NCBI RefSeq assembly: GCF_004078655.1 | Contig: NZ_RZNC01000001.1 | Coordinates: forward strand, 62,001-126,000 | DNA length: 64,000 nucleotides | Direction of reading: 5' to 3' | Source of the DNA: Labedella populi | GTDB lineage: Bacteria > Actinomycetota > Actinomycetes > Actinomycetales > Microbacteriaceae | Shown here: in pieces, positions 1 through 64,000 of the stretch | Position numbering within the stretch: position 1 is the stretch's first letter | Layout: each line of letters begins with the position of its first letter | Made by a program: the position numbers and the translations under genes | Notes under the pieces: generated by a model | Database searches by the model: none | What the model was told of the DNA's origin: nothing | The model's input: the letters and a program-made list of their open reading frames with translations, nothing else

Positions 1-165
1 GTTCCGGACGTAACGAACGGTGCTGCCCCACTGGGTTTGCAGCGCCGTCACCACCGCATCGAGAAGAACGTGGATGGCGTGTGGACCCTCCGTGGGGTCC
101 GTGAGGTCGCGCATATCCAGCGCGCGGGAAAGCTGGTCAGAAGTCAGATAGTCGGCGTGCGACAT
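1..165 (-). CDS. Hypothetical protein, N-terminal 55 residues only
   Basis: The gene starts with ATG at 165-163 and runs off the left edge of the window. A plausible ribosome binding site (GGAGA on the minus strand, about 172-178) precedes the start. The visible residues begin MSHADYLTSDQLSRAL and contain a LTDPTEGPHA segment that reads like a folded intracellular protein with regular amphipathic helices. I do not recognise the family with certainty, so no function is given. The opposite-strand frame covering the same bases has a composition typical of an antisense shadow. Confidence 0.6.
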   Translation of the reverse strand, partial: MSHADYLTSDQLSRALDMRDLTDPTEGPHAIHVLLDAVVTALQTQWGSTVRYVRN

Positions 166-243
166 GAGAAGGTCTCCGAGACGTTTGCAGGATGGCGAAG
201 GGTGAGAACTTCCCCCCGGCCGCGCCTGCGGAGACCTAGAGCG

Positions 244-447
244 CTATTGGCGCACGTCGATGACCCCGCGGCCATATCCCGGCCGGGGGTCACGAAATCG
301 CTGCTGCCTGAACACGGCACCAGAGTACATGCCACTGGGCGTGCCGCTCTCGGCCTCGAGACCGTTCTTCCCCAGCAGCAGCGGCCACGGGGACCCCAAC
401 TCCGGACCGACACCCGACCGCCCCGGAACGGGTTTCGTCTCAGCCAC
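244..447 (-). CDS. Small hypothetical protein, doubtful
   Basis: A 67-residue reading frame lies in the otherwise empty stretch 166-528. Its sequence (MAETKPVPGRSG at the start, FRDPRPGYGRGVIDVRQ at the end) is Gly/Pro/Arg-rich and looks more protein-like than the other frames here. It lies on the same strand as its neighbours. No domain or signal is recognisable and no strong ribosome binding site is visible. It could be the tail of a degraded gene. The rest of 166-528 shows nothing I can name. Confidence 0.3.
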   Translation of the reverse strand: MAETKPVPGRSGVGPELGSPWPLLLGKNGLEAESGTPSGMYSGAVFRQQRFRDPRPGYGRGVIDVRQ

Positions 448-528
448 CCCACGATCGCCTGAACCCGAGAACTCTCGACGTTCAGGTCTGCTGCAGCAGA
501 ATCCACACTGCCAGTGAATTGCGAACGG

Positions 529-1116
529 TCACAGGCCCAGATGACTGGAATCGCCGGCGACGCGCGACGAGTCGGGATGCTGGGCCTCAACTCGATGGCT
601 GACGAAGAGAGGAATGGCTGAGACGAGCAGCACCGCAGCACCGATCCAACCGCTGGCTCCTCGCAACGCCGGAACTACGAATATTGCGGCCGCGCCCACG
701 GCTACAAGAACCCCAGCCAGGACGCCATATAGACGCATTCCATAGAGCGAGATGAACGTGAGGTAGTGAGCGCCCACGATGATGAGCGAGGCCGGCAGGA
801 ACAACGACGGCGCCAGAGTACCGAGTGCGATCGCCACAAGCAGCCCGAGCGGCACAGTGAACGCGCTCTGCATAGCGAGGGCGATGGAAGGGTGTCCCTT
901 GGGCAGGAAGGCCGGCCCTTTCATGGCCTTCAAGATGAGCGAAGACAGCGGAAAGATCAGCATCCCCCCGATAAACAGCACAGTCATGGCCGCTGCGGCC
1001 GCCACCCACTGGTAGGCCGCAGCGGCCGCGGCCCAGATCACCGCGGAGACAAGCGGACCTGAAAACCCACCACGATAGACGCGGCGGACATCTCGTTGTG
1101 CAGCTTCCACATCCAC
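529..1116 (-). CDS. DUF7010-like integral membrane protein
   Basis: A 195-residue protein with about six hydrophobic segments between residues 20 and 175, separated by short loops. After the second segment it carries a FLPKGHPS loop. The pattern of paired helices and length match small membrane proteins annotated as DUF7010 in actinobacteria; that assignment is from memory of the family and is tentative. It has no signal peptide and ends in a hydrophilic tail rich in Ser and His. No operon partner is evident: the GNAT gene upstream is divergent. Function is unknown. Confidence 0.6.
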   Translation of the reverse strand: MDVEAAQRDVRRVYRGGFSGPLVSAVIWAAAAAAYQWVAAAAAMTVLFIGGMLIFPLSSLILKAMKGPAFLPKGHPSIALAMQSAFTVPLGLLVAIALGTLAPSLFLPASLIIVGAHYLTFISLYGMRLYGVLAGVLVAVGAAAIFVVPALRGASGWIGAAVLLVSAIPLFVSHRVEAQHPDSSRVAGDSSHLGL

Positions 1117-1247
1117 ACGCTCATCCTCTCAGAGCGCGCAACATCTTCACCGCACCATTGCCAGTTACGCCCGAGGTCCGAGGTCGAATCGACCCTGGGA
1201 AGCGACTGGTCTATTCGCTAGGCAGTCGTCAGTCGAAGATGTTGTCT

Positions 1248-1706
1248 ATGAGACTGAAGCTCGCGGCCCTGGACGACTTCGCGACTCTTCGTCGCTTGTT
1301 TGACGACCCGTCGTTGTCCGGGTGGGGTGGTCTAGGACGACCGTCCGACGCCCTCATCCGCGCCAAGTACCTCGGAACGCGTCTTTCCGAGGTCGAGTGC
1401 TTCATCGTCCTGGTCGAGGAGGAAGCGGTCGGAATCGTCCAGATGCACTCAGAGGGCGGCGGGAGCGCCGGGATCGACCTCATCCTGTCGTCAGCAGCGC
1501 GAGGTCAAGGGACCGGTCGACTCGTGGTCGACGCCATAATCGCCCCCGCTCGAGAAAGGGGCATAGATCGGCTCACGGTCGACCCTGACGTGAAGAACGA
1601 GCACGGCATCCGATTCTGGCGAGCCGTCGGCTTCGAGCTCCGCTCGACCACTGGCGAAGAGGTCGGCCGAGAGCCCTACCTACTGATGTGCCGCGAGGTC
1701 GAGTGA
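1248..1706 (+). CDS. GNAT family N-acetyltransferase
   Basis: A 152-residue protein that starts MRLKLAALDDFATLRRLF and has the GNAT fold order: N-terminal substrate-side helices, a central strand ending in the acetyl-CoA pyrophosphate loop (SSAARGQGTGRLVVDA, the Q/R-x-x-G-x-G/A motif) and a C-terminal FWRAVGFE segment. The layout recalls AAC(6')-type aminoglycoside acetyltransferases and relatives, but substrate cannot be read from sequence. The open frame extends upstream to 1098, but that part is low-complexity and not conserved-looking; ATG at 1239 is an alternative start three codons upstream. No clear ribosome binding site precedes either. Confidence 0.75.
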   Translation: MRLKLAALDDFATLRRLFDDPSLSGWGGLGRPSDALIRAKYLGTRLSEVECFIVLVEEEAVGIVQMHSEGGGSAGIDLILSSAARGQGTGRLVVDAIIAPARERGIDRLTVDPDVKNEHGIRFWRAVGFELRSTTGEEVGREPYLLMCREVE

Positions 1707-1726
1707 TCGAAACAGCTCGATGACCG

Positions 1727-2335
1727 TCAGTTGCGAAGTCCCAGAGCGGACGGCATGTCGATCAGCTTGTCGTCGCCGTTTGGGAGTTCGATGAAGCCGA
1801 GATCCCGCTTCCGGAGATAGTCGGCTGCTGCGCGTGCGTCGTCGGAACCGGCGTGGGGGACGATCCGTGTGCCGGTCAGGTTCACGGTCAGCGCACGCAT
1901 TTCGGGCCGGTAGCCGGGAGGATACGTCGAGTCGTCATCCATCATGTGGATTCCGCGTAGATCCGTCGAGGTGAGACAGGCGCCCGCCGAGTAGCCGGCG
2001 TAGTCGAGGTGCGGTGAGCGGGCGAGCGCGGCCCCCAACCGCGCTTCCGTCGCCGCCCGCGCCAGTACGAACGCATTCCCCCCTACGACCCAGAGCAGAT
2101 CGGCGGCCGCGAGACGCTCTCTCAGCAGATTCTCCTCGCCGCCCCAATGGTCCCGTAGATCGAGTTCCTCACTGCGATAGCCGAGCCGCGCGAGGTCGTC
2201 GACTTCCCGACCCCAACTCAGCAGGCGCTCTTCGTACTCGTCCAACGCATTCATCACGATCAGGGCTCGGCCATCGACACGTCGCAACACTTCCGCCCGC
2301 GGACCGAATCGGTAGGCACTGAGATAGATGCGCAC
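1727..2335 (-). CDS. Peptidase E-like (S51 family) serine hydrolase
   Basis: A 202-residue protein with the class I glutamine amidotransferase-like fold used by peptidase E (dipeptidase E, Asp-X bonds). The nucleophile elbow GYSAGA holds the predicted catalytic Ser, preceded by the glycine-rich strand LLWVVGGNAFVLARA. Length is close to that usual for the family. It stands alone: the GNAT gene is convergent and the ABC exporter downstream of its promoter region is divergent. The role in cells is probably peptide turnover or processing of an acidic substrate. Confidence 0.75.
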   Translation of the reverse strand: MRIYLSAYRFGPRAEVLRRVDGRALIVMNALDEYEERLLSWGREVDDLARLGYRSEELDLRDHWGGEENLLRERLAAADLLWVVGGNAFVLARAATEARLGAALARSPHLDYAGYSAGACLTSTDLRGIHMMDDDSTYPPGYRPEMRALTVNLTGTRIVPHAGSDDARAAADYLRKRDLGFIELPNGDDKLIDMPSALGLRN

Positions 2336-2595
2336 CTGCTCACGCTAGCGATTCGCAGAACACACCGTGAGCGATCTATCCCGTTACAACGCTGCGCTTC
2401 CACCTGCCGGCACGCAGTCATGGAAATGGGCGCGGTCCCGACGCCGTCCACGCCGGCGGCGCCCAACACGCCACCTCGGCAGCCGCTCGCTCGGGCCGCC
2501 ACACCGGGCTGCTTCTGAAGCTCGCCGTCGCTCGGCGAACAGAGCCCGGGCGACCCGGCGTCTAAGGTGGGCTGGGGCCCACGGAAGGAACCGCA

Positions 2596-4497
2596 ATGAG
2601 CATGGAGAGCGCGGCCTGGAGCTCGCTGTACAAGATCTCGTCCGCCCGGGACGGCAAGCACGGCTTCTCCCGTGAGTCGGTGCGGCGGATCATGACGTTC
2701 GCGGTGCCCTACCGGTCCCAGTTGGTGATCTTCATCACCCTCTCGGTCGTGGGAGCGTTCCTCGCGGTCGCGACGCCGGTGCTCGCCGGCCAGGTGGTCG
2801 ACGTCATCGTCGCGCGGGGCGAGGTCTCAACGATCGTGTGGCTCGCCGTCGTCATCGCCCTCGTGGCCGTGGCCGACGCGGCCGTCTCCCTCGTGACGCG
2901 CTGGTACTCGGCGCGGATCGGCGAAGGCGTGATCCTGGATCTCCGCACAGCCGTCTTCAATCATGTGCAGAAGATGCCGATCGCGTTCTTCACCCGCACG
3001 CGGACGGGCGCCCTCGTGAGCCGCCTCAACAACGATGTGATCGGTGCTCAGCAGGCCTTCAGCGGCACACTGTCCGGCGTGGTCACCAACCTCGTGGCGC
3101 TCATCCTCACCCTGATCGTCATGCTCAGCACGTCCTGGCTCGTGACTGTTCTCGCCGTGATCATGCTCCCCATCTTCCTGTTGCCCGCTCGCCGCATGGG
3201 CAGCCGCCTCGCCGCGCTGCGCCGCGAGGCCGCCGACCACAACTCGGACATGAGCACCCAGATGACCGAGCGCTTCTCGGCACCCGGAGCCACCCTCGTC
3301 AAGCTGTTCGGCCGGCCCGACGCGGAGGCCGAGGAGTTCCGCGTCCGTGCCGCCCGTGTCCGTGACATCGGGGTTCGGACCGCGATGCTGCAGTTCGTCT
3401 TCTTCACCGCTCTGATGCTCGTCTCCGCTCTCGCCCTCGCGCTCGTGTACGGGCTCGGCGGTTCCCTCGCCCTCGGCGGCCAGCTGGACACGGGTGAGGT
3501 CGTCACTCTGGCGCTCCTCCTCACCCGCCTCTACGCGCCGCTGACCAGCCTCGCGAACGCACGAGTGGAGATCATGAGCGCGGTGGTGAGCTTCGAGCGC
3601 GTCTTCGAGGTACTCGACCTCGAGCCGCTCATCCAGGAGAAGCCGGACGCCGTCGAGGTTCCCGTGGGGCCGGTCGCCGTTGAGTTCGACGACGTCCGCT
3701 TCGCCTACCCGTCCGCCGACAAGGTGTCCCTCGCCTCCCTCGAGGAGGTCGCGACCCTCGACACGCGCGGCGGCGAGGAGGTCCTGCACGGTGTGTCCTT
3801 CCGGATCGAGCCGGGGCAGACCGTCGCTCTCGTCGGTACGTCCGGCGCCGGCAAGTCCACGATCGCGCAGCTCCTCTCGCGCCTGTACGACGTGGACAGC
3901 GGTGCCGTGCGCCTCGCCGACACGGACGTTCGCGACGTCACGTTCGCGTCCATGCGGCGCACCCTCGGCATGGTGACGCAGGACGGCCACCTGTTCCATG
4001 AGAGCATCCTCTCGAACCTGCGCCTTGCGAGGCCCGAGGCCACCGAGGACGAGGTGTGGGACGCCGTCCGCCGGGCGCGGCTCGAGCCGCTCATCCGGTC
4101 CCTGCCCGACCAGCTGGACACCATGGTGGGCGAGCGCGGCTACCGGCTGTCGGGCGGCGAGCGTCAGCGCATGACCATCGCGAGGCTCCTGCTCGCCCAG
4201 CCGCGCATCGTCATCCTCGACGAAGCCACGGCGGCGCTGGACTCGACGTCGGAGGCCGCCGTGCAAGCGGCGCTCAGCGAGGCGCTCGAGGGGCGCACGG
4301 CCATGGTGATCGCACACCGCCTCTCCACCATCCGCAGTGCGGACCTCATCCTCGTGGTCGAGGACGGCTCCATCGTGGAGCAGGGCACGCACGAGGAACT
4401 GCTCGCCGCGGGAGGACGATACGAGGAACTGCACCGCACCCAGTTCGCGGTGCAGAAGAACGTCGCGGCCGATGAGGAAGCGCTCAGCGGGTCCTAG
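2596..4497 (+). CDS. ABC exporter half-transporter (permease-ATPase fusion)
   Basis: A 633-residue type IV ABC exporter subunit. Residues about 30-320 form the six-helix transmembrane domain and about 345-600 the nucleotide-binding domain, with Walker A GTSGAGKST (near 414), signature LSGGERQ (near 517), Walker B IVILDEA (near 537) and the switch His in MVIAHR (near 571). It should work as a homodimer, since no second half-transporter lies nearby. A GGAAGGAA ribosome binding site precedes ATG 2596. A roughly 20-residue loop between the first two strands of the ATPase domain (near residues 375-393) is an insertion. Substrate is unknown; the family exports lipids, drugs or peptides. Confidence 0.9.
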   Translation: MSMESAAWSSLYKISSARDGKHGFSRESVRRIMTFAVPYRSQLVIFITLSVVGAFLAVATPVLAGQVVDVIVARGEVSTIVWLAVVIALVAVADAAVSLVTRWYSARIGEGVILDLRTAVFNHVQKMPIAFFTRTRTGALVSRLNNDVIGAQQAFSGTLSGVVTNLVALILTLIVMLSTSWLVTVLAVIMLPIFLLPARRMGSRLAALRREAADHNSDMSTQMTERFSAPGATLVKLFGRPDAEAEEFRVRAARVRDIGVRTAMLQFVFFTALMLVSALALALVYGLGGSLALGGQLDTGEVVTLALLLTRLYAPLTSLANARVEIMSAVVSFERVFEVLDLEPLIQEKPDAVEVPVGPVAVEFDDVRFAYPSADKVSLASLEEVATLDTRGGEEVLHGVSFRIEPGQTVALVGTSGAGKSTIAQLLSRLYDVDSGAVRLADTDVRDVTFASMRRTLGMVTQDGHLFHESILSNLRLARPEATEDEVWDAVRRARLEPLIRSLPDQLDTMVGERGYRLSGGERQRMTIARLLLAQPRIVILDEATAALDSTSEAAVQAALSEALEGRTAMVIAHRLSTIRSADLILVVEDGSIVEQGTHEELLAAGGRYEELHRTQFAVQKNVAADEEALSGS

Positions 4498-4659
4498 CCG
4501 GCATCGACCGCCGCGCCCAGCACGGCGCAGCCACGCGGTCCGCTTGTGGCAACGTGTCGGCGCTGAGATCCACGAACGGAGGCAACTCCGCCACCAAGGC
4601 AGCGATCTCCGGATCGACGTCCGGACGCTCGGTGGGTCCATACGTCACAGATGAAGAAG

Positions 4660-6570
4660 TCACGTCTCAATCACCTCATTGCGGAAGGTCGTGCATGGAG
4701 ACATTGCTCTGGGGTCTTTGCCCATTCCTGTTGTGCCTGCGCGGGCATGCGCCCGATCGAGGGCTTCTGCGACTGCACTGTTGACCGAGTCAGGGTCGAT
4801 GGCACCGGTGTATCGACGTCCGTCGATGAAAAAGGCGGGGGCTTGCATGAGGTGCATGTCGTGCCCCTCATCGACGTCCTGGACCACTCGTTCCGATCCG
4901 ATCGAGTGCATCCAGTCGTGCTCGAAGCGACGCAGGTTCAGCCCCGCGGCCGCTGCAGCGCGTTGAATCTGGCGTTCGGTGCGAATGGGCGCCTGTGCGA
5001 GAAGGGCGTCGCGCATCTCCCAGAATCGTCCCTGTTCTGCCGCAGCTTCGTTGGCGAGGGCCGCTGACCGTCCGAGCGGCTCCTCGAGTGGGAGGTGGCG
5101 GAAAGTGTGGCAGACGTCGCTCCCGAAGCGGCCGATCATTTCTTGGCGCATCTCGGTGGCTCCGGGTGAGAATGGCGTCGCGTAGTTTCCGTACTCCACC
5201 ACGGTGATGATGGCGGCCGATGCATCGCCCAGCACGGGGTCTCGGTCGGGATCGAGCGGGCGGAGAAGGCGGTCGCGGTTCGGGAAGAGACGCTGCTCCC
5301 GGCCGCTCAGGATGGAGAAGGCGATCGCGCCGAGGATCGCCGCGAGCGCGGTGGCGGCGATGACTCCGATCTGGGCACGGCTGACGTCGGTGGGGTCGTC
5401 GAAGGCGAGCTCGACGACGAAGAGCGAGATGGTGAAACCCATCCCCGACAGGAGACTGACGCCGAAGATCTGGGACAAGCGCAACGAGGGACTCAGAGCG
5501 TTGGGGCGCACTCGCGTCATGATCCAGGTGGCCACGGTGATCGAGAGAGTCTTGCCGACGACCAATCCGATGATGATTCCCCAGGTGAGCCGGGATGTGA
5601 AGGCGTCGAGGAGTGAGTCCTGGGTGATGCGTACTCCGGCGTTGGCGAGGGCGAAGACCGGGAGGATGAGCCAAGCGACGTAGGGGGTGAGGGCGTTATA
5701 GGCGCGTTCGTTCACCGAGACGGCGCGGGCGAGCGAGTTCTCTGCAGTCCGCGCGTAGCGTGCGGTGGGCGCCATCTGGAAGGCCCGGACGTGGTCTTGG
5801 GCGCGGCGGATGTCGTCGAACCGTGTGGCGAAGATGGGCAGGAGCAGAGCTATCGCTACGCCGGCGAGGGTCGCGTGGACGCCGGAGAGCAGGAACCCGA
5901 CCCAGACCAGGATGGAGGGCAGCAGGTAGAGCACTCCCCTCCACACGCGTGCGAAGCGCATCAGCGCGATGATTCCGAGGCCCGCCGCGGCGAGCAGGAG
6001 TGGCAGGGGGGTGAAGTCATCGGTGTAGGCGAAGGCGATGACGGCGAGGGCTCCGACATCGTCCGCGACGGCGAGGGTGACGAGGAAGATGCGGAGCGCG
6101 GGCGGCATGACCCGGCCGACGAGAGCGAGCATGCCGAGGACGAACGCCGTGTCGGTGGAGACCACGACGCCCCACCCCTCGACGGACCCGCTGCCCCAGG
6201 TGACGGCGACATAGACGAGTGCGGGGACGACGAGACCGGCGACGGCGGCGATGAGGGGCACGCTGGCGCGACGCCAGTCCCGAAGCTCGCCGAGTTCGAG
6301 CTCGCGGCGGACCTCGAGGGTGACGTGGGCGAAGAAGAGGGCCATGAGCGCGTCGTTGACCCAGTGCAGGAGATCGAGATCGAACGTGAACGAGCCGATC
6401 TCGAACCCGAGCGGGAGGTGCCAGAATGCTTCGTAGTTCGAGCCGGGAAGATTGGCCCAGACGAGCGCGATGATCGTGCCTGCGAACAGCACGAGCGCGC
6501 CGCGCAGCGCCCCTGGGGTGTTTCGCAGCCGGTTGCGCGCGCTGCGTTTCGGGGACGTCGCGGCGTTCAT
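4660..6570 (-). CDS. nhaA: NhaA Na+/H+ antiporter fused to a DsbA/thioredoxin-fold domain
   Basis: A 636-residue protein. Residues about 20-425 form an NhaA-type antiporter with around eleven membrane segments, exchanging sodium for protons across the cell membrane. Residues about 440-610 form a DsbA-like thioredoxin-fold domain with the cis-proline loop APAFFIDG near the end. NhaA-thioredoxin fusions are known in actinobacteria. Here the expected C-x-x-C active site reads T465-P-F-S468, so dithiol redox chemistry looks lost. The start ATG overlaps the stop of the upstream SDR gene (ATGA, 6567-6570), making it the last gene of a four-gene coupled operon. It converges on the ABC exporter at 2596-4497. 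Confidence 0.88.
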   Translation of the reverse strand: MNAATSPKRSARNRLRNTPGALRGALVLFAGTIIALVWANLPGSNYEAFWHLPLGFEIGSFTFDLDLLHWVNDALMALFFAHVTLEVRRELELGELRDWRRASVPLIAAVAGLVVPALVYVAVTWGSGSVEGWGVVVSTDTAFVLGMLALVGRVMPPALRIFLVTLAVADDVGALAVIAFAYTDDFTPLPLLLAAAGLGIIALMRFARVWRGVLYLLPSILVWVGFLLSGVHATLAGVAIALLLPIFATRFDDIRRAQDHVRAFQMAPTARYARTAENSLARAVSVNERAYNALTPYVAWLILPVFALANAGVRITQDSLLDAFTSRLTWGIIIGLVVGKTLSITVATWIMTRVRPNALSPSLRLSQIFGVSLLSGMGFTISLFVVELAFDDPTDVSRAQIGVIAATALAAILGAIAFSILSGREQRLFPNRDRLLRPLDPDRDPVLGDASAAIITVVEYGNYATPFSPGATEMRQEMIGRFGSDVCHTFRHLPLEEPLGRSAALANEAAAEQGRFWEMRDALLAQAPIRTERQIQRAAAAAGLNLRRFEHDWMHSIGSERVVQDVDEGHDMHLMQAPAFFIDGRRYTGAIDPDSVNSAVAEALDRAHARAGTTGMGKDPRAMSPCTTFRNEVIET

Positions 6571-7340
6571 GAGGAGACTTTCTCGGTCGGCAGGAGCAGG
6601 GCTTCGGCGAGGTTGGCCCCCTTGGGGAGGCTCGCCGCGAGAGCGACAACGGCCGCGATCGTCTGGGGGGTGACTGGTGAGGACTCGCGGAGGCGCGGCC
6701 GCGGAGACGGGGCAGCGAGTTCCTCTTGGCTCACCTGGTTGGGATCGACCCCGAATCCGGGCTCGATGATGTGGACTCGCATCCCTCGGGGACCGTACTC
6801 GTATCTCAACGTGCGGGCGAGCTGCTTGATAGCGGCGGAGACGGCGTTGAAGACGGCGAATCGCGGGGCATGGACGTCGGTGCTGACCGCCCCGATGAAC
6901 ACCATGTCTGCCGGTCCACCGTGGTCGGCCGCGGTGAGCAGTGGTTCGGCGAAGGCTTGTGAGGCGTGGAGGAGGCCACGGAGGTTCACGTCGATCATCT
7001 GAGCCCAGTCGCCGGGCACGCCGTCCTCGAACGCAGAGCCGCTGATGACGCCGGATGAGACCACGAGGAGATCGACGTGCCCGAAGCGTTCGATGGCTGC
7101 ACGTCGAGCGTCGTCGACGTCGAGCGGAGATGTGACGTCGGCGACGGCGGGCATGATCCGGTCATCGACGTCGAGTTGCTGATGCATCTCATGCAGTCGT
7201 TCGCGGTCGCGCCCGACCATCACGATACTCGCGCCGAGGCGAACGAATTCGGTGCAGATCGCTCGTCCAATCCAGCCTGTCGCCCCGAAGACGACGGCGA
7301 CCCGACCGATGAGCGGACCGGGTACGGTCATGCCGCTCAT
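6567..7340 (-). CDS. Degenerate short-chain dehydrogenase/reductase (SDR3 of operon)
   Basis: A 257-residue SDR-fold protein. The nucleotide-binding motif reads GATGWIG and the rest of the Rossmann fold is in place (VDLLVVSSGVI replaces the usual NNAG strand). The catalytic Tyr-x-x-x-Lys position is F164-N-A-V-S168, so both key residues are missing and ordinary oxidoreductase activity is unlikely. ATG 7340 overlaps the stop of the preceding SDR (ATGA), which favours it over a start six codons upstream at 7358. It may serve as a partner or NAD(P)-binding sensor for the two intact SDRs of the operon; that is inference. Confidence 0.8.
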   Translation of the reverse strand: MSGMTVPGPLIGRVAVVFGATGWIGRAICTEFVRLGASIVMVGRDRERLHEMHQQLDVDDRIMPAVADVTSPLDVDDARRAAIERFGHVDLLVVSSGVISGSAFEDGVPGDWAQMIDVNLRGLLHASQAFAEPLLTAADHGGPADMVFIGAVSTDVHAPRFAVFNAVSAAIKQLARTLRYEYGPRGMRVHIIEPGFGVDPNQVSQEELAAPSPRPRLRESSPVTPQTIAAVVALAASLPKGANLAEALLLPTEKVSS

Positions 7341-8164
7341 CGGTTCGTCCCCGCACATGCTGCGAAGGGTGCCAGCCGTTGCCCGTACAGGCGGGTCAGG
7401 TGCTTCCGGTTGATGGCGTCGAGGACCTCAGCGCTCGGGCTGACGACGCGGTCGCTTTCGAGGTAGGAGCCCGAGGGGACGTCGGCTGAGGCCGCGAACA
7501 GCACCCGCGCGGCCCCATGGGACGGCGGTCCGCCCGTCCCGCCAGTCATCGCCGCGCTCAGTGGCGTGTCGTTCAGGCCTGGGCAGAGGGCGACGACCGT
7601 GGTGTTTGTGGCGGCCTCCTCTTCGGCCAACAGCGACGACCAGGTCACCATCGCCAATTTCGCTCTGGCGTAGGCAGCGATCGGACGGTAGTCGTGCTCG
7701 AGGTCGATGTTGTCGAAGTCGAACTGTTCGATGCGGTGTGCGGAGGAACCGACGTTGACTATCCGGGCGCCTTCGGCGAGCGTCGGAACCAGGAGACGAG
7801 TGAACAGGGCCGGCGCGAGTGCGTTCACCTGCAAAGTGCGTTCGAACCCGTCTGACGTGATGATCCGAACCGGTGCGCCGGGGACACCCGCGTCGTTGAT
7901 GAGCAGATCAATCGAGGTCACCAATGACTGGATGTGGTGCACCGCTTCGACGACCTGTCGCAAGTGGGTGAAGTCCGCTGCGATGTAATGCACGTTCGCG
8001 GCGCCAGCGTCACGCACCCGCTGGATCACGCCAGCGGCGTCCTCCCGTGGTTCGACTCCGAGAATGATCAGGGTTGTCGTCATTGTGGCGAGACGGAGCG
8101 CTGTCGCCTCTCCGATGCCGCTGGTGGCGCCGGTGAGGACAACAGTTTCCCACTGGGCGTTCAC
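7337..8164 (-). CDS. Short-chain dehydrogenase/reductase (SDR2 of operon)
   Basis: A 275-residue classical-type SDR with GATSGIG cofactor loop, NDAG in place of NNAG, a GSS serine and an intact Tyr-x-x-x-Lys (YARAK). The insertion after the serine (HRIEQFDFDNIDLEHDY) resembles retinol-dehydrogenase-like SDRs. The start is GTG at 8164, overlapping the stop of SDR1 (GTGA); longer upstream reading in the same frame is an antisense-like extension inside SDR1. It reduces or oxidises an unknown carbonyl/alcohol with NAD(P)(H). Its 3' end overlaps SDR3 by ATGA, so translation of the operon is coupled. Confidence 0.85.
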   Translation of the reverse strand: MNAQWETVVLTGATSGIGEATALRLATMTTTLIILGVEPREDAAGVIQRVRDAGAANVHYIAADFTHLRQVVEAVHHIQSLVTSIDLLINDAGVPGAPVRIITSDGFERTLQVNALAPALFTRLLVPTLAEGARIVNVGSSAHRIEQFDFDNIDLEHDYRPIAAYARAKLAMVTWSSLLAEEEAATNTTVVALCPGLNDTPLSAAMTGGTGGPPSHGAARVLFAASADVPSGSYLESDRVVSPSAEVLDAINRKHLTRLYGQRLAPFAACAGTNR

Positions 8165-8940
8165 AATGCGTATCCTCCGGCTGCCTGGATATCCTGGCCC
8201 GTGATCCAGGCGGAGTCGTCGGAGACGAGGAAGGCGATGACCTTTCCGACGTCGGCCGGTTCCCCGAGCCGTCCGAAGGCGGTCTTGGCCACGATCCCGT
8301 CGATCACCTGAGGGAACCGCTCGAAGGCGTTGTCGCCGAGACGGGTGCGTGTCGGGCCCGGGGCGATCGAGTTGACGCGAATCGCCCGACCGCTGAGCTC
8401 CTTGGCCAGGAAACGGGAGGCGACCACGAGTCCCCCCTTCATCGCGGCGTAACCGGAGTACCCGGGTTCGGTCTCCCCGGGACGCGCAGCGCTGCTGGAG
8501 GTGCTCACGATCGCCCCGCCGTCCTCTATCAGGGGCAGGAGTGCCTGGGTGAGGAAGTACGGGCCCCGCAGCAGCACCCGGTAGTACTCGTCGAAGGCAT
8601 CCTCGGTCATCTCCTCGAAAGCCATGCCTCCGCCGAAACCGGCATTGTTCACCAAGGCGTGAATGCGCTCCGCGTTCCACTCCCTTCGCAGCACCCCGGT
8701 GAGAGCATCGGCGAAGTCGGGGAAGGTCTCGCTGCGACCGATGTCGAGCGGCAAGGCAACAGCAGTGCCTCCACTGTCACGGATCGCTGAGACGGTCTCT
8801 TCGGCACCGGCGGGACGTGCGTTGTACGTGATGACGACACCCATTCCGCGGGCGGCGATCTCGATGGCTGCACCGCGTCCGATGCCGGAACTCGCTCCGG
8901 TGATGACGACGATCTTCTGGTCGGTTGTCTGTTCGTTCAT
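8161..8940 (-). CDS. Short-chain dehydrogenase/reductase (SDR1, first gene of operon)
   Basis: A 259-residue classical SDR with GASSGIG cofactor loop, NNAG, a serine in TSSSAARP, Tyr-x-x-x-Lys as YAAMK, and a C-terminal ITGQDIQAAGGYAL ending typical of FabG-like enzymes. All catalytic residues are present. It is the first gene after the divergent AraC regulator, separated by 122 bp that must hold both promoters, and it is the head of the SDR1-SDR2-SDR3-NhaA operon. The substrate cannot be inferred. Confidence 0.9.
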   Translation of the reverse strand: MNEQTTDQKIVVITGASSGIGRGAAIEIAARGMGVVITYNARPAGAEETVSAIRDSGGTAVALPLDIGRSETFPDFADALTGVLRREWNAERIHALVNNAGFGGGMAFEEMTEDAFDEYYRVLLRGPYFLTQALLPLIEDGGAIVSTSSSAARPGETEPGYSGYAAMKGGLVVASRFLAKELSGRAIRVNSIAPGPTRTRLGDNAFERFPQVIDGIVAKTAFGRLGEPADVGKVIAFLVSDDSAWITGQDIQAAGGYAL

Positions 8941-9062
8941 AGTTCAAGCCAACCGCCAGCTCCACGGAAGACGGTAGGGGAATCGAACCGACTCCTTGCA
9001 CGATCCTGCCGACCTCGCGGGAAACCGACACCCAGGTATGGGTTTGCTGTTTCACTCTTCGT

Positions 9063-9959
9063 ATGTCCTTTGAAGAGTTCCGCGCGCTCGTCGATCGTCA
9101 CGCCACCGTTGGCATCGGCACGACAGCGATCCCAGGCGTTGTCGTGTCGCGGATGACCCAGGGAGGGTCGCAAGACGAGTCGAGCACCGGCACGATTCTC
9201 GCGGTGGTGGCGCAGGGCACCAAGCGACTCTCCGTCGGTGGAGTCGTGCACGACTACGGCGCCGGCCAGTATCTGGTCGCTTCCGTCGATCTCCCCGTGT
9301 CGGGCCACTTCGCTGATGCCACCCCGGAACATCCCGCGCTCGGATTCGGTCTGGAGTTGAGGCCTGAGATCATTGCGGAGCTGATGTTCACGGCCGCTGC
9401 GGCAGACTTTCCCCGCCCAGCCCGCGGCGAGTCATCCCCGCCGGCCATCGCCGTCGGAGACACCTCGGAACGCCTGCTCGATGCCACCCTTCGCATGCTC
9501 AGGCTCCTCGATCACCCTCGAGACATCCCCGTCATCGCGCCGATGATCGAGAGGGAGATCCTCTGGCTGATCATGTCGGATGAGCAGGGCGCCACCGTCC
9601 GGCATCTCGGCCTCGCCGACAGCAGCCTCAGTCGGGTCCGCCACGTCGTTCGATGGATCCGGGAGCACTTCGCCGAGGCCCTTCGCGTCGATGAGCTCGC
9701 AGAACTCGCCAGAATGAGCCCGTCGGCGTTCTATCGAGCGTTCCACGCAGTGACGTCGATGAGTCCGATCCAGTATCAGAAGAGCATCCGACTGCAGGAG
9801 GCGCGGTTGCGACTGATCGCCGACCCCGGCGATATCGGCACGATCGCCTATGCGGTCGGCTATGAAAGCCCCTCGCAGTTCAGCCGCGAGTACCGCCGTG
9901 AGTTCGGGGCCTCCCCGAGCGAGGACGCCGCCTCGCTGCGTGGCGCGGCGCGGCGATAG
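9063..9959 (+). CDS. AraC family transcriptional regulator
   Basis: A 298-residue regulator with an N-terminal cupin-like AraC_N domain (residues about 20-165) and a C-terminal pair of helix-turn-helix motifs (about 195-290), including DELAELARMSPSAFYRAF and the second-helix signature AYAVGYESPSQFSREYRREFG. Members of this subgroup are often found beside oxidoreductase genes that they control. It is divergent from the SDR/NhaA operon, so it is its likely regulator. No clear ribosome binding site precedes ATG 9063. Confidence 0.88.
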   Translation: MSFEEFRALVDRHATVGIGTTAIPGVVVSRMTQGGSQDESSTGTILAVVAQGTKRLSVGGVVHDYGAGQYLVASVDLPVSGHFADATPEHPALGFGLELRPEIIAELMFTAAAADFPRPARGESSPPAIAVGDTSERLLDATLRMLRLLDHPRDIPVIAPMIEREILWLIMSDEQGATVRHLGLADSSLSRVRHVVRWIREHFAEALRVDELAELARMSPSAFYRAFHAVTSMSPIQYQKSIRLQEARLRLIADPGDIGTIAYAVGYESPSQFSREYRREFGASPSEDAASLRGAARR

Positions 9960-10080
9960 TCGGCGAGAGCCGCCCCACCTTCTTTAGCGGTCTTTAACGG
10001 TCATGGTGATCGCGCACCGCCTCGGAGTCGGTCGACGGCGATGCAGGGAGGGTCGGCGGTGGGGTCGAGGTCGGCTCGCG

Positions 10081-10114
10081 GCTGCGGTGCTCGTGCGGCT
10101 GCGGTGCTCGTGCG
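10081..10114. repeat. Two perfect copies of a 17-nt tandem repeat
   Basis: The unit GCTGCGGTGCTCGTGCG occurs at 10081-10097 and again at 10098-10114, in the gap between the AraC gene and the phosphoglycerate mutase gene. No gene is supported in 9960-10137. It may fold as G-rich RNA near the 3' end of the mutase transcript, but no role can be shown. Confidence 0.6.
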
Positions 10115-10137
10115 GGTGCGGCTGAGGTCGGTGGTCG

Positions 10138-10893
10138 TCAGGTTCCTCCTTCGTGGGCGAGCGTGATCGCCGCCCGTTCGGCTCGTGCAGGGTCGAGGTA
10201 GCGTCCGCTCCGCGAGATCGGGGACCCGTGGGCACCGGTGTCGTAGACGAACGGGTGTCCAGTCGGGATGTTGAGGTCACGCACGGCGGCATCGTCGAGG
10301 TGATCGAGGAGGGCGCGCAGGGCGCGGAGAGAGTTGCCGTGACCCACGACGAGCACCGTGTCTCCGCGGGTCAGGGCCGGGTCGATGCGGTCATCGACGA
10401 GTGGGTGGAGGCGGAGGATGACGTCCCGCAGGGACTCCGTTCGCGTCATCGCGTCGGCGGGCTGGCCCTCGAACGCAGCGGACGCCGTGAGTCGTGCGAA
10501 GGCGTCGTCGGCGAGAGCGGGAGGTCGGCCGTTCATCGACCGCCGCCACTCTCTGAACGCCTCGGCCCCGTACTCGGTTCGTACCGCGGTCTTCGACAAC
10601 CCGGTGAGTGCCCCGTAATTACGCTCGTTCAGGTGCCAGTCGGCGACCACGGTGCGGGACCGGGCCGCGAGGTGGTCGACGATGATCCGCGCGGACTCGA
10701 CCGAGCGTTGCAGCGTCGACGTCACGACCACGTCGGGATCGATCGATGCCGCACGGAGAAGCGCCGCGGCCCCACGAGCCTCGTTACGGCCGGTGTCGGT
10801 CAGGGGAACGTCGAGGATGCCGCTGAACAGACCGTCCGCGTTGCCCGTGCTCTCGCCGTGACGGACGAGGACGAGTCGGGGGTGTTCGGGCAC
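10138..10893 (-). CDS. gpmA: 2,3-bisphosphoglycerate-dependent phosphoglycerate mutase-like protein
   Basis: A 251-residue histidine phosphatase superfamily enzyme. The phosphoacceptor motif LVLVRHGESTGNA is at the N-terminus, followed by TSTLQRSVESA, the ERNYGALTGLSK segment that distinguishes dPGM from general phosphatases, and the second catalytic His in VVGHGNSLRA. It should interconvert 3- and 2-phosphoglycerate in glycolysis. Homology to GpmA is clear, but it could be a paralogue, since no other glycolytic gene is near. It is divergent from the copper ATPase. Confidence 0.85.
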   Translation of the reverse strand: MPEHPRLVLVRHGESTGNADGLFSGILDVPLTDTGRNEARGAAALLRAASIDPDVVVTSTLQRSVESARIIVDHLAARSRTVVADWHLNERNYGALTGLSKTAVRTEYGAEAFREWRRSMNGRPPALADDAFARLTASAAFEGQPADAMTRTESLRDVILRLHPLVDDRIDPALTRGDTVLVVGHGNSLRALRALLDHLDDAAVRDLNIPTGHPFVYDTGAHGSPISRSGRYLDPARAERAAITLAHEGGT

Positions 10894-11138
10894 GATTCAC
10901 CTGCCTCGGCTCAGATCGAGAGGGAGGAACCATCAGCCTCGAGACAATTCGAGCTCACGCTCCGGCGGGATCCACGGCCGTTCTTCACTGTACGCCGGTG
11001 TGCGCGTCAGGACCAGGGCGATTCCCGCCTCCCGTCGACCGGTGCGAACGGGATGACCTGGACCTGCCGATGCCGGCGGTGCATGCTGGCCGTTCGACGC
11101 GCTCGCGCCGGACGCGAGGACGCCGTGTCGTGGGGAAT

Positions 11139-11155
11139 ATACCCCCTAGGGGTAT
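11139..11155. promoter_or_regulatory. CsoR-like copper operator upstream of the copper ATPase
   Basis: An inverted repeat of ATACCCC and GGGGTAT separated by CTA lies 34 bp before the ATPase start. The G/C-rich core flanked by ATAC/GTAT matches operators of CsoR-type copper repressors. No csoR gene is in the window, so the repressor would act in trans. A ribosome binding site GAGAGGA follows at about 11176-11182. Confidence 0.65.
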
Positions 11156-11189
11156 CGTTTCAGGCGATAGACCGACGAGAGGACCGATC

Positions 11190-13340
11190 ATGGTTGACCC
11201 GCACGCGCAACACGAGCACTCTCAAATGATGACCAACGCCCACCAGTCGTCGCACGAATCGCACGACCACTCCCAGCACGCGCCGACGCCGGGTGGTCAC
11301 GGCGGCGGCGGTGGCCACGAGGGTCACAGCGGTCACGCGGACCATGTGGGTCAGTTCCGGCGACTCTTCTGGGTGATGCTCGTCCTCGCGGTGCCCGTCG
11401 TGGCGTTCAGCGACATGTTCGCGATGATCCTCGGATACGACCTGCCGGACATCGCGGCTCTCGAATGGGTGTCCCCGGTGCTCGGCACGGTCATGTACCT
11501 CTGGGGCGGTCGCCCGTTCCTCACCGGTGCCGTCGACGAGCTCCGCCGCCGCCGTCCAGGAATGATGCTGCTGATCGGGCTCGCCATCACGGTGGCGTTC
11601 ATCGCCTCCCTGGGAGCGAGCCTCGGCCTGCTCGATCACGCTCTCGACTTCTGGTGGGAGCTCGCTCTCCTCATCGTGATCATGCTGCTCGGGCACTGGA
11701 TCGAGATGCGCTCGCTTGCACAATCGGCATCTGCGCTCGAATCGCTCGCCGCTTTGCTGCCCGACGAGGCGGAGCGGGTCGACGGTGACACCGTTGTCAC
11801 CGTCGCTCCATCCGATCTGCAGCGCGACGACGTCGTGATCGTGCGTCCCGGCGCACGCATCCCCGCAGACGGCGAGGTGATCGAGGGGACCGCCGACGTC
11901 GACGAATCGATGATCACGGGGGAGTCCCGCCCCGTCACGCGCGGGCCGGGTGCGACGGTGGTCGCCGGAACCGTCGCCACGGACACCGCGCTGCGCGTGA
12001 GGGTCACGGCCGTCGGCGACGACACGGCGTTGGCCGGCATCCGTCGTCTCGTGGAGGAGGCGCAGAACTCGTCATCCCGAGCCCAGCGGCTGGCGGACAC
12101 CGCGGCGGCGTGGTTGTTCTGGTTCGCACTCGGCGCCGGCGTCATCACGGCGCTCGCCTGGACATTCCTCGGCATGCCTGACGACGCGGTCATCCGCACC
12201 GTCACCGTGCTCGTCATCGCCTGCCCCCACGCACTGGGTCTCGCGATACCGCTCGTCGTCTCGATCGCCACGGAGCGCGCCGCGCGGGGCGGCGTCCTGG
12301 TGAAGGACCGCCTCGCGCTGGAGAGCATGCGGAAGGTGGACACCGTCCTGTTCGACAAGACGGGCACGCTCACGAAGGGCGAGCCCACCGTCACGTCCAT
12401 CCGCGCCGCCGGCGACGTCGACCTCGAAGAGGACGAGATCCTCGCCATCGCCGCGGCCGTGGAGCGGGACAGCGAGCACCCCCTGGCCCGCGCGATCGTC
12501 GGACACGCGCAACGTCGTGGGCTGACGATTCCGACGGCCACCGAGTTCGAAGCGTCGACGGCTGTGGGCGTCACCGCCACCGTCGAGGGACGCTCCGTCA
12601 GCGTCGGAGGGCCGGGGATGCTGGACGCTCACGGCGTCCGTGGCCTGACGGGTCTCGACGACTGGGAGCGCGACGGTCGTATCATCCTGCACGTCGTGCG
12701 AGACGGGGTCGTCGTGGGCGCGCTCGCCCTGGCGGATGAGATCCGTGAGGAATCCCGCCACGCGATCGCGGCGCTGCACGGCATCGGTGTCCAGGTCGTG
12801 ATGATCACGGGAGATGCCGAGGCGGTCGCCCGCTCCGTCGCCGAGGAGCTCGGCGTCGACCGGGTCTATGCCGGTGTCCGCCCCGAAGACAAAGCGGCGA
12901 AGGTGGCCGAACTGCAGGGCGAGAAGCGGACGGTGGCGATGGTGGGGGACGGTGTGAACGATTCCCCGGCCCTCGCGCGAGCCGACGTCGGAATCGCCAT
13001 CGGCGCCGGGACCGACGTCGCGATCGCGTCGGCGGGGGTCATCCTCGCCTCGGACGATCCGCGATCCGTGCTCTCGGTGATCGAACTGTCACGTTCGAGC
13101 TACCGGAAGATGACGCAGAACCTGTGGTGGGCGGCCGGATACAACCTGCTGTCCGTTCCGTTGGCCGCCGGTGTGCTCGCGCCCATCGGTTTCGTTCTGC
13201 CGATGTCGATCGGGGCCCTGCTCATGTCGGCGTCGACGGTCGTGGTCGCGCTCAACGCCCAGTTGCTCCGACGACTCGATCTGAGCCCGGAGGCCAGTGC
13301 CGCGGCGGCGTTCGCCCGGGGAGGCCGAAGCGAGGGCTGA
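11190..13340 (+). CDS. copB: CopB-type heavy-metal P1B ATPase
   Basis: A 716-residue P1B-ATPase that pumps copper (or silver) out of the cytoplasm. The first 55 residues are His-rich (HSHESHDHSQH-type runs and a GHGGGGGHEGHSGHADH stretch) in place of a Cys-based metal-binding domain. The membrane metal site is C345-P-H347, the CPH signature of the CopB (P1B-3) subgroup. Also visible are TGES, the phosphorylated Asp in D389KTGT, SEHPLARAI and GDGVND. ATG 11190 was chosen for its ribosome binding site and position after the operator; the open frame extends upstream without support. Confidence 0.92.
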   Translation: MVDPHAQHEHSQMMTNAHQSSHESHDHSQHAPTPGGHGGGGGHEGHSGHADHVGQFRRLFWVMLVLAVPVVAFSDMFAMILGYDLPDIAALEWVSPVLGTVMYLWGGRPFLTGAVDELRRRRPGMMLLIGLAITVAFIASLGASLGLLDHALDFWWELALLIVIMLLGHWIEMRSLAQSASALESLAALLPDEAERVDGDTVVTVAPSDLQRDDVVIVRPGARIPADGEVIEGTADVDESMITGESRPVTRGPGATVVAGTVATDTALRVRVTAVGDDTALAGIRRLVEEAQNSSSRAQRLADTAAAWLFWFALGAGVITALAWTFLGMPDDAVIRTVTVLVIACPHALGLAIPLVVSIATERAARGGVLVKDRLALESMRKVDTVLFDKTGTLTKGEPTVTSIRAAGDVDLEEDEILAIAAAVERDSEHPLARAIVGHAQRRGLTIPTATEFEASTAVGVTATVEGRSVSVGGPGMLDAHGVRGLTGLDDWERDGRIILHVVRDGVVVGALALADEIREESRHAIAALHGIGVQVVMITGDAEAVARSVAEELGVDRVYAGVRPEDKAAKVAELQGEKRTVAMVGDGVNDSPALARADVGIAIGAGTDVAIASAGVILASDDPRSVLSVIELSRSSYRKMTQNLWWAAGYNLLSVPLAAGVLAPIGFVLPMSIGALLMSASTVVVALNAQLLRRLDLSPEASAAAAFARGGRSEG

Positions 13341-13421
13341 CACTGCCGCGGCGATCGATCGTCGGAGCCCGCCCTCGTTCCGCTCAATCCGCTCGATTCG
13401 CCGACCGGTATCGTCGAGGGC

Positions 13422-13694
13422 ATGCCCGCTCGTTACCCGACCGCCGTGCTCGCGATCGTCCGCCGGGGCGAGGTCGCCGACGAGTTGCGGCTCACGATCA
13501 CGACGAACACCGGCCGGGAGCTCGACGAGTGGGTCGTCTACGCGCGGGACTTCGACGCCGCAGCACGAGCCGACGTGGAGCGGCGGCTCGACGACGTCGG
13601 GCTCCGCAACGGCCGCTTCGAGGGCAACGCGCGGAGCGGTTGGCGGGCCGTCGTCCAGCCCGTCGACGTCGACCCCGCGGCCGCGAGCGACTGA
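13422..13694 (+). CDS. Small hypothetical protein (90 aa)
   Basis: A 90-residue acidic protein beginning MPARYPTAVLAIVRRGEVADE. It alternates strands and helices (LRLTITTNTGRELDEWVVYARDF then a helix with Asp/Arg), so a small alpha/beta fold is likely. No signal peptide or membrane segment is visible. It sits downstream of copB on the same strand, 81 bp away, and converges on an SDR gene. The family is not recognised. Confidence 0.6.
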   Translation: MPARYPTAVLAIVRRGEVADELRLTITTNTGRELDEWVVYARDFDAAARADVERRLDDVGLRNGRFEGNARSGWRAVVQPVDVDPAAASD

Positions 13695-13708
13695 CGTCAC
13701 CTCGGAGG

Positions 13709-14389
13709 TCAGTAGGCGATGACGCCTTCGCGGTCGCTGAACGTGCCGGTCGGTCCGTCGGCGCCGATCGTCGCCATCGCGACGACGGCGTCGGTCCCCT
13801 CGGTCACGGTCTGGTGGCCCGAGTTCCCGTTGAGATCGGTCGCGGTGTAGCCGGGGTCGATCGCGTTGATGCGCATGCCGGGGAGGTTCTTCGCGTACTG
13901 AACGGTGAGGGCGATGACGGCGGCCTTCGACGCCACGTACGGAACGGTCATGACGTGTCCCTCGGCGCGGGACGTGTCGAGGAGGAAACGTGGGAACCCG
14001 AGTCCACTCGCGACGTTCACGATCACCGGGTTCGACGACCGCCGCAGGAGCGGGAGCGCCGCTTGTGAGACGCGCACGATGCCCGTGACGTTCGTCGCGA
14101 AGACGTGATCGTTCGCCTCGGGAGTGAGGTCGTCGAGGTTCTGCGCCGTTCCGGCGATCCCGGCGTTGTTGACGAGCACGTCGAGAGCCGGGAGCTGAGC
14201 GATCGCGGCGGCGACCGACGCGTCGCCTGTCACATCCAGCTGAACCGGGTGGGCGCCGAGTTCCCGAGCGGCGTCCCCGGAGGCGAGGTCGCGCATTCCG
14301 GCGTAGACGGTGTGGCCGGCGGCGACGAGGCGGCGGGCGGTTTCGAGCCCGAGGCCCTTGTTGGCCCCGGTGATGAGTGTCGTTGTCAT
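13709..14389 (-). CDS. Short-chain dehydrogenase/reductase
   Basis: A 226-residue SDR with GANKGLG cofactor loop, VNNAG, a serine in NVASGLG and Tyr-x-x-x-Lys as YVASK. The GxNKGLG type and compact length match carbonyl-reductase-like SDRs of actinobacteria that are usually encoded next to an XRE regulator with a MmyB-like domain. That regulator is divergent here at 14491, with 101 bp between the starts. Confidence 0.88.
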   Translation of the reverse strand: MTTTLITGANKGLGLETARRLVAAGHTVYAGMRDLASGDAARELGAHPVQLDVTGDASVAAAIAQLPALDVLVNNAGIAGTAQNLDDLTPEANDHVFATNVTGIVRVSQAALPLLRRSSNPVIVNVASGLGFPRFLLDTSRAEGHVMTVPYVASKAAVIALTVQYAKNLPGMRINAIDPGYTATDLNGNSGHQTVTEGTDAVVAMATIGADGPTGTFSDREGVIAY

Positions 14390-14490
14390 GGCTCGACTCT
14401 GCGGCCCATCCGGCGAGTGCCACAGGTACCGCTCGACGGGGGGACCGGCGGTACCACCCGGCGATGCCGGGGTGCGCGCATACTGGCTCC

Positions 14491-15330
14491 ATGAGTGAGT
14501 TCGCGACCGTCCTGCGCGCGTGGCGTGACCGCGTCACGCCCGAGCAGGTGGGCATGCCGGCGGGGCCCGGGAGGCGCACGAGCGGACTCCGCCGCGAGGA
14601 GCTCGCCGCCCTCGCCGGCGTGAGCGTCGACTACATCGTGCGACTCGAGCAGGGACGGGCAACCAATCCCTCGGCGCAGACCATCACGGCGCTCGCCCGC
14701 GCGCTCCGTCTCGACAGCGAGGAACGCGACCACCTCCTCCGCATCGCCGGTGCACCGATCCCCTCCGCACGTGTCGCGCCGCAGCACATCCCACCCGGAG
14801 TGATGCGGATCGTCGACCGGATGGGCGACTCGCCCGTCGCGGTCATGACGGCGGCGTGGGACATCGTGCACTGGAACCCACTGTGGGCAGCGCTCTTCGG
14901 CGACCCGTCAGCTCATTCCGTCAACGAGCGAAACGTCGCGTGGCGCTACTTCACGCAGGGACCCGGCGACGTCGAGTTCGCGGAGGGGCACAGCGAGGAG
15001 TTCACGTCGGACCTGTCCGCCGACCTTCGCCGCGCCGCCGGCCTGTACCCGGATGACGCGCGCATCGCCGGACTCGTCGCCGCCCTGCTGCGCACCTCCC
15101 CGCTCTTCGCCGAGGCCTGGGAGACAGCGACCGTCGCCTCACACACGTCGAGCCGGAAGACCGTCCACTCCCCCGTCGTCGGCCCCATCGAACTCGATTG
15201 CGACGTCCTGAGCACTCCCTCGACCGACATGCGCATCGTCGTCTACACAGCCGTCCCGGGATCGGAGTCGGCGGAAAAGCTCCAGCTCCTGCGGGTGACG
15301 GGGACGCAGGAGTTCGCCCGCGGGCGGTGA
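14491..15330 (+). CDS. XRE family regulator with MmyB-like ligand-binding domain
   Basis: A 279-residue protein with an N-terminal helix-turn-helix (residues about 10-80; RRTSGLRREELAALAGVS and DYIVRLEQGRATNPS) and a C-terminal PAS-like MmyB domain (about 105-275; WDIVHWNPLWAALFGD is the typical entry). ATG 14491 lies directly at the domain start; the frame upstream is unsupported. The context, divergent from an SDR, is the common arrangement in which the regulator controls the dehydrogenase. Confidence 0.88.
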   Translation: MSEFATVLRAWRDRVTPEQVGMPAGPGRRTSGLRREELAALAGVSVDYIVRLEQGRATNPSAQTITALARALRLDSEERDHLLRIAGAPIPSARVAPQHIPPGVMRIVDRMGDSPVAVMTAAWDIVHWNPLWAALFGDPSAHSVNERNVAWRYFTQGPGDVEFAEGHSEEFTSDLSADLRRAAGLYPDDARIAGLVAALLRTSPLFAEAWETATVASHTSSRKTVHSPVVGPIELDCDVLSTPSTDMRIVVYTAVPGSESAEKLQLLRVTGTQEFARGR

Positions 15331-15380
15331 ACGGTCGGCACAGTCGCTGAGCCTGTCAATCACCCTCCTACGCTGGTCAT

Positions 15381-15878
15381 ATGACTACCGATGAGTGGGA
15401 AGCCGCGATCGCCCGACTGTGGACGGACGACACCCTCGCCGACGCGGCGCGACTCGAGAGTATGACGGCGCTCGCCGAGGCCTCTCCGCATCCGGCGCTC
15501 GGAGCGTTCGAGCTCGGTGGCGCCTTCGATTCGGCAGGGCACGAAGCCGAGGCCGACGCCCAGTACTCCGTGGCGACCGAAGCCGGATTGGGGGAGGTCG
15601 ACCCGAGCCGCGCAGCTCAACTCGTGATCCAGCACGCGTCGACCCTGAGAAATCTGGGTCGTATCGACGAGGCGATCACGATGCTCCGGGAGGCACCCGC
15701 CGACCCCTCGATCGGTGTCGCCCCCGCGGTGTTCCTCGCGCTCGCCCTCCACAGCGCGGGCCGCGTCGACGAGGCTCTCCGCGTCGCGATCGAGGCGATA
15801 GAACCGACCCTGCCCCGTTACAACCGTTCGGTTCGCGCCTATGCGGCGGCGCTCACGGGTGACCCGACCGACGAGTAA
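15381..15878 (+). CDS. Small TPR-repeat protein
   Basis: A 165-residue soluble protein made of helical pairs resembling tetratricopeptide repeats: ALGAFELGGAFDSAGHEAEADAQY, QHASTLRNLGRIDEAITMLRE and LALALHSAGRVDEALRVAIEA. Such proteins are small scaffolds, and this length is common in actinobacteria as a stand-alone TPR protein. It follows the XRE regulator after 50 bp but is probably independently expressed. Function is unknown. Confidence 0.75.
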   Translation: MTTDEWEAAIARLWTDDTLADAARLESMTALAEASPHPALGAFELGGAFDSAGHEAEADAQYSVATEAGLGEVDPSRAAQLVIQHASTLRNLGRIDEAITMLREAPADPSIGVAPAVFLALALHSAGRVDEALRVAIEAIEPTLPRYNRSVRAYAAALTGDPTDE

Positions 15879-15999
15879 TCGCGGGTACCTCGGGCCGTCG
15901 GTTTGAGTACGGGTCCGACGACGTCGGTACTCGGCGCGCTCAGGTCGCAAGTGCAGCGACGCCGTCGTGCGCGAGGGTCGGTGGGGCTCAAGCGCTTCA

Positions 16000-18237
16000 T
16001 CACCGATACGTGATCGCGTCGTTCTCCTGCCGACCACGCGGCCGACGCGAGGATCGCGCCTCCTCCACGCGACCGCGCGTCGACTGACTCTCACCGCGCT
16101 GCACCGCCCACATGTCCGCATAGAGCCCGCCCATCTCAATGAGTTCCGAGTGAGTGCCCTCCTCAACGATCCGTCCGGCCTCGACCACGAAGATCCGTTC
16201 GCATCGCATCACACTGGCCAGACGGTGGGCGATCATGATGACGGTCGCGCCGGGGAGCGAAGCCATGAGGTCATCGATCACGAGCGCCTCGGTCGATGCG
16301 TCGAGATCGCTCGTCACCTCGTCGAAGACGTACAGCGGCGACTCCTTGAGGAGCGCCCGAGCGAGCCCCAGTCGGCGTCGTTCGCCTCCCGACAACCCAG
16401 CCCCGGCCTCGTCGAGCACGGTACTCACACCGTGAGGAAGCGCCGCGACGAATTCATCGGCGTGGGACCGCTCGAGCGCTCGTCGGACCGCCCGCGGCGA
16501 GGCGTCGGGAACGGACAATCGGACGTTGTCCGCGACGGAACGCGAGTACAGCGAGACCTGCTGGGGAACGTAGGCGATGTGAGACCGGACATCCGCGGGC
16601 GAGATCCGTTCGAGCGGAATCCCGGATAGCGCGATACTGCCCTCGTCCGGTTCAACCACACGGAGCAGCAACTTCGCGATCGTGGACTTCCCCCCACCGC
16701 TCGGGCCGACGAAGGCGACACGCTCGCCCTCACGGATCGAGAAGGACAACTCCCGCAGCGCGGTGGCGCGACCGCGGTAGCCGAACGAGACCGAATCGAA
16801 CCGGACCCCGCCGCCATGATCGATCTCTGCAAAGCCCGACGACTCGCCTCCCTCGGGCTCGTAGTCGAGGATTTCCCCGACGCGCCGGAGCGCCATGCTC
16901 GCTTCCTGCCACTCGAGCTGCAGCCCGATCAGCCGGGAGACGGGATCGATGAAGAAGGCGCTCAGTGCGACGAAGGCCATAAGCGTTCCGAGTGTGAGGT
17001 CACCGTCGATGATGCGCGTCGTTCCGAAGAGGAGGAGGAGAAGCCCCGCGGCGGCCTGGAAGAGCGACATCAACGTCGATTGCCCGTTCTCCAGCATCCC
17101 TTCCCGGAAGGAGAAGCGGACGCTGCGGATGTACTCGCGCTCGACGCCCTCCATCTCTCTCGGTTCGAAGCCCTCGAGCTTGATGCCCTCCACACCGCGG
17201 AGCCCCTCGATGATGCGCGAATTGAGGACGGAAGCCTGCTGCATCTGCTCGCCGTTGACCGCACGGAACGGACGCAGGAACGCGACCACGAGGACGACCG
17301 AGACGATCACGAAGACGACGATGACGAGGAAGAGGGAGGCGTCGAGCGAGAACAGCACGGCTCCCGTGACGATCGCCATCACGGCATCGAGCACCGCCGA
17401 CAGGGCGGCGCCGGTCAGGACGTTCTTGACCGTCATGGCGTCGCCGAAGCGGGTGAGGATATCTCCCACGGGGCGCGAGTCGAAGAACCGGAACGGCATC
17501 CGGTAGACGTGCGCGAAGTAGCCGAGGATCAGCGGTACATCGATGCGTTGCGACAGGTGCAGGACGATCCACTGCCGGATGAACTGCACGGCGTGCTGCA
17601 CGACGTACATTCCGAGGAAGAGCACGCCGAGCGGGACGATGAGTGACTCGAGGCCGTAGGGGATGACCTCGTCGACGATGATCTTCGTGGCGAATGACGT
17701 GGCGATGCCGAGGACCGTGAGGATGAGGGAGCCGAGGATCGCCCAGAGGAAGAGCGCCCGGTGCGGGCGGAGGAGGCGGAGGAATCGCCCGACGGGACGG
17801 GACTGTGATCCGCCCGGCTCGAACGCGCGCGACGGGGCGAGCAGGACGAGTACCCCGGTGAAGCGTTCGAGGAAGTCGTCGACCGCGACCCAGCGCCGCC
17901 GCTTCTCCGCCGGATCGCCGATGAGGAGGCGCCGGGACGTGGCCCGGTGGATGACGACGAAGTGCGGATCGCCCGTTGACGTCGTCACGTGGGCGATCGC
18001 TGGTCGGGTGTAACTCGTCGTGAGCGCGTCCTCGCCGACCCTCACGACCTTCGCCTCGAACCCCAACTCGACTGCGCCTTCGACGAGTCCGCGGACCGAC
18101 ACGCCCCGAGCCGCCGTTCCCAGTGCGTCCCGCAATTGTGTGACCGACACGGTCTTCCCATGGGCCGCGCTGACCGCCGCGAGGCACGCGGCACCGCAGT
18201 CGGAGCTCTCGTTCTGGCGGACGTGCTGGCGGGTCAT
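16000..18237 (-). CDS. C39 peptidase-containing ABC transporter (bacteriocin export and leader cleavage)
   Basis: A 745-residue PCAT. The N-terminal C39 peptidase has its nucleophile at C14 (QNESSDCGAAC), the His in PHFVVIH and the Asp in IGDP. A six-helix membrane domain follows (about 165-440), then an ATPase domain with Walker A GPSGGGKST, signature LSGGERR and Walker B VFDEVTSDLD. It should cut double-glycine leaders and export the core peptide. ATG 18237, preceded by GAGAGAGGG, excludes 43 non-conserved upstream residues. It is the last gene of the operon, 61 bp after the adaptor gene. Confidence 0.92.
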   Translation of the reverse strand: MTRQHVRQNESSDCGAACLAAVSAAHGKTVSVTQLRDALGTAARGVSVRGLVEGAVELGFEAKVVRVGEDALTTSYTRPAIAHVTTSTGDPHFVVIHRATSRRLLIGDPAEKRRRWVAVDDFLERFTGVLVLLAPSRAFEPGGSQSRPVGRFLRLLRPHRALFLWAILGSLILTVLGIATSFATKIIVDEVIPYGLESLIVPLGVLFLGMYVVQHAVQFIRQWIVLHLSQRIDVPLILGYFAHVYRMPFRFFDSRPVGDILTRFGDAMTVKNVLTGAALSAVLDAVMAIVTGAVLFSLDASLFLVIVVFVIVSVVLVVAFLRPFRAVNGEQMQQASVLNSRIIEGLRGVEGIKLEGFEPREMEGVEREYIRSVRFSFREGMLENGQSTLMSLFQAAAGLLLLLFGTTRIIDGDLTLGTLMAFVALSAFFIDPVSRLIGLQLEWQEASMALRRVGEILDYEPEGGESSGFAEIDHGGGVRFDSVSFGYRGRATALRELSFSIREGERVAFVGPSGGGKSTIAKLLLRVVEPDEGSIALSGIPLERISPADVRSHIAYVPQQVSLYSRSVADNVRLSVPDASPRAVRRALERSHADEFVAALPHGVSTVLDEAGAGLSGGERRRLGLARALLKESPLYVFDEVTSDLDASTEALVIDDLMASLPGATVIMIAHRLASVMRCERIFVVEAGRIVEEGTHSELIEMGGLYADMWAVQRGESQSTRGRVEEARSSRRPRGRQENDAITYR

Positions 18238-18298
18238 CGGTGGGATCCCTCTCTCGTGGTCGTCATGGTCGTCGTGTCGGAGGCGGGCGGGCGCGACC

Positions 18299-19420
18299 TC
18301 AGGGGGAGAACCCGGCGAGCTCCTGGGCGTACTCGAGGTAGGTGACCTCGTCGCGCACGAGGTCAACGGTGATGGTCGTCCCGTTGATCAGATCGTGCTC
18401 GGCGCCGTCGCGCGTGCGGACGACGTCGTCGTCGAGCGCCAGGTGCACCACGAAGTAGTTGGCCGTCTCCGTCCCGTCGATCGGCATCGCCGTCACGTCG
18501 GCGTCGATGGAGACGACGCGGCCACTGAGCTTCTCGTACTCGACGGCGGGGAGACCCTCCACCGAGACGGTCGCCCGATCCCCCACCTCGACGTGTTGCC
18601 GATCCGGCACGGACAGGTAGACGCTCACGTCGAGCCCCTCCTCCGTCGACGCCACGGAGCCGATCCGGTCTCCGGCCGTGACGACGCTCCCCACCTGCAC
18701 GCCCTCGTCGAGGTGGACCGTTCCGGAGACGGGCGCGGTGATCTGGAAGGCGCTCTCCCCGGTGCTCGCCGCGCGACCACGAATGTCGATCTCCGCGATC
18801 TGCTGACGGATCTGGGTCTCCTCCGCCGACGACTCGCTCAAGGCCGTCGAGTCGAGTTCCTCCGCCTTCAACGCGTTGTCGGCGATGGCGCCGTCGATCT
18901 CCACGGGTGTGTACCCGAGCGCTTCGAGGCTCTCGCGGCTCACGATCAGCTGGTCCTTCTGTTTCTGCAGCGAGTCGAACTGCCAGTAGAAGGCCGCCTC
19001 GTCGGCGACGTCCTGCCGGAAGGAGTTCTCGCCGTCGCGCACGGCCTGCGAGAAGCGAGACTGAAGGTCCAGTTCCTTCTCGAGGAGGGCCTTCTGGGCC
19101 GCGACGGTGTCCTTCTCCGCCTGAAGTTCGAGGCTCTCGACCGCGACGACGCGCGCTCCCGCCTCGACCCTCGAGCCGTTCGGTGCGTCGACCGCGGCGA
19201 TGCGACCCGAGACGCTCGCCATCACGACCGTGCGGTTGGCTCCTTCGATGACGCCGACCCCCTCGATGAGGCTCGGTCGCATGGTCACCGACGACCAGAG
19301 GACCACCGCGACGATCGCACCCGCGGTGAGCGCGAGGAGGAGGAGTCCGAAGAGAGGCGGCCGCTTCTCGTAGAGGATCCGACTGTCGGTGAGGCTGTCG
19401 AGGTCGACGATGCGCGTCAT
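18299..19420 (-). CDS. HlyD-type secretion adaptor of the bacteriocin exporter
   Basis: A 373-residue membrane-fusion-like protein. It has one membrane anchor (residues about 20-45, PPLFGLLLLALTAGAIVAVVL truncated here), a lipoyl-like half (SVSGRIAAVDAPNGSRVEAG), a coiled-coil hairpin (about 95-190), the second half (ITAPVSGTVHLDEGVQVGSVV) and a beta-barrel. It is the LcnD/MesE-type accessory factor that works with C39 ABC exporters of Gram-positive bacteria. Its ATG overlaps the stop of the preceding gene (ATGA, 19417-19420). Confidence 0.88.
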   Translation of the reverse strand: MTRIVDLDSLTDSRILYEKRPPLFGLLLLALTAGAIVAVVLWSSVTMRPSLIEGVGVIEGANRTVVMASVSGRIAAVDAPNGSRVEAGARVVAVESLELQAEKDTVAAQKALLEKELDLQSRFSQAVRDGENSFRQDVADEAAFYWQFDSLQKQKDQLIVSRESLEALGYTPVEIDGAIADNALKAEELDSTALSESSAEETQIRQQIAEIDIRGRAASTGESAFQITAPVSGTVHLDEGVQVGSVVTAGDRIGSVASTEEGLDVSVYLSVPDRQHVEVGDRATVSVEGLPAVEYEKLSGRVVSIDADVTAMPIDGTETANYFVVHLALDDDVVRTRDGAEHDLINGTTITVDLVRDEVTYLEYAQELAGFSP

Positions 19421-19926
19421 GGCTCGCGCGAGACCGCCGGCGCGAAGGCGTCGACCTCGACGGACGTTCCGTCCTCGCCGGCGAAGACGAGGTAGACCGT
19501 CCCGTCGAGCTCGATCTCGTTCTCGTAGGCGAAGACGTTGATCTTGCTGTACACGACATCGAGGTCGGAGACGTCGCCACGGAACCGGACCAGGATGCAA
19601 TCGGTCACCTCGACGCGCGGCTCGACTTCGACGTCCGGCGGAAGATCGGCGGGGGACAGAGGCGTCTCCGACTGACGCATGAGCGCCGTCTCGTGCGCGA
19701 CGACGTGGTCCTCGTTCGCTCTCGGGGTGAGTCGCTGGACGAGGGGACCTCTCGGCGTCCCTCCGCTGTCGCGGATATCCCGCACGAGCGCGACCGCCGT
19801 GTCGCGGACATGGCCCGGATCCAGCGCACGTATCCGTCGCCGCACGACGTTCTCGAGTACGAGTGTGCGCGGGTACTCGGTGCCGATCGTTCTTCTCATC
19901 TCGTGTCGGTGTCGCTTCCGCGACAC
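19417..19926 (-). CDS. Bacteriocin-operon protein with GyrI-like effector-binding domain
   Basis: A 169-residue protein that I do not find in standard bacteriocin gene sets. The C-terminal half (about 105-165) has the layout of a GyrI/BmrR-type effector-binding domain: a strand DCILVRFRGDV, a region ending YENEIELDGTVYLVF and a last strand VEVDAFAPAV. The N-terminal half is basic and helical. GTG 19926 was preferred because GAGAGGA stands just before it; ATG 19899 is nine codons inside. It lies between the peptide gene and the adaptor gene and is coupled to the latter, so it may be a sensor, chaperone or immunity component. Confidence 0.7.
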   Translation of the reverse strand: MSRKRHRHEMRRTIGTEYPRTLVLENVVRRRIRALDPGHVRDTAVALVRDIRDSGGTPRGPLVQRLTPRANEDHVVAHETALMRQSETPLSPADLPPDVEVEPRVEVTDCILVRFRGDVSDLDVVYSKINVFAYENEIELDGTVYLVFAGEDGTSVEVDAFAPAVSREP

Positions 19927-19975
19927 TCGTCCTCTCGTCGCAGCGGTAGGGGGAACGGGGGACGGGCAACGCGTT

Positions 19976-19990
19976 CGGGCGCGCCGCCCG
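19976..19990 (-). terminator. Hairpin between bacteriocin gene and the rest of the operon
   Basis: CGGGCG and CGCCCG form a perfect 6-bp stem with a 3-nt loop, starting 10 nt after the stop codon of the peptide gene. There is no T tract. In class II bacteriocin operons a leaky hairpin at this point lets the peptide be expressed above the export genes; that role is inferred here. Confidence 0.4.
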
Positions 19991-20000
19991 CCCCGAGGTG

Positions 20001-20303
20001 CTAGATCATCGAGTAGAACTTGTTCTCGAACCCGGCCATGATGAACGGGCTGCCGGCGGGGGACATGCCGGCGACCGCCCCGCGGACCTGCCACTTGATC
20101 TTCTGGTAGGTCTTGTTGCGCAGGCCGGCGTGGTAGGCGCGCTCGCCGGCGGCCATGCCTCCGGCGTACAGGCTTCCTCCGATTCCGAGAGCGCCGCCGA
20201 TGATGCCGATAACCGCGATGGCGCCGATGCCGCCGTCGATGCCGTCCAGTTCGTCGTTCGGGACGTCTCGATACGTGGTGGGCATCTCCAGAACCATGGA
20301 CAT
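20001..20303 (-). CDS. Double-glycine-leader bacteriocin precursor
   Basis: A 100-residue peptide. The leader (residues 1-25) ends ELDGIDGG and fits the EL-x-x-I-x-GG consensus cut by C39 peptidases, giving a 75-residue core. The core begins with a Gly-rich hydrophobic stretch with GxxxG spacing (IGAIAVIGIIGGALGIGG) and continues with a basic part (AYHAGLRNKTYQKIKWQVRG) and a hydrophobic end. The start is supported by AAGGAGGT at about 20310-20317. It heads the operon with the GyrI-like, adaptor and exporter genes. The core has no cysteine, so neither lanthionine nor disulfide formation is expected. Confidence 0.85.
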   Translation of the reverse strand: MSMVLEMPTTYRDVPNDELDGIDGGIGAIAVIGIIGGALGIGGSLYAGGMAAGERAYHAGLRNKTYQKIKWQVRGAVAGMSPAGSPFIMAGFENKFYSMI

Positions 20304-20371
20304 GTAAGTACCTCCTTGTTCGGATGCGGGCACCGGGCGGCGCCTGCGTGACCCGACGGTAGTTGCTCTTC

Positions 20372-20415
20372 TCCACACCCGCTCGGAGTTTCCACATAGA
20401 TACGTTTTCTGTGGA
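20372..20415. promoter_or_regulatory. TCCACA repeats in the divergent bacteriocin promoter region
   Basis: TCCACA occurs at 20372-20377 and 20391-20396, and its inverse TGTGGA at 20410-20415. The copies are 19 nt apart each, about two DNA turns. The third copy overlaps a possible -35 (GTGGAC) that pairs at 18 nt with GATACT (20435-20440), the likely -10 of the divergent membrane-protein gene. This looks like a regulator-binding array; the regulator is not known. Confidence 0.4.
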
Positions 20416-20447
20416 CAGATTCTTCCGGGCGAGCGATACTGGCGTGC

Positions 20448-20885
20448 ATGAATAGATACTCGTCCGCATCCCGCGATTCGGGCTCCGGCACCCTCGAGCC
20501 CCCGCCGCATGACGCGCGTCCCACTGTCGCGCGAGGCGACGTGTCGCCGCTCGGACGCGCGTCGCTCGGAGCTCTCTTCGCCGCGGTGATCGTCAGCGCA
20601 CCGGGGCTCACCGAGGCGTACGCCAGCGCCATCGCGATCGGCTTCTCCAGCCTGGCACTCGCGCTCGTCGAGTCCACCCGGCCCACCGCGACCCGTCCAC
20701 CCGGCCTTCCACGACGACGGCGCGTGGCTCCGGCGCTCGTCGCGAGCGTGGCCGTCTTCATCGCGGCTTTCGCCGCATCCTTCGCGGCCGCTGCGGCAGG
20801 GAGTCGCGATCTGAGCACCGCCATCGCCGGAGCGGCGTTCATCTTGCTGTTCCCGCTGATCTGGCTCGACGAGCGGTCCCGCTGA
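20448..20885 (+). CDS. Small four-helix membrane protein, candidate immunity protein
   Basis: A 145-residue protein with a hydrophilic N-terminus and about four membrane helices (residues about 38-56, 59-76, 92-115, 121-140) separated by an Arg/Pro-rich loop (PPGLPRRRRVAP). It is divergent from the bacteriocin peptide gene. A possible -10 (GATACT) ends seven bases before the ATG, so the transcript may be leaderless. Many bacteriocin immunity proteins are small membrane proteins next to the peptide gene, which makes this a candidate; the sequence itself does not prove it. Confidence 0.65.
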   Translation: MNRYSSASRDSGSGTLEPPPHDARPTVARGDVSPLGRASLGALFAAVIVSAPGLTEAYASAIAIGFSSLALALVESTRPTATRPPGLPRRRRVAPALVASVAVFIAAFAASFAAAAAGSRDLSTAIAGAAFILLFPLIWLDERSR

Positions 20886-20931
20886 TCCGGGATGGCGTGA
20901 GGTGAGCGCACCGACTCCCTAGGCTGATCTC

Positions 20932-21891
20932 ATGCGCGGCTTCTACCCCGAGATCGAACCGTACGACACCGGCATGCTCGACGTCGGCGACGGCCAGCAG
21001 CTCTACTGGGAGGAGTCGGGCAACCCGGACGGCAAACCCGTCGTTTTCCTCCACGGCGGACCGGGCGGCGGCACGAACGCCAATCAGCGCCGCGTCTTCG
21101 ACCCCTCGAAGTACCGCATCGTGCTCTTCGATCAGCGCGGCTGCGGGCGCAGCACCCCGCACGCGAGTGAGAATCTTGATCTCTCCGCGAACACGACGTG
21201 GCACTCCGTCGTGGACATCGAGCGGCTCCGCGAGGCGCGCGGCATCGATCGCTGGCAGGTGTTCGGTGGCTCCTGGGGCAGCGCACTCGCGCTCGCCTAC
21301 GCCGAAACGCACCCGGAGCGCGTGACCGAGATCGTCCTCCGCGGCATCTTCACGCTGCGCCAGAGCGAGCTCGACTGGTTCTACGAGGGCGGCGCGGGCG
21401 CGATCCTCCCCGACCGGTGGGAGGGGTTCGTCGCCCCGGTGCCGGAGAACGAGCGGCGGTCGCTCATCTCCGCGTACCACCGGCTGCTCAACCACCCGGA
21501 TCCCGCGATCCACGGGCCGGCCGCCGTGGCCTGGTCGGGCTGGGAGGCCGCGGCCATCACGCTCATCCCGCGCGAAGACCTCATCGACACGTTCACCGAG
21601 CCCGCCTACGCGCTCGCGTTCGCACGCATCGAGAACCACTACTTCGTGAACAAGGGCTGGTTCGAACCGGAACAGCTGATCCGCGATGCGCCGAAGCTCC
21701 GCGACATCCCGGGCGTCATCATCCAGGGCCGCTACGACCTCTGCACCCCGGCATTCACCGCGTGGGACCTGCACCGCGCGTGGCCCGAAGCCGAACTGCA
21801 CATGATTCCGGATGCCGGTCACGCCTTCGACGAGCCGGGCATCCTCGACGCCCTCGTCACCGCGACGGACCGCTTCGCCAACCGCCCGTAA
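20932..21891 (+). CDS. pip: Proline iminopeptidase
   Basis: A 319-residue alpha/beta-hydrolase of the S33 family that removes N-terminal proline from peptides. Visible are the oxyanion-hole region LHGGPGGG, DQRGCGRSTPH, the nucleophile elbow GGSWGS, the catalytic Asp in GRYDLCTP and the His in DAGHAFDEPG. Length and the WFYEGGAGAILPD cap segment match Pip enzymes. It is monocistronic, 46 bp after the small membrane protein. Confidence 0.93.
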   Translation: MRGFYPEIEPYDTGMLDVGDGQQLYWEESGNPDGKPVVFLHGGPGGGTNANQRRVFDPSKYRIVLFDQRGCGRSTPHASENLDLSANTTWHSVVDIERLREARGIDRWQVFGGSWGSALALAYAETHPERVTEIVLRGIFTLRQSELDWFYEGGAGAILPDRWEGFVAPVPENERRSLISAYHRLLNHPDPAIHGPAAVAWSGWEAAAITLIPREDLIDTFTEPAYALAFARIENHYFVNKGWFEPEQLIRDAPKLRDIPGVIIQGRYDLCTPAFTAWDLHRAWPEAELHMIPDAGHAFDEPGILDALVTATDRFANRP

Positions 21892-21937
21892 CGCGCGAGC
21901 TGCCGCGTCACGCCTCGGCGGGCTCGGTCCTGATTGG

Positions 21938-22450
21938 TCAGGCGGGGTCGAGTGCCAGGTCGTCGAGGGCGACGACCGCACCCGTCCCGTCGCCGAGCTC
22001 CGAGGGTCCGACCGGGCAGTCGAGTTGCTCGCGCACGAACGACTGGTGGTACGGGTCGATGACGTACGACGCACACAGGTAGGCGTGAGATGCGTCGGGG
22101 AAGAGGCTCCCACCCGGACGGGTCAACGCCGAGACGAAGACGTCGACGGTGAGGAGATCGTCGCGCACCTCGTGAGCGAAGGGATGCGGTGCCATCGTCG
22201 CCGCGGCGAAGTCCGCCGCGAGGACCGGGTTGCCCATCCCCGTCGCCGGGTCGAGCTGGTACCAGAGGGATTCGGGACTCGGACGACTCCACATGATGCG
22301 GTCGAGCCGATCCTCGAAGGCCTCGAGTCGGTCTCCGATCTTCTCGATCGCGGTCGGTTCGTCGTCCGGCGCGGCCGCGCATCCGCTGAGAGCGAGCGAC
22401 GCCAACACCACGGCCGCGGCCGCACTGATCGGGTGTCGTGTGCGCTTCAT
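21938..22450 (-). CDS. Putative lipoprotein
   Basis: A 170-residue protein with a lipoprotein signal peptide: MKRTRHP basic start, a hydrophobic stretch and the lipobox LSGC near residue 24. The mature part begins with an acidic linker and a predicted helix (EKIGDRLEAFEDRLDRIM) and contains two cysteines (LCASYVID and QLDCPVG) that could pair. No known domain is recognised. It is probably anchored on the outer face of the cell membrane. Confidence 0.7.
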   Translation of the reverse strand: MKRTRHPISAAAAVVLASLALSGCAAAPDDEPTAIEKIGDRLEAFEDRLDRIMWSRPSPESLWYQLDPATGMGNPVLAADFAAATMAPHPFAHEVRDDLLTVDVFVSALTRPGGSLFPDASHAYLCASYVIDPYHQSFVREQLDCPVGPSELGDGTGAVVALDDLALDPA

Positions 22451-22559
22451 CCGATCCAGCCTAGGAGCGCCCTCGGCACGACGACAATCGACGGAGGGTT
22501 ATTCGGACGGTTCGCCCAGGCGCGGTCGGCGACGCCCGCGCCGCTCCTAGACTCGGCTC

Positions 22560-23537
22560 ATGCCCTCGTCCGCTCTCGGCCGCGCCATCGATCGCGCGCG
22601 GATCGACGAGCGCTGCCGCGTCACCGATCGGCTGAACGCCCGCCACGGCCGCCTCTACTTCGGCGTGCAGGCTCTCATGGGACTCGTCTGGTGGATCGCC
22701 GTCTTCACCGTCCCTCTCGTCCGGGAGCTCACCCTCGGCAGCCTCGACGCCGTGGTCGTCGCGGCCCTCGACATCCCCCTCTTCGTGATCGCGTCGGCTC
22801 TCGCGGCCGTCGGTGTGCGGGGGGCCGTCTGGGTCGCCGTTCCGTGGACCGTGCTCGTGACGATCGGCATGGTCGCCTTCGCGACCTTGACCGGCGAGGC
22901 GGGTTGGGGCGCTCTCCTCATGATCGGCTCGGCGGTGGGGAGCGTCGCCGCCGGGCTGCTCGTCGTTCTCGGTCGGCTCCCGGCGGAGTGGATCATCCGC
23001 GGTCCGTTCGCCTTCCGCCTCGCGCCGGCCGGGCGGCCGAGCGACCACGTCCGCCGCACCGGCTTGCAGATCGTCCTCTTCTGGGGCCTCTTCCTCGTGG
23101 TCTTCCCGCTCGTGATCGCGTTTCTCGAGCATCGCTGGCAGGTCGACGTCGACGTCGACGTGCCGATCGTGATCCCGATCCTCGGTGCAGTGATCCTCGT
23201 CGCGGCGAGCGCGCTCGGCATCTGGTCTGCCATCACGATGTCGGCGCTCGGCGAGGGCACGCCGCTGCCCTCAGCCACTGCGCGCCGCCTCGTGATCGCG
23301 GGCCCGTACCGGTTCGTGCGGAACCCGATGGCCGTCGCGGGCATCGTGCAGGGCGCAGCGGTCGGCCTGATGCTCGGATCCTGGCTCGTCGTGGTCTACG
23401 CGATCGCGGGATCGTTCGTCTGGAATGAACTCGTGCGCCCGATCGAGGAGGCCGACCTCGAGGAGCGTTTCGGCGTCGAGTACGTGCAGTACCGCGACCG
23501 CGTGGCCTGCTGGGTTCCGCGCTTCCGGAGAGCCTGA
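22560..23537 (+). CDS. Membrane protein with isoprenylcysteine methyltransferase-like domain
   Basis: A 325-residue integral membrane protein with about eight helices. The C-terminal third holds the ICMT/PEMT-like signature: GPYRFVRNPM followed by a helical pair and ERFGVEYVQYRDRVACWVPR. This motif binds S-adenosylmethionine in the eukaryotic enzymes; in bacteria most such proteins have no assigned substrate. The N-terminal 170 residues are an added set of membrane helices. It stands alone. Confidence 0.75.
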   Translation: MPSSALGRAIDRARIDERCRVTDRLNARHGRLYFGVQALMGLVWWIAVFTVPLVRELTLGSLDAVVVAALDIPLFVIASALAAVGVRGAVWVAVPWTVLVTIGMVAFATLTGEAGWGALLMIGSAVGSVAAGLLVVLGRLPAEWIIRGPFAFRLAPAGRPSDHVRRTGLQIVLFWGLFLVVFPLVIAFLEHRWQVDVDVDVPIVIPILGAVILVAASALGIWSAITMSALGEGTPLPSATARRLVIAGPYRFVRNPMAVAGIVQGAAVGLMLGSWLVVVYAIAGSFVWNELVRPIEEADLEERFGVEYVQYRDRVACWVPRFRRA

Positions 23538-23580
23538 GAAGCGTTTCCCGGCGTGCCCTCCGGCGCTCCCGGCACTGCGA

Positions 23581-23853
23581 TTACCGCTTGCTGATCGTCA
23601 CGGACACGGGATCACCGACGTCCTTGCCGAGCGCCTTCCGCACCTTCGCGTTGAGCGACACCATGTGCCCACCCGCACCCGTCGGGAGGGTGCCTACGTT
23701 CTCGAGCGTCACCTCATCGATCGTCGCATCCACGCGAGCGGACTTCCCGTTCCCGAAGAACGCCACCGAGTCGGGGATCTCGACGCAGCTCCACGTCTCC
23801 CCCTTCACGTCGACGCCGATGGTGGTCTCAAACTGCACCCGCTCTGCATCCAT
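23581..23853 (-). CDS. DUF1905 domain protein
   Basis: A 90-residue beta-rich protein. The order of strands and the conserved segments SCVEIPDSVAFFG, GGHMVSLNAKVRKALG and VGDPVSVTISK match the DUF1905 family, in which a small barrel of unknown role is found alone or next to a YdeI-like domain. Length is typical. It is convergent with the preceding gene and divergent from the next. Confidence 0.8.
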   Translation of the reverse strand: MDAERVQFETTIGVDVKGETWSCVEIPDSVAFFGNGKSARVDATIDEVTLENVGTLPTGAGGHMVSLNAKVRKALGKDVGDPVSVTISKR

Positions 23854-23984
23854 ACCCCCACGCTACGATCCGACCGGCCCCGGCCGCCACGATCGCCGAG
23901 TAGCGGGAGCCGCGCCAACAGGCCGACATGTCCGCGCCTGCGCACCTCCGATACCGTTGGCGTATCCGACGTCGAGGGGGATCA

Positions 23985-24620
23985 GTGACTGCTGAAGGCC
24001 ACGACCCGCGGGGGCGCACCAGCTCTTCGATGGCTCTTCGGCTCTCGGGAATCCTGATCGCCGCGTCTGCCATCGTGCAGATCGTGTTGCAGTTGGTCGC
24101 GGGAAGCCAATGGAGTTTTGCCGTCGGGCGCCCCACCTTCTCAGCGAGTGTCGTTCTTCTCGCCGGCGCCGCGGTCGTCCTGTCCCTCCGGCGGATCGGG
24201 GGTGTTGAAAACGATGTCACGGACCATCTGGGCGTGGGGGCCTTACGCGCTCTTGCCGGTCTCCTCGTGATCGACGTCGTCCTGTTGCTGTCGTCGCCGT
24301 TTCTCCCGTCCGATCTGGGGGCAGCAGTGGCGTACTCGTACCTGGCCCTGTTCGTCGACCTCCTCGTGCTGATGTGCGCGGTCGTTGCGGTGAGTCGACT
24401 CCGTGCGGCTCACCGGGCGCCGCGACCAGCGGTCTTGATCGCTGCCGGCACCGTCACCTGGTACGTCGCGGCGGGGTTGTTCGCCCTCGCGCTGCCGTTC
24501 GTCATCCCCGATGCTTCTCAGGGACTCCTCATCACGCTGCACGTGGTGGTCAGTATGATCGGGCCTCTTCTGACCCTCGGGACGGGCCTCGTGTGGCTCG
24601 CGGTCTCCCGCGGACAGTGA
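23985..24620 (+). CDS. Multi-pass membrane protein of unknown function
   Basis: A 211-residue protein with about five to six hydrophobic helices (starting LSGILIAASAIVQIVLQ) and no recognisable domain. GTG 23985 is preferred as start because GAGGGGG precedes it at a good distance; the open frame begins at 23928 but that part is Arg-rich and unsupported. The helices are separated by short loops and one longer loop (RIGGVENDVTDHLG). Possibly a DUF2975-like protein, not certain. Confidence 0.65.
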   Translation: MTAEGHDPRGRTSSSMALRLSGILIAASAIVQIVLQLVAGSQWSFAVGRPTFSASVVLLAGAAVVLSLRRIGGVENDVTDHLGVGALRALAGLLVIDVVLLLSSPFLPSDLGAAVAYSYLALFVDLLVLMCAVVAVSRLRAAHRAPRPAVLIAAGTVTWYVAAGLFALALPFVIPDASQGLLITLHVVVSMIGPLLTLGTGLVWLAVSRGQ

Positions 24621-24804
24621 CGGCCACAGCGCCGCTGAGTCGCCCCTCCCGGCGACCGCGGCCGCGGCCGCGCGCTACCGTTGACCCACCACCCGCACGC
24701 GCCCACAGAAGGGCCTTGGACAAGGCGGTCGGGTGACCAAAGAACCCGGTGGCCCCGGCACCCGGCCCCGCATGGAGTTCGAGTCGCAGGCACGGGCTCC
24801 CTGC

Positions 24805-24810
24805 TATATT
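24805..24810 (+). promoter_or_regulatory. -10 element of the first padR gene, leaderless type
   Basis: TATATT ends seven bases before the ATG at 24818, so transcription should begin at or next to the start codon. The same element and spacing are present before the second padR copy (36875-36880), with nearly the same flanking bases. Confidence 0.6.
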
Positions 24811-24817
24811 GCATTGC

Positions 24818-25201
24818 ATGACACCTCCCGCTGACGTCTCCGCGCAGCTGCGCAAGGGCGTCGCGGAGTATTGCATCCTCGGGCTCCTGTCACGGGAGCC
24901 GATGTACGGCTGGCAACTCTCGGAGACGCTCGTGCGGGCCGGGCTCATCGCGAGCATCGGGACCCTGTACCCGGTGCTCTCGCGACTCCGGGAACGCGGC
25001 CTCGTCGTCTCGTTCGAGGAATCGACCGGCGCGGGACCCGTGCGTAAGTACTACCGACTGACCGCCGCCGGTGAGGAGCTGCTCGCCGACTTCCGCGATC
25101 AGTGGCCGACCTTCTCACTCACGGTCGGCGCGCTCATCCACGGCGAGACGCCCGACGATCTCCCCACCGACCCCCCGCTCGAAGGGACTCCCGATGCCTG
25201 A
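24818..25201 (+). CDS. PadR family transcriptional regulator (copy 1)
   Basis: A 127-residue winged-helix regulator with the PadR signature EYCILGLLSREPMYGWQLSE, followed by the wing (TLYPVLSRLRERGLV) and KYYRLTAAGEELL. ATG 24818 is chosen from the leaderless-looking promoter and the equal start in the paralogue at 36888. It overlaps the next gene by eight bases. PadR proteins are usually autorepressors that respond to small molecules or envelope stress, and the neighbour is the typical membrane partner. Confidence 0.9.
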   Translation: MTPPADVSAQLRKGVAEYCILGLLSREPMYGWQLSETLVRAGLIASIGTLYPVLSRLRERGLVVSFEESTGAGPVRKYYRLTAAGEELLADFRDQWPTFSLTVGALIHGETPDDLPTDPPLEGTPDA

Positions 25202-25799
25202 CTTCTCCCCCGCCGCCGACAGCTACCTCGATCGACTCGCGAATGCCCTCCGCGACGTGCGCGAACCGGTGCGCGGCGAGATCTGGTCGGGCATCGCCGA
25301 AGAGCTCGACGGCCTCGGCGAGACCGACGCCCGTGACCGCATCGCCGAACTCGGCGACCCGTCGTTCATCGCCCGTGAGGCACGGAACGCCGTCGACGTC
25401 GGCACGATGGGCGACACCTCCTCGAGCGCTTACACTGCCGTCGTGGCGCGCCCGCCACTGTCGGAGTCACGCGGACTCGCGATCTTCGGCGCGATCGCCC
25501 TCGGAGTCGGTGGCTTCGTCGTCCCGCTCTTCGGATGGGTCGTCGGAGTCGCACTCGTCTGGACGTCGTCGCTCTGGCGCACGCGGGAGAAGCTCATCGC
25601 CACGGTCGGCCCGCCCGTCGTCCTCGTCCTCGCGGCGCTCGTCAGCCACGCCATCAATGGCTGGGCGGGGATGTCCGGAACGGAGAACCCGCTCGTGCCG
25701 GTCATCAGTGACATCGCGATCTCGAGCGTGGTCGGCGCGCTGTTGCTCAACGTGATCGCGATGGTGTGGTTGCTCGTGCGACTGGGGCGGCGGGCCTAG
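25194..25799 (+). CDS. HAAS-domain membrane protein, PadR partner
   Basis: A 201-residue protein. The N-terminal about 70 residues form the HAAS-type helical domain (YLDRLANALRDVREPVRGEI, EELDGLGETDARDRIAELGDP) that is characteristic of PadR partners (DUF1700-like). Four membrane helices follow. The ATG lies inside the padR stop region (ATGCCTGA overlap), so translation is coupled. It may tether or sense for the PadR regulator. Confidence 0.82.
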   Translation: MPDFSPAADSYLDRLANALRDVREPVRGEIWSGIAEELDGLGETDARDRIAELGDPSFIAREARNAVDVGTMGDTSSSAYTAVVARPPLSESRGLAIFGAIALGVGGFVVPLFGWVVGVALVWTSSLWRTREKLIATVGPPVVLVLAALVSHAINGWAGMSGTENPLVPVISDIAISSVVGALLLNVIAMVWLLVRLGRRA

Positions 25800-25808
25800 C
25801 AGCGCACC

Positions 25809-26834
25809 TCACCGAGGCGGAGCGCTCCGCACCGACTCCCGGAGGAGGAGACGCGGCTCGACCGCGCTCGTCGACGGAGACGACGAGCCCGCGGCGAGCA
25901 CGGCGGCCGCGCGCGCCCCCAGCGCAGCGAAGTCGAGGCGGACCGACGACAGCGACGGCGTGAGCATCTTGCTGAGGGGATGATCGTCGAAACCGATCAC
26001 GCTGACGTCGTCCGGAACACGCAGCCCCCTCTCCCCGAGTCCGCGCATGAGGCCGATCGCGATCTCGTCGTTACCGCAGAGCACGGCCGTGACCGACCCG
26101 TCAGCCGGCATCGCGAGCGCGACCTCGCGAGCGGTGGCGGGATCCCAGGACACATGCCACGGTTCCGGGATGTCGACGACGCCGGCGTCGCGGAGGGCCG
26201 CGCGCCACCCGCCCGTGCGCCCGGTGTCGCGTTGCGAACCGGGGACGGCGACGTGATGCACGGTGCGGTGACCGAGCTCGAGGAGACTCGTCGTGGCGTC
26301 GTACGCGCCGGCGTACTCGTCGAGGTGCACCTGGTCGATCCCTGCGATGTCCGAGAGGGAGCCGGCCGCGACCACGACCCGGTGCCGACGGCGGAGGATC
26401 TCGATCGTGTCGAACGCGATCGGGTCGAAGCCGATGACGATCGCGCCCACCAGTCGTTGCGTGAGGATCGGATCGAGCGCGCGCTGCAGAGCCGTTCCGT
26501 CATCGTCGGGTCGCGAGTCCAGGAGGCCGACCGCGACGGTCCAGCCGTTCCGCCGCGACTCGTCGTGGATGCCTTCGATCGTGGCCGCATACCCGTAAGC
26601 GCTCGCTTGCGCGGCGAAGACACCCACGATGGTCGAGGTGCCGTGGGCGAGCGCACGAGCCGCCGCGCTCGGCCGGTAGTCGAGCTCCTCGATGGCCGCG
26701 AGCACGCGGTTCCGCTTCTCCTCGCTGACCGGCACCGTCCCCTGGACGACCCTCGACACGGTCGGAACCGACACCTTCGCGAGTGCGGCGACGTCGGCCA
26801 TCGCCGGCACTCGGGAACCGGTGCGCCTTTTCAT
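25809..26834 (-). CDS. LacI family transcriptional regulator
   Basis: A 341-residue regulator. The N-terminal helix-turn-helix (ADVAALAKVSVPTVSRVVQG) and hinge helix (RPSAAARALAHG) are intact, followed by a periplasmic-binding-protein-like sensor with VLCGNDEIAIGLMRGL and SVIGFDDHPLSKMLTPSLSS. It is downstream of and coupled to the GH2 gene (ATGA overlap at 26831-26834) and probably controls that gene and the divergent importer operon in response to a sugar. Confidence 0.9.
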   Translation of the reverse strand: MKRRTGSRVPAMADVAALAKVSVPTVSRVVQGTVPVSEEKRNRVLAAIEELDYRPSAAARALAHGTSTIVGVFAAQASAYGYAATIEGIHDESRRNGWTVAVGLLDSRPDDDGTALQRALDPILTQRLVGAIVIGFDPIAFDTIEILRRRHRVVVAAGSLSDIAGIDQVHLDEYAGAYDATTSLLELGHRTVHHVAVPGSQRDTGRTGGWRAALRDAGVVDIPEPWHVSWDPATAREVALAMPADGSVTAVLCGNDEIAIGLMRGLGERGLRVPDDVSVIGFDDHPLSKMLTPSLSSVRLDFAALGARAAAVLAAGSSSPSTSAVEPRLLLRESVRSAPPR

Positions 26835-28693
26835 GTCGTCGATCTTAGAGACGGTCGCGCTCGTCCGTCCTCGAAGGCGGCCGGGCGCGTCTGCGCGGCG
26901 CGGATGCGGTCCATGTCGAACTTCTCACGGCGGTCGAACGTGTAGACGCCGTTCTGCTCCTGGAACACGTCGGTCAGCTGGGTGTAGCAATAGCCGAACA
27001 TCTCGGGATCGTCGATCAGGACGGAGACAAGCCCGTCGAAGCGTGTGTAGAACTCCTCGACCGACCGCGGCCGGCCGCCGTAGCCCCAGGACTCCGCTTC
27101 GTCGGCGTCGTGACCGAGCGACGCGTTCCACCAGATCCCGCCGAATTCGCTGCAGAAGTAGGGCTGTCCGCTGTACGGGACGGACCACGGCGGGGTGTCC
27201 CGAGGAGGCATCTCACGGTCGCCCTCCCGGTTCGTGTACGGCTCGCCCTGCGCGATCGGCGCCATCATGCGCGCGAACTCCTCGGGGTCCTGCTCGTAGC
27301 TGTGCGAGTCCCAGATCTCGGTCTCGACGACACGGTGCGAGTACCCGGAGGCGTCGAGTGCCGGTCGGCTGCGGTCGACGCCCTTCGTCGCGAGGAACAT
27401 GGCGCGTGTGACGTCGTCGAGCACACTGATCCGGTCGTCGATGAACTGGTACGTCTCGTTGAGCGGGCACCACCCGACGATGCTCGGGTGGGAGTAGTCG
27501 CGCTCGAGCACCTCGAGCCACTGCGTGATGTACGAGGACGTCGGCTGCTGCCAGTCCTCCGGTGCACCCGGGATGCGGCAGCCCCAGTCCGCGAACTCAC
27601 CCCAGACGATGTAGCCGAGCCGGTCCGCGTGGTAGAGGAAGCGCTCCTCGAAGACCTTCTGGTGCAGTCGGGCGCCGTTGAACCCCGCCGCTTGCGACAA
27701 GCGGATGTCCCTCACGAGCGACTCGTCGTCGGGAGCGGTGAGGATGCCGTCGGGGTACATGCCCTGATCCAGCACGAGACGCTGGAACACGCGCTCACCG
27801 TTGATGAGGAAGCCGCGACCGTCGATGGAGACGCTCCGCAGTCCGGCGTAGCTCGTGACGAGGTCGAGAACGCGACCGTCCGCGTCCTCGAGCGTGAACT
27901 CGACGTCGTAGAGGTGCGGGTCGTCGATGCTCCAGAGGCGTACGCGATCGCGGGGCAGGGTCACCTGGAGGGTCGGGGCGAGGTCGAGATCGGCGCGCAC
28001 GTCGCCCCGCGCGACCTCACCCTCTGCGTCGGAGACGACGACTCGGACACGTGAGCCCGGCGTGTTGGCCGTGAGGGGCACATCGAACAGGAAGGACGAC
28101 GCGGCCACGTTCGGGGTGATCCGGGGGCGTCGCATCGCGACCGGTGGCACCGGCTCGATCCACACGGTCTGCCAGATCCCCGTCGTGCGCGTGTACTCGG
28201 TGACCTGGTTCGAGTAGACCGTCGACTGCTTGCCGCGCGCTTGCGGGCCGGACCGCGGATCCCGCGCGCGGACGACGATCTCCGCCGGCCGTCCCGCGGT
28301 GATGTGGGACGAGATGTCGAAGGTGAAGCTCGAGAAGCCACCGCGGTGGCGGCCGACCTCGTTCCCGTCGACCCACACCGTCGTGTCGTGGTCGACCGCG
28401 CCGAAGTGCAGCAGGAAACGATTGCCCGTCCAGTCCGACGGCAACGTGACGGTCCGTCGGTACCAGACGGCGGTCATGAAGTCGATGTCGTGCACGCCCG
28501 AGAGCTCGGATTCGGGAGCGAAGGGCACGACGATGCGTCCGGAGAGCGGGCGCTGAAGCAGTCCCCGTTCGAGACCGGAATCGCCCCGGTCGATCTCGAA
28601 CCCCCACTCGCCGTTGAGATTCAGCCACCGCTCCCGGCGGAATTGCGGGCGCGGATACTCGGGGCGCGGAACAGGGCGAGCGTCGTCGGTCAT
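26831..28693 (-). CDS. Glycoside hydrolase family 2 protein
   Basis: A 620-residue GH2 enzyme: an N-terminal jelly-roll sugar-binding domain (about 20-200, with WLNLNGEWGFEIDRG at its entry), an immunoglobulin-like domain (about 200-310) and a TIM barrel. The predicted acid/base is E413 (CPLNETYQF) and the nucleophile E516 (FCSEFGG). The family acts on beta-galactosides, -mannosides or -glucuronides; the exact sugar is not evident. No signal peptide, so it works in the cytosol on imported sugars. The start is uncertain: ATG 28711 is an alternative. Confidence 0.88.
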   Translation of the reverse strand: MTDDARPVPRPEYPRPQFRRERWLNLNGEWGFEIDRGDSGLERGLLQRPLSGRIVVPFAPESELSGVHDIDFMTAVWYRRTVTLPSDWTGNRFLLHFGAVDHDTTVWVDGNEVGRHRGGFSSFTFDISSHITAGRPAEIVVRARDPRSGPQARGKQSTVYSNQVTEYTRTTGIWQTVWIEPVPPVAMRRPRITPNVAASSFLFDVPLTANTPGSRVRVVVSDAEGEVARGDVRADLDLAPTLQVTLPRDRVRLWSIDDPHLYDVEFTLEDADGRVLDLVTSYAGLRSVSIDGRGFLINGERVFQRLVLDQGMYPDGILTAPDDESLVRDIRLSQAAGFNGARLHQKVFEERFLYHADRLGYIVWGEFADWGCRIPGAPEDWQQPTSSYITQWLEVLERDYSHPSIVGWCPLNETYQFIDDRISVLDDVTRAMFLATKGVDRSRPALDASGYSHRVVETEIWDSHSYEQDPEEFARMMAPIAQGEPYTNREGDREMPPRDTPPWSVPYSGQPYFCSEFGGIWWNASLGHDADEAESWGYGGRPRSVEEFYTRFDGLVSVLIDDPEMFGYCYTQLTDVFQEQNGVYTFDRREKFDMDRIRAAQTRPAAFEDGRARPSLRSTT

Positions 28694-28815
28694 GCTTGAA
28701 ACCGTAATCATTTCCTCGTACTGTTGCAATGTCCGCCGACCCGCCCTCTTCGGGGCGGCCGGATGAGACCCGACAGATCTACAGAAAAACGCGGCTCGAC
28801 TCTGACTGCGCTTAA

Positions 28816-28833
28816 TGTAAATATGTCTTTACA
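28816..28833. promoter_or_regulatory. Operator-like palindrome before the importer operon
   Basis: TGTAAA and TTTACA form a perfect inverted repeat with a 6-nt spacer in the 207-bp divergent gap between the GH2 and the substrate-binding protein genes. A/T-rich bases stand out in this G+C-rich genome. It is a reasonable site for the LacI regulator encoded next door, although it lacks the usual central CG. Confidence 0.45.
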
Positions 28834-28900
28834 AGGCGCGCATCCCCTTCACCACGCAGGCGAAGAAGCCCACGGGAGCGGAGCGCAGAGAGGTACCGCA

Positions 28901-30244
28901 ATGAAGCGCAACCGAGCAGTCGCCCTGACTCTCACCACGCTGGTGGCAGCAGCGGGGCTCTCCGCCTGCTCCGCCGGTGACGACGGTGGAGACGGACCCG
29001 TGACGATCTCGATCATGGAATACCAGCAGACCCGCATCGACATCGTGGAGAAGCTGATCCCCGGGTTCGAGGCCGAGATGAAGGAACAGGGCCGCGACGT
29101 CACGGTGAACCTCATCGCCGACCAGCTGAACGATGAGCAGTTCAAGACCAAGATCACCCAGCAGTTCATCGCGGGCGAGGCCCCCGACGTGATCGACATG
29201 GGCGAGAGCCTCGTGCCCGGTTTCGCCGGCGCCGGCTACCTCGCCCCCCTCGACGAGTACCTCGAGGACTGGGACGGCTGGGAGCACTACTACCCGCAGT
29301 TCAAGGAGGCGTCGGTACGCCAAGACGGCAAGATCTACTCCCTCCTCAACACCTCGGGCGTGCTCAACCTCTTCTACCGCGAGGACATCCTCACGGAACT
29401 CGGCGTCGACACGAGCCAGCCGCAGACCTGGGACGAGCTCATCGAGCGCCTCGTCGAGGTCCGCGACCTGACCGGCGACACCCCGATCGTCCTCCCCGCC
29501 GGATCGGCGTGGGGCGGCGGCACCTGGAACGAGGGCTTCCAGCCCCTCCTCGGTGGCACCGACCAGGACTACTACGACCCCGAGACGGGCACGTGGGACC
29601 TCGAGAGCCCCGGCTTCGCAGCGGTCTTCGACCTCTACAGCGACCTCGCCGGCGAGGAACTCCTCCCCGTCCAGGATCTGCTGAACCCGAACCCGTGGCA
29701 GCCCACCAAGTACGAGAAGTTCCCCGCCGGCGAGATCCAGGTCGCCGCTCAGGGCACCTGGGGCTGGAAGTTCGACTGGGGCCCCGAGGGCGCCACACCG
29801 ATCCCCGACCTCACCGAGAAGGTCTCCACGTGGCAGTTCCCCGGCCTCCGCGACGGCGACGAGCCGTTCGGCTGGCTGAACCTCGGCGGCGTCTACACGA
29901 TCCCGGAGTCGTCCGAGCACAAGGAGGAGGCGATGCTCCTCATGCAGTACCTCACCACGGGCGAGCCGCTCGCCGAGCAGCTCGTCGCCTCGGGCGCCGC
30001 GTCGCCGCGTGACGACATCATCGACGTGAAGCCGTACGCCGACGAGCCCGAGTTGCTGCAGGCGGGCGTCGACCAGGAGACGAGCGTCTTCGTTCCCACC
30101 GGTGACGGATCGGACCAGATCGCCCAGGCCGTCGCCTCCGCCACGGAGCTCATCCTCACGGGAGAAGCGGACGGACAGGAGGCCTACGAGGCCTTCGTGC
30201 GGGACGCGACCGAACTCCTCGGACCGAACCTGGTGAAAGAGTGA
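28901..30244 (+). CDS. Sugar ABC transporter substrate-binding lipoprotein
   Basis: A 447-residue binding protein of the CUT1 type. The signal peptide ends at the lipobox LSAC near residue 22, so the protein is lipid-anchored outside the membrane. The mature part has the usual extracellular solute-binding fold (DVIDMGESLVPGFAGAGYLAPLDE). ATG 28901 follows GAGAGGT and gives a proper signal peptide; the longer frame does not. It heads a five-gene operon with two permeases, an oxidoreductase and a ThuA protein. Confidence 0.92.
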   Translation: MKRNRAVALTLTTLVAAAGLSACSAGDDGGDGPVTISIMEYQQTRIDIVEKLIPGFEAEMKEQGRDVTVNLIADQLNDEQFKTKITQQFIAGEAPDVIDMGESLVPGFAGAGYLAPLDEYLEDWDGWEHYYPQFKEASVRQDGKIYSLLNTSGVLNLFYREDILTELGVDTSQPQTWDELIERLVEVRDLTGDTPIVLPAGSAWGGGTWNEGFQPLLGGTDQDYYDPETGTWDLESPGFAAVFDLYSDLAGEELLPVQDLLNPNPWQPTKYEKFPAGEIQVAAQGTWGWKFDWGPEGATPIPDLTEKVSTWQFPGLRDGDEPFGWLNLGGVYTIPESSEHKEEAMLLMQYLTTGEPLAEQLVASGAASPRDDIIDVKPYADEPELLQAGVDQETSVFVPTGDGSDQIAQAVASATELILTGEADGQEAYEAFVRDATELLGPNLVKE

Positions 30245-31179
30245 CGTCGACCCTCGACGTGCCCGTTTCGGCAGCGGCGAACACGCCGCCGCTGCCGAAA
30301 CGGCGTCGCCAGCGAAACGGCCCGCTGATCGCGCTTCTGCTGGGCCCGTCCGTGATCCTCATCACGCTCTTCATCGTCCTGCCGGCGTTCTACAGCATCT
30401 ACCTCTCCCTGACGAACACGCAGCTAACGGGCTTCGCCGCGCGTGACCCGCAGTTCGTCGGACTCGACAACTTCACCTACCTGCTGTCGAACGCCGACTT
30501 CCTCGGCTCCCTCGGCCAGACCGCCACCTTCACGCTCTTCAGCGCGATCATCGGTCAGACCGTGCTCGGCATGGTCGCCGCGATCCTCCTGAGCCGGCCG
30601 TGGCTGCGCGGCAAGGGCCTGTTCGGCGCCGCGGTACTCATGCCCATGATCGTGCCCGAGGTCGTGGCGTCGCTCGCGTGGGCGAGCGTCCTGTCGAACA
30701 ACTCCGAGGGCACGCTCAACCGGCTTACCGGCCTGTTCGGGGCCGACCCGACGGACTGGCTTCAAGTCGTCCCGCTCACGTCGATCATCATCGTGAACAT
30801 CTGGCGCGGCGTGGCCTTCGCCATGATCATGTTCCAGGCCGCGCTCGAGGACGTTCCCGCCGAGCTCATCGAGGCCGCGCGGATCGACGGCGCGAGCGCC
30901 GTCCAAGTCTTCCGCCACGTCACGCTCCCGCTCATCCGTGGCCCGGTGTTCCTCTACCTGCTGCTCACGACGATCAGCACCGTCGGCGTCTTCGGACTCG
31001 TCTACTTCCTCACGCAGGGTGGACCCGGCGGGCAGACCCGCATAGCCGCCATCTACATCTACGAGCGCGCTCTGCAGTTCTCCCAGATCGGTATCGGCAG
31101 CGCGGCGTCGATCATCCTGCTCGTCATCGTCCTGGTCCTCGGGATCGTCTACGTCCGTCTCGCGAAAGTGGAGGTCTGA
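30241..31179 (+). CDS. Sugar ABC transporter permease (MalF-type)
   Basis: A 312-residue inner-membrane permease with six predicted helices and the EAA loop (EAARIDGASAVQVFRHVTLPLI) that contacts the ATPase. GTG 30241 overlaps the stop of the binding-protein gene (GTGA). No ATPase gene is present in the operon, so a shared MsiK-like ATPase from elsewhere in the genome must serve it; that is common in actinobacteria. Confidence 0.92.
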   Translation: MTSTLDVPVSAAANTPPLPKRRRQRNGPLIALLLGPSVILITLFIVLPAFYSIYLSLTNTQLTGFAARDPQFVGLDNFTYLLSNADFLGSLGQTATFTLFSAIIGQTVLGMVAAILLSRPWLRGKGLFGAAVLMPMIVPEVVASLAWASVLSNNSEGTLNRLTGLFGADPTDWLQVVPLTSIIIVNIWRGVAFAMIMFQAALEDVPAELIEAARIDGASAVQVFRHVTLPLIRGPVFLYLLLTTISTVGVFGLVYFLTQGGPGGQTRIAAIYIYERALQFSQIGIGSAASIILLVIVLVLGIVYVRLAKVEV

Positions 31180-31180
31180 C

Positions 31181-32065
31181 ATGGCAACCGCAGTGGCCCC
31201 GACAGCCCCAGCCCCCTCCCATCGGAAGATGCGTCGACGCCCGTTGACGCCGCTCGACCGCGTGCAGCGGACCCTCGGATACGTGCTCATCGCCCTGCTC
31301 GCGGTCTTCTGCCTCGTGCCGTTCGCGTGGGTCGTGTTCAGCGCCGTCGACGCGAACGCGGGACCCAACGTGCAGTGGCCCGCGTTGTCGTTCGACAACT
31401 TCGTGCAGTTCTTCACCAACCGCGGGACCCCGCTCCTGCTCGTCAACAGCCTGATCATCTCGGTGACCGCCACGGTCATCAACCTCGCGCTGGGACTCGC
31501 GGGAGGTTATGCCCTCGCTCGCTTCCGGTTCGCCGGGCGCCGGGCCTTCATGTTCGGCATCCTGCTCATCCGCGTCGTTCCCGCCCCGGCGACGATCGTC
31601 GCGTTGTACCTGATCATGGTCAACATCGGGCTCTCGAACACCCTCATCGGCCTCATCATCGTGGAGGCGGCCTTCCAGCTGCCCGTCACCCTCTGGCTCC
31701 TCGCCGGAACCATCGCCGCGGTTCCGATCGAGCTCGAGGAGGCCGCGTGGATGGACGGCAACTCGCGTCTCCAGGCGATCTGGCGGATCGTGCTGCCGCT
31801 CGTCGGCCCCGGGCTCGGAGCCGCCGCGATGCTGAGCTTCATGAACGTGTGGGGCGACTTCCTCACCCCGCTCGTGCTCCTGCAGAGCACCGACCTCTAC
31901 CCGCTCTCGATCGGACTGTTCCGGGCGTTCAGCGAGTACAACCAGGTCGACTGGGGCCTCCTCGCCGCGAGTGCGATCGTCTACCTCGTGCCGCCGGCGG
32001 TCCTGTACATGTTCGTCCGCAAGCACCTGCTGCGGTCGAGTCTCGGTGGGGCGGTGAAGGGGTGA
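31181..32065 (+). CDS. Sugar ABC transporter permease (MalG-type)
   Basis: A 294-residue permease with six helices and the EAA loop EEAAWMDGNSRLQAIWRIVLPL. It pairs with the MalF-type permease immediately upstream (one base between stop and start) to form the channel. Its 3' end overlaps the oxidoreductase gene by GTGA. Confidence 0.92.
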   Translation: MATAVAPTAPAPSHRKMRRRPLTPLDRVQRTLGYVLIALLAVFCLVPFAWVVFSAVDANAGPNVQWPALSFDNFVQFFTNRGTPLLLVNSLIISVTATVINLALGLAGGYALARFRFAGRRAFMFGILLIRVVPAPATIVALYLIMVNIGLSNTLIGLIIVEAAFQLPVTLWLLAGTIAAVPIELEEAAWMDGNSRLQAIWRIVLPLVGPGLGAAAMLSFMNVWGDFLTPLVLLQSTDLYPLSIGLFRAFSEYNQVDWGLLAASAIVYLVPPAVLYMFVRKHLLRSSLGGAVKG

Positions 32066-33219
32066 GCGTCGGTTCCGCCGCTCACTTCCCCGAGCGCCTG
32101 CCGGTCGTCGTGGTCGGCGCAGGTGCGATGGGGTCGGAGTGGCTCAAGATGCTCTCCGCCTCGTCGATCGCCGCGCCCGTCGGCGTGGTCGATCTCGATC
32201 TGGACCTCGCGAACCGCACCGTCGCGTCCCTCGGGCTCGAGGGCGCCGTGGTCGGCTCGTCGGTCGCGGACGTGGCACGCCGCTCGGGCGCCCGGGCCGT
32301 CATCAACGTGACCGTGCCGCAAGCGCACGGCGTCGTCAACGAGGAGGCCATGCGCGCGGGGTTCCCCGTGCTGTGCGAGAAGCCGCTCGCCCCGACGATC
32401 GCCGAGGCGCTCCGGCAGGTCGCGATCGCCGACCTCACCGGTGAGTTGCTCATGGTGAGCCAGTCGCGCCGCTACTTCCCGCACCTCGCGGTGTTCCGGG
32501 AGGCCGTCGGCCGGCTCGGCCGCCTCGCCGCGGTGAGTGCCGACTTCTTCCACGAGGATCACGAGCCCGGGTTCCGGGAGCGCATGGCGCACCCGCTCCT
32601 CGTCGACATGTCGGTGCACCACTTCGACCAGTTGCGGTACGTCGCGGGCGATGAGCCCGTCTCCGTGCGGTGCACGTCGTGGAACCCGCCGTGGAGCTGG
32701 TTCGACGGCGATGCCGCGGCGACCGCGGACTTCGAGCTCGCCTCGGGTGCGCGGTTCGCCTACGCCGGCAGCCGTTGCACCCCCGGCCTGCAGACCTCGT
32801 TCAATGCCGAGTGGCGCGTCTACGGGGAGAACGGCGCGGCGTCGTGGGACGGCGAACAGACCGTCGGCCTCGACGCCGATGGCACCCTTCCCGAGGCGCA
32901 GGACGCTCCGGAGGGGATCGCGGGTTCGCTCGCCGAGTTCGTCGGCGCTCTCCGCAGTGGCACGACTCCGCAGAACGAGGTGCGCGCGAACGTGCTGAGT
33001 CTCGCGATGGTCGAGGGCGCCATCCGAAGCCGCGACCTCGGCGGCGAGCGCGTCGTGCTCGCCGACCTCATCGAACAGTCGCTCGCTCAGGCCATCGCCG
33101 CCGAGCGGAGCGACGACGTCGGCGAGCTGCTCCGCTCCTGGACGAGCGCAGCGGTCGGCATCACCACTCCGGCGTGGGGTTCCACCCACGCCCCGACCGC
33201 GTCGGGAGGCGCCCGATGA
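32062..33219 (+). CDS. Gfo/Idh/MocA family oxidoreductase
   Basis: A 385-residue NAD(P)-dependent sugar oxidoreductase. It has a Rossmann motif [12 protein letters not shown], the typical CEKPLAP lysine motif and a C-terminal alpha/beta domain with [16 protein letters not shown]. The start is GTG 32062, overlapping the permease stop. With ThuA next to it, it resembles ThuB, which oxidises imported disaccharide to a 3-keto sugar; the real substrate is open. The longer frame upstream is antisense-like to the permease gene and was rejected. Confidence 0.88.
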
Positions 33220-34064
33220 CCGATTCCACCAGTACTTCCACCGCTCCGATCCGGGTGACCGTGTGGGGCGAGAACCGCCACGAGCAGATCAACCCCGTCG
33301 TGCGCGGCATCTACCCGGAGGGCATGCACACGACCATCGCGGACGGCATCCGCGGGTTGCTCGGCGACGAGGCGACCGTCACGACGCGAGTGCTCGACGA
33401 CCCCGAGCACGGCATGACGGAGGAGACCCTCGCGGCGACCGACGTGCTGCTGTGGTGGGGTCACACCGCGCACGAAGAAGTGACCGACGAGGTCGTCGAA
33501 CGCATCCAGCGTCACGTGCTCGAGGGCATGGGCATCATCGTGCTCCACTCCGGTCACCACTCGAAGATCTTCCGCCGCCTCATGGGCACGACGTGCAGCC
33601 TGCGGTGGCGGAACGATGGCAGCGACCGTGAACTCGTGTGGACGGTCTCGCCGCGCCACCCGATCGCGGAGGGTGTTCCGCAGCCGCTCGTGATCCCCGG
33701 GCAGGAGATGTACGGGGAGTTCTTCGACATCCCCGACCCCGACGAGCTCATCTTCCTCAGCACCTTCACCGGTGGAGAGGTGTTCCGGAGCGGCATCACG
33801 TACCGCCGCGGCTACGGGCGTGTGTTCTACTTCAGCCCCGGCGACGAGGTGTACCCGGTGTACCACAACCCCGGAGTGCAGCGCGTGATCGCGAACGGTG
33901 TCCGTTGGGCGCGGCCGACGCGCGAGCGCGAGTCGTACCTCGTGACGCCGATGTACCTGCCGGGCGAGTTCGACCGGCCGGTGCTGACGGACGAGAACGG
34001 CGGGCTCATCGACTACTACACGCGCGAGCCCGTCGCGGTCCGCGGTGAGGGTGCCGCGAGCTGA
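33216..34064 (+). CDS. thuA: ThuA-like trehalose-utilisation domain protein
   Basis: A 282-residue protein with a class I amidotransferase-like ThuA fold: [11 protein letters not shown] at the start, [28 protein letters not shown] and a C-terminal [11 protein letters not shown]. In Sinorhizobium, thuA and thuB follow a trehalose importer and are needed for conversion via 3-ketotrehalose. The operon here has the same order (binding protein, permeases, oxidoreductase, ThuA). ATG 33216 overlaps the oxidoreductase stop (ATGA). Confidence 0.85.
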
Positions 34065-34110
34065 GCGGATCGGGCCGGCGAGCGAGACCGGTCGACGATG
34101 CGGTGACACC

Positions 34111-34160
34111 GGGTCCCGCGAGAGCGCATTCCTTCCCCACGGAGCGCTCCCGCGGGACCC
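34111..34160 (+). terminator. Stem-loop after the thuA operon
   Basis: Arms 34111-34127 and 34144-34160 pair over 17 bp with one mismatch, leaving a 16-nt loop. It lies 46 bp after the thuA stop. There is no clear T tract, as is usual for actinobacterial terminators. Confidence 0.6.
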
Positions 34161-34198
34161 TCTCGCGTTACCGTCGATGCACCCACCGCACGCTCCCG

Positions 34199-34393
34199 AT
34201 GGAGGGACCCGAGGACTTCTTCGCCCAGGCTCCCGAGCCGAACCCGAACGCCTCGCTCATCACCGGCACGATCTGCGGCATCCGCGTGCAGGAGATCGAG
34301 GACCCCCTCATGCAGAAGATCCGCTACATGGACCTGTTGGTCGACGAGGTCGCGCGGGGGAAGAAGATGACGTCGATCCTGCGGGGGTCGTAG
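34199..34393 (+). CDS. Small protein, possible C-terminal fragment
   Basis: A 64-residue frame beginning [16 protein letters not shown] and ending in a helix ([19 protein letters not shown]). The second half reads like a well-formed helical end of a larger protein. It follows the thuA terminator and has no clear ribosome binding site, so it may be a remnant. It lies just before the palindrome of the Fic gene. The family is not recognised. Confidence 0.4.
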
Positions 34394-34410
34394 ACCTGAC
34401 CATGGCGTTG

Positions 34411-34446
34411 TCTTATCCAAGCTTTCTCGAGAAAGCTTGGATAAGA
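34411..34446. promoter_or_regulatory. Perfect 36-bp palindrome at the fic promoter
   Basis: Bases 34411-34446 are identical to their own reverse complement, centred on TCGA, with half-site TATCCAAGCTTTC. A -10-like TAAGAT (34442-34447) lies at its right edge, six bases before the GTG start of the Fic gene, so binding would block RNA polymerase. The Fic protein has a C-terminal helix-turn-helix and is the obvious candidate to bind it. Confidence 0.75.
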
Positions 34447-34453
34447 TACTGAA

Positions 34454-35671
34454 GTGGCAAACGAAACCGACAATCTCGGCACGGGTGATACTTGGCCTGT
34501 CACCCGGTTCGAGTCGCTTCCCTGGACTCGCTCCGGCGATGAGGTCGGCTCACGCCGACGCTTGAGGGCGGCATCGGGCCCCTACCAAGCGGCGGTACCT
34601 CCCTTCATTCGCGATCTCGACGTGAAACTTCCGGCCGAGCTGGTCGCTGCATCGGAAGACGCCAGCCGGGAGCTGACGCGCTTCGATACGGAAGCAGGCA
34701 CCCTCGCGGCTCCGTTCGCGTCGATCCTGCTTCGCACGGAGAGCGCATCGAGTTCGGAGGTGGAGAACCTGACATCGAGCGCAAAGCAGGTCGCGCTCGC
34801 CCAGATCGGCGACTCGACCTCGCAGAACGCGCGGTTGGTTGTCGGCAACGTGGCCGCGATGGAGGCGGCTATCGCCCTAGCGGATGACCTCGATACGGAC
34901 GCCGTTCTGGCGATGCACCGCGCACTGCGCGAGAAGTCGACCCCCGAGATCGTCGGTCGCTGGCGAGACGAGCAGGTGTGGATCGGTGGTGGCTCCGTGT
35001 CACCGCACAACGCGACGTTCGTCCCGCCACACCAGGATCGCGTCCCTGCCCTGATGGACGACGTCATGGCGTTTGCGCGTCGCACCGACCTTCCGGCGAT
35101 GGCCCAACTCGCCATCGCGCATGCCCAGTTCGAGACGATCCACCCGTTTCCCGACGGCAACGGCCGAACCGGGCGAGCGCTCGTGCAGGCGATGCTGCGT
35201 GCCGGAGGGGTGACGAACAACGTGACCGTCCCCGTGTCGGCCGGGCTGCTCGGCGACACCGAAGGCTACTTGCGCGCGCTGACCGCCTACCGCGACGGCG
35301 ACGTCCGCCCGATCGTCGAGGCGATGTCCGAAGCGTCCTTTGACGCCATCCGTAACGGCCGGATCCTCGAGAAGGACATCACCGAGATCGCGGCGCGCTG
35401 GGACTCGAACGTTCGGGCGCGCAGCCACTCCTCGGTGCACCGCCTCAAGAACCTGCTACTCCGCCAGCCTGTCGTGACCATCAAGCTCGTCGCGTCGGAA
35501 CTCGGTGTCAGTAATCCGGCGGCGGACGATGCCGTTCAGAAGCTGGTCGACGCGGGGGCCCTGACTCAGGTCACCGCGGGGCGGCGCAATCGGCACTGGC
35601 AAGCCGATGAGGTTCTTACGGCGCTCGACGCGTTCGGGGCACGCGCCCGCCGCAAGCGGAGCGGCAGCTAG
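34454..35671 (+). CDS. Fic family protein with C-terminal winged helix-turn-helix
   Basis: A 405-residue protein that probably transfers AMP to target proteins. The Fic core has the complete active motif H230PFPDGNGRTGR241. An N-terminal inhibitory motif of the S/T-x-x-x-E-G/N type is present (S100...E104-N105), so activity is likely restrained by the protein itself. Residues about 340-400 form a winged helix-turn-helix (SELGVSNPAADDAVQKLVDAG). GTG 34454 appears leaderless behind the 36-bp palindrome. Fic proteins of this layout are common in accessory DNA and often autoregulated. Confidence 0.88.
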   Translation: MANETDNLGTGDTWPVTRFESLPWTRSGDEVGSRRRLRAASGPYQAAVPPFIRDLDVKLPAELVAASEDASRELTRFDTEAGTLAAPFASILLRTESASSSEVENLTSSAKQVALAQIGDSTSQNARLVVGNVAAMEAAIALADDLDTDAVLAMHRALREKSTPEIVGRWRDEQVWIGGGSVSPHNATFVPPHQDRVPALMDDVMAFARRTDLPAMAQLAIAHAQFETIHPFPDGNGRTGRALVQAMLRAGGVTNNVTVPVSAGLLGDTEGYLRALTAYRDGDVRPIVEAMSEASFDAIRNGRILEKDITEIAARWDSNVRARSHSSVHRLKNLLLRQPVVTIKLVASELGVSNPAADDAVQKLVDAGALTQVTAGRRNRHWQADEVLTALDAFGARARRKRSGS

Positions 35672-35693
35672 GGGTTGGGGACAAGCTCCACGT

Positions 35694-36851
35694 CTAGCTG
35701 AACCATGGAAGAAGCCCGCGCCACCGTTCACGCGTGCGTTCCCGACGCATCTTGGCAAGATCACGTTCCAGCGCAGCGATGGCTTCGGTGATTCTCGGCA
35801 CGGATTCAATCACCTGCGAGAGGTGAAGCGAGTCGGTGGCTCCATCCAACGTCCACCTCTGGAGGAACCGGTAGCGCCGCGAGATGCCCGGGCGCGCGCT
35901 GACACCTGTCGTGATCGCGACCACGAGGAACGACCCACTGAGGAGGTACATCTGGAGCCTGTACTCGTCCGTTGTATTGCTCGCGAAGACCACGGAAGCG
36001 ATGATCATCGGCCAAAGGCCAATGAGGTACAACGCCCAACCCAACGCTGAAAGGAGCCATGGCACGTCCCGAGCGCTTCGAATCATGAAGGCTGCTGCGG
36101 GCGTACATAGATTGAGGACCGCGGCCATAAGGATCACTGTGACGACACCGAGGAGATCGCTCGTCGCGCCAGCGATAAGTGGCCAGGTGATCACGATGTA
36201 CGTCGCAGCCGGTGTGATAACCGCCATCGCGAACCAGAGACCGATTATCAAGATTGGGCGCCTCACTCGTTGCACACCGTGTCGACGCGCTTCCCGGATT
36301 GAGGCCCGCGCCACCTCGAGCTCATCTTTGCGGGAAGCGAGAGTTCGGACGAGATCTTTCGGCAGGAGAGCTCCTAGCAAACAGCCCAGGAGAAAAACGA
36401 TCGCGCTGACCACGGCGGTAAGGAGCCAAGTTCCGACGCGCTCGGTGCCGTCGATGAAGACGAAGGCTGAGAGTACCGTCCAGCCGGCCGCGACCGCGGC
36501 AATAGCCATACCTAGCCCGCTGAACCAGGCTCGAACCTCCTTCAATGTCGGATTGTCCCGCTTCTGCCGACCTAGCGTCGCGATCGCGAAATACGTTGGG
36601 ACAAGCGCACCGAGCAGCGCGGGCATCAGCACTGAAGACTCAGCGACGAGCTGCTCGCCGAGCCAGGCCATGCAGTCCCACCGCCCATTCCCGCCCGACG
36701 CGCTGATCACGACGACCTGCCAGAAGATGGGCAGCGCTACGAGGACGCCTCCAAAGAAGAGGACGATCGGCATTACTTCTCGAATGGATCGAGGGACGAC
36801 GAAGCGGCTCAAATCTCGCATACCGTCCAGGAAAGCGATTGCCACCGACAT
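35694..36851 (-). CDS. Multi-pass membrane protein of unknown function
   Basis: A protein of about 385 residues with seven to eight hydrophobic helices and a hydrophilic loop in the middle (SRKDELEVARASIREARRHG), plus a C-terminal coiled segment rich in Glu/Arg (TEAIAALERDLAKMRRERTRER). No family is recognised. ATG 36851 is the preferred start; TTG 36884 would be an alternative but falls in the promoter of the second padR gene. Base composition is lower in G+C than the flanking operons, consistent with accessory DNA. Confidence 0.65.
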   Translation of the reverse strand: MSVAIAFLDGMRDLSRFVVPRSIREVMPIVLFFGGVLVALPIFWQVVVISASGGNGRWDCMAWLGEQLVAESSVLMPALLGALVPTYFAIATLGRQKRDNPTLKEVRAWFSGLGMAIAAVAAGWTVLSAFVFIDGTERVGTWLLTAVVSAIVFLLGCLLGALLPKDLVRTLASRKDELEVARASIREARRHGVQRVRRPILIIGLWFAMAVITPAATYIVITWPLIAGATSDLLGVVTVILMAAVLNLCTPAAAFMIRSARDVPWLLSALGWALYLIGLWPMIIASVVFASNTTDEYRLQMYLLSGSFLVVAITTGVSARPGISRRYRFLQRWTLDGATDSLHLSQVIESVPRITEAIAALERDLAKMRRERTRERWRGLLPWFS

Positions 36852-36874
36852 CGCGAGGTCGAGCAGCTCCCTGC

Positions 36875-36880
36875 TATATT
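36875..36880 (+). promoter_or_regulatory. -10 element of the second padR gene, leaderless type
   Basis: TATATT ends seven bases before ATG 36888. The block GCTCCCTGCTATATTGCA is shared with the promoter of the first padR copy, showing that promoter and gene were duplicated together. Confidence 0.6.
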
Positions 36881-36887
36881 GCAATGC

Positions 36888-37277
36888 ATGACACCTCCCG
36901 CTGACGTCTCCGCGCAGTTGCGCAAGGGTGTCGTGGAGTACTGCATCCTCGGGATGCTCTCGCGGGAGCCGATGTACGGCTGGCAGCTCTCGGAGACGCT
37001 CGTGCGATCGGGGCTCATCGCGAGCATCGGCACCCTGTACCCGGTGCTCTCGCGGCTACGCGAACGCGGCCTCGTCACCTCGTTCGAGGAGGTGAGCGAA
37101 GCCGGCCCGGTCCGCAAGTACTACCGCCTGACCGTCGCCGGCGAGGAGCTGCTCGCTGACTTCCGCGACCAGTGGCCCGCGTTCTCCCTCACCGTCGGCG
37201 CCCTCATCCGCGGTAAGGCACCCGACGACTTGACGACCGACCCCATCTGCGCGGCGCGCTCCGTTGTGACGCGATAA
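36888..37277 (+). CDS. PadR family regulator (copy 2), 3' end replaced
   Basis: A 129-residue PadR protein almost identical to copy 1 for the first about 115 residues (EYCILGMLSREPMYGWQLSE, KYYRLTVAGEELL). After TTDP the sequence changes to an unrelated tail (ICAARSVVTR) read from the antisense of a RhuM remnant. The DNA-binding part is complete, so it may still repress, possibly cross-binding the copy 1 promoter. The usual HAAS partner is missing apart from a scrap at 37610-37644. Confidence 0.82.
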   Translation: MTPPADVSAQLRKGVVEYCILGMLSREPMYGWQLSETLVRSGLIASIGTLYPVLSRLRERGLVTSFEEVSEAGPVRKYYRLTVAGEELLADFRDQWPAFSLTVGALIRGKAPDDLTTDPICAARSVVTR

Positions 37278-37542
37278 CCGACCGCGAGGACCATGTCGAG
37301 GTTGTAGATCTTGACCTCGCGCTTGCCTTCAATGCGACTGTCAACTCTGAATTGACAGTTGGCTCGCTCTGCTCACCGTCCGCCAAGATGCGGGATATGA
37401 GTTGCCGAACGTTCTTCGACGTTCCGTAGAGCTCCGCGAGCTGCGCCTGGGTGAGCCAGACCGTACCGTCGACCGCGCGCAGCTGTACCTCCGCTCCGCC
37501 GGGCGCGGAATAGAGGATGATTTCGCCGCTGCCGTTCGTCAT
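37247..37542 (-). pseudogene. rhuM: RhuM-like gene remnant, frameshifted and truncated
   Basis: The first frame encodes the RhuM N-terminus (IILYSAPGGAEVQLRAVDGT, VWLTQAQLAELYGTSKNVRQ). After NSELTV the homologous reading continues in another frame (RIEGKREVKIYNLDMVLAVG, then YRVTTERAAQ) and ends at the junction with the padR copy near 37247-37256. RhuM proteins are about three times longer and occur in mobile and pathogenicity islands. The remnant marks a DNA acquisition and decay event at this spot. Confidence 0.75.
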
Positions 37543-37609
37543 CGGCGCCTCCGTTCAGTTTTTCCGCCTACGGAGCGCCACTGACGGTTACGACCGACCG
37601 CTGTCTCCC

Positions 37610-37644
37610 ATCTCGAGCGTCACCGGCGCGCTGCTGCTCAACGT
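37610..37644 (+). pseudogene. Scrap of a second HAAS-type gene
   Basis: 35 bases match the 3' part of the copy 1 HAAS gene (25719-25753) with about four mismatches and encode ISSVTGALLLNV, equivalent to ISSVVGALLLNV there. The piece is in the position expected for the partner of the second padR gene. The short length leaves room for chance. Confidence 0.5.
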
Positions 37645-37666
37645 CAGTGGTGCTCCGACCACCGAT

Positions 37667-37717
37667 CGCTGAGCCTGTCGAAGCGCCGCGCCACCCGACA
37701 ATTCGACAAGCTCAGCG
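37667..37717 (-). terminator. Inverted repeat after the SIS gene, dispersed element
   Basis: Arms CGCTGAGCCTGTCGAA (37667-37682) and TTCGACAAGCTCAGCG (37702-37717) pair with one mismatch. The stop codon of the minus-strand SIS gene is 7 bp away. A related inverted repeat stands after the ROK gene near 60153-60217 and a single arm lies at 15345-15357, so this is a dispersed repeat used as a terminator. Confidence 0.6.
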
Positions 37718-37723
37718 ACCGCA

Positions 37724-38761
37724 CTACTCGTCCTTGCCGAACTTCGTGTCGGGCTGGCTGTAGAGGAACTCCTCGATCGTGATCCCCCGTCGCTTCGCGA
37801 TCGCCTCCGTCACGATGTGAATCGCGATCGTCTCGGCGATGACGCGCTCGAAGCCGGTGCTGCCCTCGGGCAACCGCAGCACGCGCACGTTCTCGTGGTC
37901 GAGCTCCCGCACCTCCTCGTCGTTCCCGGCGGACACCACGAGCACCTTCACGCCCGCCTCCGCTTGCGACGCCACGACGCCGAGTCCGCGCCCGTCGCCG
38001 AAGAGCACGAGGCCGGTACCGGTTCGGCCGGGCTCCATCGGACCGTGCAGGTACTGGTAGGTCTCGTACCCCGCGGTCGGAAGCCGCAGCGCCTCACGGA
38101 ACACGAGAGCACCCTGCGCTGCCGACGTGAACGAGACGCCGAGACCGGCGAAGTCGACGCTCTGCACGCCGTCGAAGAACTCGGCGAGCGCCTCGGCCTC
38201 GGGACGGAACCGCTCGAGCATGTCGGCGACGAGGTCGGGCACCGTCGACTCGTCGATCGATGCGCCGGGCACTCCCGCCGCCCGCAGCAGCGCCGAGTAG
38301 GCGGCGAGCGTGCCGATGTAGCCCGCCGTGTACACGGGCGAGTCGATGATGCCGCCGAGGGAGACGATCGCATCGGCGACCTCACCCACCTCCGCCTCGG
38401 GGTAGTTCGTAATCGCAATGCGGCGGCCCTCGGGGAACCGACGGGCCACGTCGATCGGTTCCGGGCTCCGACCGGACTCGGTGACGATGACGATGTGGTC
38501 GCCCGGGGTGAACCCCTCCGGCGCGTCGAAGAGGTCGGACGCCGTCACGTTGATGCCGCGCACCCCCTGAGCGGTGAGCGCCCACACGAGCGCGTTGGCC
38601 GAGTGGCTCGACGCCCCCATCGAGACGACGGCGACCGTCTCGCCCGGCTTCCACGGCGCGATCGACGCGTCGGCGACGGAGTCGCGGATGCTCTCGACCG
38701 CCGTGCGGAGGAGCTCCGGCTGCTTCCAGACGGTCGTGGAGAAGGTCTCTCGGTTCTGCAT
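37724..38761 (-). CDS. SIS-domain sugar isomerase (AgaS/GlmS-like)
   Basis: A 345-residue protein with two SIS domains. The first contains VAVVSMGASSHSANAL and VIVTESGRSPEPIDV, and the second GYETYQYLHGPMEPGRTG. Such proteins isomerise and deaminate amino-sugar phosphates. ATG 38761 follows GAAAGGA; the long frame upstream is antisense to the permease gene. It is the last gene of the operon with a binding protein, two permeases and a BadF-type kinase, which fits breakdown of an imported amino sugar. Confidence 0.88.
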   Translation of the reverse strand: MQNRETFSTTVWKQPELLRTAVESIRDSVADASIAPWKPGETVAVVSMGASSHSANALVWALTAQGVRGINVTASDLFDAPEGFTPGDHIVIVTESGRSPEPIDVARRFPEGRRIAITNYPEAEVGEVADAIVSLGGIIDSPVYTAGYIGTLAAYSALLRAAGVPGASIDESTVPDLVADMLERFRPEAEALAEFFDGVQSVDFAGLGVSFTSAAQGALVFREALRLPTAGYETYQYLHGPMEPGRTGTGLVLFGDGRGLGVVASQAEAGVKVLVVSAGNDEEVRELDHENVRVLRLPEGSTGFERVIAETIAIHIVTEAIAKRRGITIEEFLYSQPDTKFGKDE

Positions 38762-38790
38762 GTGTTTCCTTTCGTGGGGGTGGGAGTCGG

Positions 38791-39639
38791 TCAGCCCTTG
38801 ACGGCGCCGGCGGAGAGTCCGCTGACCACCTGGCGCTGGAAGACGAGCGCGATGATGACCGGGGGAATGGAAGCGATCAGGCCGCCGGCGGCGACGAGAC
38901 CGAAGTCGGTCGTGTACCGGCCGGCGAACTCCGCGATCGCCACCGGCAGGGTCTTCGCCGCATCGGTCGACGTGAAGATGAGCGCGTACATGAACTCGTC
39001 CCACGCCAGCAGGAAGGCGAACATCGTCGCGGCGAAGAGCCCGGGCTTGGCCGACGGGAGGATCACGCGGAAGAGCGCCCCGAGTCGCGAGGTGCCGTCG
39101 ATGCGCGCGGCCTCCTCGAGCTCCGCGGGGATCGTCGCGAAGTAGTTGCTCAGGATCCAGAGCGTGAACGGCACGACGAGCGCGCAGTCCACCACGATGA
39201 GACCGATCGTGGAGTCGAGCAGCCCGATCGAGCTGAGGATCAGGTAGAGCGGGATGAGGAGCGCGACCTGCGGCAGCATGTACGTCGCGAGGAAGATCAT
39301 GAGCGTCGTCCTCTGGAACGGGAACCGCAACCGGGCGAAGGCGTAGGCGCCGAAGATGCCGACGATCATCGAGATCGCGACGACACTGACGCCGACGACG
39401 AGCGAGTTCACGAACGCCGCGCGGAACGAGTTGCCGACGGCCGACGAGCTGTCGAAGAGGATCGTCGCGTAACGGTCGAAGACGAACTCGCTCGGCCACC
39501 ACCGAGCGGGCCGCGCCACGATGTCGCTCTGCGTGGACACGCTCGCGAGGAACGTCCACGCGAGCGGTGCGATGCACCCGAGCGCGACGACGACGGCCGC
39601 GACGTAGGTGAGGACGGTACCCCCGGTCGTGCGCTTCAC
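38791..39639 (-). CDS. Sugar ABC transporter permease (MalG-type)
   Basis: A 282-residue permease with six helices and the EAA loop EEAARIDGTSRLGALFRVILP. Its ATG overlaps the stop of the MalF-type gene upstream (ATGA, 39636-39639). It ends 29 bp before the SIS gene. Confidence 0.92.
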   Translation of the reverse strand: MKRTTGGTVLTYVAAVVVALGCIAPLAWTFLASVSTQSDIVARPARWWPSEFVFDRYATILFDSSSAVGNSFRAAFVNSLVVGVSVVAISMIVGIFGAYAFARLRFPFQRTTLMIFLATYMLPQVALLIPLYLILSSIGLLDSTIGLIVVDCALVVPFTLWILSNYFATIPAELEEAARIDGTSRLGALFRVILPSAKPGLFAATMFAFLLAWDEFMYALIFTSTDAAKTLPVAIAEFAGRYTTDFGLVAAGGLIASIPPVIIALVFQRQVVSGLSAGAVKG

Positions 39640-40607
39640 AGCAGGCTCATTTCCGACCGGCGCAGCAGTCGCAGGTAGAGGGCGGACAGGGCGAGGATCA
39701 CGATGACGATGAGGTAGGAGATCGCCGATCCGAGGCCGTAGTTCTGCTCCGAGAACGCGGTGACGTACGTGTAGTACGAGATCGTCTGGGTGCCGTTCGC
39801 GGGGCCGCCGCGGGTCATCGCGTAGACGATGTCGAAGACCTTCACCGCCTCCACGGTGCGGAGCACGAGCACGAGGGCGATCGAGGGGGCGAGGAGTGGG
39901 ACCGTCACGGAGAAGAACGTGCGGATCCGTCCCGCGCGGTCCATCTTCGCGGCCTCATACAGCTCGTTCGGGATCGACGTGAGACCCGCGAGGAGGAAGA
40001 ACGCCACGAGAGGCGTCGTCTTCCACGCGTCGGCGACGATGAGGAAGTTGAGCGCCGTGAACGGGTCGGACAGCCACGCCTGGTACTCGTCGATGATGCC
40101 GAGTCCCGAGAGCAGCCCGTTGAGCGCACCGTACTGGGCGTTGTAAATGCCCTTCCACATCGCGGCGTTCACGATGGTGGGGAGCGCCCACGGCAGTACG
40201 ACGAGCGCGCGGATGAGCCAGCGACCCCGGAACTCGGCGTTCAGCAGCCACGCGATCGCGAGGCCGAGGACGAGCTCCAGCCCGGTGGAGACGAGCGTGA
40301 AGTAGAGGGTACGGCCCATGGCTTCCCAGAAGCCACCACTCGTGAGGGCCTGAACGTAGTTGTCCAGGCCGACGAAGGGGGTCACGGTCGCGACGGCGGA
40401 CTTCACCTCGAACATCGAGATGAGGAGCGTGCGCAGCATCGGGTAGACGATGACGCCGAACACGGTGATGAACGCGGGGAGCAGGAGCCAGAACGCGAAG
40501 CGTCCCTGCCGCTCCCGGCGCCGTTTCACCGGCTTCCGCTCACCCGTTCCCCGGTGCTGGGGGCCCGCCTCCCGAGAGGGAGGCGTCACCGCCGTCGCGA
40601 CCGCCAT
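39636..40607 (-). CDS. Sugar ABC transporter permease (MalF-type)
   Basis: A 323-residue permease. A basic cytosolic N-terminus (ERKPVKRRRERQG) precedes six helices; the EAA loop is EAAKMDRAGRIRTFFSVTVPLL, with Arg where Gly is usual. It starts 2 bp after the binding-protein stop. As with the other two importers in the window, no ATPase gene is nearby. Confidence 0.92.
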   Translation of the reverse strand: MAVATAVTPPSREAGPQHRGTGERKPVKRRRERQGRFAFWLLLPAFITVFGVIVYPMLRTLLISMFEVKSAVATVTPFVGLDNYVQALTSGGFWEAMGRTLYFTLVSTGLELVLGLAIAWLLNAEFRGRWLIRALVVLPWALPTIVNAAMWKGIYNAQYGALNGLLSGLGIIDEYQAWLSDPFTALNFLIVADAWKTTPLVAFFLLAGLTSIPNELYEAAKMDRAGRIRTFFSVTVPLLAPSIALVLVLRTVEAVKVFDIVYAMTRGGPANGTQTISYYTYVTAFSEQNYGLGSAISYLIVIVILALSALYLRLLRRSEMSLL

Positions 40608-40609
40608 GG

Positions 40610-41908
40610 TCAGCCCTCCTGGATGTCGTTCGCCGCGGCGACGGCGTCGTCGAGCGCCTGCTGCGGCGTCTTGTCACCGAGGAGCGCCTTCTGCACCTCG
40701 ACCTGGATGATCTGCGACACGCTCGAGTAGTTCGGCACCGCCGGTCGCAGGATCGAGTCGTCGTAGGCGGCCTCGGCCACCTCGAAGATCTCCGGGTTGG
40801 TCTCAACAAGCGCCTCGTCGGAGTAGCTCGACGACCAGTTGGGGAGGCCGGCGTCGACGTACTGGTCCTGAACGCCCTGGCTCGTCAGGTAGGAGATGAA
40901 CTCCCACGCCGCGTCCTGGTTCGTCGAGTTCGCGCCGATCGAGTACGCCATCGCGCCGTTCACGCCGGGCCGGTCGCCGGACGGGCCGGCAGGGGTCGGC
41001 AGCACGCCAGCGTTGATCGACGAGATCGACGGGTCCTGCAGGTCGCGGAGCGTCGAGTCCCAGTTGAGGCCGAACGCGGTGTCGCCCTGCGCCATGGCCT
41101 TCGAGACGTCGTCCTCGAGGAACGTCGTCGACGCCGGGTTGGTGAGGCCGTCGTCGATCGTGGCCTTCATCCATTCGAGGGCTGCGACGCCCTGCTCGTT
41201 GTTGATGATGAGCTCGCCGTCATCGTTCGTGAACTCGCCGCCGAAAGCTCCGAGCATCTGCGCGTAGTCGCAGATGAGGGCCTCGGCTTGCGCCCAGCTC
41301 CACGCGATCGGGTACTCGCTGAGCCCCTCGTCCTTGATGCGCTTTGCGACGTCGAGGACACCGTCCCACGTGGCGAGGTCCTCCTCCGTCGCGCCGACCT
41401 GCGCGACCATGTCCCAATTGAAGTAGAAGAGCTTCGTGGCGGGGCCGTTCGGCACCCCGTAGAACTTGTCCTGGTACTCCGCCGTCGGAAGCACGCCCGG
41501 GAGCATCTCGTCGTTCCAGGAGTCGGGGAACCGGTCGGTGAGGTCGGCGACGATGCCCTTCGAGGCGAACTCAGCGGGCCAGATGACGTCGATCTGGAAG
41601 ACGTCGTAGCTGCCGGACGGAGCCGACGTCACGATCTTGTCGTGAAGCGCCTCGTACGAGACGAAGGTGGGTTCCACGTCGATGTCGGGGTGCTCCTCCT
41701 CGAACGCGGCGATGATCTCCGCGTAGTCGTCCTCGGTGTAGCCGGCCTGCTTCATGAAGAGCGCGTTGACGGTGCCAGTGCCGTCGCCCGTGCCGCCGCC
41801 GGCGTTGGAGACGCCGGTAACGCTGCAGCCGGTCAGCGCGATTGCGGCCATGACCGCAATCCCTCCGGTGATGGTGCCGCGATGCGACCTTGTTGTGACG
41901 GTGTTCAT
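40610..41908 (-). CDS. Sugar ABC transporter substrate-binding lipoprotein
   Basis: A 432-residue CUT1-type binding protein. The signal peptide ends in the lipobox LTGC near residue 28, followed by a Gly/Thr linker. The solute-binding fold is intact (DVFQIDVIWPAEFASKGIVADLTD). A ribosome binding site GGGAGG precedes ATG 41908. It lies 99 bp after the kinase gene; a tandem repeat fills that gap. Confidence 0.92.
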   Translation of the reverse strand: MNTVTTRSHRGTITGGIAVMAAIALTGCSVTGVSNAGGGTGDGTGTVNALFMKQAGYTEDDYAEIIAAFEEEHPDIDVEPTFVSYEALHDKIVTSAPSGSYDVFQIDVIWPAEFASKGIVADLTDRFPDSWNDEMLPGVLPTAEYQDKFYGVPNGPATKLFYFNWDMVAQVGATEEDLATWDGVLDVAKRIKDEGLSEYPIAWSWAQAEALICDYAQMLGAFGGEFTNDDGELIINNEQGVAALEWMKATIDDGLTNPASTTFLEDDVSKAMAQGDTAFGLNWDSTLRDLQDPSISSINAGVLPTPAGPSGDRPGVNGAMAYSIGANSTNQDAAWEFISYLTSQGVQDQYVDAGLPNWSSSYSDEALVETNPEIFEVAEAAYDDSILRPAVPNYSSVSQIIQVEVQKALLGDKTPQQALDDAVAAANDIQEG

Positions 41909-41963
41909 GTCGACCTCCCTTGGTCTGTGATGCGTCGAGGTGGTGCATGGGGTTGTGAAGCGG

Positions 41964-42007
41964 GGTGGTGCGGCGGTGCGGGTGGTGCGGCGGTGCGGAT
42001 GGTGCGG
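41964..42007. repeat. 17-nt G-rich tandem repeat
   Basis: GGTGGTGCGGCGGTGCG occurs at 41964-41980 and 41981-41997, with a partial third copy to 42007. It fills the gap between the kinase and the binding-protein genes, so it is transcribed as C-rich RNA on the operon strand. Confidence 0.6.
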
Positions 42008-42970
42008 TCAGCGGGGGTGGGGCTGGGTGGTGCGGCCCGGCGTGGACGGCGCGGTGGCGCGGGTGATGCCGCCTGTTCCGTCCCGCAGGTCCCGCGCGAG
42101 CGCGATAGCGCCCGCCACGGGTGGGTGATCGAGCACGCGGAACGGCTGGGTGACCCCGGCCAGGACGAGCTCCGTCTCGAGGGCACGCGCGAGGAGCGGC
42201 TGGTTGGTGACGACGCCACCGGCTGCCACGACCGCATCGGCGACGGCGCCGCGGTCGAGGAGCAGTGTCACGTGGTGAGCGAGCTCCGCGGCCGCTGCCT
42301 CGATGGTCTCGAGCGCGTCCTTCGATCCCTGCTCCGCGGCATCGAAAACGAGGCGCGCACCTTCCGCCCAGCGGTGCATCGTGGCCGTGGACATGAACAT
42401 CCACGCGAGCTCGTTGACCCCGGGGGCCGCGAAGTGGCTGAGAAGCGCGCGGCCGAGCGCGTCGGGTTCCCCGCCTTCGTCGGCGCGGCGGATAACGGCG
42501 CGCACGGCCTCGCGGGTGAGGGCCGGGGCGCTCCCCGGGTCGGCGATCATCCAGCCGTGCCCACCCACGGCGATGGGTGAGCCGTCCATTGTGGCGCCGA
42601 CGACGATTGAGCCCGTCCCGGCGATGACCCCGATCGCGTGAGTCACTCCGGCCGCGGGGCCGACGAGCGCCGCGTCGTTCGTGACGAGGACCGGGCCCGG
42701 GCGCTGCGCCGAGAGCGCTGCATGGAATGCCTCGATCTGAGCAGGAGTATCGCAGCCGTGCGCGCCCACCACGAGAGCGGCGGTTCCGTCGTCGTCTCCG
42801 AGTGTCCGCACGATGGAGAGCAGCGAGCGGATGCTGTCCTGGTGGTCGAGGCCGCGGCCCTGCTGCCAGTCACGTGTGGGGACGGTCCGATCGCGTGCCG
42901 CGACGTCGCCGTCCTCGGCGCGCACGTGCGTTTTCGTGCCCCCGACGTCTATGCCGATGATCCTGTCCAC
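42008..42970 (-). CDS. BadF/BadG-type N-acetylhexosamine kinase
   Basis: A 320-residue kinase of the ASKHA fold. The phosphate-1 loop IGIDVGGTKTHVRAED is at the N-terminus, phosphate-2 is GVIAGTGSIVVGA, and the GGVV adenosine loop is near 250. The family includes N-acetylglucosamine kinases. It is first in the operon with the importer and the SIS protein, so it should phosphorylate the imported amino sugar. It is divergent from a ROK regulator. Confidence 0.85.
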   Translation of the reverse strand: MDRIIGIDVGGTKTHVRAEDGDVAARDRTVPTRDWQQGRGLDHQDSIRSLLSIVRTLGDDDGTAALVVGAHGCDTPAQIEAFHAALSAQRPGPVLVTNDAALVGPAAGVTHAIGVIAGTGSIVVGATMDGSPIAVGGHGWMIADPGSAPALTREAVRAVIRRADEGGEPDALGRALLSHFAAPGVNELAWMFMSTATMHRWAEGARLVFDAAEQGSKDALETIEAAAAELAHHVTLLLDRGAVADAVVAAGGVVTNQPLLARALETELVLAGVTQPFRVLDHPPVAGAIALARDLRDGTGGITRATAPSTPGRTTQPHPR

Positions 42971-42980
42971 AGCCGTCCCG

Positions 42981-43010
42981 ACTTTCTTATGACTCAGAGA
43001 GAAAAGAAGT
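42981..43010. promoter_or_regulatory. Imperfect inverted repeat in the ROK/kinase divergent gap
   Basis: ACTTTCTT (42981-42988) and AAAGAAGT (43003-43010) form an imperfect inverted repeat in an A/T-rich stretch of the 179-bp divergent gap. It is a possible operator for the ROK regulator. No sharper site is visible. Confidence 0.3.
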
Positions 43011-43149
43011 AGTGTGAGCGTAGCCAGTCCTCGTCGGCGGCGTCAATGACGGATTTCGGTGGGTGTCCCGAAATGTCCCGGGGCAGGCCAGGATGGGGAG
43101 ACGAGATCGAGCAGATGAGACCGAGCAACGGTGCAGGAGTACGGACCGC

Positions 43150-44337
43150 ATGACACACACGCCCTCGCGGACGAGTCGGTCGCGCGCTGCCGCCACCACG
43201 AGCACGCTCGCGCTCGTCAATCAGACGGCCATTCTCGATGCGTTGAAGACGAGCGGGCCGATGTCGAAGGTGCAGCTGGGTGAGGCGACCGGCCTCAGCC
43301 CCGCCACGGTCAATCGCATCACCGCGGCCCTCATGGCCGACGGACTCGTGGAGCATCGCGGCGTCGAGGCCTCCACCGGCGGGCGCCCCCCGATCGTGCT
43401 CGCATTCGTGGGTAGCGCTCGCGTCGTGGCCGCAGTGCAGATCCATTCCGAGGAAATCACGGGGGCGCTCGTCGACTTCGAGGGCGTCGTCGTGGAGCGC
43501 GTCGACCGGGCGCTGCCTGCTGGCTCCCCGCCGCAGGGTCTGGCCGTCTACCGCTCGGTGCTCGACGAGCTCGAGCGGCTCGGGCGGGAGCGCGGCACTC
43601 CCCCGCTCGCCGTGGGCGTGTCCGTCACCGGCATCGTGACGCCCGACAGCGTCGTATCGGGGCTCGACCCCGCGCGCTGGGCGGAGCTGAACGTCACGGA
43701 CCTCTCCGAGGGGCGCGACGTGGACGTGATCGTGGAGAACGACGCGAACGCGCTCGCGATCGGCGAGCTACACCGTGGGATCGGGCGCGACAGCCCCAAC
43801 TTCGTCACGTTGCTGCTCGAGCGCGGCCTCGGCGCCGGCATCGTCACCAACGGCTCCGTGTACCGCGGCCACAACTCCGCCGCAGGCGAGATCGGCTTCC
43901 TCCTCGTGGAGTCGTCGTCGTTCGGCAAGCGCTTCGAGGAGAGCGGTGACCTCGAGACCCGCCTCGGCGCCGCCACGATCACGCGCCTCGCCGACGAGGA
44001 GGGCATCCCCCATAGCGGCAGCATCGGAGCGATGGAGCTCATCGCTCTCGCCCGCTCCGGCGACGAGCGCGCCCTGCCGCTCGCCAGCCGCGTGCTCGAC
44101 GACGTCGCCCGCGCGGTGGGCGCGATCGCGAGCATCCTCGACCCGCAGACCATCGTCCTCGGTGAGGGGCTCGACCGGGAGAGCGACTTCGTCGCGCCGG
44201 CCCTGCGGTCACGACTGGAGGGGCGGATTCAGCGGGTGCCGGTCATTGCGACCGCGTCACTCGGGGCCGATGCGGTGCTGCTCGGGGCGGCGGAGATGGC
44301 GGTTCGGGCCGCTGGGCGGTATGCGTATTTGGCGTGA
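43150..44337 (+). CDS. ROK family transcriptional regulator
   Basis: A 395-residue protein with an N-terminal winged helix (about 20-80, SKVQLGEATGLSPATVNRIT) and a ROK sugar-binding domain including VENDANALAIGELH and the GHNSAAGEIGF region. The zinc-site Cys cluster of ROK kinases is absent, in line with a regulator. ATG 43150 gives the normal domain start. Divergent position makes it the likely regulator of the amino-sugar operon. Confidence 0.9.
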   Translation: MTHTPSRTSRSRAAATTSTLALVNQTAILDALKTSGPMSKVQLGEATGLSPATVNRITAALMADGLVEHRGVEASTGGRPPIVLAFVGSARVVAAVQIHSEEITGALVDFEGVVVERVDRALPAGSPPQGLAVYRSVLDELERLGRERGTPPLAVGVSVTGIVTPDSVVSGLDPARWAELNVTDLSEGRDVDVIVENDANALAIGELHRGIGRDSPNFVTLLLERGLGAGIVTNGSVYRGHNSAAGEIGFLLVESSSFGKRFEESGDLETRLGAATITRLADEEGIPHSGSIGAMELIALARSGDERALPLASRVLDDVARAVGAIASILDPQTIVLGEGLDRESDFVAPALRSRLEGRIQRVPVIATASLGADAVLLGAAEMAVRAAGRYAYLA

Positions 44338-44574
44338 GTGGAAGCGCTCGCACCCGAACTTCTACGTCCGCTCGGAGTGATCAGCGAGCCGCTCGAGCGC
44401 GCTGAGCGAATCGAGATCGTCCTTCTTCGCATCATCCGTTTCGGCGGCTTCAAGAGACCGACGTCGACCATTCGAACTCTGCGTAGCGCTCGGTGGCTGT
44501 CTGCGAGGCATGAGCCGCTGATATTGAACCTGGCCCGGTGAGGATCCCGCGCTCGTCGAAGGCACTGCCCGGCC

Positions 44575-45005
44575 GACGCCGCCGGTTCGAGGCAACACCG
44601 CAACGGCGTGCACCGCGCAACGGACGCCGCCGGGGTGGCGGTCACGGAAGTGAGCAGCGGAATCGCCCGCGCGCACGCCGCCCAGGTGATGCTCGATCTC
44701 CTCGCCCGCCCCGACCACCCCCGGGCCGTCTACTGCGCAACGGACGAGCAGGCCTACGCGTGCTGTTCGCCTGCCACCGGCTCGGCCTCTCCGTGCCCGA
44801 GCAGGTCGCCGTCACGGGCTTCGACGGCACCGAGCACTCCGCCTACTCCCTCCCTCCCCTCACGACCGTGCGCCAACCGATCCACGACATCGCCCGCCGC
44901 GCCCTCGACATGGTGCGGGGCGCGGACGCCGCGGGATCGCGGCACGAGACGGTGGAGTTCGAGCTCGTGGTTCGGGAGTCGTGCGGGGAGCACGCGGAGC
45001 GGTAG
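44575..45005 (+). pseudogene. Broken LacI family regulator gene
   Basis: The DNA-binding half is missing. One frame encodes HRATDAAGVAVTEVSSGIAR and RPDHPRAVYCATDEQAYA, and after a frameshift near 44757 a second frame continues LFACHRLGLSVPEQVAVTGFDG and PPLTTVRQPIHDIARRALDM, the typical end of LacI sensors. Region 44338-44574 between it and the ROK gene holds nothing I can name. Confidence 0.75.
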
Positions 45006-45036
45006 GAGTTGCGGCGGTAGTGGGCTGTCCCGGACG

Positions 45037-45246
45037 TCAGACGAACGTGGTGATCGCGAAGACGCCGATCACGGCCGAAGCGATGGCGGCGATCAGTGAG
45101 ACGACGCGGAGGACGCGGTGACGCGAGCTCGGGGTGTGCAGGAGCCAGGCGGCGCCGCCGAAGAGCAGGGTGGCGAGGAGGTATGGGATGTAGAGGCCAC
45201 CTCTGGACCTCTGGGGAAACGACTCGACTGTGAACCTAAATCGCAT
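45037..45246 (-). CDS. Small membrane protein, possibly truncated at the island edge
   Basis: A 69-residue frame with two membrane helices (YIPYLLATLLFGGAAWLL and VVSLIAAIASAVIGVFAITTFV). The first 16 residues (MRFRFTVESFPQRSRG) come from lower-G+C DNA and do not look like a natural start, so the gene may have lost its 5' end when the neighbouring island was inserted. Function unknown. Confidence 0.45.
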   Translation of the reverse strand: MRFRFTVESFPQRSRGGLYIPYLLATLLFGGAAWLLHTPSSRHRVLRVVSLIAAIASAVIGVFAITTFV

Positions 45247-45352
45247 CGGCAGGTGATGGAATCCTGCATCGTGAGAACTGCACCTGACAGTGATGCATCA
45301 CTCACACTGAAACGAGGCCATCGACGAGGACTTAGCTGCCCGGGTTCGCGCT

Positions 45353-46276
45353 CTAACGGTCCCCTTTCCGGCGGGTCAGGATCGACGCGCTTCCGTCATC
45401 TAGTTGCTCTAGAGAGGTGCGCTCAGTCGAAACAAACTCGGTAATTGTTGACCAAGTCGCCCACGATTCTGGCTGCTGGCCCTCCAGCGCAGACAGAATG
45501 CGCCCACGGTCGAGGACTAAATGAACGTTGCTTTGAACGGTGTGCCACCACGGGTCACCTGCGGCCATGGCGAACGGAATAGCAAAACCAACAGTCGGGT
45601 CAGTCCCGAGTCGCAACCACTCCCTCCAATGTCCGGGCACAACATCCCGCGGCTTCTTTCGGTACTCGAACTGCACGGTGTTTTGAGCTGCCATAAGAAT
45701 GAATCCCGCACGACCGTCAGGAAAGGGGTTCCAAATGAAGATGTCCACTCCGTCATCGAGGTAGTTGGAAGGAATCTCATCGTCACGAACCGGGATGCCC
45801 AGCTGCAATGCGAGCCAGGCCACCGCATCAGGGAAGCCCGAAGGGCGACTATTTCGTGGCGGCCAACCAAATTGGACACTTTTTGCCCCAACGCCCATCT
45901 TTGCAAGGAATGCTCGCTCCGCGATGTCGTCGAATATCGGGTCGGAACGGGGATAGTCCTTATCCCGACGAAGGCGACTTCCCTTCAACGACAGAATGAC
46001 CAACGTGGAGTAGAGGTCCGCCCCGCCGTCGCGGGAAAACGCTATGCCTCGGTCTTCTACCCTGAAGGGGTACAGATCACCGAACTGGCGGGTGCGTCGC
46101 TCGACTTCCGCCAAGAGGTCTTCGATCTCCGCTTCAGTCGGCTGGTTTCCGGACGGAAATAGTCCAAGCATTTCGACGGCGCTGAGATAGTCGTCGTCTC
46201 CGACGATCAACGAAGCCTCAGCAAACTCCGCGAGTGTATGCGGGTCGTAGTCGGCCGGGGCAGCAAGCTGAGTCAC
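45353..46276 (-). CDS. Unknown protein with PD-(D/E)XK nuclease-like motif, partner of ParB-like gene
   Basis: A 307-residue protein of no firmly known family. The segment DDGVDIFIWNPFPDGRAGF, followed by ILMAAQN, resembles the D-G-x-D ... G-Q core of restriction-endonuclease-like proteins whose metal site uses Gln in place of Glu-x-Lys; this is a motif-level similarity only. Two Trp-rich segments follow (GHWREWLRLG, DPWWHTVQ). GTG 46276 overlaps the stop of the ParB-like gene (GTGA), so the two are translated together. The longer frame upstream lies inside the partner gene. Confidence 0.7.
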   Translation of the reverse strand: MTQLAAPADYDPHTLAEFAEASLIVGDDDYLSAVEMLGLFPSGNQPTEAEIEDLLAEVERRTRQFGDLYPFRVEDRGIAFSRDGGADLYSTLVILSLKGSRLRRDKDYPRSDPIFDDIAERAFLAKMGVGAKSVQFGWPPRNSRPSGFPDAVAWLALQLGIPVRDDEIPSNYLDDGVDIFIWNPFPDGRAGFILMAAQNTVQFEYRKKPRDVVPGHWREWLRLGTDPTVGFAIPFAMAAGDPWWHTVQSNVHLVLDRGRILSALEGQQPESWATWSTITEFVSTERTSLEQLDDGSASILTRRKGDR

Positions 46277-46308
46277 TGGCCCTGGCCCTGGCCCTTCCTG
46301 AGTGACTC
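46270..46308 (-). promoter_or_regulatory. Stem-loop over the ParB-like/nuclease-like gene overlap
   Basis: GAGTCACT (46270-46277) and AGTGACTC (46301-46308) are inverse to each other and enclose the GTGA overlap and a repetitive loop. In the mRNA this would hide the start codon of the second gene until ribosomes translating the first gene open it, giving strict coupling. Confidence 0.4.
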
Positions 46309-47355
46309 TATAGAGCCGATGTGTGTCTCTAGATCGCTCCTCAGACCGCTCCACAGGGCCTCAGAAATCTCCTCTTGCTCCAGAGCGGCGATCTTAGTCA
46401 ACTCACGATTGATTCTTCCTACCGAGGTCGAGAACTGATCCGCGACGTCAGCCATGGCTTCTAGCGCATCAGACAGCACACCGGTCCGTTCCAAGACCTC
46501 CGTCGCTCCGGCGTGCCCTAAAGCCTTCGCAAGATCTCCCAACTGACGACTATCTGTGATGACCTTCCCCTCTCCCTTCGGGCCACCGAAGATCCAGAGG
46601 AGCAATTGCTCCACCTGATCTCGCCGTTCGTCGGGAACCGGATAGTAATTTGGGTCGGTATATCTAGGCGCCTTGGCACCGATGTATGCCTGAACCGCTC
46701 GGCGAGACATCGCATTGCTAAACACACCGAAAGCGGACCTGGCTCTCGACGTGTCAAGTCCAAACTCGTGGTCAGCCTGTTCAAGGATGTCGTAGTCGCG
46801 ATACATCGCCTTTACTTCAGTGGAGCTACGCCCCACGAGGTTTGCGACGTAGTCGAGGTCTTGGCTCTGCTCACCAACGAGCCGGGCGATGTACCTCGCC
46901 TGTGCGTGAGGGTCCCACGGTTCGATACCTGAGATATGCCGAAACCCAAGCAGCGGAGCAACGGTGGATTCATCGTCGACCACCAGAACCGGCAACGTGT
47001 CAGGTAGCCGGGCCGGCGGTAGCTTCTTCCAGCCCTTGTTCTCCTTGGCGAAGGACGCCCGAAGATCGGGGTCAGCAAGGCCTTTGAGAGCTGTAAGGCG
47101 CCGGTTGCCTTCAATCACGCGGAATGAGTCGCCATGTGGAACCGCGATAAGGGGCTCGCTCATGAAGTATTCATGACGCGCGATGCTCTCCGCGATGCTC
47201 AGAGGGTCATAGTGGCGATTGATGAAATGTGCGAGTTCCGACTGGGTTCGTTCATCCCCTTGCATTGACTGGGGAAGTCGCGGGTTGTTCCAGTCCAACA
47301 ACAGATCGGAAAGCAAGAGATTTCTCAGTACACCAGTACTCGCGATAGACGCCAC
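46273..47355 (-). CDS. ParB/Srx-fold protein
   Basis: A 360-residue protein. The N-terminal ParB-like domain (about 10-110) has DWNNPRLPQSM, the MSEPLIAVPHG strand and the RVIEGNRRLTALKG box II, in which the GNRR motif binds nucleotide in ParB relatives. A helical region with a helix-turn-helix-like segment (YVANLVGRSSTEVKAMYRDY) follows. It is not next to parA or an origin, so a partition role is unlikely. The end is a GQGQGQ repeat coded by CCTGGC-type repeats. GTG 47355 is the likely start. Confidence 0.8.
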   Translation of the reverse strand: MASIASTGVLRNLLLSDLLLDWNNPRLPQSMQGDERTQSELAHFINRHYDPLSIAESIARHEYFMSEPLIAVPHGDSFRVIEGNRRLTALKGLADPDLRASFAKENKGWKKLPPARLPDTLPVLVVDDESTVAPLLGFRHISGIEPWDPHAQARYIARLVGEQSQDLDYVANLVGRSSTEVKAMYRDYDILEQADHEFGLDTSRARSAFGVFSNAMSRRAVQAYIGAKAPRYTDPNYYPVPDERRDQVEQLLLWIFGGPKGEGKVITDSRQLGDLAKALGHAGATEVLERTGVLSDALEAMADVADQFSTSVGRINRELTKIAALEQEEISEALWSGLRSDLETHIGSIESLRKGQGQGQ

Positions 47356-47935
47356 CCGCCCAGGTTAGCCTCCGAGCAGGTGTTGCCTCTCTCCCCCACG
47401 TGGGCCTGCTCCGACGTGTCGGCCGCGGACCGCGAGCCACGCATCCCTTCCTTTGGGTAAGCGATGTACGGCCTAAGCAGGGATGCGCATGGTAATCGCA
47501 GACTTGCGCTGCGTCGCGATCAGAGTCGCCGTGGATTCGTCGGATGACTCCTCCCACCCCTGGAACGTGCGTCGCATTGCCAGTACGGTCACGAAGTTGC
47601 ACCGGACGGCCGGATGCTGTGCAATGCGCTGTCACCCGGCCGAGCAAGCATGTCTGTTGGGTTCCCCGACCTGAGCAAACCACGCCGCAGCGACACGTAG
47701 TTAAGCATCGTCGACGAGATCCCCGACACGACATCGACGGACGATTCGCTGAACCCGATGATCTAGCGCACATTGCCTGCCGACCCGTCGGAGCCGGCTA
47801 CGGCCCCCCCCCTAGAGCCACCCAGCCATGTAGCCGGCTTGCGGATGTGGGTGTCGATTCGGATGCGTCCGCAGTCGGGTGGCCCCAGACCTCCGGGCCC
47901 AGGTCAAGGGCTTCGTATGGGCCTAGGCTCTAGCT
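47356..47935. other. 580-bp gap with no supported gene
   Basis: Open frames here have poor composition and overlap each other in several frames. No RNA gene, repeat or transposase fragment is recognised. It must carry the promoter of the ParB-like operon (minus) near its left end and that of the 93-residue protein (plus) near its right end. Confidence 0.5.
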
Positions 47936-48217
47936 ATGGCACGCATAGCCCGATTTCTTGACGGGACCCAGGACGTTCGCGCACATCGAACTGAGGTGGA
48001 CTGCTTTGTCCAAGTGGTAGGTCAAGCTCAAAGTTCCGAACTGCTTGCTCATCTCAGCACGTTCGGATCGACCGACCGAGAATCCCCTCCGAAGAGCAGC
48101 CAGTCCATTCAACTCGACAAATCAGCGGCGAAAGAACTGGTCACGAGACTGATGGGAATCTTCGGATCGGATTTCTTGGACGAAGTGCCTGCAAGCGGAC
48201 CTTCAGATCCTAGGTAG
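47936..48217 (+). CDS. Small hypothetical island protein (93 aa)
   Basis: A 93-residue protein beginning MARIARFLDGTQDVRAHRTE and ending with a helix (KSAAKELVTRLMGIFGSDFLDE). The sequence has a folded look and contains one Cys. It is the only plus-strand gene of the island; its last 8 bases overlap the 3' end of the convergent DUF4420 gene. It may be a small regulator or accessory factor of the restriction-like module. No family is recognised. Confidence 0.55.
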   Translation: MARIARFLDGTQDVRAHRTEVDCFVQVVGQAQSSELLAHLSTFGSTDRESPPKSSQSIQLDKSAAKELVTRLMGIFGSDFLDEVPASGPSDPR

Positions 48218-49232
48218 GAGCACCGAGTTGCCCTGGTCCGAAGCCATACGGCGCTTCAAACTCGCTAAGAGACATTCCGTGGATATCTGTCAAATCGACG
48301 GAGAACTGGATACGCACAACTTGCGGCGGTAGCGGCTCCTGAATAGTGGGTGAGGGAACGTCCCTCATAGAGAAGATCCGGACCCCTGCGATGCCGGCGT
48401 CGACGTCCACCGTTCGAGCGAGAACGTCGTCGAGTGAGTTCCCGCATGTGGCTCCGAGCACGTCCCAGAGCTTGAGTTGGAGCGCTGCGCCGTCAAGCCT
48501 GTCGACTACCTCACGGACCAAAGACGCCACTGTTCGACCTGACTGAGAAAACGTCACGGGAACTGATGCCAGTAACTGACTATGAGCCCCCGTTCCCAAC
48601 GACTGCATCAGGGACAGGGTGTGAAGGCGCTTCGCGCTCCGGGCGGCCTTCACCTCGACAGACAAGGAAGGGGTCTGAAACTCGAAGTCGATCACATCGT
48701 TCGGGTTACTGTGCCATGCGCTCACCCAAGACTTGGGGTCTCCGCTGGCGGCAATCACCATCAATTCCCCGCAGATACCAACTACATCGGTATCCACCCT
48801 TTGTTGTAACTGCCAGAAAAGCGCGGCCCAGGCATCGATATTGGACGCGACATCTCGTTCCGTAGTCGACCCGGCAAGAGACTGAAGCATCGACGAACAC
48901 ATCGACGCGAACACGTCTGCCTGGGCAGACTCTGTCGAGGTGCATTGGATGACTGTAACTCGCAACATTTCGGTTCCAGACACCGAGATGAGTCCACACT
49001 GCCTTCCGAAATCGACCGAAAGTGACGCCAGCCTTACTGGAGCTGGTGGGACGTTGCTCTTTTTCGGAACCAGAATCAGCGCAAGCTTTCCCTCATTCGA
49101 TACTCCAAGGAACATCCGGAGGCTTGAATTAAGTTGTTCCTCGACAAAGTACCCAACGTCACTTCCGCCCGCCTCTCCCGCGGCGCGTGCCTGTAGGTCC
49201 TGAAAGACCCCTTTGACGGCGCTCGCAATCAT
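48210..49232 (-). CDS. DUF4420 PD-(D/E)XK motif protein
   Basis: A 340-residue protein with the nuclease-like core D182FEFQTPSLSVE193VK195, preceded by a helix with E156 (GICGELMVI), as in the DUF4420 family of PD-(D/E)XK proteins. It is the predicted DNA-cutting part of the four-gene system. ATG 49232 overlaps the Z1 gene stop (ATGA); ATG 49256 eight codons upstream is an alternative. Confidence 0.82.
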   Translation of the reverse strand: MIASAVKGVFQDLQARAAGEAGGSDVGYFVEEQLNSSLRMFLGVSNEGKLALILVPKKSNVPPAPVRLASLSVDFGRQCGLISVSGTEMLRVTVIQCTSTESAQADVFASMCSSMLQSLAGSTTERDVASNIDAWAALFWQLQQRVDTDVVGICGELMVIAASGDPKSWVSAWHSNPNDVIDFEFQTPSLSVEVKAARSAKRLHTLSLMQSLGTGAHSQLLASVPVTFSQSGRTVASLVREVVDRLDGAALQLKLWDVLGATCGNSLDDVLARTVDVDAGIAGVRIFSMRDVPSPTIQEPLPPQVVRIQFSVDLTDIHGMSLSEFEAPYGFGPGQLGAPT

Positions 49233-51346
49233 GTCGATTGATCCTCGAGTAGCCATCCGCCGGCTAATCGCTCTGGAATCCAGACAGCCGGGACAACCAT
49301 TGAGGCGTACGGCGCCGCACCCTTTTTCTCGCACACCCCGAAAGTGTGGACTTGCATCGTGATGAAAGCATCGTCGAATATTGCTCGGTCGCCAGGGTAG
49401 GACCTGTTTCGGCCTTGAAAAGGTTGCACCTGGCCCGCAGCGGTTACCGTGCGAATACTCTCCTCCCCAGGCCTCATGAAGAGCACGCGCACCTCCTCCG
49501 CCGCGTCATCGGACATTCCAGCCAGCTGAAGTTTGAGTCCTCTTACACTCGGGTGAAGTGAGCGACCCGCGCTAGGAATGCTCTCCAGGAACTCAAGCGC
49601 CCGTGCCGCCGAGATGGTGGACATTTGATGTCCATATTCGCTTGTCACGCACTCGACGCTGCTCTTCAGAAGATCCATCTGCCGGATAGCCTCGTCCCCG
49701 AGGTCACTATCTGAAACGGGTGTCGTGTCGAGTATCCATCGCTCCCCCGCATTCACTCTCACCGTTGGGATGGAAATGACTGATTGCCGGGTCGGTTTCA
49801 TCGAGGGATCAAGGTAGAACTGTCGCTCCCAGTCGCGCAGTGTGGAGGTCCCCTGCTCGATCGATCTCAAGCTCGAGAGCATGTGTTTCTCGTGCTCGAC
49901 GTATCTTTCGAAGGCGTCGCGGAGCGACGGGTCCAGATAGACACGACACTGGCCGAAGAACGATCGCTTGTAGCCGAAAAATCGCGCTCTCTGCTGGATC
50001 GAATCGGCGTTCCACAGTCCCGGACCTCGTGGCATGTAGGTGACTGCCAGACCCTCGACCGTGAATCCGCGATCGAGCGCTTGCCCACCCACGAGTACGT
50101 ATGATTTTGTCTCGTCCCAATCGATGACCGGCGTCTTCGTCTCGCGCGAATTCATCTCGACTACCTGGAGATTACGGAGTACGAACGGGAGATTGCGCCA
50201 GCAGGATTCGAAGTTGGTGATGCTCGCATCGGATCGTTCAAGGGAGTTCCAGCTCGATTCAAACTGCGCGCGAAGCGGGTCGGTGTCGCTGGGGTCCTGC
50301 AATGCGGCTTGCCAGAGATTGATGACCGAGGTAATCCACCTCACGAACGACGCGTGGGGAGCTGTGACTCGCGAGGGGTGCACAAGCATCGAGCGCGTCT
50401 CGGGTCGCCCTGACGCAAGAACATGCGCCCCGCCCAATACGAACAAGCGCAAACTCGCTATCAACGACTCGGGCGGAGGGCCATGTGGGTCGTTGGCCAT
50501 CTCAAGATCCTCGGACCCTATTACCTCCACCTGCTCGATGGACCGCGAGGCGAAATAGTCGGATCCACCTACATAGGCTTTCCCAGGCTCAATCACTTTG
50601 ACGAAATCAGGCGACAATACGTCGTTGATCGTTACCAGTAGCGGCGCCTGCGGGGTCGCAGTGTACTGCAGGTAGGCATGGTGGGGGAACTTCGATCTCA
50701 GGTCAACTAGCTGTCGATACGTGGCCGACTGCTTGTTGCGCTTGTGCAGCGTGTTGAGGCTTGCCTGATCCGCCTCGTCGTCGATGATGAGGACTTTCAG
50801 CCCGCCCCAGTCAATGTCATTGCAAGCGGAAATGAAGTTGTCGATTCGGCCGTGGTGCTTCAGCAAAAGGCACACCGTCGTCTTCTTCAGAATCGCCGGA
50901 GTTTCCGGATCATGCCAGTTCTCCCTCACGGCCCTGAGGGCGGTAGCATCGCTCGGATCGCTACCCGCGTTGACGAGGAAGTTCCAGCCATGGCTGTCCG
51001 CAGCGGTCAAGTCTCCTCGCAGCCGCTTCACGCCCTGATCGAGGAGCGGTGTCGATATGCCGGAGACGACAATCACTAACGCGAACCCGTTGTCGCGAGC
51101 CAACGCGATGACGCTTTCGTAGGAGAGCGTCTTGCCCGATTGGACACGCCCCACAACTAGACCTGTGCGACCACTTACAGATTCCGCCCCCACCTGCGCG
51201 TCTCGGAGTATCTGAACCGCGTCACCAGTAAGAGTTGCACGCGACTCCTCCGGAGCTACCCGATTCAGAAAGCCCGTGAACGTTGGCCCCACGGTCACGC
51301 TGTCGTCCGGCTGACTCTCCAGCTCGAGAAATGCGCCAGATGTCAT
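49229..51346 (-). CDS. Z1-domain SF2-like helicase/ATPase
   Basis: A 705-residue protein with P-loop GRVQSGKT (residues 66-73), Walker B DDEAD (189-193) and a YTATP motif (228-232), followed by the Z1 domain with GGQALDRGFTVEGLAVTY and QQRARFFGY. Z1 proteins are known from restriction-like systems next to MutL/MORC-type ATPases and nucleases, where they are thought to remodel or translocate DNA. It starts 7 bp after the stop of the GHKL ATPase gene. Confidence 0.88.
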   Translation of the reverse strand: MTSGAFLELESQPDDSVTVGPTFTGFLNRVAPEESRATLTGDAVQILRDAQVGAESVSGRTGLVVGRVQSGKTLSYESVIALARDNGFALVIVVSGISTPLLDQGVKRLRGDLTAADSHGWNFLVNAGSDPSDATALRAVRENWHDPETPAILKKTTVCLLLKHHGRIDNFISACNDIDWGGLKVLIIDDEADQASLNTLHKRNKQSATYRQLVDLRSKFPHHAYLQYTATPQAPLLVTINDVLSPDFVKVIEPGKAYVGGSDYFASRSIEQVEVIGSEDLEMANDPHGPPPESLIASLRLFVLGGAHVLASGRPETRSMLVHPSRVTAPHASFVRWITSVINLWQAALQDPSDTDPLRAQFESSWNSLERSDASITNFESCWRNLPFVLRNLQVVEMNSRETKTPVIDWDETKSYVLVGGQALDRGFTVEGLAVTYMPRGPGLWNADSIQQRARFFGYKRSFFGQCRVYLDPSLRDAFERYVEHEKHMLSSLRSIEQGTSTLRDWERQFYLDPSMKPTRQSVISIPTVRVNAGERWILDTTPVSDSDLGDEAIRQMDLLKSSVECVTSEYGHQMSTISAARALEFLESIPSAGRSLHPSVRGLKLQLAGMSDDAAEEVRVLFMRPGEESIRTVTAAGQVQPFQGRNRSYPGDRAIFDDAFITMQVHTFGVCEKKGAAPYASMVVPAVWIPERLAGGWLLEDQST

Positions 51347-51353
51347 CTGTCCC

Positions 51354-52910
51354 TCACTTCGTTGAAAGCGCCTTAGTCAGCACAGTGTTAACACGGTCCA
51401 GGAGAATCCGCGTGTACGGTACGCCAGCGTCGATCGCGAGACTCTCAGCGACCACGAGCGCTACTGCCATCCGCAGGACTGCCTCAAAGGAGTCGCGATC
51501 GCCGAGCGCAAATTGGGTGATGAAGGGGTGACTGGCGTTCAGGTTAAGGGTCACGCTGGTCTCACCTGGCACCCCGTGATCGATAGCGCTCGACAGCCAA
51601 CGAGCAGCTGGTGCATTCTGTACCGCAGCGACCGAAACACGCCAGGTCTTACCGTCATGTTCGAATTCAACAAGACGACCCTGCGTAGAGACAGGCTGGG
51701 CCAACCGTGTCGATGAGTTGTTGCCGGCATCTTCCTCAAGCTCTGTAACTACAGGCCCAACGACCTCCTCCAGAATCTCGGGAAGATTGGCCTCCATCGA
51801 TCGGGCAGTGCTTTCTGTCGCCGCCAGGATGAATCTGGCTTGCTGCCGATTCATCGTCCTGGACCTATACCCCTCTGCTTGCTTCAGCAGGGGCAGCGGC
51901 TCCTCATCTAGCTGGTTGCGAAGCTGAGAGAGAAACAACTCCTCGAACTCACCCCACTGAAAACCATCCTTCGTGTGGCTGACGGGAAGGCCATCAACAT
52001 GCAATTCGCCGAACAACCTCTGCGAGCGATAAGAGTTACCGCCTCCATATATGGAGGCGGGCCTATAAGGAGTATCGCCGGATCCAATGATTGATCGACC
52101 GCGTCGAAAAAGTGCAAAACCAGCGTCCTTTGTCGAGCCCTCCTCTCGGAGGGCCGCGAAACCGGTGACCCGAACTTCCGGTGACAACTCGAAGGCGACA
52201 TCCTTTAGCCAGGTCTGAACCTCACCTCCATCCGCATCTTGCCGAGCATCGACTGCTCGCAGAACTACCGGGTCGCGAAATGCCATACGTTCACCGGCGA
52301 CAGTGAGGCGAAGCTCCCCCGACCGAAGGAAGGTGCGATAGATGTCTCGCATGTGATCCCTGATCTTTCCCAGGGTTCGACCTCTCGGGACCTGATTCAG
52401 TTCCGAGAGCACGATCTTTGTGTAGTGCGTTTTGGCGTCGGTGGACGAAGTCGTCACCACGAGATCTGACGAGTTCCCCCTCAGCACCTCGTCCATGTCA
52501 AACCTCACGGTGTAGACGCTGACGTCACCAACACTGGTAGTTTCCACCGCCCATTTGCGCGCAAACCAGATCGAGGCGCTCTTCATCCCCATACCGAACT
52601 CGGAAAGACCCGATCGGTCAGGCGGAACCTCGGCAGCTCGGAATGCACGTGCAAAGTCGTCACGGTGAATACCACCGGCGTTATCCACGATGGTGATGAC
52701 ACCGGTCCCGGTTGGATCAATTTCCACGTCCACCATGAGATTGAAACCTGGGTCAGCTTCAACAAGTGCTTCCCGATCGGCGCGCGCGCTCTGGACAGCG
52801 TTGTCCACGTATTCACTCAGCGCGTACCACGGCTCGTAGTTCAGATGACTGAGCACACCAAGGATTGAAACCCCAGGGGAGATATCGACCGTTGATCCTC
52901 GGTCAGACAT
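51354..52910 (-). CDS. Hsp90/MORC-like GHKL ATPase
   Basis: A 518-residue protein. The GHKL ATP-binding domain has the N-box E33-Y-V-D36-N37, G1 box D76NAGG and G2 box G106-M-G108-M-K. The fold continues with a S5-like domain (about 200-330) and a C-terminal part of unknown role. This type of ATPase in methylase loci was linked to the origin of MORC proteins and may act as an ATP-gated DNA clamp. ATG 52910 overlaps the methylase stop by one base. Confidence 0.87.
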   Translation of the reverse strand: MSDRGSTVDISPGVSILGVLSHLNYEPWYALSEYVDNAVQSARADREALVEADPGFNLMVDVEIDPTGTGVITIVDNAGGIHRDDFARAFRAAEVPPDRSGLSEFGMGMKSASIWFARKWAVETTSVGDVSVYTVRFDMDEVLRGNSSDLVVTTSSTDAKTHYTKIVLSELNQVPRGRTLGKIRDHMRDIYRTFLRSGELRLTVAGERMAFRDPVVLRAVDARQDADGGEVQTWLKDVAFELSPEVRVTGFAALREEGSTKDAGFALFRRGRSIIGSGDTPYRPASIYGGGNSYRSQRLFGELHVDGLPVSHTKDGFQWGEFEELFLSQLRNQLDEEPLPLLKQAEGYRSRTMNRQQARFILAATESTARSMEANLPEILEEVVGPVVTELEEDAGNNSSTRLAQPVSTQGRLVEFEHDGKTWRVSVAAVQNAPAARWLSSAIDHGVPGETSVTLNLNASHPFITQFALGDRDSFEAVLRMAVALVVAESLAIDAGVPYTRILLDRVNTVLTKALSTK

Positions 52911-54418
52911 CAGCCAGCCAGCTCTAGTTGTTGCGGCACGTCGCGAGAGCCAGCGCTCAGACGTAGCGACCGCAAGAGGGGCTCAGCAATCGCACCTACG
53001 ACCTCCGCGTTCACAGCGTTTCCAAGCGCCTTGTACGCCACGTTTCGATCCTCAGGGAGCTTGATCCCATCTAGGCTCTGCAGTCGCGCGCACTCACGCG
53101 GGGTCATGTAACGCTTCTCCCAACCGATGATCGGAATCTGTGTGTCGGTCATGGCGACAAGGCTTGGCGATGTAGTCGGCCTCTTGACCCTCACTCCAGA
53201 GGCCCGCAACTGCAGGACATACTTCCAAAGTGATCGCTGCCCACCCTGTGCGTTCCACTCAAACTTTTGAAAGCTCGACGGGAGCGTCTCCAGCTTCGAC
53301 CGTTCAAGCCACGGATCAATCCAGTCTCGATTTTCCTCGTAGAAGGTTCGATTGTTTCGAATGAAGTCGACCTTCCATCTTGGAAACTCGTACTGCTGCC
53401 GTCTCGCATGACTTGGCAATGCCGCTAACTGATCGGCGAGCCCGAGCCCCTTCAGCGGTCGACCCAAGATACCTGTGTATGAGTCCAGACCGTTCACACC
53501 CAGTTCGGCCTGGAGAGCGGCTGGCGTCTCATCGGCGTACGGGTAGGTTGCACCAAATTCCATCGCCCATATTGGGAACGAGGGCAACTTCACCTCCCTC
53601 GGCGCGGATGTCAGAAAGTCGTCCCAGACCTCGAGGGCGCGCAGTGCCTCCGGACGAATTGGGCGCGCATCGGCCGGATCTGAATCGAGCACGGACCGGA
53701 CGTCGGTCTGGGTCGGGACGGGGTCTGGCCAGTCGAATGTATGCAAGCCATCACGCGAAGCGACAATGTAGACACGGTCGCGAATCTGGGGAACGCCAAA
53801 GTGATGAGGTGAATAGCGTCTCGCATCGACGTCATAGCCAAGCTGCCGGAGGGTCGCCTGTATCGTGCGGAATGTATCGCCGCCCCGGTGTCGCATGAGG
53901 TTTGGGACATTCTCCAGAACCACCTTCTGGGGCTTCTTCGCAGCAATGATGGCAGCCACGTGGAAGAAGAGTTGGCCTTGGAGAGTGTGCTCGAATCCAA
54001 GCTGCTCGCCAGCCTTTGAAAACGGTTGGCACGGAAACCCTGCCGCCAGGACGTCATGGTCAGGTATCGACTCAGGATCAACCAGTGCGATGTCACCGGC
54101 GGGACGCAGCCCAAAGTTCGATTCATACAGACTGTTCAGCTTCGGCTCCCATTCGGCTGCGAATACGGCTGTCCCACCAAGCCGAGAAAGAGCCACGTGA
54201 AAGCCACCAAGCCCCGCAAACAAGTCGATGAAGGTGAAGTGCCGGCCCGTCTGTTCGGGCGCAGAAGGAGCCGGGGTCTCTAGAAACAAGGTCACTTCTT
54301 CATTCTGTCGTTCGACCACTGACATTGGTGCGGCGACGCGATAAGCGCCGTCATTCGCCCCCAAGTCCATCTGCCGGTATTCAGTGTCCCGCGAGACACC
54401 AATGGCACTCCGAACCAC
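52910..54418 (-). CDS. DNA (cytosine-5) methyltransferase
   Basis: A 502-residue C5 methylase. Motif I FIDLFAGLGGF, motif IV GFPC130QPFSKAG with the catalytic Cys, motif VI E169NVPNL, motif VIII QIRDRVYIVAS and motif X KALGNAVNAEVV are all present, so it should be active; the target recognition domain is about residues 270-420. It would protect host DNA from the nuclease part of the system. The start is uncertain: GTG 54418, ATG 54370 or ATG 54325; the core begins near residue 60. Confidence 0.92.
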   Translation of the reverse strand: MVRSAIGVSRDTEYRQMDLGANDGAYRVAAPMSVVERQNEEVTLFLETPAPSAPEQTGRHFTFIDLFAGLGGFHVALSRLGGTAVFAAEWEPKLNSLYESNFGLRPAGDIALVDPESIPDHDVLAAGFPCQPFSKAGEQLGFEHTLQGQLFFHVAAIIAAKKPQKVVLENVPNLMRHRGGDTFRTIQATLRQLGYDVDARRYSPHHFGVPQIRDRVYIVASRDGLHTFDWPDPVPTQTDVRSVLDSDPADARPIRPEALRALEVWDDFLTSAPREVKLPSFPIWAMEFGATYPYADETPAALQAELGVNGLDSYTGILGRPLKGLGLADQLAALPSHARRQQYEFPRWKVDFIRNNRTFYEENRDWIDPWLERSKLETLPSSFQKFEWNAQGGQRSLWKYVLQLRASGVRVKRPTTSPSLVAMTDTQIPIIGWEKRYMTPRECARLQSLDGIKLPEDRNVAYKALGNAVNAEVVGAIAEPLLRSLRLSAGSRDVPQQLELAG

Positions 54419-54426
54419 AGCCAGCC

Positions 54427-54801
54427 CTACAGAACGTAGTTCGCGATCAGCTGCCCGATGTAGTGGATGTTCGACTTCCCCTTGAACTCAAACCGCACCT
54501 TGCCGAGGCCGGAGAAGAAGAGGTCGAGCTCGGCGTCGAGGTCGAAGGTGCCGGCGGTCTCGATGCTGAAGGCCTGGATCTTCGAGTAGGGCAGCGACGT
54601 GAAGTCCTTCTTCTTGCCGGTCATGCCCTGCGCGTTCATCGCGATGATGCGCTTGTCCGTGAAGGCCACGAAGTCGCGGACGGTCTTCGCGGCGACGAGC
54701 ACCCGCTCGTTGGGGACGAGAATCGGCTGGAGCTCGCCGGCCACCTCGGCCGGGTTGATCTCGCCGAGTTTGAAGACGCTGCCAGTGGCGAAGTCGATCA
54801 T
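54427..54801 (-). CDS. Bacterial PH-domain protein
   Basis: A 124-residue protein of the bPH family, with the conserved ERVLVAAKTVRDFVAFTDKRIIAMNAQG segment (here split for length) and YSKIQAFSIETAGTFD. These small pleckstrin-homology-like proteins are common in Gram-positive bacteria and have no agreed function. AAGGAA precedes ATG 54801. The island methylase begins only 9 bp after its stop, so the island was inserted right behind this gene. Confidence 0.85.
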   Translation of the reverse strand: MIDFATGSVFKLGEINPAEVAGELQPILVPNERVLVAAKTVRDFVAFTDKRIIAMNAQGMTGKKKDFTSLPYSKIQAFSIETAGTFDLDAELDLFFSGLGKVRFEFKGKSNIHYIGQLIANYVL

Positions 54802-55021
54802 GTGTATTCCTTACGTGCGCCATCGCGCGGTCGGGTGTGGCCGGGGCCGAGTGCAGAGCAAACGCCAGGGAGGTTGAGGTCGCCGTCAGGGAAACGGGCG
54901 CTCACCCGACAGTAGGTCTCACGAGCCGAAGAGAATAGGCCGCGTTCGAGGGCCGCGGCCTTGTACCGCCCCACCCCTCCCACTGGGGTATCGCCCTCAC
55001 AGCTGATTATGAGGAAGCATC
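54802..55021. other. Divergent intergenic region
   Basis: Holds the promoters of the PH-domain gene (minus) and the Ltp-like gene (plus). No further gene or sharp operator is recognised. Confidence 0.4.
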
Positions 55022-55906
55022 ATGTTTATGTCCATCCCCCCTCCTGCATCCCCCCAGCCTGGCCCGAACCAGCACTCCAACCCGAACCAGCACTCCAACC
55101 CGAACCAGCAGCAGCCGTGGCAGCAGCAGCCCTACCCGCTCACCGCCGCGACCCAGCAGATGCCGCCCCAGATGGGTGGCCCCGCCTGGACGCCACCGCC
55201 CGGCCAGGCGAAGAAGCCCGCCACCTTCGCGATCATCGCGCTCGTCGTCGGAATCATCGCGTTCCTCACGGGACTCGTCCCCGTCCTCGGCATCCTCCTC
55301 GGTGCCGCTGGTATCGCGCTCGGCATCATCGCGCTCATCAAGAAGCAGTCCAAGGGCATGGCGATAGTCGCAATCGTGTTCAGTGGGCTCGCGTTCATCG
55401 CCTCGGGCAGCACCACCGCCGCACTCGGAACCATCGCCGGAAACGCCGACTCGCAGTCGGCACCCGTCCCCATTGAAACCACCGAGCCGACCGAAGCCGC
55501 CGAAGAGCCCGCCGAGGTCGTCGAAGAGCCTGCCGTCGTCGAGGAGACCGAGGAACCCGCTGCGCCCGCCCCCGAGCCGGAGCCGGAGGAGCCCTCCGTG
55601 CCGGCCGAGTACACGTCCGCTCTGTCGAAGGCAGGCACCTACTCCGACCTCATGTACATGAGCAAGGCCGGCATCTACGACCAGCTCACGAGCGAATACG
55701 GTGAGCAGTTCTCCGCGGAAGCCGCGCAGTACGCCATCGACAACGTGAAGGCTGACTGGAACGCGAACGCCCTCGAGAAGGCGAAGAGCTACCAGGACAC
55801 CATGTCGATGTCGCCCGCCGCCATCTACGACCAGCTCATCAGCGAGTACGGCGAGAAGTTCCTCCCGTCCGAGGCCGACTACGCGATCGCCCACCTCAAC
55901 GACTAG
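55022..55906 (+). CDS. Ltp-like membrane protein with DUF4190-type anchor
   Basis: A 294-residue surface protein. An N-terminal Pro/Gln/Asn-rich part includes a direct repeat (NQHSNPNQHSNPNQ). Two to three membrane helices follow (about 65-140, FAIIALVVGIIAFLTGLVP; DUF4190-like), then a Glu/Pro-rich spacer and two C-terminal Ltp-type repeats of about 45 residues, each with the YSDLMYMSKAGIYDQL / YQDTMSMSPAAIYDQL pattern. The repeat family (host cell surface-exposed lipoprotein) includes a phage protein that blocks entry of other phages. Start ATG follows GAGGAA. Confidence 0.85.
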   Translation: MFMSIPPPASPQPGPNQHSNPNQHSNPNQQQPWQQQPYPLTAATQQMPPQMGGPAWTPPPGQAKKPATFAIIALVVGIIAFLTGLVPVLGILLGAAGIALGIIALIKKQSKGMAIVAIVFSGLAFIASGSTTAALGTIAGNADSQSAPVPIETTEPTEAAEEPAEVVEEPAVVEETEEPAAPAPEPEPEEPSVPAEYTSALSKAGTYSDLMYMSKAGIYDQLTSEYGEQFSAEAAQYAIDNVKADWNANALEKAKSYQDTMSMSPAAIYDQLISEYGEKFLPSEADYAIAHLND

Positions 55907-55914
55907 GTAGGCCC

Positions 55915-55951
55915 GCCGACGAGCGCTCTCGTTCACGGAGCGCTCGTCGGC
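55915..55951 (+). terminator. Strong stem-loop after the Ltp-like gene
   Basis: Arms 55915-55928 and 55938-55951 form a perfect 14-bp stem (GCCGACGAGCGCTC) with a 9-nt loop, 8 bp after the stop codon. A short T-containing run follows. Confidence 0.75.
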
Positions 55952-56008
55952 ATTTGGTACTTCGCCGGACGCCGATATGGCTACTGCACCCGAACAATCG
56001 GACACACA

Positions 56009-56173
56009 ATGACTGACTACGTGACGCCTGATGCCGCTGAAAGCTCCGAGCACGCCCACGGTGATGAGACGACAGACCAGGAAGCACCAACCTCGGCTCA
56101 GCCAAACCTGGTCGCGCGCGCATTCGGTCGGGCGCTGAATGAAGCTTGGTCCGGCTCCAGTGCTCCGGCTTGA
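56009..56173 (+). CDS. Small acidic protein (54 aa), doubtful
   Basis: A 54-residue frame, MTDYVTPDAAESSEHAHG at the start and NLVARAFGRALNEAWSGS near the end. The acidic disordered start and amphipathic helical end look coding, but no clear ribosome binding site is visible. It may be the start of a gene cut off by rearrangement, since the following 200 bases contain no sensible frame. Confidence 0.35.
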   Translation: MTDYVTPDAAESSEHAHGDETTDQEAPTSAQPNLVARAFGRALNEAWSGSSAPA

Positions 56174-56385
56174 TCGTCTTCCCGGATTGGTGCATTAGAA
56201 CGCCCATGGTGCAAGCACCCGACATTGAAGGGCCGGTTTGCCTATTCGGGGGACCGACCCGGTCCGCACCACGTCTAGTTCAGGCAATCGAGGACACCGA
56301 TGGGAAGATGCCAGGTCACCCTCGTACTGGGTGAGGCGCCGGCCTGGTCCCTCGCCGTACGCTCGCGAGGCGGCTACGTACGTCG

Positions 56386-57285
56386 TTGGCGAAGAAGTCG
56401 TTTGTATGGCGGGCCAACGCCACCGATTGGATTCCCATGGATGCAAACGATGTACTCCAGGCGGAACTACGTCGCGACGGTATCGACGATCTGCGGCAAC
56501 TCGGGCCTTCCGAGATCGTCGAACTCGGCCTCCGGTATGCGATCTGGCTGCCCGTTGCCACATATGTTTCGTCTCCATGGCTGGCGCCCTTCGCCGTACG
56601 GCGGGTTCGAGTTCGCGCTGATGTGCGCGTATCGGGTCCCCCACGCGACCTTTGGGGCTTTCCCGACGAGAGAGGACGCTTCTCCGACGACAACTCGCTC
56701 ATCAAGGGGATGATTCGCAGCCAGCACGTCTCCGGGCCACATTCACCGTACGGTGCCGGTAGGTTGCGGAACGGGCTCGTTTGCTGTCACATCTGGCCGA
56801 AGACAACATCCGATCGCCTACTTTTCTCATTCGTGCCGAATCTTGTATGGCTGCCTCGCTCACTGGCCAGCTACTCAGATGCCCACTTTGTTCACCAAGA
56901 CGCACATCTCCTCCACCACGTGCTGCGGGCCGCGGCCCGGTGTCGATTCGGACACCTGAGGACGGCAACTGGCCATGATGATGTCGAGCAAGCCTGGAAC
57001 AGACTCGCATCCGACTCCGCCCGTCTTGAGTATGCGAGCAGTGAATTCAACGAAGTAGCGGACGGTACTCGCATCAGCACTTCCGCTCATCGGCGGACAC
57101 ACCGTTTCGCTGCTTTCCTCGACGAACTTGCGGCGGGCTCGATACCGGAGAAGCGCTTCAGCCGGCGCTACCATGCTGGACGTGGCCGCGGCATTGACCC
57201 GACACTTCCAGCTGTGCAGGACGCTGTCGCCGAAGACCATTTGCGCAGTCTGAGCGTGGAGCTTCGACGGACGATGCACGGCTGA
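56386..57285 (+). CDS. Hypothetical protein of unknown family (299 aa)
   Basis: A soluble protein of up to 299 residues with no signal peptide. Notable are an aromatic-rich middle (GLVCCHIWPKTTSDRLLFSF, VPNLVWLPRSL) and a His-rich helix (SDAHFVHQDAHLLHHVLRAA). The C-terminal 90 residues are helical and Arg-rich. TTG 56386 gives the longest form; ATG 56437 is an alternative. Lower G+C and the absence of operon partners suggest acquired DNA. The segment 56174-56385 before it holds nothing recognisable. Confidence 0.6.
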   Translation: MAKKSFVWRANATDWIPMDANDVLQAELRRDGIDDLRQLGPSEIVELGLRYAIWLPVATYVSSPWLAPFAVRRVRVRADVRVSGPPRDLWGFPDERGRFSDDNSLIKGMIRSQHVSGPHSPYGAGRLRNGLVCCHIWPKTTSDRLLFSFVPNLVWLPRSLASYSDAHFVHQDAHLLHHVLRAAARCRFGHLRTATGHDDVEQAWNRLASDSARLEYASSEFNEVADGTRISTSAHRRTHRFAAFLDELAAGSIPEKRFSRRYHAGRGRGIDPTLPAVQDAVAEDHLRSLSVELRRTMHG

Positions 57286-57401
57286 AGCGCAGGCAGGGTG
57301 AGCTGCAGGACCAGCAGCTCATCTGACCCCACGGCACAGAATCGGGGCGTTGGTTGCCGACAACAACGCTGCCGGCGACCAACCGCCCTTCCACTGCATC
57401 G

Positions 57402-57767
57402 CTAGACGTGGGCGCGCCCGGAGACCGGCTCGGAGTCCTCGCCTGCAGCCTGCCGGACTGCGCGCTCATGGAGCATCGCGAGCAGGAATCTCCGCCACCA
57501 CGGCTCATCCGCGAGCAGCGGGCTGCCGCGGAGCTGAACGGCGACCACGATCACGCTCGTGGTGGCAGCGACGACGATGTAGAGCGGCGCGGCGAAGGGA
57601 GCATCGTCCACTCGCGTCGATGCAACCGCGAGAAACACGCCCGACACCAGTACGGTCGACGCCCACGCCCGGATAGACCGGCCCCGCACCACGAGACCGA
57701 CAGCCACCGCGAGTGCGAACGTCAGCACGTAGGCCCCCTCAGGCCGCGAAACGAACTCAGCGATCAT
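57402..57767 (-). CDS. Small membrane protein downstream of a secreted protein
   Basis: A 121-residue protein with three membrane helices (AYVLTFALAVAVGLVV, ASTVLVSGVFLAVAST, APLYIVVAATTSVIVVAV) and a charged cytosolic tail. It lies 58 bp after the stop of the secreted-protein gene on the same strand, so the two are probably co-transcribed. No family is recognised. A protective role for a secreted toxin is possible but not shown. Confidence 0.55.
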   Translation of the reverse strand: MIAEFVSRPEGAYVLTFALAVAVGLVVRGRSIRAWASTVLVSGVFLAVASTRVDDAPFAAPLYIVVAATTSVIVVAVQLRGSPLLADEPWWRRFLLAMLHERAVRQAAGEDSEPVSGRAHV

Positions 57768-57825
57768 GTGAGCCCCTCCCCTGATGTTGACCCTGATGTT
57801 GAGACCGGCTCGCTTGCGTCCACGG

Positions 57826-58791
57826 TCAGCATTTCACGTGGATGATCGCGCCCGGCAGAGGAGCGAGGACGAGGTGCAAGCAGCCCTTCGGCTTGAGCTT
57901 GTTGGCCGTCACCGCCTGGGTGAGAAGGTAAGAAGCCCAGATACCGCAGGCGACGATCGGCTTCTTCTTGATGAAGAGGCCACACATCCCCGCAGCCACC
58001 GAATAATCCTTGATACTCGCCGTCTCCTTGCGATTGAGAGTCATCCCCCATGCTGCGCTTCTCCACTGCCACGTGGGGTCTGCGACGACGGGATAAACCG
58101 TATCGGGACCCGGAACCACGACCTGAAACAGCTGGTCCGCGCGCACCTCGTAGTGAGTGTCTACGGGATCACCGTTCGCGTCCGTCGCCCACGCCGGAGC
58201 CACCGGCACGTATGCGCCGTCCACGCCATCACTGACAAAACCCGCCTGGCCCTGAGCATCGATCGTCGCTCGGAAGCCGTCCACCGCATACCCGAATTCG
58301 TGCTCACTGCCGACGTCGGCAATCACCGTTTGGATTCGTGTTGCACCATCCTCCAACGTCTGGACGGCAACGCCTCCGTCGCTCTGACCCGCAGCGCCTT
58401 CCTCGGCGAAGACGATCGTGCCGTCGGAAGCGAGCTCCCCTTCGTCCACCTCTATACCCGATGGGAGCGATAGAGTCGCCGCCAGCTCCGAGCCGCCGAT
58501 GGTTGCCAATACCTCGATTCCATCATCGCCGTCGATTGGGACCGTCACCTCCGTCGCACCCACCTCTGCGACGAACGACTCAGCAACCGGAGCAGCTTGC
58601 ACGGGTTCGGCCTGGTCCGGAGCTGCGTCCGAGACCACGTCAGCGATGTTCTCGATCGCGACCTCTTCCAGCGGTTCCGCCGAGACGGATGTTGCTGAAG
58701 ATCCAGAAACCAAACTGGACACCAGAATCGCCGCCAACCCGGCTCCCGCTACGGACAACCTTCTCCTGCCCCTCGCCCTGCTTGAACGCAT
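57826..58791 (-). CDS. Secreted protein with Cys-containing C-terminal domain
   Basis: A 321-residue exported protein. The signal peptide has an Arg-rich start (MRSSRARGRRRLS) and a hydrophobic core ending near VSA. A beta-rich middle region ends in the segment VYPVVADPTWQW, a motif that I know from several secreted actinobacterial proteins of unknown role. The last about 70 residues form a distinct module with four Cys (AGMCGLFIKKKPIVACGIW, KGCLHLVLAPLPG, ending HVKC), which could be a released peptide. ATG 58791 gives the proper signal peptide. Confidence 0.65.
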   Translation of the reverse strand: MRSSRARGRRRLSVAGAGLAAILVSSLVSGSSATSVSAEPLEEVAIENIADVVSDAAPDQAEPVQAAPVAESFVAEVGATEVTVPIDGDDGIEVLATIGGSELAATLSLPSGIEVDEGELASDGTIVFAEEGAAGQSDGGVAVQTLEDGATRIQTVIADVGSEHEFGYAVDGFRATIDAQGQAGFVSDGVDGAYVPVAPAWATDANGDPVDTHYEVRADQLFQVVVPGPDTVYPVVADPTWQWRSAAWGMTLNRKETASIKDYSVAAGMCGLFIKKKPIVACGIWASYLLTQAVTANKLKPKGCLHLVLAPLPGAIIHVKC

Positions 58792-59055
58792 AGCGCCCCC
58801 ACTCGTTATTGAGATTCCCCGACGGATATCGGGTACGAGAGGATAAACTAGCGGTACCTGATTAGATATGCAGTAGGGCAAACGGAGGACCCCTGAGGGG
58901 GGACCATCTTGGAGAGGATCGCGGCCAACGGCGCAAGAAACTGTCACCGACGATGCTCTCGCCGAGCACTCTCCGACGATCGCGGGCCGGACAAGGCTCC
59001 TCTCCTAGGTCGATCCGGAACCAGGACCTGGGAGATTCCACACGAAAGGGAAACG

Positions 59056-59316
59056 GTGAGTACTCAACTCAGCAACCTCCAGAACGACATTGCCAAGCTC
59101 GACGAGCCGGGTATCGGTCTCGTGCTGATCGGCCTGGTGCTGTCGGTGGTTCTCCCACCGGTCGGGCTGATCGTGAGCGTGTCGAGCTACCGCACCGCGA
59201 GGCGATCCGGCGGCCGCGGCACCGTCGCGTGGTGGGGCATCTGGATCGGCGCGATCTCCACGGCGTTGGTGGCGTTTGCGGTTGTGGCGAGCCTGATCGG
59301 CGGTCTCATCGCGTAA
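59056..59316 (+). CDS. Small two-helix membrane protein
   Basis: An 86-residue protein with a short helical start (STQLSNLQNDIAKLDEPG) and two membrane helices (GLVLIGLVLSVVLPPVGLIV and TALVAFAVVASLIGGLIA) joined by a basic loop. GTG 59056 follows GAAAGGGAAA. The 264-bp gap before it shows no further gene. Function unknown. Confidence 0.6.
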   Translation: MSTQLSNLQNDIAKLDEPGIGLVLIGLVLSVVLPPVGLIVSVSSYRTARRSGGRGTVAWWGIWIGAISTALVAFAVVASLIGGLIA

Positions 59317-59384
59317 AGCTTGCGCTTCCACAAATGCGTGCGAGCGAGGACCGCTCGGTGAAATGCGCTGGCTATCCTTGCGGC

Positions 59385-59648
59385 ATGAACGCGCGTGAGG
59401 TTGACGAGAGAGACGGCCAGTGGGAGTCGCAGTCCATCGGCTATCGGGTGATGATCGTGAAGGAAGGCGGCGTTCACTGGATCGCCTACGACATGGAATC
59501 GGACTCGCTTTCCACCGTCGAGCAGTGGGCGCGGGACAACAGTGAGCAGGCCGAATACTCGATAGCGGCAAGAGTGGAGGCCGACGGTGGAGTCGGTCTC
59601 ATTTGGCTGACCCCACCGCCGGAATCGTTCCTTGACGCTAGGACTTGA
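59385..59648 (+). CDS. Small hypothetical protein (87 aa)
   Basis: A soluble, acidic 87-residue protein with alternating strands and helices (YRVMIVKEGGVHWIAYDME, TVEQWARDNSEQAEYSIAAR). It follows the two-helix membrane protein by 68 bp and may share its transcript. The family is not recognised. Confidence 0.55.
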   Translation: MNAREVDERDGQWESQSIGYRVMIVKEGGVHWIAYDMESDSLSTVEQWARDNSEQAEYSIAARVEADGGVGLIWLTPPPESFLDART

Positions 59649-59699
59649 TGAACTGCACGCTCGAGATGTCTGATCCTGACTTCTGCCCGGTTGGGGCAG

Positions 59700-59975
59700 T
59701 TATCTGAACAGTCGAGGCCCTTGGTAGTGGCCTGTGAAGTAGGACCCCTTCTGTCCGAGGCGCGGCGTGTAGAACGTGTTCGTCACATTGTTGACCCGCA
59801 CACTCTTGGTCTCATCGCTTGATCGCAGCATCGACCACTTGATGCCATTGGCGGTGTCTCCCGCGTATCGAGCGCTGTCCCACATGAGACCACCGCGCAC
59901 ACGAACCGTCACAGACGACGGGTAGGAATCGGATAGCGGCACGTCTATCCGCCGATACCTAGGCGAGAACCCCAC
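59700..59975 (-). CDS. Hypothetical protein, perhaps the C-terminal part of a lost secreted protein
   Basis: A 91-residue beta-rich frame with many Ser, Thr, Asn and aromatic residues (SSVTVRVRGGLMWDSARYAG, NNVTNTFYTPRLGQKGSYFT), a composition common in extracellular proteins. It has no signal peptide, and the frame upstream (59959-60147, other frame) shows no matching start, so it may be a decayed fragment. Confidence 0.35.
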   Translation of the reverse strand: MGFSPRYRRIDVPLSDSYPSSVTVRVRGGLMWDSARYAGDTANGIKWSMLRSSDETKSVRVNNVTNTFYTPRLGQKGSYFTGHYQGPRLFR

Positions 59976-60152
59976 CCGAGGCGAACCTAACCCTCATCCC
60001 GAGCACTAGATAGTCGTCTTTTCGATGGACCACCGCAGGGGGACCATCATCGATCGGCTGAGCTTTCGATCGGTAGGGCCGACCAACGAGCGGTCGCGGG
60101 GTGGAACAATCGGGGCCATTCCAGGCCGTGAGAAATGCCTTCATCACGGGCG

Positions 60153-60217
60153 CTGAGCTTGTCGAAGCGGGGTGCAGCAGTCGGCGGTCTCAGGTTGGCG
60201 CCCCTCGACAGACTCAG
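60153..60217 (-). terminator. Inverted repeat after the ROK gene, dispersed element
   Basis: The left arm (CTGAGCTTGTCGA...) and the right arm (60201-60217, ...TCGACAGACTCAG) pair with a few mismatches. It is related to the element at 37667-37717 and also lies just after a minus-strand operon, 11 bp from the ROK stop. Confidence 0.5.
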
Positions 60218-60227
60218 GAACCGTTAG

Positions 60228-61454
60228 TCAGGGAGCGGCGGGCCCCGTCGACATGTCGATCGCGAGCGCATTCCGCCGCACATACTCCATCGCGCTCGCG
60301 ATCGCGCCCTGGGCGACGATGTCGGCGCCGAGGGTCGAGGCGACGAGTTCCGGTGGGTCCGCGTTCATGTAGGTGGCGAGCGCCGCGGTCGTGAGGTCGA
60401 GGAGCGGCGGCATCGACGGGGCGAGGGCGCCGGCGAAGACGATGCGTTCCACGTCGAGCAGTCCCCCGAGTACGGCGCCGATGCGCGCGAGGCGGTCCGC
60501 CACCCGGTCGAGCATGTCGAGTGCCACCGGGTCGCCCGCGGCGGCGGCCTCGAAGACCGCGCGGGCCTCGATCTTGTCGACGGGGAGCTCCGCGAGCGGG
60601 CTGGTCTCCGGGATCGTCCCGACCGTGCGCTGCTCCCGCGCCCAGTCACGGAGCACCGCGCCGACGCCGAGCGTGGAACCGACACCCTCGACGAGGTCGA
60701 GCAGATGCAGCTCGCCCGCCTGGCCGCGACCGCGCACGAGGCGGCCGTCGATCACGTAACCGGCGCCGAAGCGCTCCCCGCTCACGATCGTGATGTACGA
60801 CTCGAGGCCGACGCCCGCGCCGATCGCGCCTTCGGCGAGCGCGGCGAGGTTCGCGTCGTTGTCCACGATCACCGGGCAGCCGCGACCGGCGACCCGCTCG
60901 GCGATCCGAGGGTTCACGCGCTGCCAGAACGGGTCACGCTCCGGCGAGCGCCCCTGCGTGTCCACGGGCGCCGGAATACCGATCGCGAGGCACAGCACGG
61001 TCGCCGCACCCGCCGCCGCAAGCGCCTCATCGATCCCCGCATCGATCGCCGCGATCCGTTCGTCGCCGTCCGCCATCGGGTTCACCACGCGCTGGGACCG
61101 CGCCACCTCACGCCCCCGCAGGTCGGTGACGACCGCGGTGATGGAGTGCGCGCCCGCGTCGACGCCCACGAGCAGGCCGGCGTCCTCGCGGAGCGCGTAC
61201 CGCCGCGCGGGCCGGCCTTTGCGGTACTCGGCGCCGGACTGCCGTGAGTCGTCGAGCTCCGCGAGCCACCCGAGCTCGATGAGTTCGTCGCACAACGCGA
61301 TCGCCGTGGACCGGGCGAGGCCCGTGGCCTCGATCACGTCCGTGGCGGTGAAGGCGGCGACGGACCACGCGGTGTCGAGCACGGCGGCGACGTTCACGGA
61401 GCGCGGCCCAGCGCCCACCGCTCTGCCCGTCGTCATCGTCGTCGTCGCACTCAT
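60228..61454 (-). CDS. ROK family transcriptional regulator
   Basis: A 408-residue protein with an N-terminal winged helix (ATDVIEATGLARSTAIALCDEL) and a ROK domain (LLVGVDAGAHSITAVVTDLRG, VIVDNDANLAALAEGAIGAG). The sugar-site motif reads GRGQAGELHLLDLVEG, and the zinc-binding Cys of the kinases are missing. ATG 61454 is preferred over TTG 61463. It is divergent from a sugar importer operon, which it probably controls. Confidence 0.9.
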   Translation of the reverse strand: MSATTTMTTGRAVGAGPRSVNVAAVLDTAWSVAAFTATDVIEATGLARSTAIALCDELIELGWLAELDDSRQSGAEYRKGRPARRYALREDAGLLVGVDAGAHSITAVVTDLRGREVARSQRVVNPMADGDERIAAIDAGIDEALAAAGAATVLCLAIGIPAPVDTQGRSPERDPFWQRVNPRIAERVAGRGCPVIVDNDANLAALAEGAIGAGVGLESYITIVSGERFGAGYVIDGRLVRGRGQAGELHLLDLVEGVGSTLGVGAVLRDWAREQRTVGTIPETSPLAELPVDKIEARAVFEAAAAGDPVALDMLDRVADRLARIGAVLGGLLDVERIVFAGALAPSMPPLLDLTTAALATYMNADPPELVASTLGADIVAQGAIASAMEYVRRNALAIDMSTGPAAP

Positions 61455-61713
61455 GATCGCCAAGAGTATCCCCGCGCCGCACCCGCCGTGTCCACCCTGC
61501 GAACTCCGCTACCCACCCCGCGCACACCCTGCATCCACCGAGCGCCCACCCTCACGCCCCACGGTGACGAACCCTCCGCGTAACCGATCCATCACGACCG
61601 GCACACAAGGCTCTTGACCCGGACGTCGTCCGATATAGAGTGGAGACCGAGAGTTGATTCACTCACACTATTTATTGGTGGCCCAATGGAGGACCACCGA
61701 CGGAAGGACGACG
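61455..61713. other. Divergent promoter region of ROK gene and importer operon
   Basis: No gene is seen. A/T-rich stretches near 61650-61680 (TTGATTCACTCACACTATTTAT) are the likely promoter and operator of the importer operon; GGAAGGA (61702-61708) is the ribosome binding site for ATG 61714. Confidence 0.4.
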
Positions 61714-63009
61714 ATGTCTAGACGAAAGACGGGGGCTCTGCGCGCCGCCGCCGGAGCGATAGGACTGGCCCTCGTGGGCGCGGTCCTCACCGGATGCTCG
61801 AGCGGAGGTGCGGAGACCGTGCACTTCACGTTCAACAAGCGTGAAGCGATCAGCTTCATGGAGCAGACGGTCGCCGACTACAACGCCTCCCAGAGCGACT
61901 ACCGCGTGGTCATGGACACGTCGGGCGTCGACCCGATCTCGGCGAGCTTCGTCCGCGGCAATCCGCCGGACATCATGCTCGCCAACTACAACCACGAGGT
62001 CTCCCGCTTCGTCCAGCGCTGCGTGCTCGAAGACCTCTCCGAGACGGAACCCGCGTCACGCATCCGCGACGACTTCCAGCCGCTGCTCGATCAGTTCGGC
62101 ACGTGCCCCGGTCGAACGACGGCTCTCCCCTACTCCGTCATGGCCGCCTCGGTCATCTACAACAAGACGATCTTCGAGGAGAACGACCTCGAAGTCCCCA
62201 AGACGTGGAGCGAGCTCATCGAGGTCGCTGACACGCTCAAGGCCAACGACATCAACCCGTTCTACGGGACGTTCGCCGACGCGTGGACCGTCAACCAAGG
62301 CTGGTTCGACTACTCCGTCGGCGGCGCGATCGACGTCCAGGCCTTCTACGACCAGATGGCGGAGCAGGGCACCGAGGTCGGACCGAACTCCGAGGTGTCC
62401 TTCCAGAAGGACTTCCTCGAGCCGATCGAGAAGATGCAGCTGCTCGCGAGCGAGTACACGCAGCCCAACGCGGGAAGCCGCGCCTACGACGTCGGCAACG
62501 TCGCCTTCGCCAACGGCGAGGCCACGATGTACATGCAGGGCCCGTGGGCGCTCAGCCAGATCGAGCTGACGAACCCCGACCTCGAGATCGGCACCTTCCC
62601 CCTGCCGATGACCGAGGACCCCGCCGACCTCAAGGTCCGCGTCAACATGGACCTCGTCACGATGATCCCCGAGGAGGCGTCGAACAAGGAAGGCGCCTTC
62701 GACTTCCTCGACTACCTGTTCACGCCGGAGATCATCCAGGAGTACAACAACTCGCAACTCGGCTTCGTACCGACGGACGACGGCTCGGCCCCGGACGACC
62801 CCCGCGTCGAAGGGATGATCCCCTACTACGACGCCGGCGCGGTCTATCAGGGCCCCGGCATCCTCAACCCCCGAGCCATCCCCACCGAGAACTACGCGCA
62901 GGCACTCGCTCTCGGCACCGACGCCGAGTCGATGCTGCGCACTATGGACGCCGACTGGGCGCGGATCGCGTTCCGCCAACCGGCCGTCTCGAGCGAGGAA
63001 GGCAACTGA
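61714..63009 (+). CDS. Sugar ABC transporter substrate-binding lipoprotein
   Basis: A 431-residue CUT1-type binding protein with signal peptide and lipobox LTGC near residue 28. The mature part is of the usual solute-binding fold (DIMLANYNHEVSRFVQRCVLE, ATMYMQGPWALSQIEL). ATG 61714 follows GGAAGGA. The stop overlaps the permease start (TGATG). It heads the third sugar importer of the window. Confidence 0.92.
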   Translation: MSRRKTGALRAAAGAIGLALVGAVLTGCSSGGAETVHFTFNKREAISFMEQTVADYNASQSDYRVVMDTSGVDPISASFVRGNPPDIMLANYNHEVSRFVQRCVLEDLSETEPASRIRDDFQPLLDQFGTCPGRTTALPYSVMAASVIYNKTIFEENDLEVPKTWSELIEVADTLKANDINPFYGTFADAWTVNQGWFDYSVGGAIDVQAFYDQMAEQGTEVGPNSEVSFQKDFLEPIEKMQLLASEYTQPNAGSRAYDVGNVAFANGEATMYMQGPWALSQIELTNPDLEIGTFPLPMTEDPADLKVRVNMDLVTMIPEEASNKEGAFDFLDYLFTPEIIQEYNNSQLGFVPTDDGSAPDDPRVEGMIPYYDAGAVYQGPGILNPRAIPTENYAQALALGTDAESMLRTMDADWARIAFRQPAVSSEEGN

Positions 63010-63920
63010 TGACCGCCACACGGAGCATCGTCACCGGAGGTAGCGCCCAGAAGTCGCGCAGCAACAAGCGCGTCGAACCCATCTACTACCTCTTCCTCTT
63101 CCCCGCCGTGGTGCTGTTCACGCTGGCGATCACGGTCCCCGGCATCATCGGCATCTTCTTCAGCTTCACCGACTCCATCGGTATCGGGCAGTGGGAGTTC
63201 ACCGGGTTCACGAACTACATCGCCGCATTCAGCGACCCGGCGATCCTCACGAGCTTCCTCTTCACGTTCGGCTTCGCGCTCGTGACGGTGATCCTCGTGA
63301 ACGTGATCGCGTTCCTCCTCGCGGTGGGCCTGACGGCGAAGATCCGCTTCAAGATGGGCCTCCGGGCGATCTTCGTCATCCCCATGGTCGTCTCGGGCAT
63401 CATCATCGCCTACGTCTTCGCGTTCCTCTTCCAGAACTCGTTGCCGGCCGCCGGTTCGGCGCTCGGCATCCCGTTCCTCGAGACGAGCATCCTCGCGAAC
63501 CCGGACCTCGCGTGGGTCGGCATCGTGATCGTGACGGCCTGGCAGTCGATCCCCGGAACGCTCCTCATCTACATCGCGGGAATCCTGTCCATTCCCGGCG
63601 ACGTCTACGAGGCGGCCTCCATCGACGGCGCGAACAAGCGCCAACAGCTCGTGCGGATCACGCTCCCGCTCGTCGCGGGCTACGTCGTCATCAACGTGAT
63701 CCTGGGCTTCAAGAACTACCTGAACGCCTACGACATCATCATCGGCCTCACGAACGGCGGTCCCGGCACCTCCACACGGAGCATCGCGATGACGATCATC
63801 CGGGGCTTCCAGACGGGCGACTACGCCTACCAGATGGCGACGGCGACGCTGTTCTTCATCATCACGATCATCATCGCCGTCCTGCAGCTCTCGGTGACGC
63901 GCGGAAGGAGCAACATCTGA
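63009..63920 (+). CDS. Sugar ABC transporter permease (MalF-type)
   Basis: A 303-residue permease with six helices and the EAA loop EAASIDGANKRQQLVRITLPLV. It overlaps the genes on both sides by one base (TGATG), so the three genes are translated as a unit. Confidence 0.92.
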   Translation: MTATRSIVTGGSAQKSRSNKRVEPIYYLFLFPAVVLFTLAITVPGIIGIFFSFTDSIGIGQWEFTGFTNYIAAFSDPAILTSFLFTFGFALVTVILVNVIAFLLAVGLTAKIRFKMGLRAIFVIPMVVSGIIIAYVFAFLFQNSLPAAGSALGIPFLETSILANPDLAWVGIVIVTAWQSIPGTLLIYIAGILSIPGDVYEAASIDGANKRQQLVRITLPLVAGYVVINVILGFKNYLNAYDIIIGLTNGGPGTSTRSIAMTIIRGFQTGDYAYQMATATLFFIITIIIAVLQLSVTRGRSNI

Positions 63921-64000
63921 TGTCCACGATCCCCCTCCCCACAAAGAAGACCCCCTCCGCACCGTCCGCCGCCGGAGACCCCACCTCGACCCGCTCCATC
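63920..64000 (+). CDS. Start of the next gene, probably the MalG-type permease (partial)
   Basis: ATG 63920 overlaps the permease stop (TGATG). Only 27 residues are visible (MSTIPLPTKKTPSAPSAAG and more), a hydrophilic N-terminus like that of many MalG-type permeases. Operon order makes that the likely identity; the rest lies outside the window. Confidence 0.6.
   Translation, partial: MSTIPLPTKKTPSAPSAAGDPTSTRSI

Follow-up and report, generated by a model that had tools for sequence, protein, structure and literature searches.

A cassette of five genes in the window (the whole 64,000-nucleotide stretch analyzed), which belongs to a genome of the genus Labedella in the family Microbacteriaceae, probably encodes a class II-type bacteriocin with C39/HlyD export and immunity conferred by a divergently encoded membrane protein, and its core appears to be mobile and to occur behind two different N-termini. 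A preliminary description had proposed a compact bacteriocin-type operon of a Microbacteriaceae-type host, and both the gene content and the host were confirmed: the genes for the peptide, an orphan protein, the HlyD adaptor and the C39 ABC exporter, which span 16000-20303 on the minus strand, and the divergent gene were all present, as were the GG leader motif and the domains of the export machinery. The features are listed in Table 1.

Table 1 Features of the cassette and their positions in the window
Feature	Position	Strand	Basis or detail
Precursor peptide, 100 aa (25-aa GG leader and 75-aa core)	20001..20303	-	Sequence, homologues, alignment
Leader MSMVLEMPTTYRDVPNDELDGIDGG	20229..20303	-	Val-12, Glu-8, Leu-7, Ile-4, Gly-2, Gly-1
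G+C-rich stem-loop, 15 pairs, 3' of the peptide stop, no T run	19959..19994	-	Folding and shuffles
Orphan protein, 169 aa (GTG) or 160 aa (ATG at 19899)	19417..19926	-	
HlyD-type adaptor, 373 aa	18299..19420	-	Pfam HlyD_3
C39-peptidase ABC exporter, 745 aa	16000..18237	-	Pfam domains
Divergent four-TM protein, 145 aa	20448..20885	+	TM prediction
Cassette, approximate extent	15993..20895		
Tract 96-100% identical to L. phragmitis per 200-bp bin	17000..21000		

The peptide gene is preceded by the Shine-Dalgarno sequence AAGGAGG, and the leader ends in ...VPNDELDGIDGG directly before the 75-residue core. Compared with the GG-leader consensus of Leu-12, Glu-8 and Leu-7 followed by a double Gly, as given in PMC6363468, the leader has Glu-8, Leu-7 and the double Gly, but position -12 is Val instead of Leu. 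The motif [VLIM]xxxELxx[VIL]xG[GAS] was found in only one of the 498 ORFs of at least 40 amino acids in the window and in 10 of 20,000 shuffles of the peptide. The core contains no Cys, 15 Gly and one Trp, and has a computed net charge of approximately +4.8 and a pI of approximately 10; it begins with IGAIAV, and its calculated average mass in unmodified form is approximately 7,692 Da; the structure model of the peptide was poor (pLDDT 53). Neither peptide nor core reached a curated cut-off in Pfam or NCBIfam, which agrees with the earlier suggestion that the core may represent a new family. TIGR03949 (lactobin A/cerein 7B, class IIb; cut-off 21.5) gave a weak match of 15.1 bits to residues 16-53, the leader end and core start, and none of the seven cores of A2 taken singly matched it. 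No core relatives were found in plasmids (with the window peptide as query), viral contigs or solved structures, and the sole PHROGs match of the window peptide was a holin family (E 0.27). The 118-nt region of the stem-loop had a folding energy of -53.4 kcal/mol (z -2.59; 3 of 200 shuffles equally stable), and no terminator-like site was found there; the stem-loop is possibly an attenuator or a 3' stabilizer.

The exporter matched Peptidase_C39 (PF03412, 1.9e-29), ABC_membrane (PF00664, 7.9e-37) and ABC_tran (PF00005, 8.1e-29) over their cut-offs, and its best NCBIfam match, TIGR01193, scored 490.5 bits, under the cut-off of 523.85. By eye, we take the motifs DCGAAC, HFVV, GDPA, GPSGGGKST, LSGGE and FDE to be present. 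The adaptor matched HlyD_3 (PF13437) at 9.9e-15 (55.6 bits against a cut-off of 22.2), and TIGR01000 at 49.2 bits (cut-off 258.85). With at most five candidates scored per genome, so that distant HlyD proteins can escape, relatives of the adaptor were found in two Labedella genomes only among 396 genomes of the family and in its own genome only among 364 genomes of the class; five plasmid records aligned to 34-53% of the query with 23-30% identical residues. The exporter had matches in 4418 plasmid records at E ≤1e-20, with a Bacillus arachidis protein (35% identical) at the top; an HlyD gene adjoins that exporter gene, and no gene is annotated at the position of the orphan gene. Searches against Pfam and NCBIfam revealed no known peptide-modifying enzyme among the five cassette proteins, one of which, the orphan protein, is without a functional assignment.

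The core recurs at 31-61% identity at eight loci in seven other Microbacteriaceae genomes. Seven of these forms carry what by eye is a Sec-like signal peptide and then a pro-region of approximately 24-35 residues, and in the eighth this part is deleted. None of the eight loci showed a match to the C39 exporter, HlyD adaptor or orphan protein within the 16 kb read, although ATPase matches occurred in three; the three genes together were seen in two Labedella species and nowhere else. The proposed co-occurrence of the core with its four neighbors was therefore not seen, and the family consists instead of the core and a small membrane protein. At six credible places outside Labedella, the matches to the window peptide start at residues 22-29, that is, within four residues of the GG site (residues 24-25), which suggests that the N-terminus was swapped between a GG leader and a Sec-like form. 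The distribution of the family is patchy: across three genera, it is present in 2 of 4, 3 of 7 and 4 of 16 genomes. The net charge of the Sec-type cores was -1.1 for L020 and +1.1 to +1.9 for the other four computed, compared with +4.8 for the window core, and strong cationicity is thus not a rule of the family. A core tree had one supported fork and did not place the window core. Three weak core matches (G185, G091 and G298; E 8e-5 to 3e-4) were dropped before counting: G185 and G091 had no called ORF matching at 1e-3, and the G298 ORF (E 3e-5, 30% identity over 66 residues) lacks the KW and FENxFY positions.

At all eight loci, the next gene, at -4/+2 nt, encodes a two-TM protein. These hairpins form one family, ranking first in all eight held-out tests (E 2e-5 to 7e-13), and under the same rule a hairpin partner was assigned to 6 of the 6 peptides entered (of 8) and to 0 of 184 other called ORFs. 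Pfam searches with six of the eight hairpins returned only sub-cut-off matches to unrelated families. The coupled hairpin is the obvious candidate for an immunity protein of the Sec-type loci. In the Labedella cassette, the divergent four-TM protein is most likely the immunity protein that protects the producer. Its gene was found in G003 but not in the five other genomes compared (G001, G002, G217, G265 and G052). The second half of the protein scored above 200 shuffles on the hairpin profile but ranked third, with 10.2 bits, among real two-TM segments (185 background segments and its own three entries), a list in which an L. phragmitis exporter segment, entered twice, outscored it with 13.0 bits; on the same background, the whole protein ranked 49 and the first half 75. 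Holding out L037 placed the divergent protein second (16.0 bits), but a similar score, 15.6 bits, was obtained for the L. phragmitis exporter when L017 or L018 was held out.

The orphan protein bears out the earlier remark that the set includes a protein unusual for such loci: it passed no Pfam or NCBIfam cut-off, had relatives in two Labedella only among 398 genomes of the family and in L. phragmitis only among genome contigs, and had none in plasmids, viral contigs or solved structures. Immunity genes often sit directly after the peptide gene, and since the orphan gene lies directly 3' of it and was found only together with the cassette, the orphan protein could be the immunity protein in place of the divergent one. 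We consider this unlikely but not negligible. The orphan gene overlaps the start of the HlyD gene by 4 nt and is therefore probably expressed with the exporter; the best 17-residue hydropathy of its product is only 0.72, so the protein has no TM segment; and the eight Sec-type loci lack an orphan match, yet all have a membrane partner. The most likely role of the orphan protein is to help export or maturation.

The cassette resembles loci of class II GG-leader bacteriocins in its leader motif, C39 exporter, HlyD adaptor and small core without Cys, next to which no known modifying enzyme lies; it differs in the 75-residue core that lies under all Pfam and NCBIfam cut-offs, the orphan extra protein and the actinobacterial host. 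Bacteriocins of class IIa carry a Cys pair. Their motif is YGNGV, and their core family is exported via either a GG leader and an ABC exporter or a Sec signal peptide, according to PMC3546714, which provides a precedent for one core family with two export routes. The window core does not belong to this class, as it has neither YGNGV nor Cys, is longer and occurs in different hosts, and the pro-region after the signal peptide sets the Sec-type forms apart as well. The aureocin A53-like bacteriocins of Actinomycetota, as described in PMC11580447, are likewise small and cationic, and some occur in Microbacterium, Curtobacterium and Frondihabitans; they are leaderless, with a mean length of 50 residues and five Trp in aureocin A53. 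By contrast, the peptides described here have a leader or signal peptide, and the window peptide, with its GG leader and single Trp, is not a member of that group. We favor the reading that this is a new bacteriocin family of class II type, which probably acts on membranes and whose two export modes have a counterpart in class IIa.

A core of 75 amino acids is long for a pheromone, which counts against the improbable alternative of a secreted peptide that serves as a signal or at the cell surface, not as an antibacterial agent, with its membrane partner as a receptor or anchor. The two-TM partner could act as a receptor, and quorum peptides are also among the cargo of C39 exporters (PMC6363468), but the cassette has no kinase or regulator, and the adjoining XRE-type gene (by eye) belongs to the flank and is shared with genomes that lack the cassette. 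The patchy, exchanged pattern of core and membrane partner fits a toxin/immunity pair better.

In L. phragmitis, the set occupies the same site, with all five proteins 93-100% identical and the peptide protein identical. The cassette is absent from the site in two other genomes of the genus, where the site is nearly empty (G001) or holds other small ORFs (G002), and the peptide and orphan genes were not found elsewhere in either. The two carriers share a tract of approximately 4 kb in which identity is 96-100% in each 200-bp bin, whereas the flanks are mostly 80-92% identical (bins of 71-90.5% on the left and 66-99% on the right); this contrast indicates, at the level of sequence, that the cassette was recently exchanged. 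The 20 largest families of direct repeats and the 25 longest of inverted repeats included no terminal repeats of the cassette, and blastn detected no direct repeat at its ends. Compared with L. phragmitis, the peptide, orphan, HlyD and divergent genes have diverged more at synonymous than at non-synonymous sites, a comparison that leaves out the ABC exporter gene (3-nt length difference). That the operon is decayed and silent is highly improbable, because its frames are intact in two species, the peptide is unchanged, and the orphan, HlyD and divergent genes each show a dN lower than dS, although the changes are few (9, 18 and 9, respectively). A GyrI-like, ligand-binding nature of the orphan protein, with a role in sensing or resistance, is scarcely credible. 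Two halves that by eye resembled beta-alpha-beta-beta units suggested this identity, which we rejected because the PF06445 search of its own genome did not list the protein, the profile comparison gave 12.5, under the best of 60 shuffles (17.2), and the structure model had a pLDDT of 35.

For the bacteriocin reading, we propose the following mechanism. The product would be class II-type, that is, an unmodified ribosomal peptide, of a family absent from the libraries searched. The C39 domain of the exporter would recognize the 100-residue precursor via its ELxxIxGG leader, and the precursor would be cut after GG and exported with the HlyD adaptor. The released 75-residue peptide, cationic, hydrophobic and probably helical, would insert into the membrane of related actinobacteria, and the divergent four-TM protein would shield the producer. 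The orphan protein, presumably translated in step with HlyD, would aid export or maturation. The core module would be mobile and use two N-termini, a GG leader in Labedella and a Sec-like signal peptide with a pro-region elsewhere, where the translationally coupled two-TM hairpin would serve as the immunity protein. More tentatively, and with less than even confidence, the mobile core family may swap its N-terminus at the processing site itself, a divergent double hairpin may thereby have replaced the coupled hairpin as the immunity protein, and the system may have recruited in the orphan protein an export subunit new among described C39 systems.

These loci, in which a core family is paired with membrane proteins and which occur in some but not all species of three genera, provide testable toxin/immunity pairs for Microbacteriaceae. 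The natural leader swap would allow a direct test of the mutual dependence of export route and immunity, and C39 exporters may have a new accessory in the orphan protein.

The preliminary description listed a peptide, an extra protein, an HlyD adaptor, a C39 exporter and a divergent membrane protein, and all five genes were present, with Peptidase_C39, ABC_membrane, ABC_tran and HlyD_3 domains above the Pfam cut-offs. The peptide, the orphan protein and the membrane protein gave no Pfam match above cut-off, and the sole NCBIfam match of the peptide, TIGR03949 at residues 16-53, was below cut-off. The orphan gene, which shares 4 nt with the start of the HlyD gene, encodes 169 residues from a GTG start behind GAGAGG or 160 residues from an ATG 27 nt later. 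The peptide leader has Glu-8, Leu-7, Ile-4 and GG, with Val at −12. The ComA leader consensus in the excerpted text of PMC6363468 is Leu-12, Glu-8 and Leu-7 before the double Gly; Glu-8, Leu-7 and the double Gly are thus common to both, but −12 is Leu in the consensus and Val here. The leader motif occurred in 1 of 498 window ORFs and in 10 of 20,000 shuffles of the peptide. A strong Shine-Dalgarno sequence (AAGGAGG) precedes the peptide gene, and the stem-loop behind it, which has no T run, may favor expression of the peptide over the exporter. The upstream inverted repeat, with one base different in Labedella phragmitis, is a possible operator.

Positions of the features (window coordinates unless a locus is named; L015, L019, L037 and L038 are Sec-type loci of other Microbacteriaceae, and L046 is the cassette site in genome G002)
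Feature	Position	Strand	Remarks
Peptide, orphan, HlyD adaptor, C39 ABC exporter (transcription order)	16000-20303	minus	four-gene run
Membrane protein gene	20448-20885		diverges from peptide operon
Stem-loop, 15 pairs	19959-19994		after peptide stop; folding z −2.59; 3/200 shuffles equally stable
Imperfect inverted repeat, low G+C	20392-20414		CCACAGAAAACGTATCTATGTGG; upstream of peptide gene
Tetratricopeptide-like ORF	15381-15878		between regulator and cassette
Direct repeat, 45 bp	55667-55861		87% identical; starts 150 bp apart
Direct repeat	L019 6687-6871 + 8358-8542		both sides of peptide-hairpin pair
Direct repeat	L015 7621-7730 + 8642-8745		left copy is hairpin gene 3′ end
Direct repeat	L038 7460-7644 + 8227-8410		both sides of peptide-hairpin pair
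Direct repeat	L037 7510-7540 + 8331-8361		both sides of peptide-hairpin pair
Shortened peptide gene	L038 7903-8265		
Small ORFs	L046 11940-12685		occupy cassette site in G002

A peptide search matched 10 of 398 family genomes, three of them weakly and left out of the count. Two genus searches matched 3 of 7 genomes, all known from the family-genome search, and 4 of 16, two of them new. The total was ten loci in nine genomes: two GG-type loci in Labedella, a Microbacteriaceae genus, and eight loci from seven further genomes. Among 396 order genomes, a profile search returned only the genome of origin; the other known carriers lie outside this sample, which sets no firm range limit. The cores were 31-61% identical to the window core (L018 is near-identical to L017), and seven aligned cores had 17 invariant columns, including AGL, Y, KW, R, FEN and FY. 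A possible new bacteriocin family had been proposed, with co-occurrence of the core and its cassette neighbors as a check. Its novelty agrees with the lack of a core match above the Pfam cut-off, but the core did not co-occur with these neighbors: the C39 domain, HlyD and orphan protein were unmatched at E 1e-3 in the 16-kb neighborhoods of all eight non-Labedella loci. ATPase-domain matches to other ABC genes occurred in three of the eight. We found no mention of four core motifs in the open-license literature, nor, among the titles listed, one on this core family.

Matches to the window peptide at six credible non-Labedella places start at residues 22-29, the GG being residues 24-25. By eye, the N-terminal segment in seven of the eight loci is basic, then hydrophobic, and closes with small residues, a pattern typical of Sec signal peptides; about 24-35 variable residues follow these predicted signal peptides. 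The shortened peptide gene of L038 lacks the signal-peptide end, the pro-region and the first core part, and the hairpin gene 3′ of it is an open frame. One core family with two predicted export routes recalls class IIa, for which the excerpted text of PMC3546714 describes the use of both routes and names bacteriocin 31, enterocin P, enterocin SE-K4, listeriocin 743A and hiracin JM79 as Sec-exported.

Beside the peptide gene, all eight non-Labedella loci have an ORF of 67-106 residues with two transmembrane segments (the hairpin), its start lying 4 nt upstream or 2 nt downstream of where the peptide stop codon ends. Every hairpin ranked first in its set in held-out profile tests, and the same adjacency rule held for 6/6 peptides given and 0/184 other called ORFs (L037 and L038 left out). 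From this position and pattern, we infer that the hairpin gene is the immunity gene. The divergent membrane protein of the window resembles two such hairpins and is a candidate double hairpin, a likeness in appearance as distinct from established homology. In four of the eight loci, the peptide-hairpin pair has direct repeats on either side (31-185 bp long, 87-99% identity). In the controls, such a repeat was present in 2 of 50 window stretches, a single repeat accounting for both, and in 6 of 32 further stretches from the same loci, with ~70% identity in four of the six. The enrichment is modest, and the repeats look as if the pair arrived with duplication of a neighboring gene piece. The table also includes a 45-bp direct repeat of the window.

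All five cassette genes occupy the same place in L. phragmitis (G003). In G001, a same-genus genome without the cassette, ~65 bp lie between the regions that match the XRE-type regulator and prolyl aminopeptidase genes on the two flanks (named by eye); G002, likewise without it, has ~745 bp there. The peptide and orphan genes were found nowhere else in G001 or G002, and the divergent gene was found in G003 but not in the five other genomes given. In 200-bp bins, the window and L. phragmitis are 96-100% identical across 17,000-21,000, 66-99% to the right and 81-90.5% to the left, except at 15,400-15,993, which is missing in L. phragmitis; the left break falls inside the exporter gene, close to the membrane/ATPase junction. 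One of the 303 bases of the peptide gene is different between the two, and synonymous divergence is 0.01-0.05 for the peptide, orphan, HlyD and divergent genes versus 0.23-0.64 for three flanking genes. We therefore read the tract as exchanged recently by recombination between two Labedella lineages. The tetratricopeptide-like ORF (by eye) is unmatched in the corresponding part of L. phragmitis, and the left side of the site is thus variable as well. Other small ORFs, membrane-protein-like by eye, occupy the site in G002, which makes it a possible insertion hot spot.

Judged from its sequence, the cassette would work like a class II bacteriocin system, having the leader, exporter and adaptor of such systems. 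The sequence supports predicted steps in which the C39 domain recognizes and cuts the leader and HlyD takes part in peptide export, as well as a core of membrane type. Beyond these steps, the core would kill through membrane insertion, the membrane partner would protect the producer, and the orphan protein may aid export.
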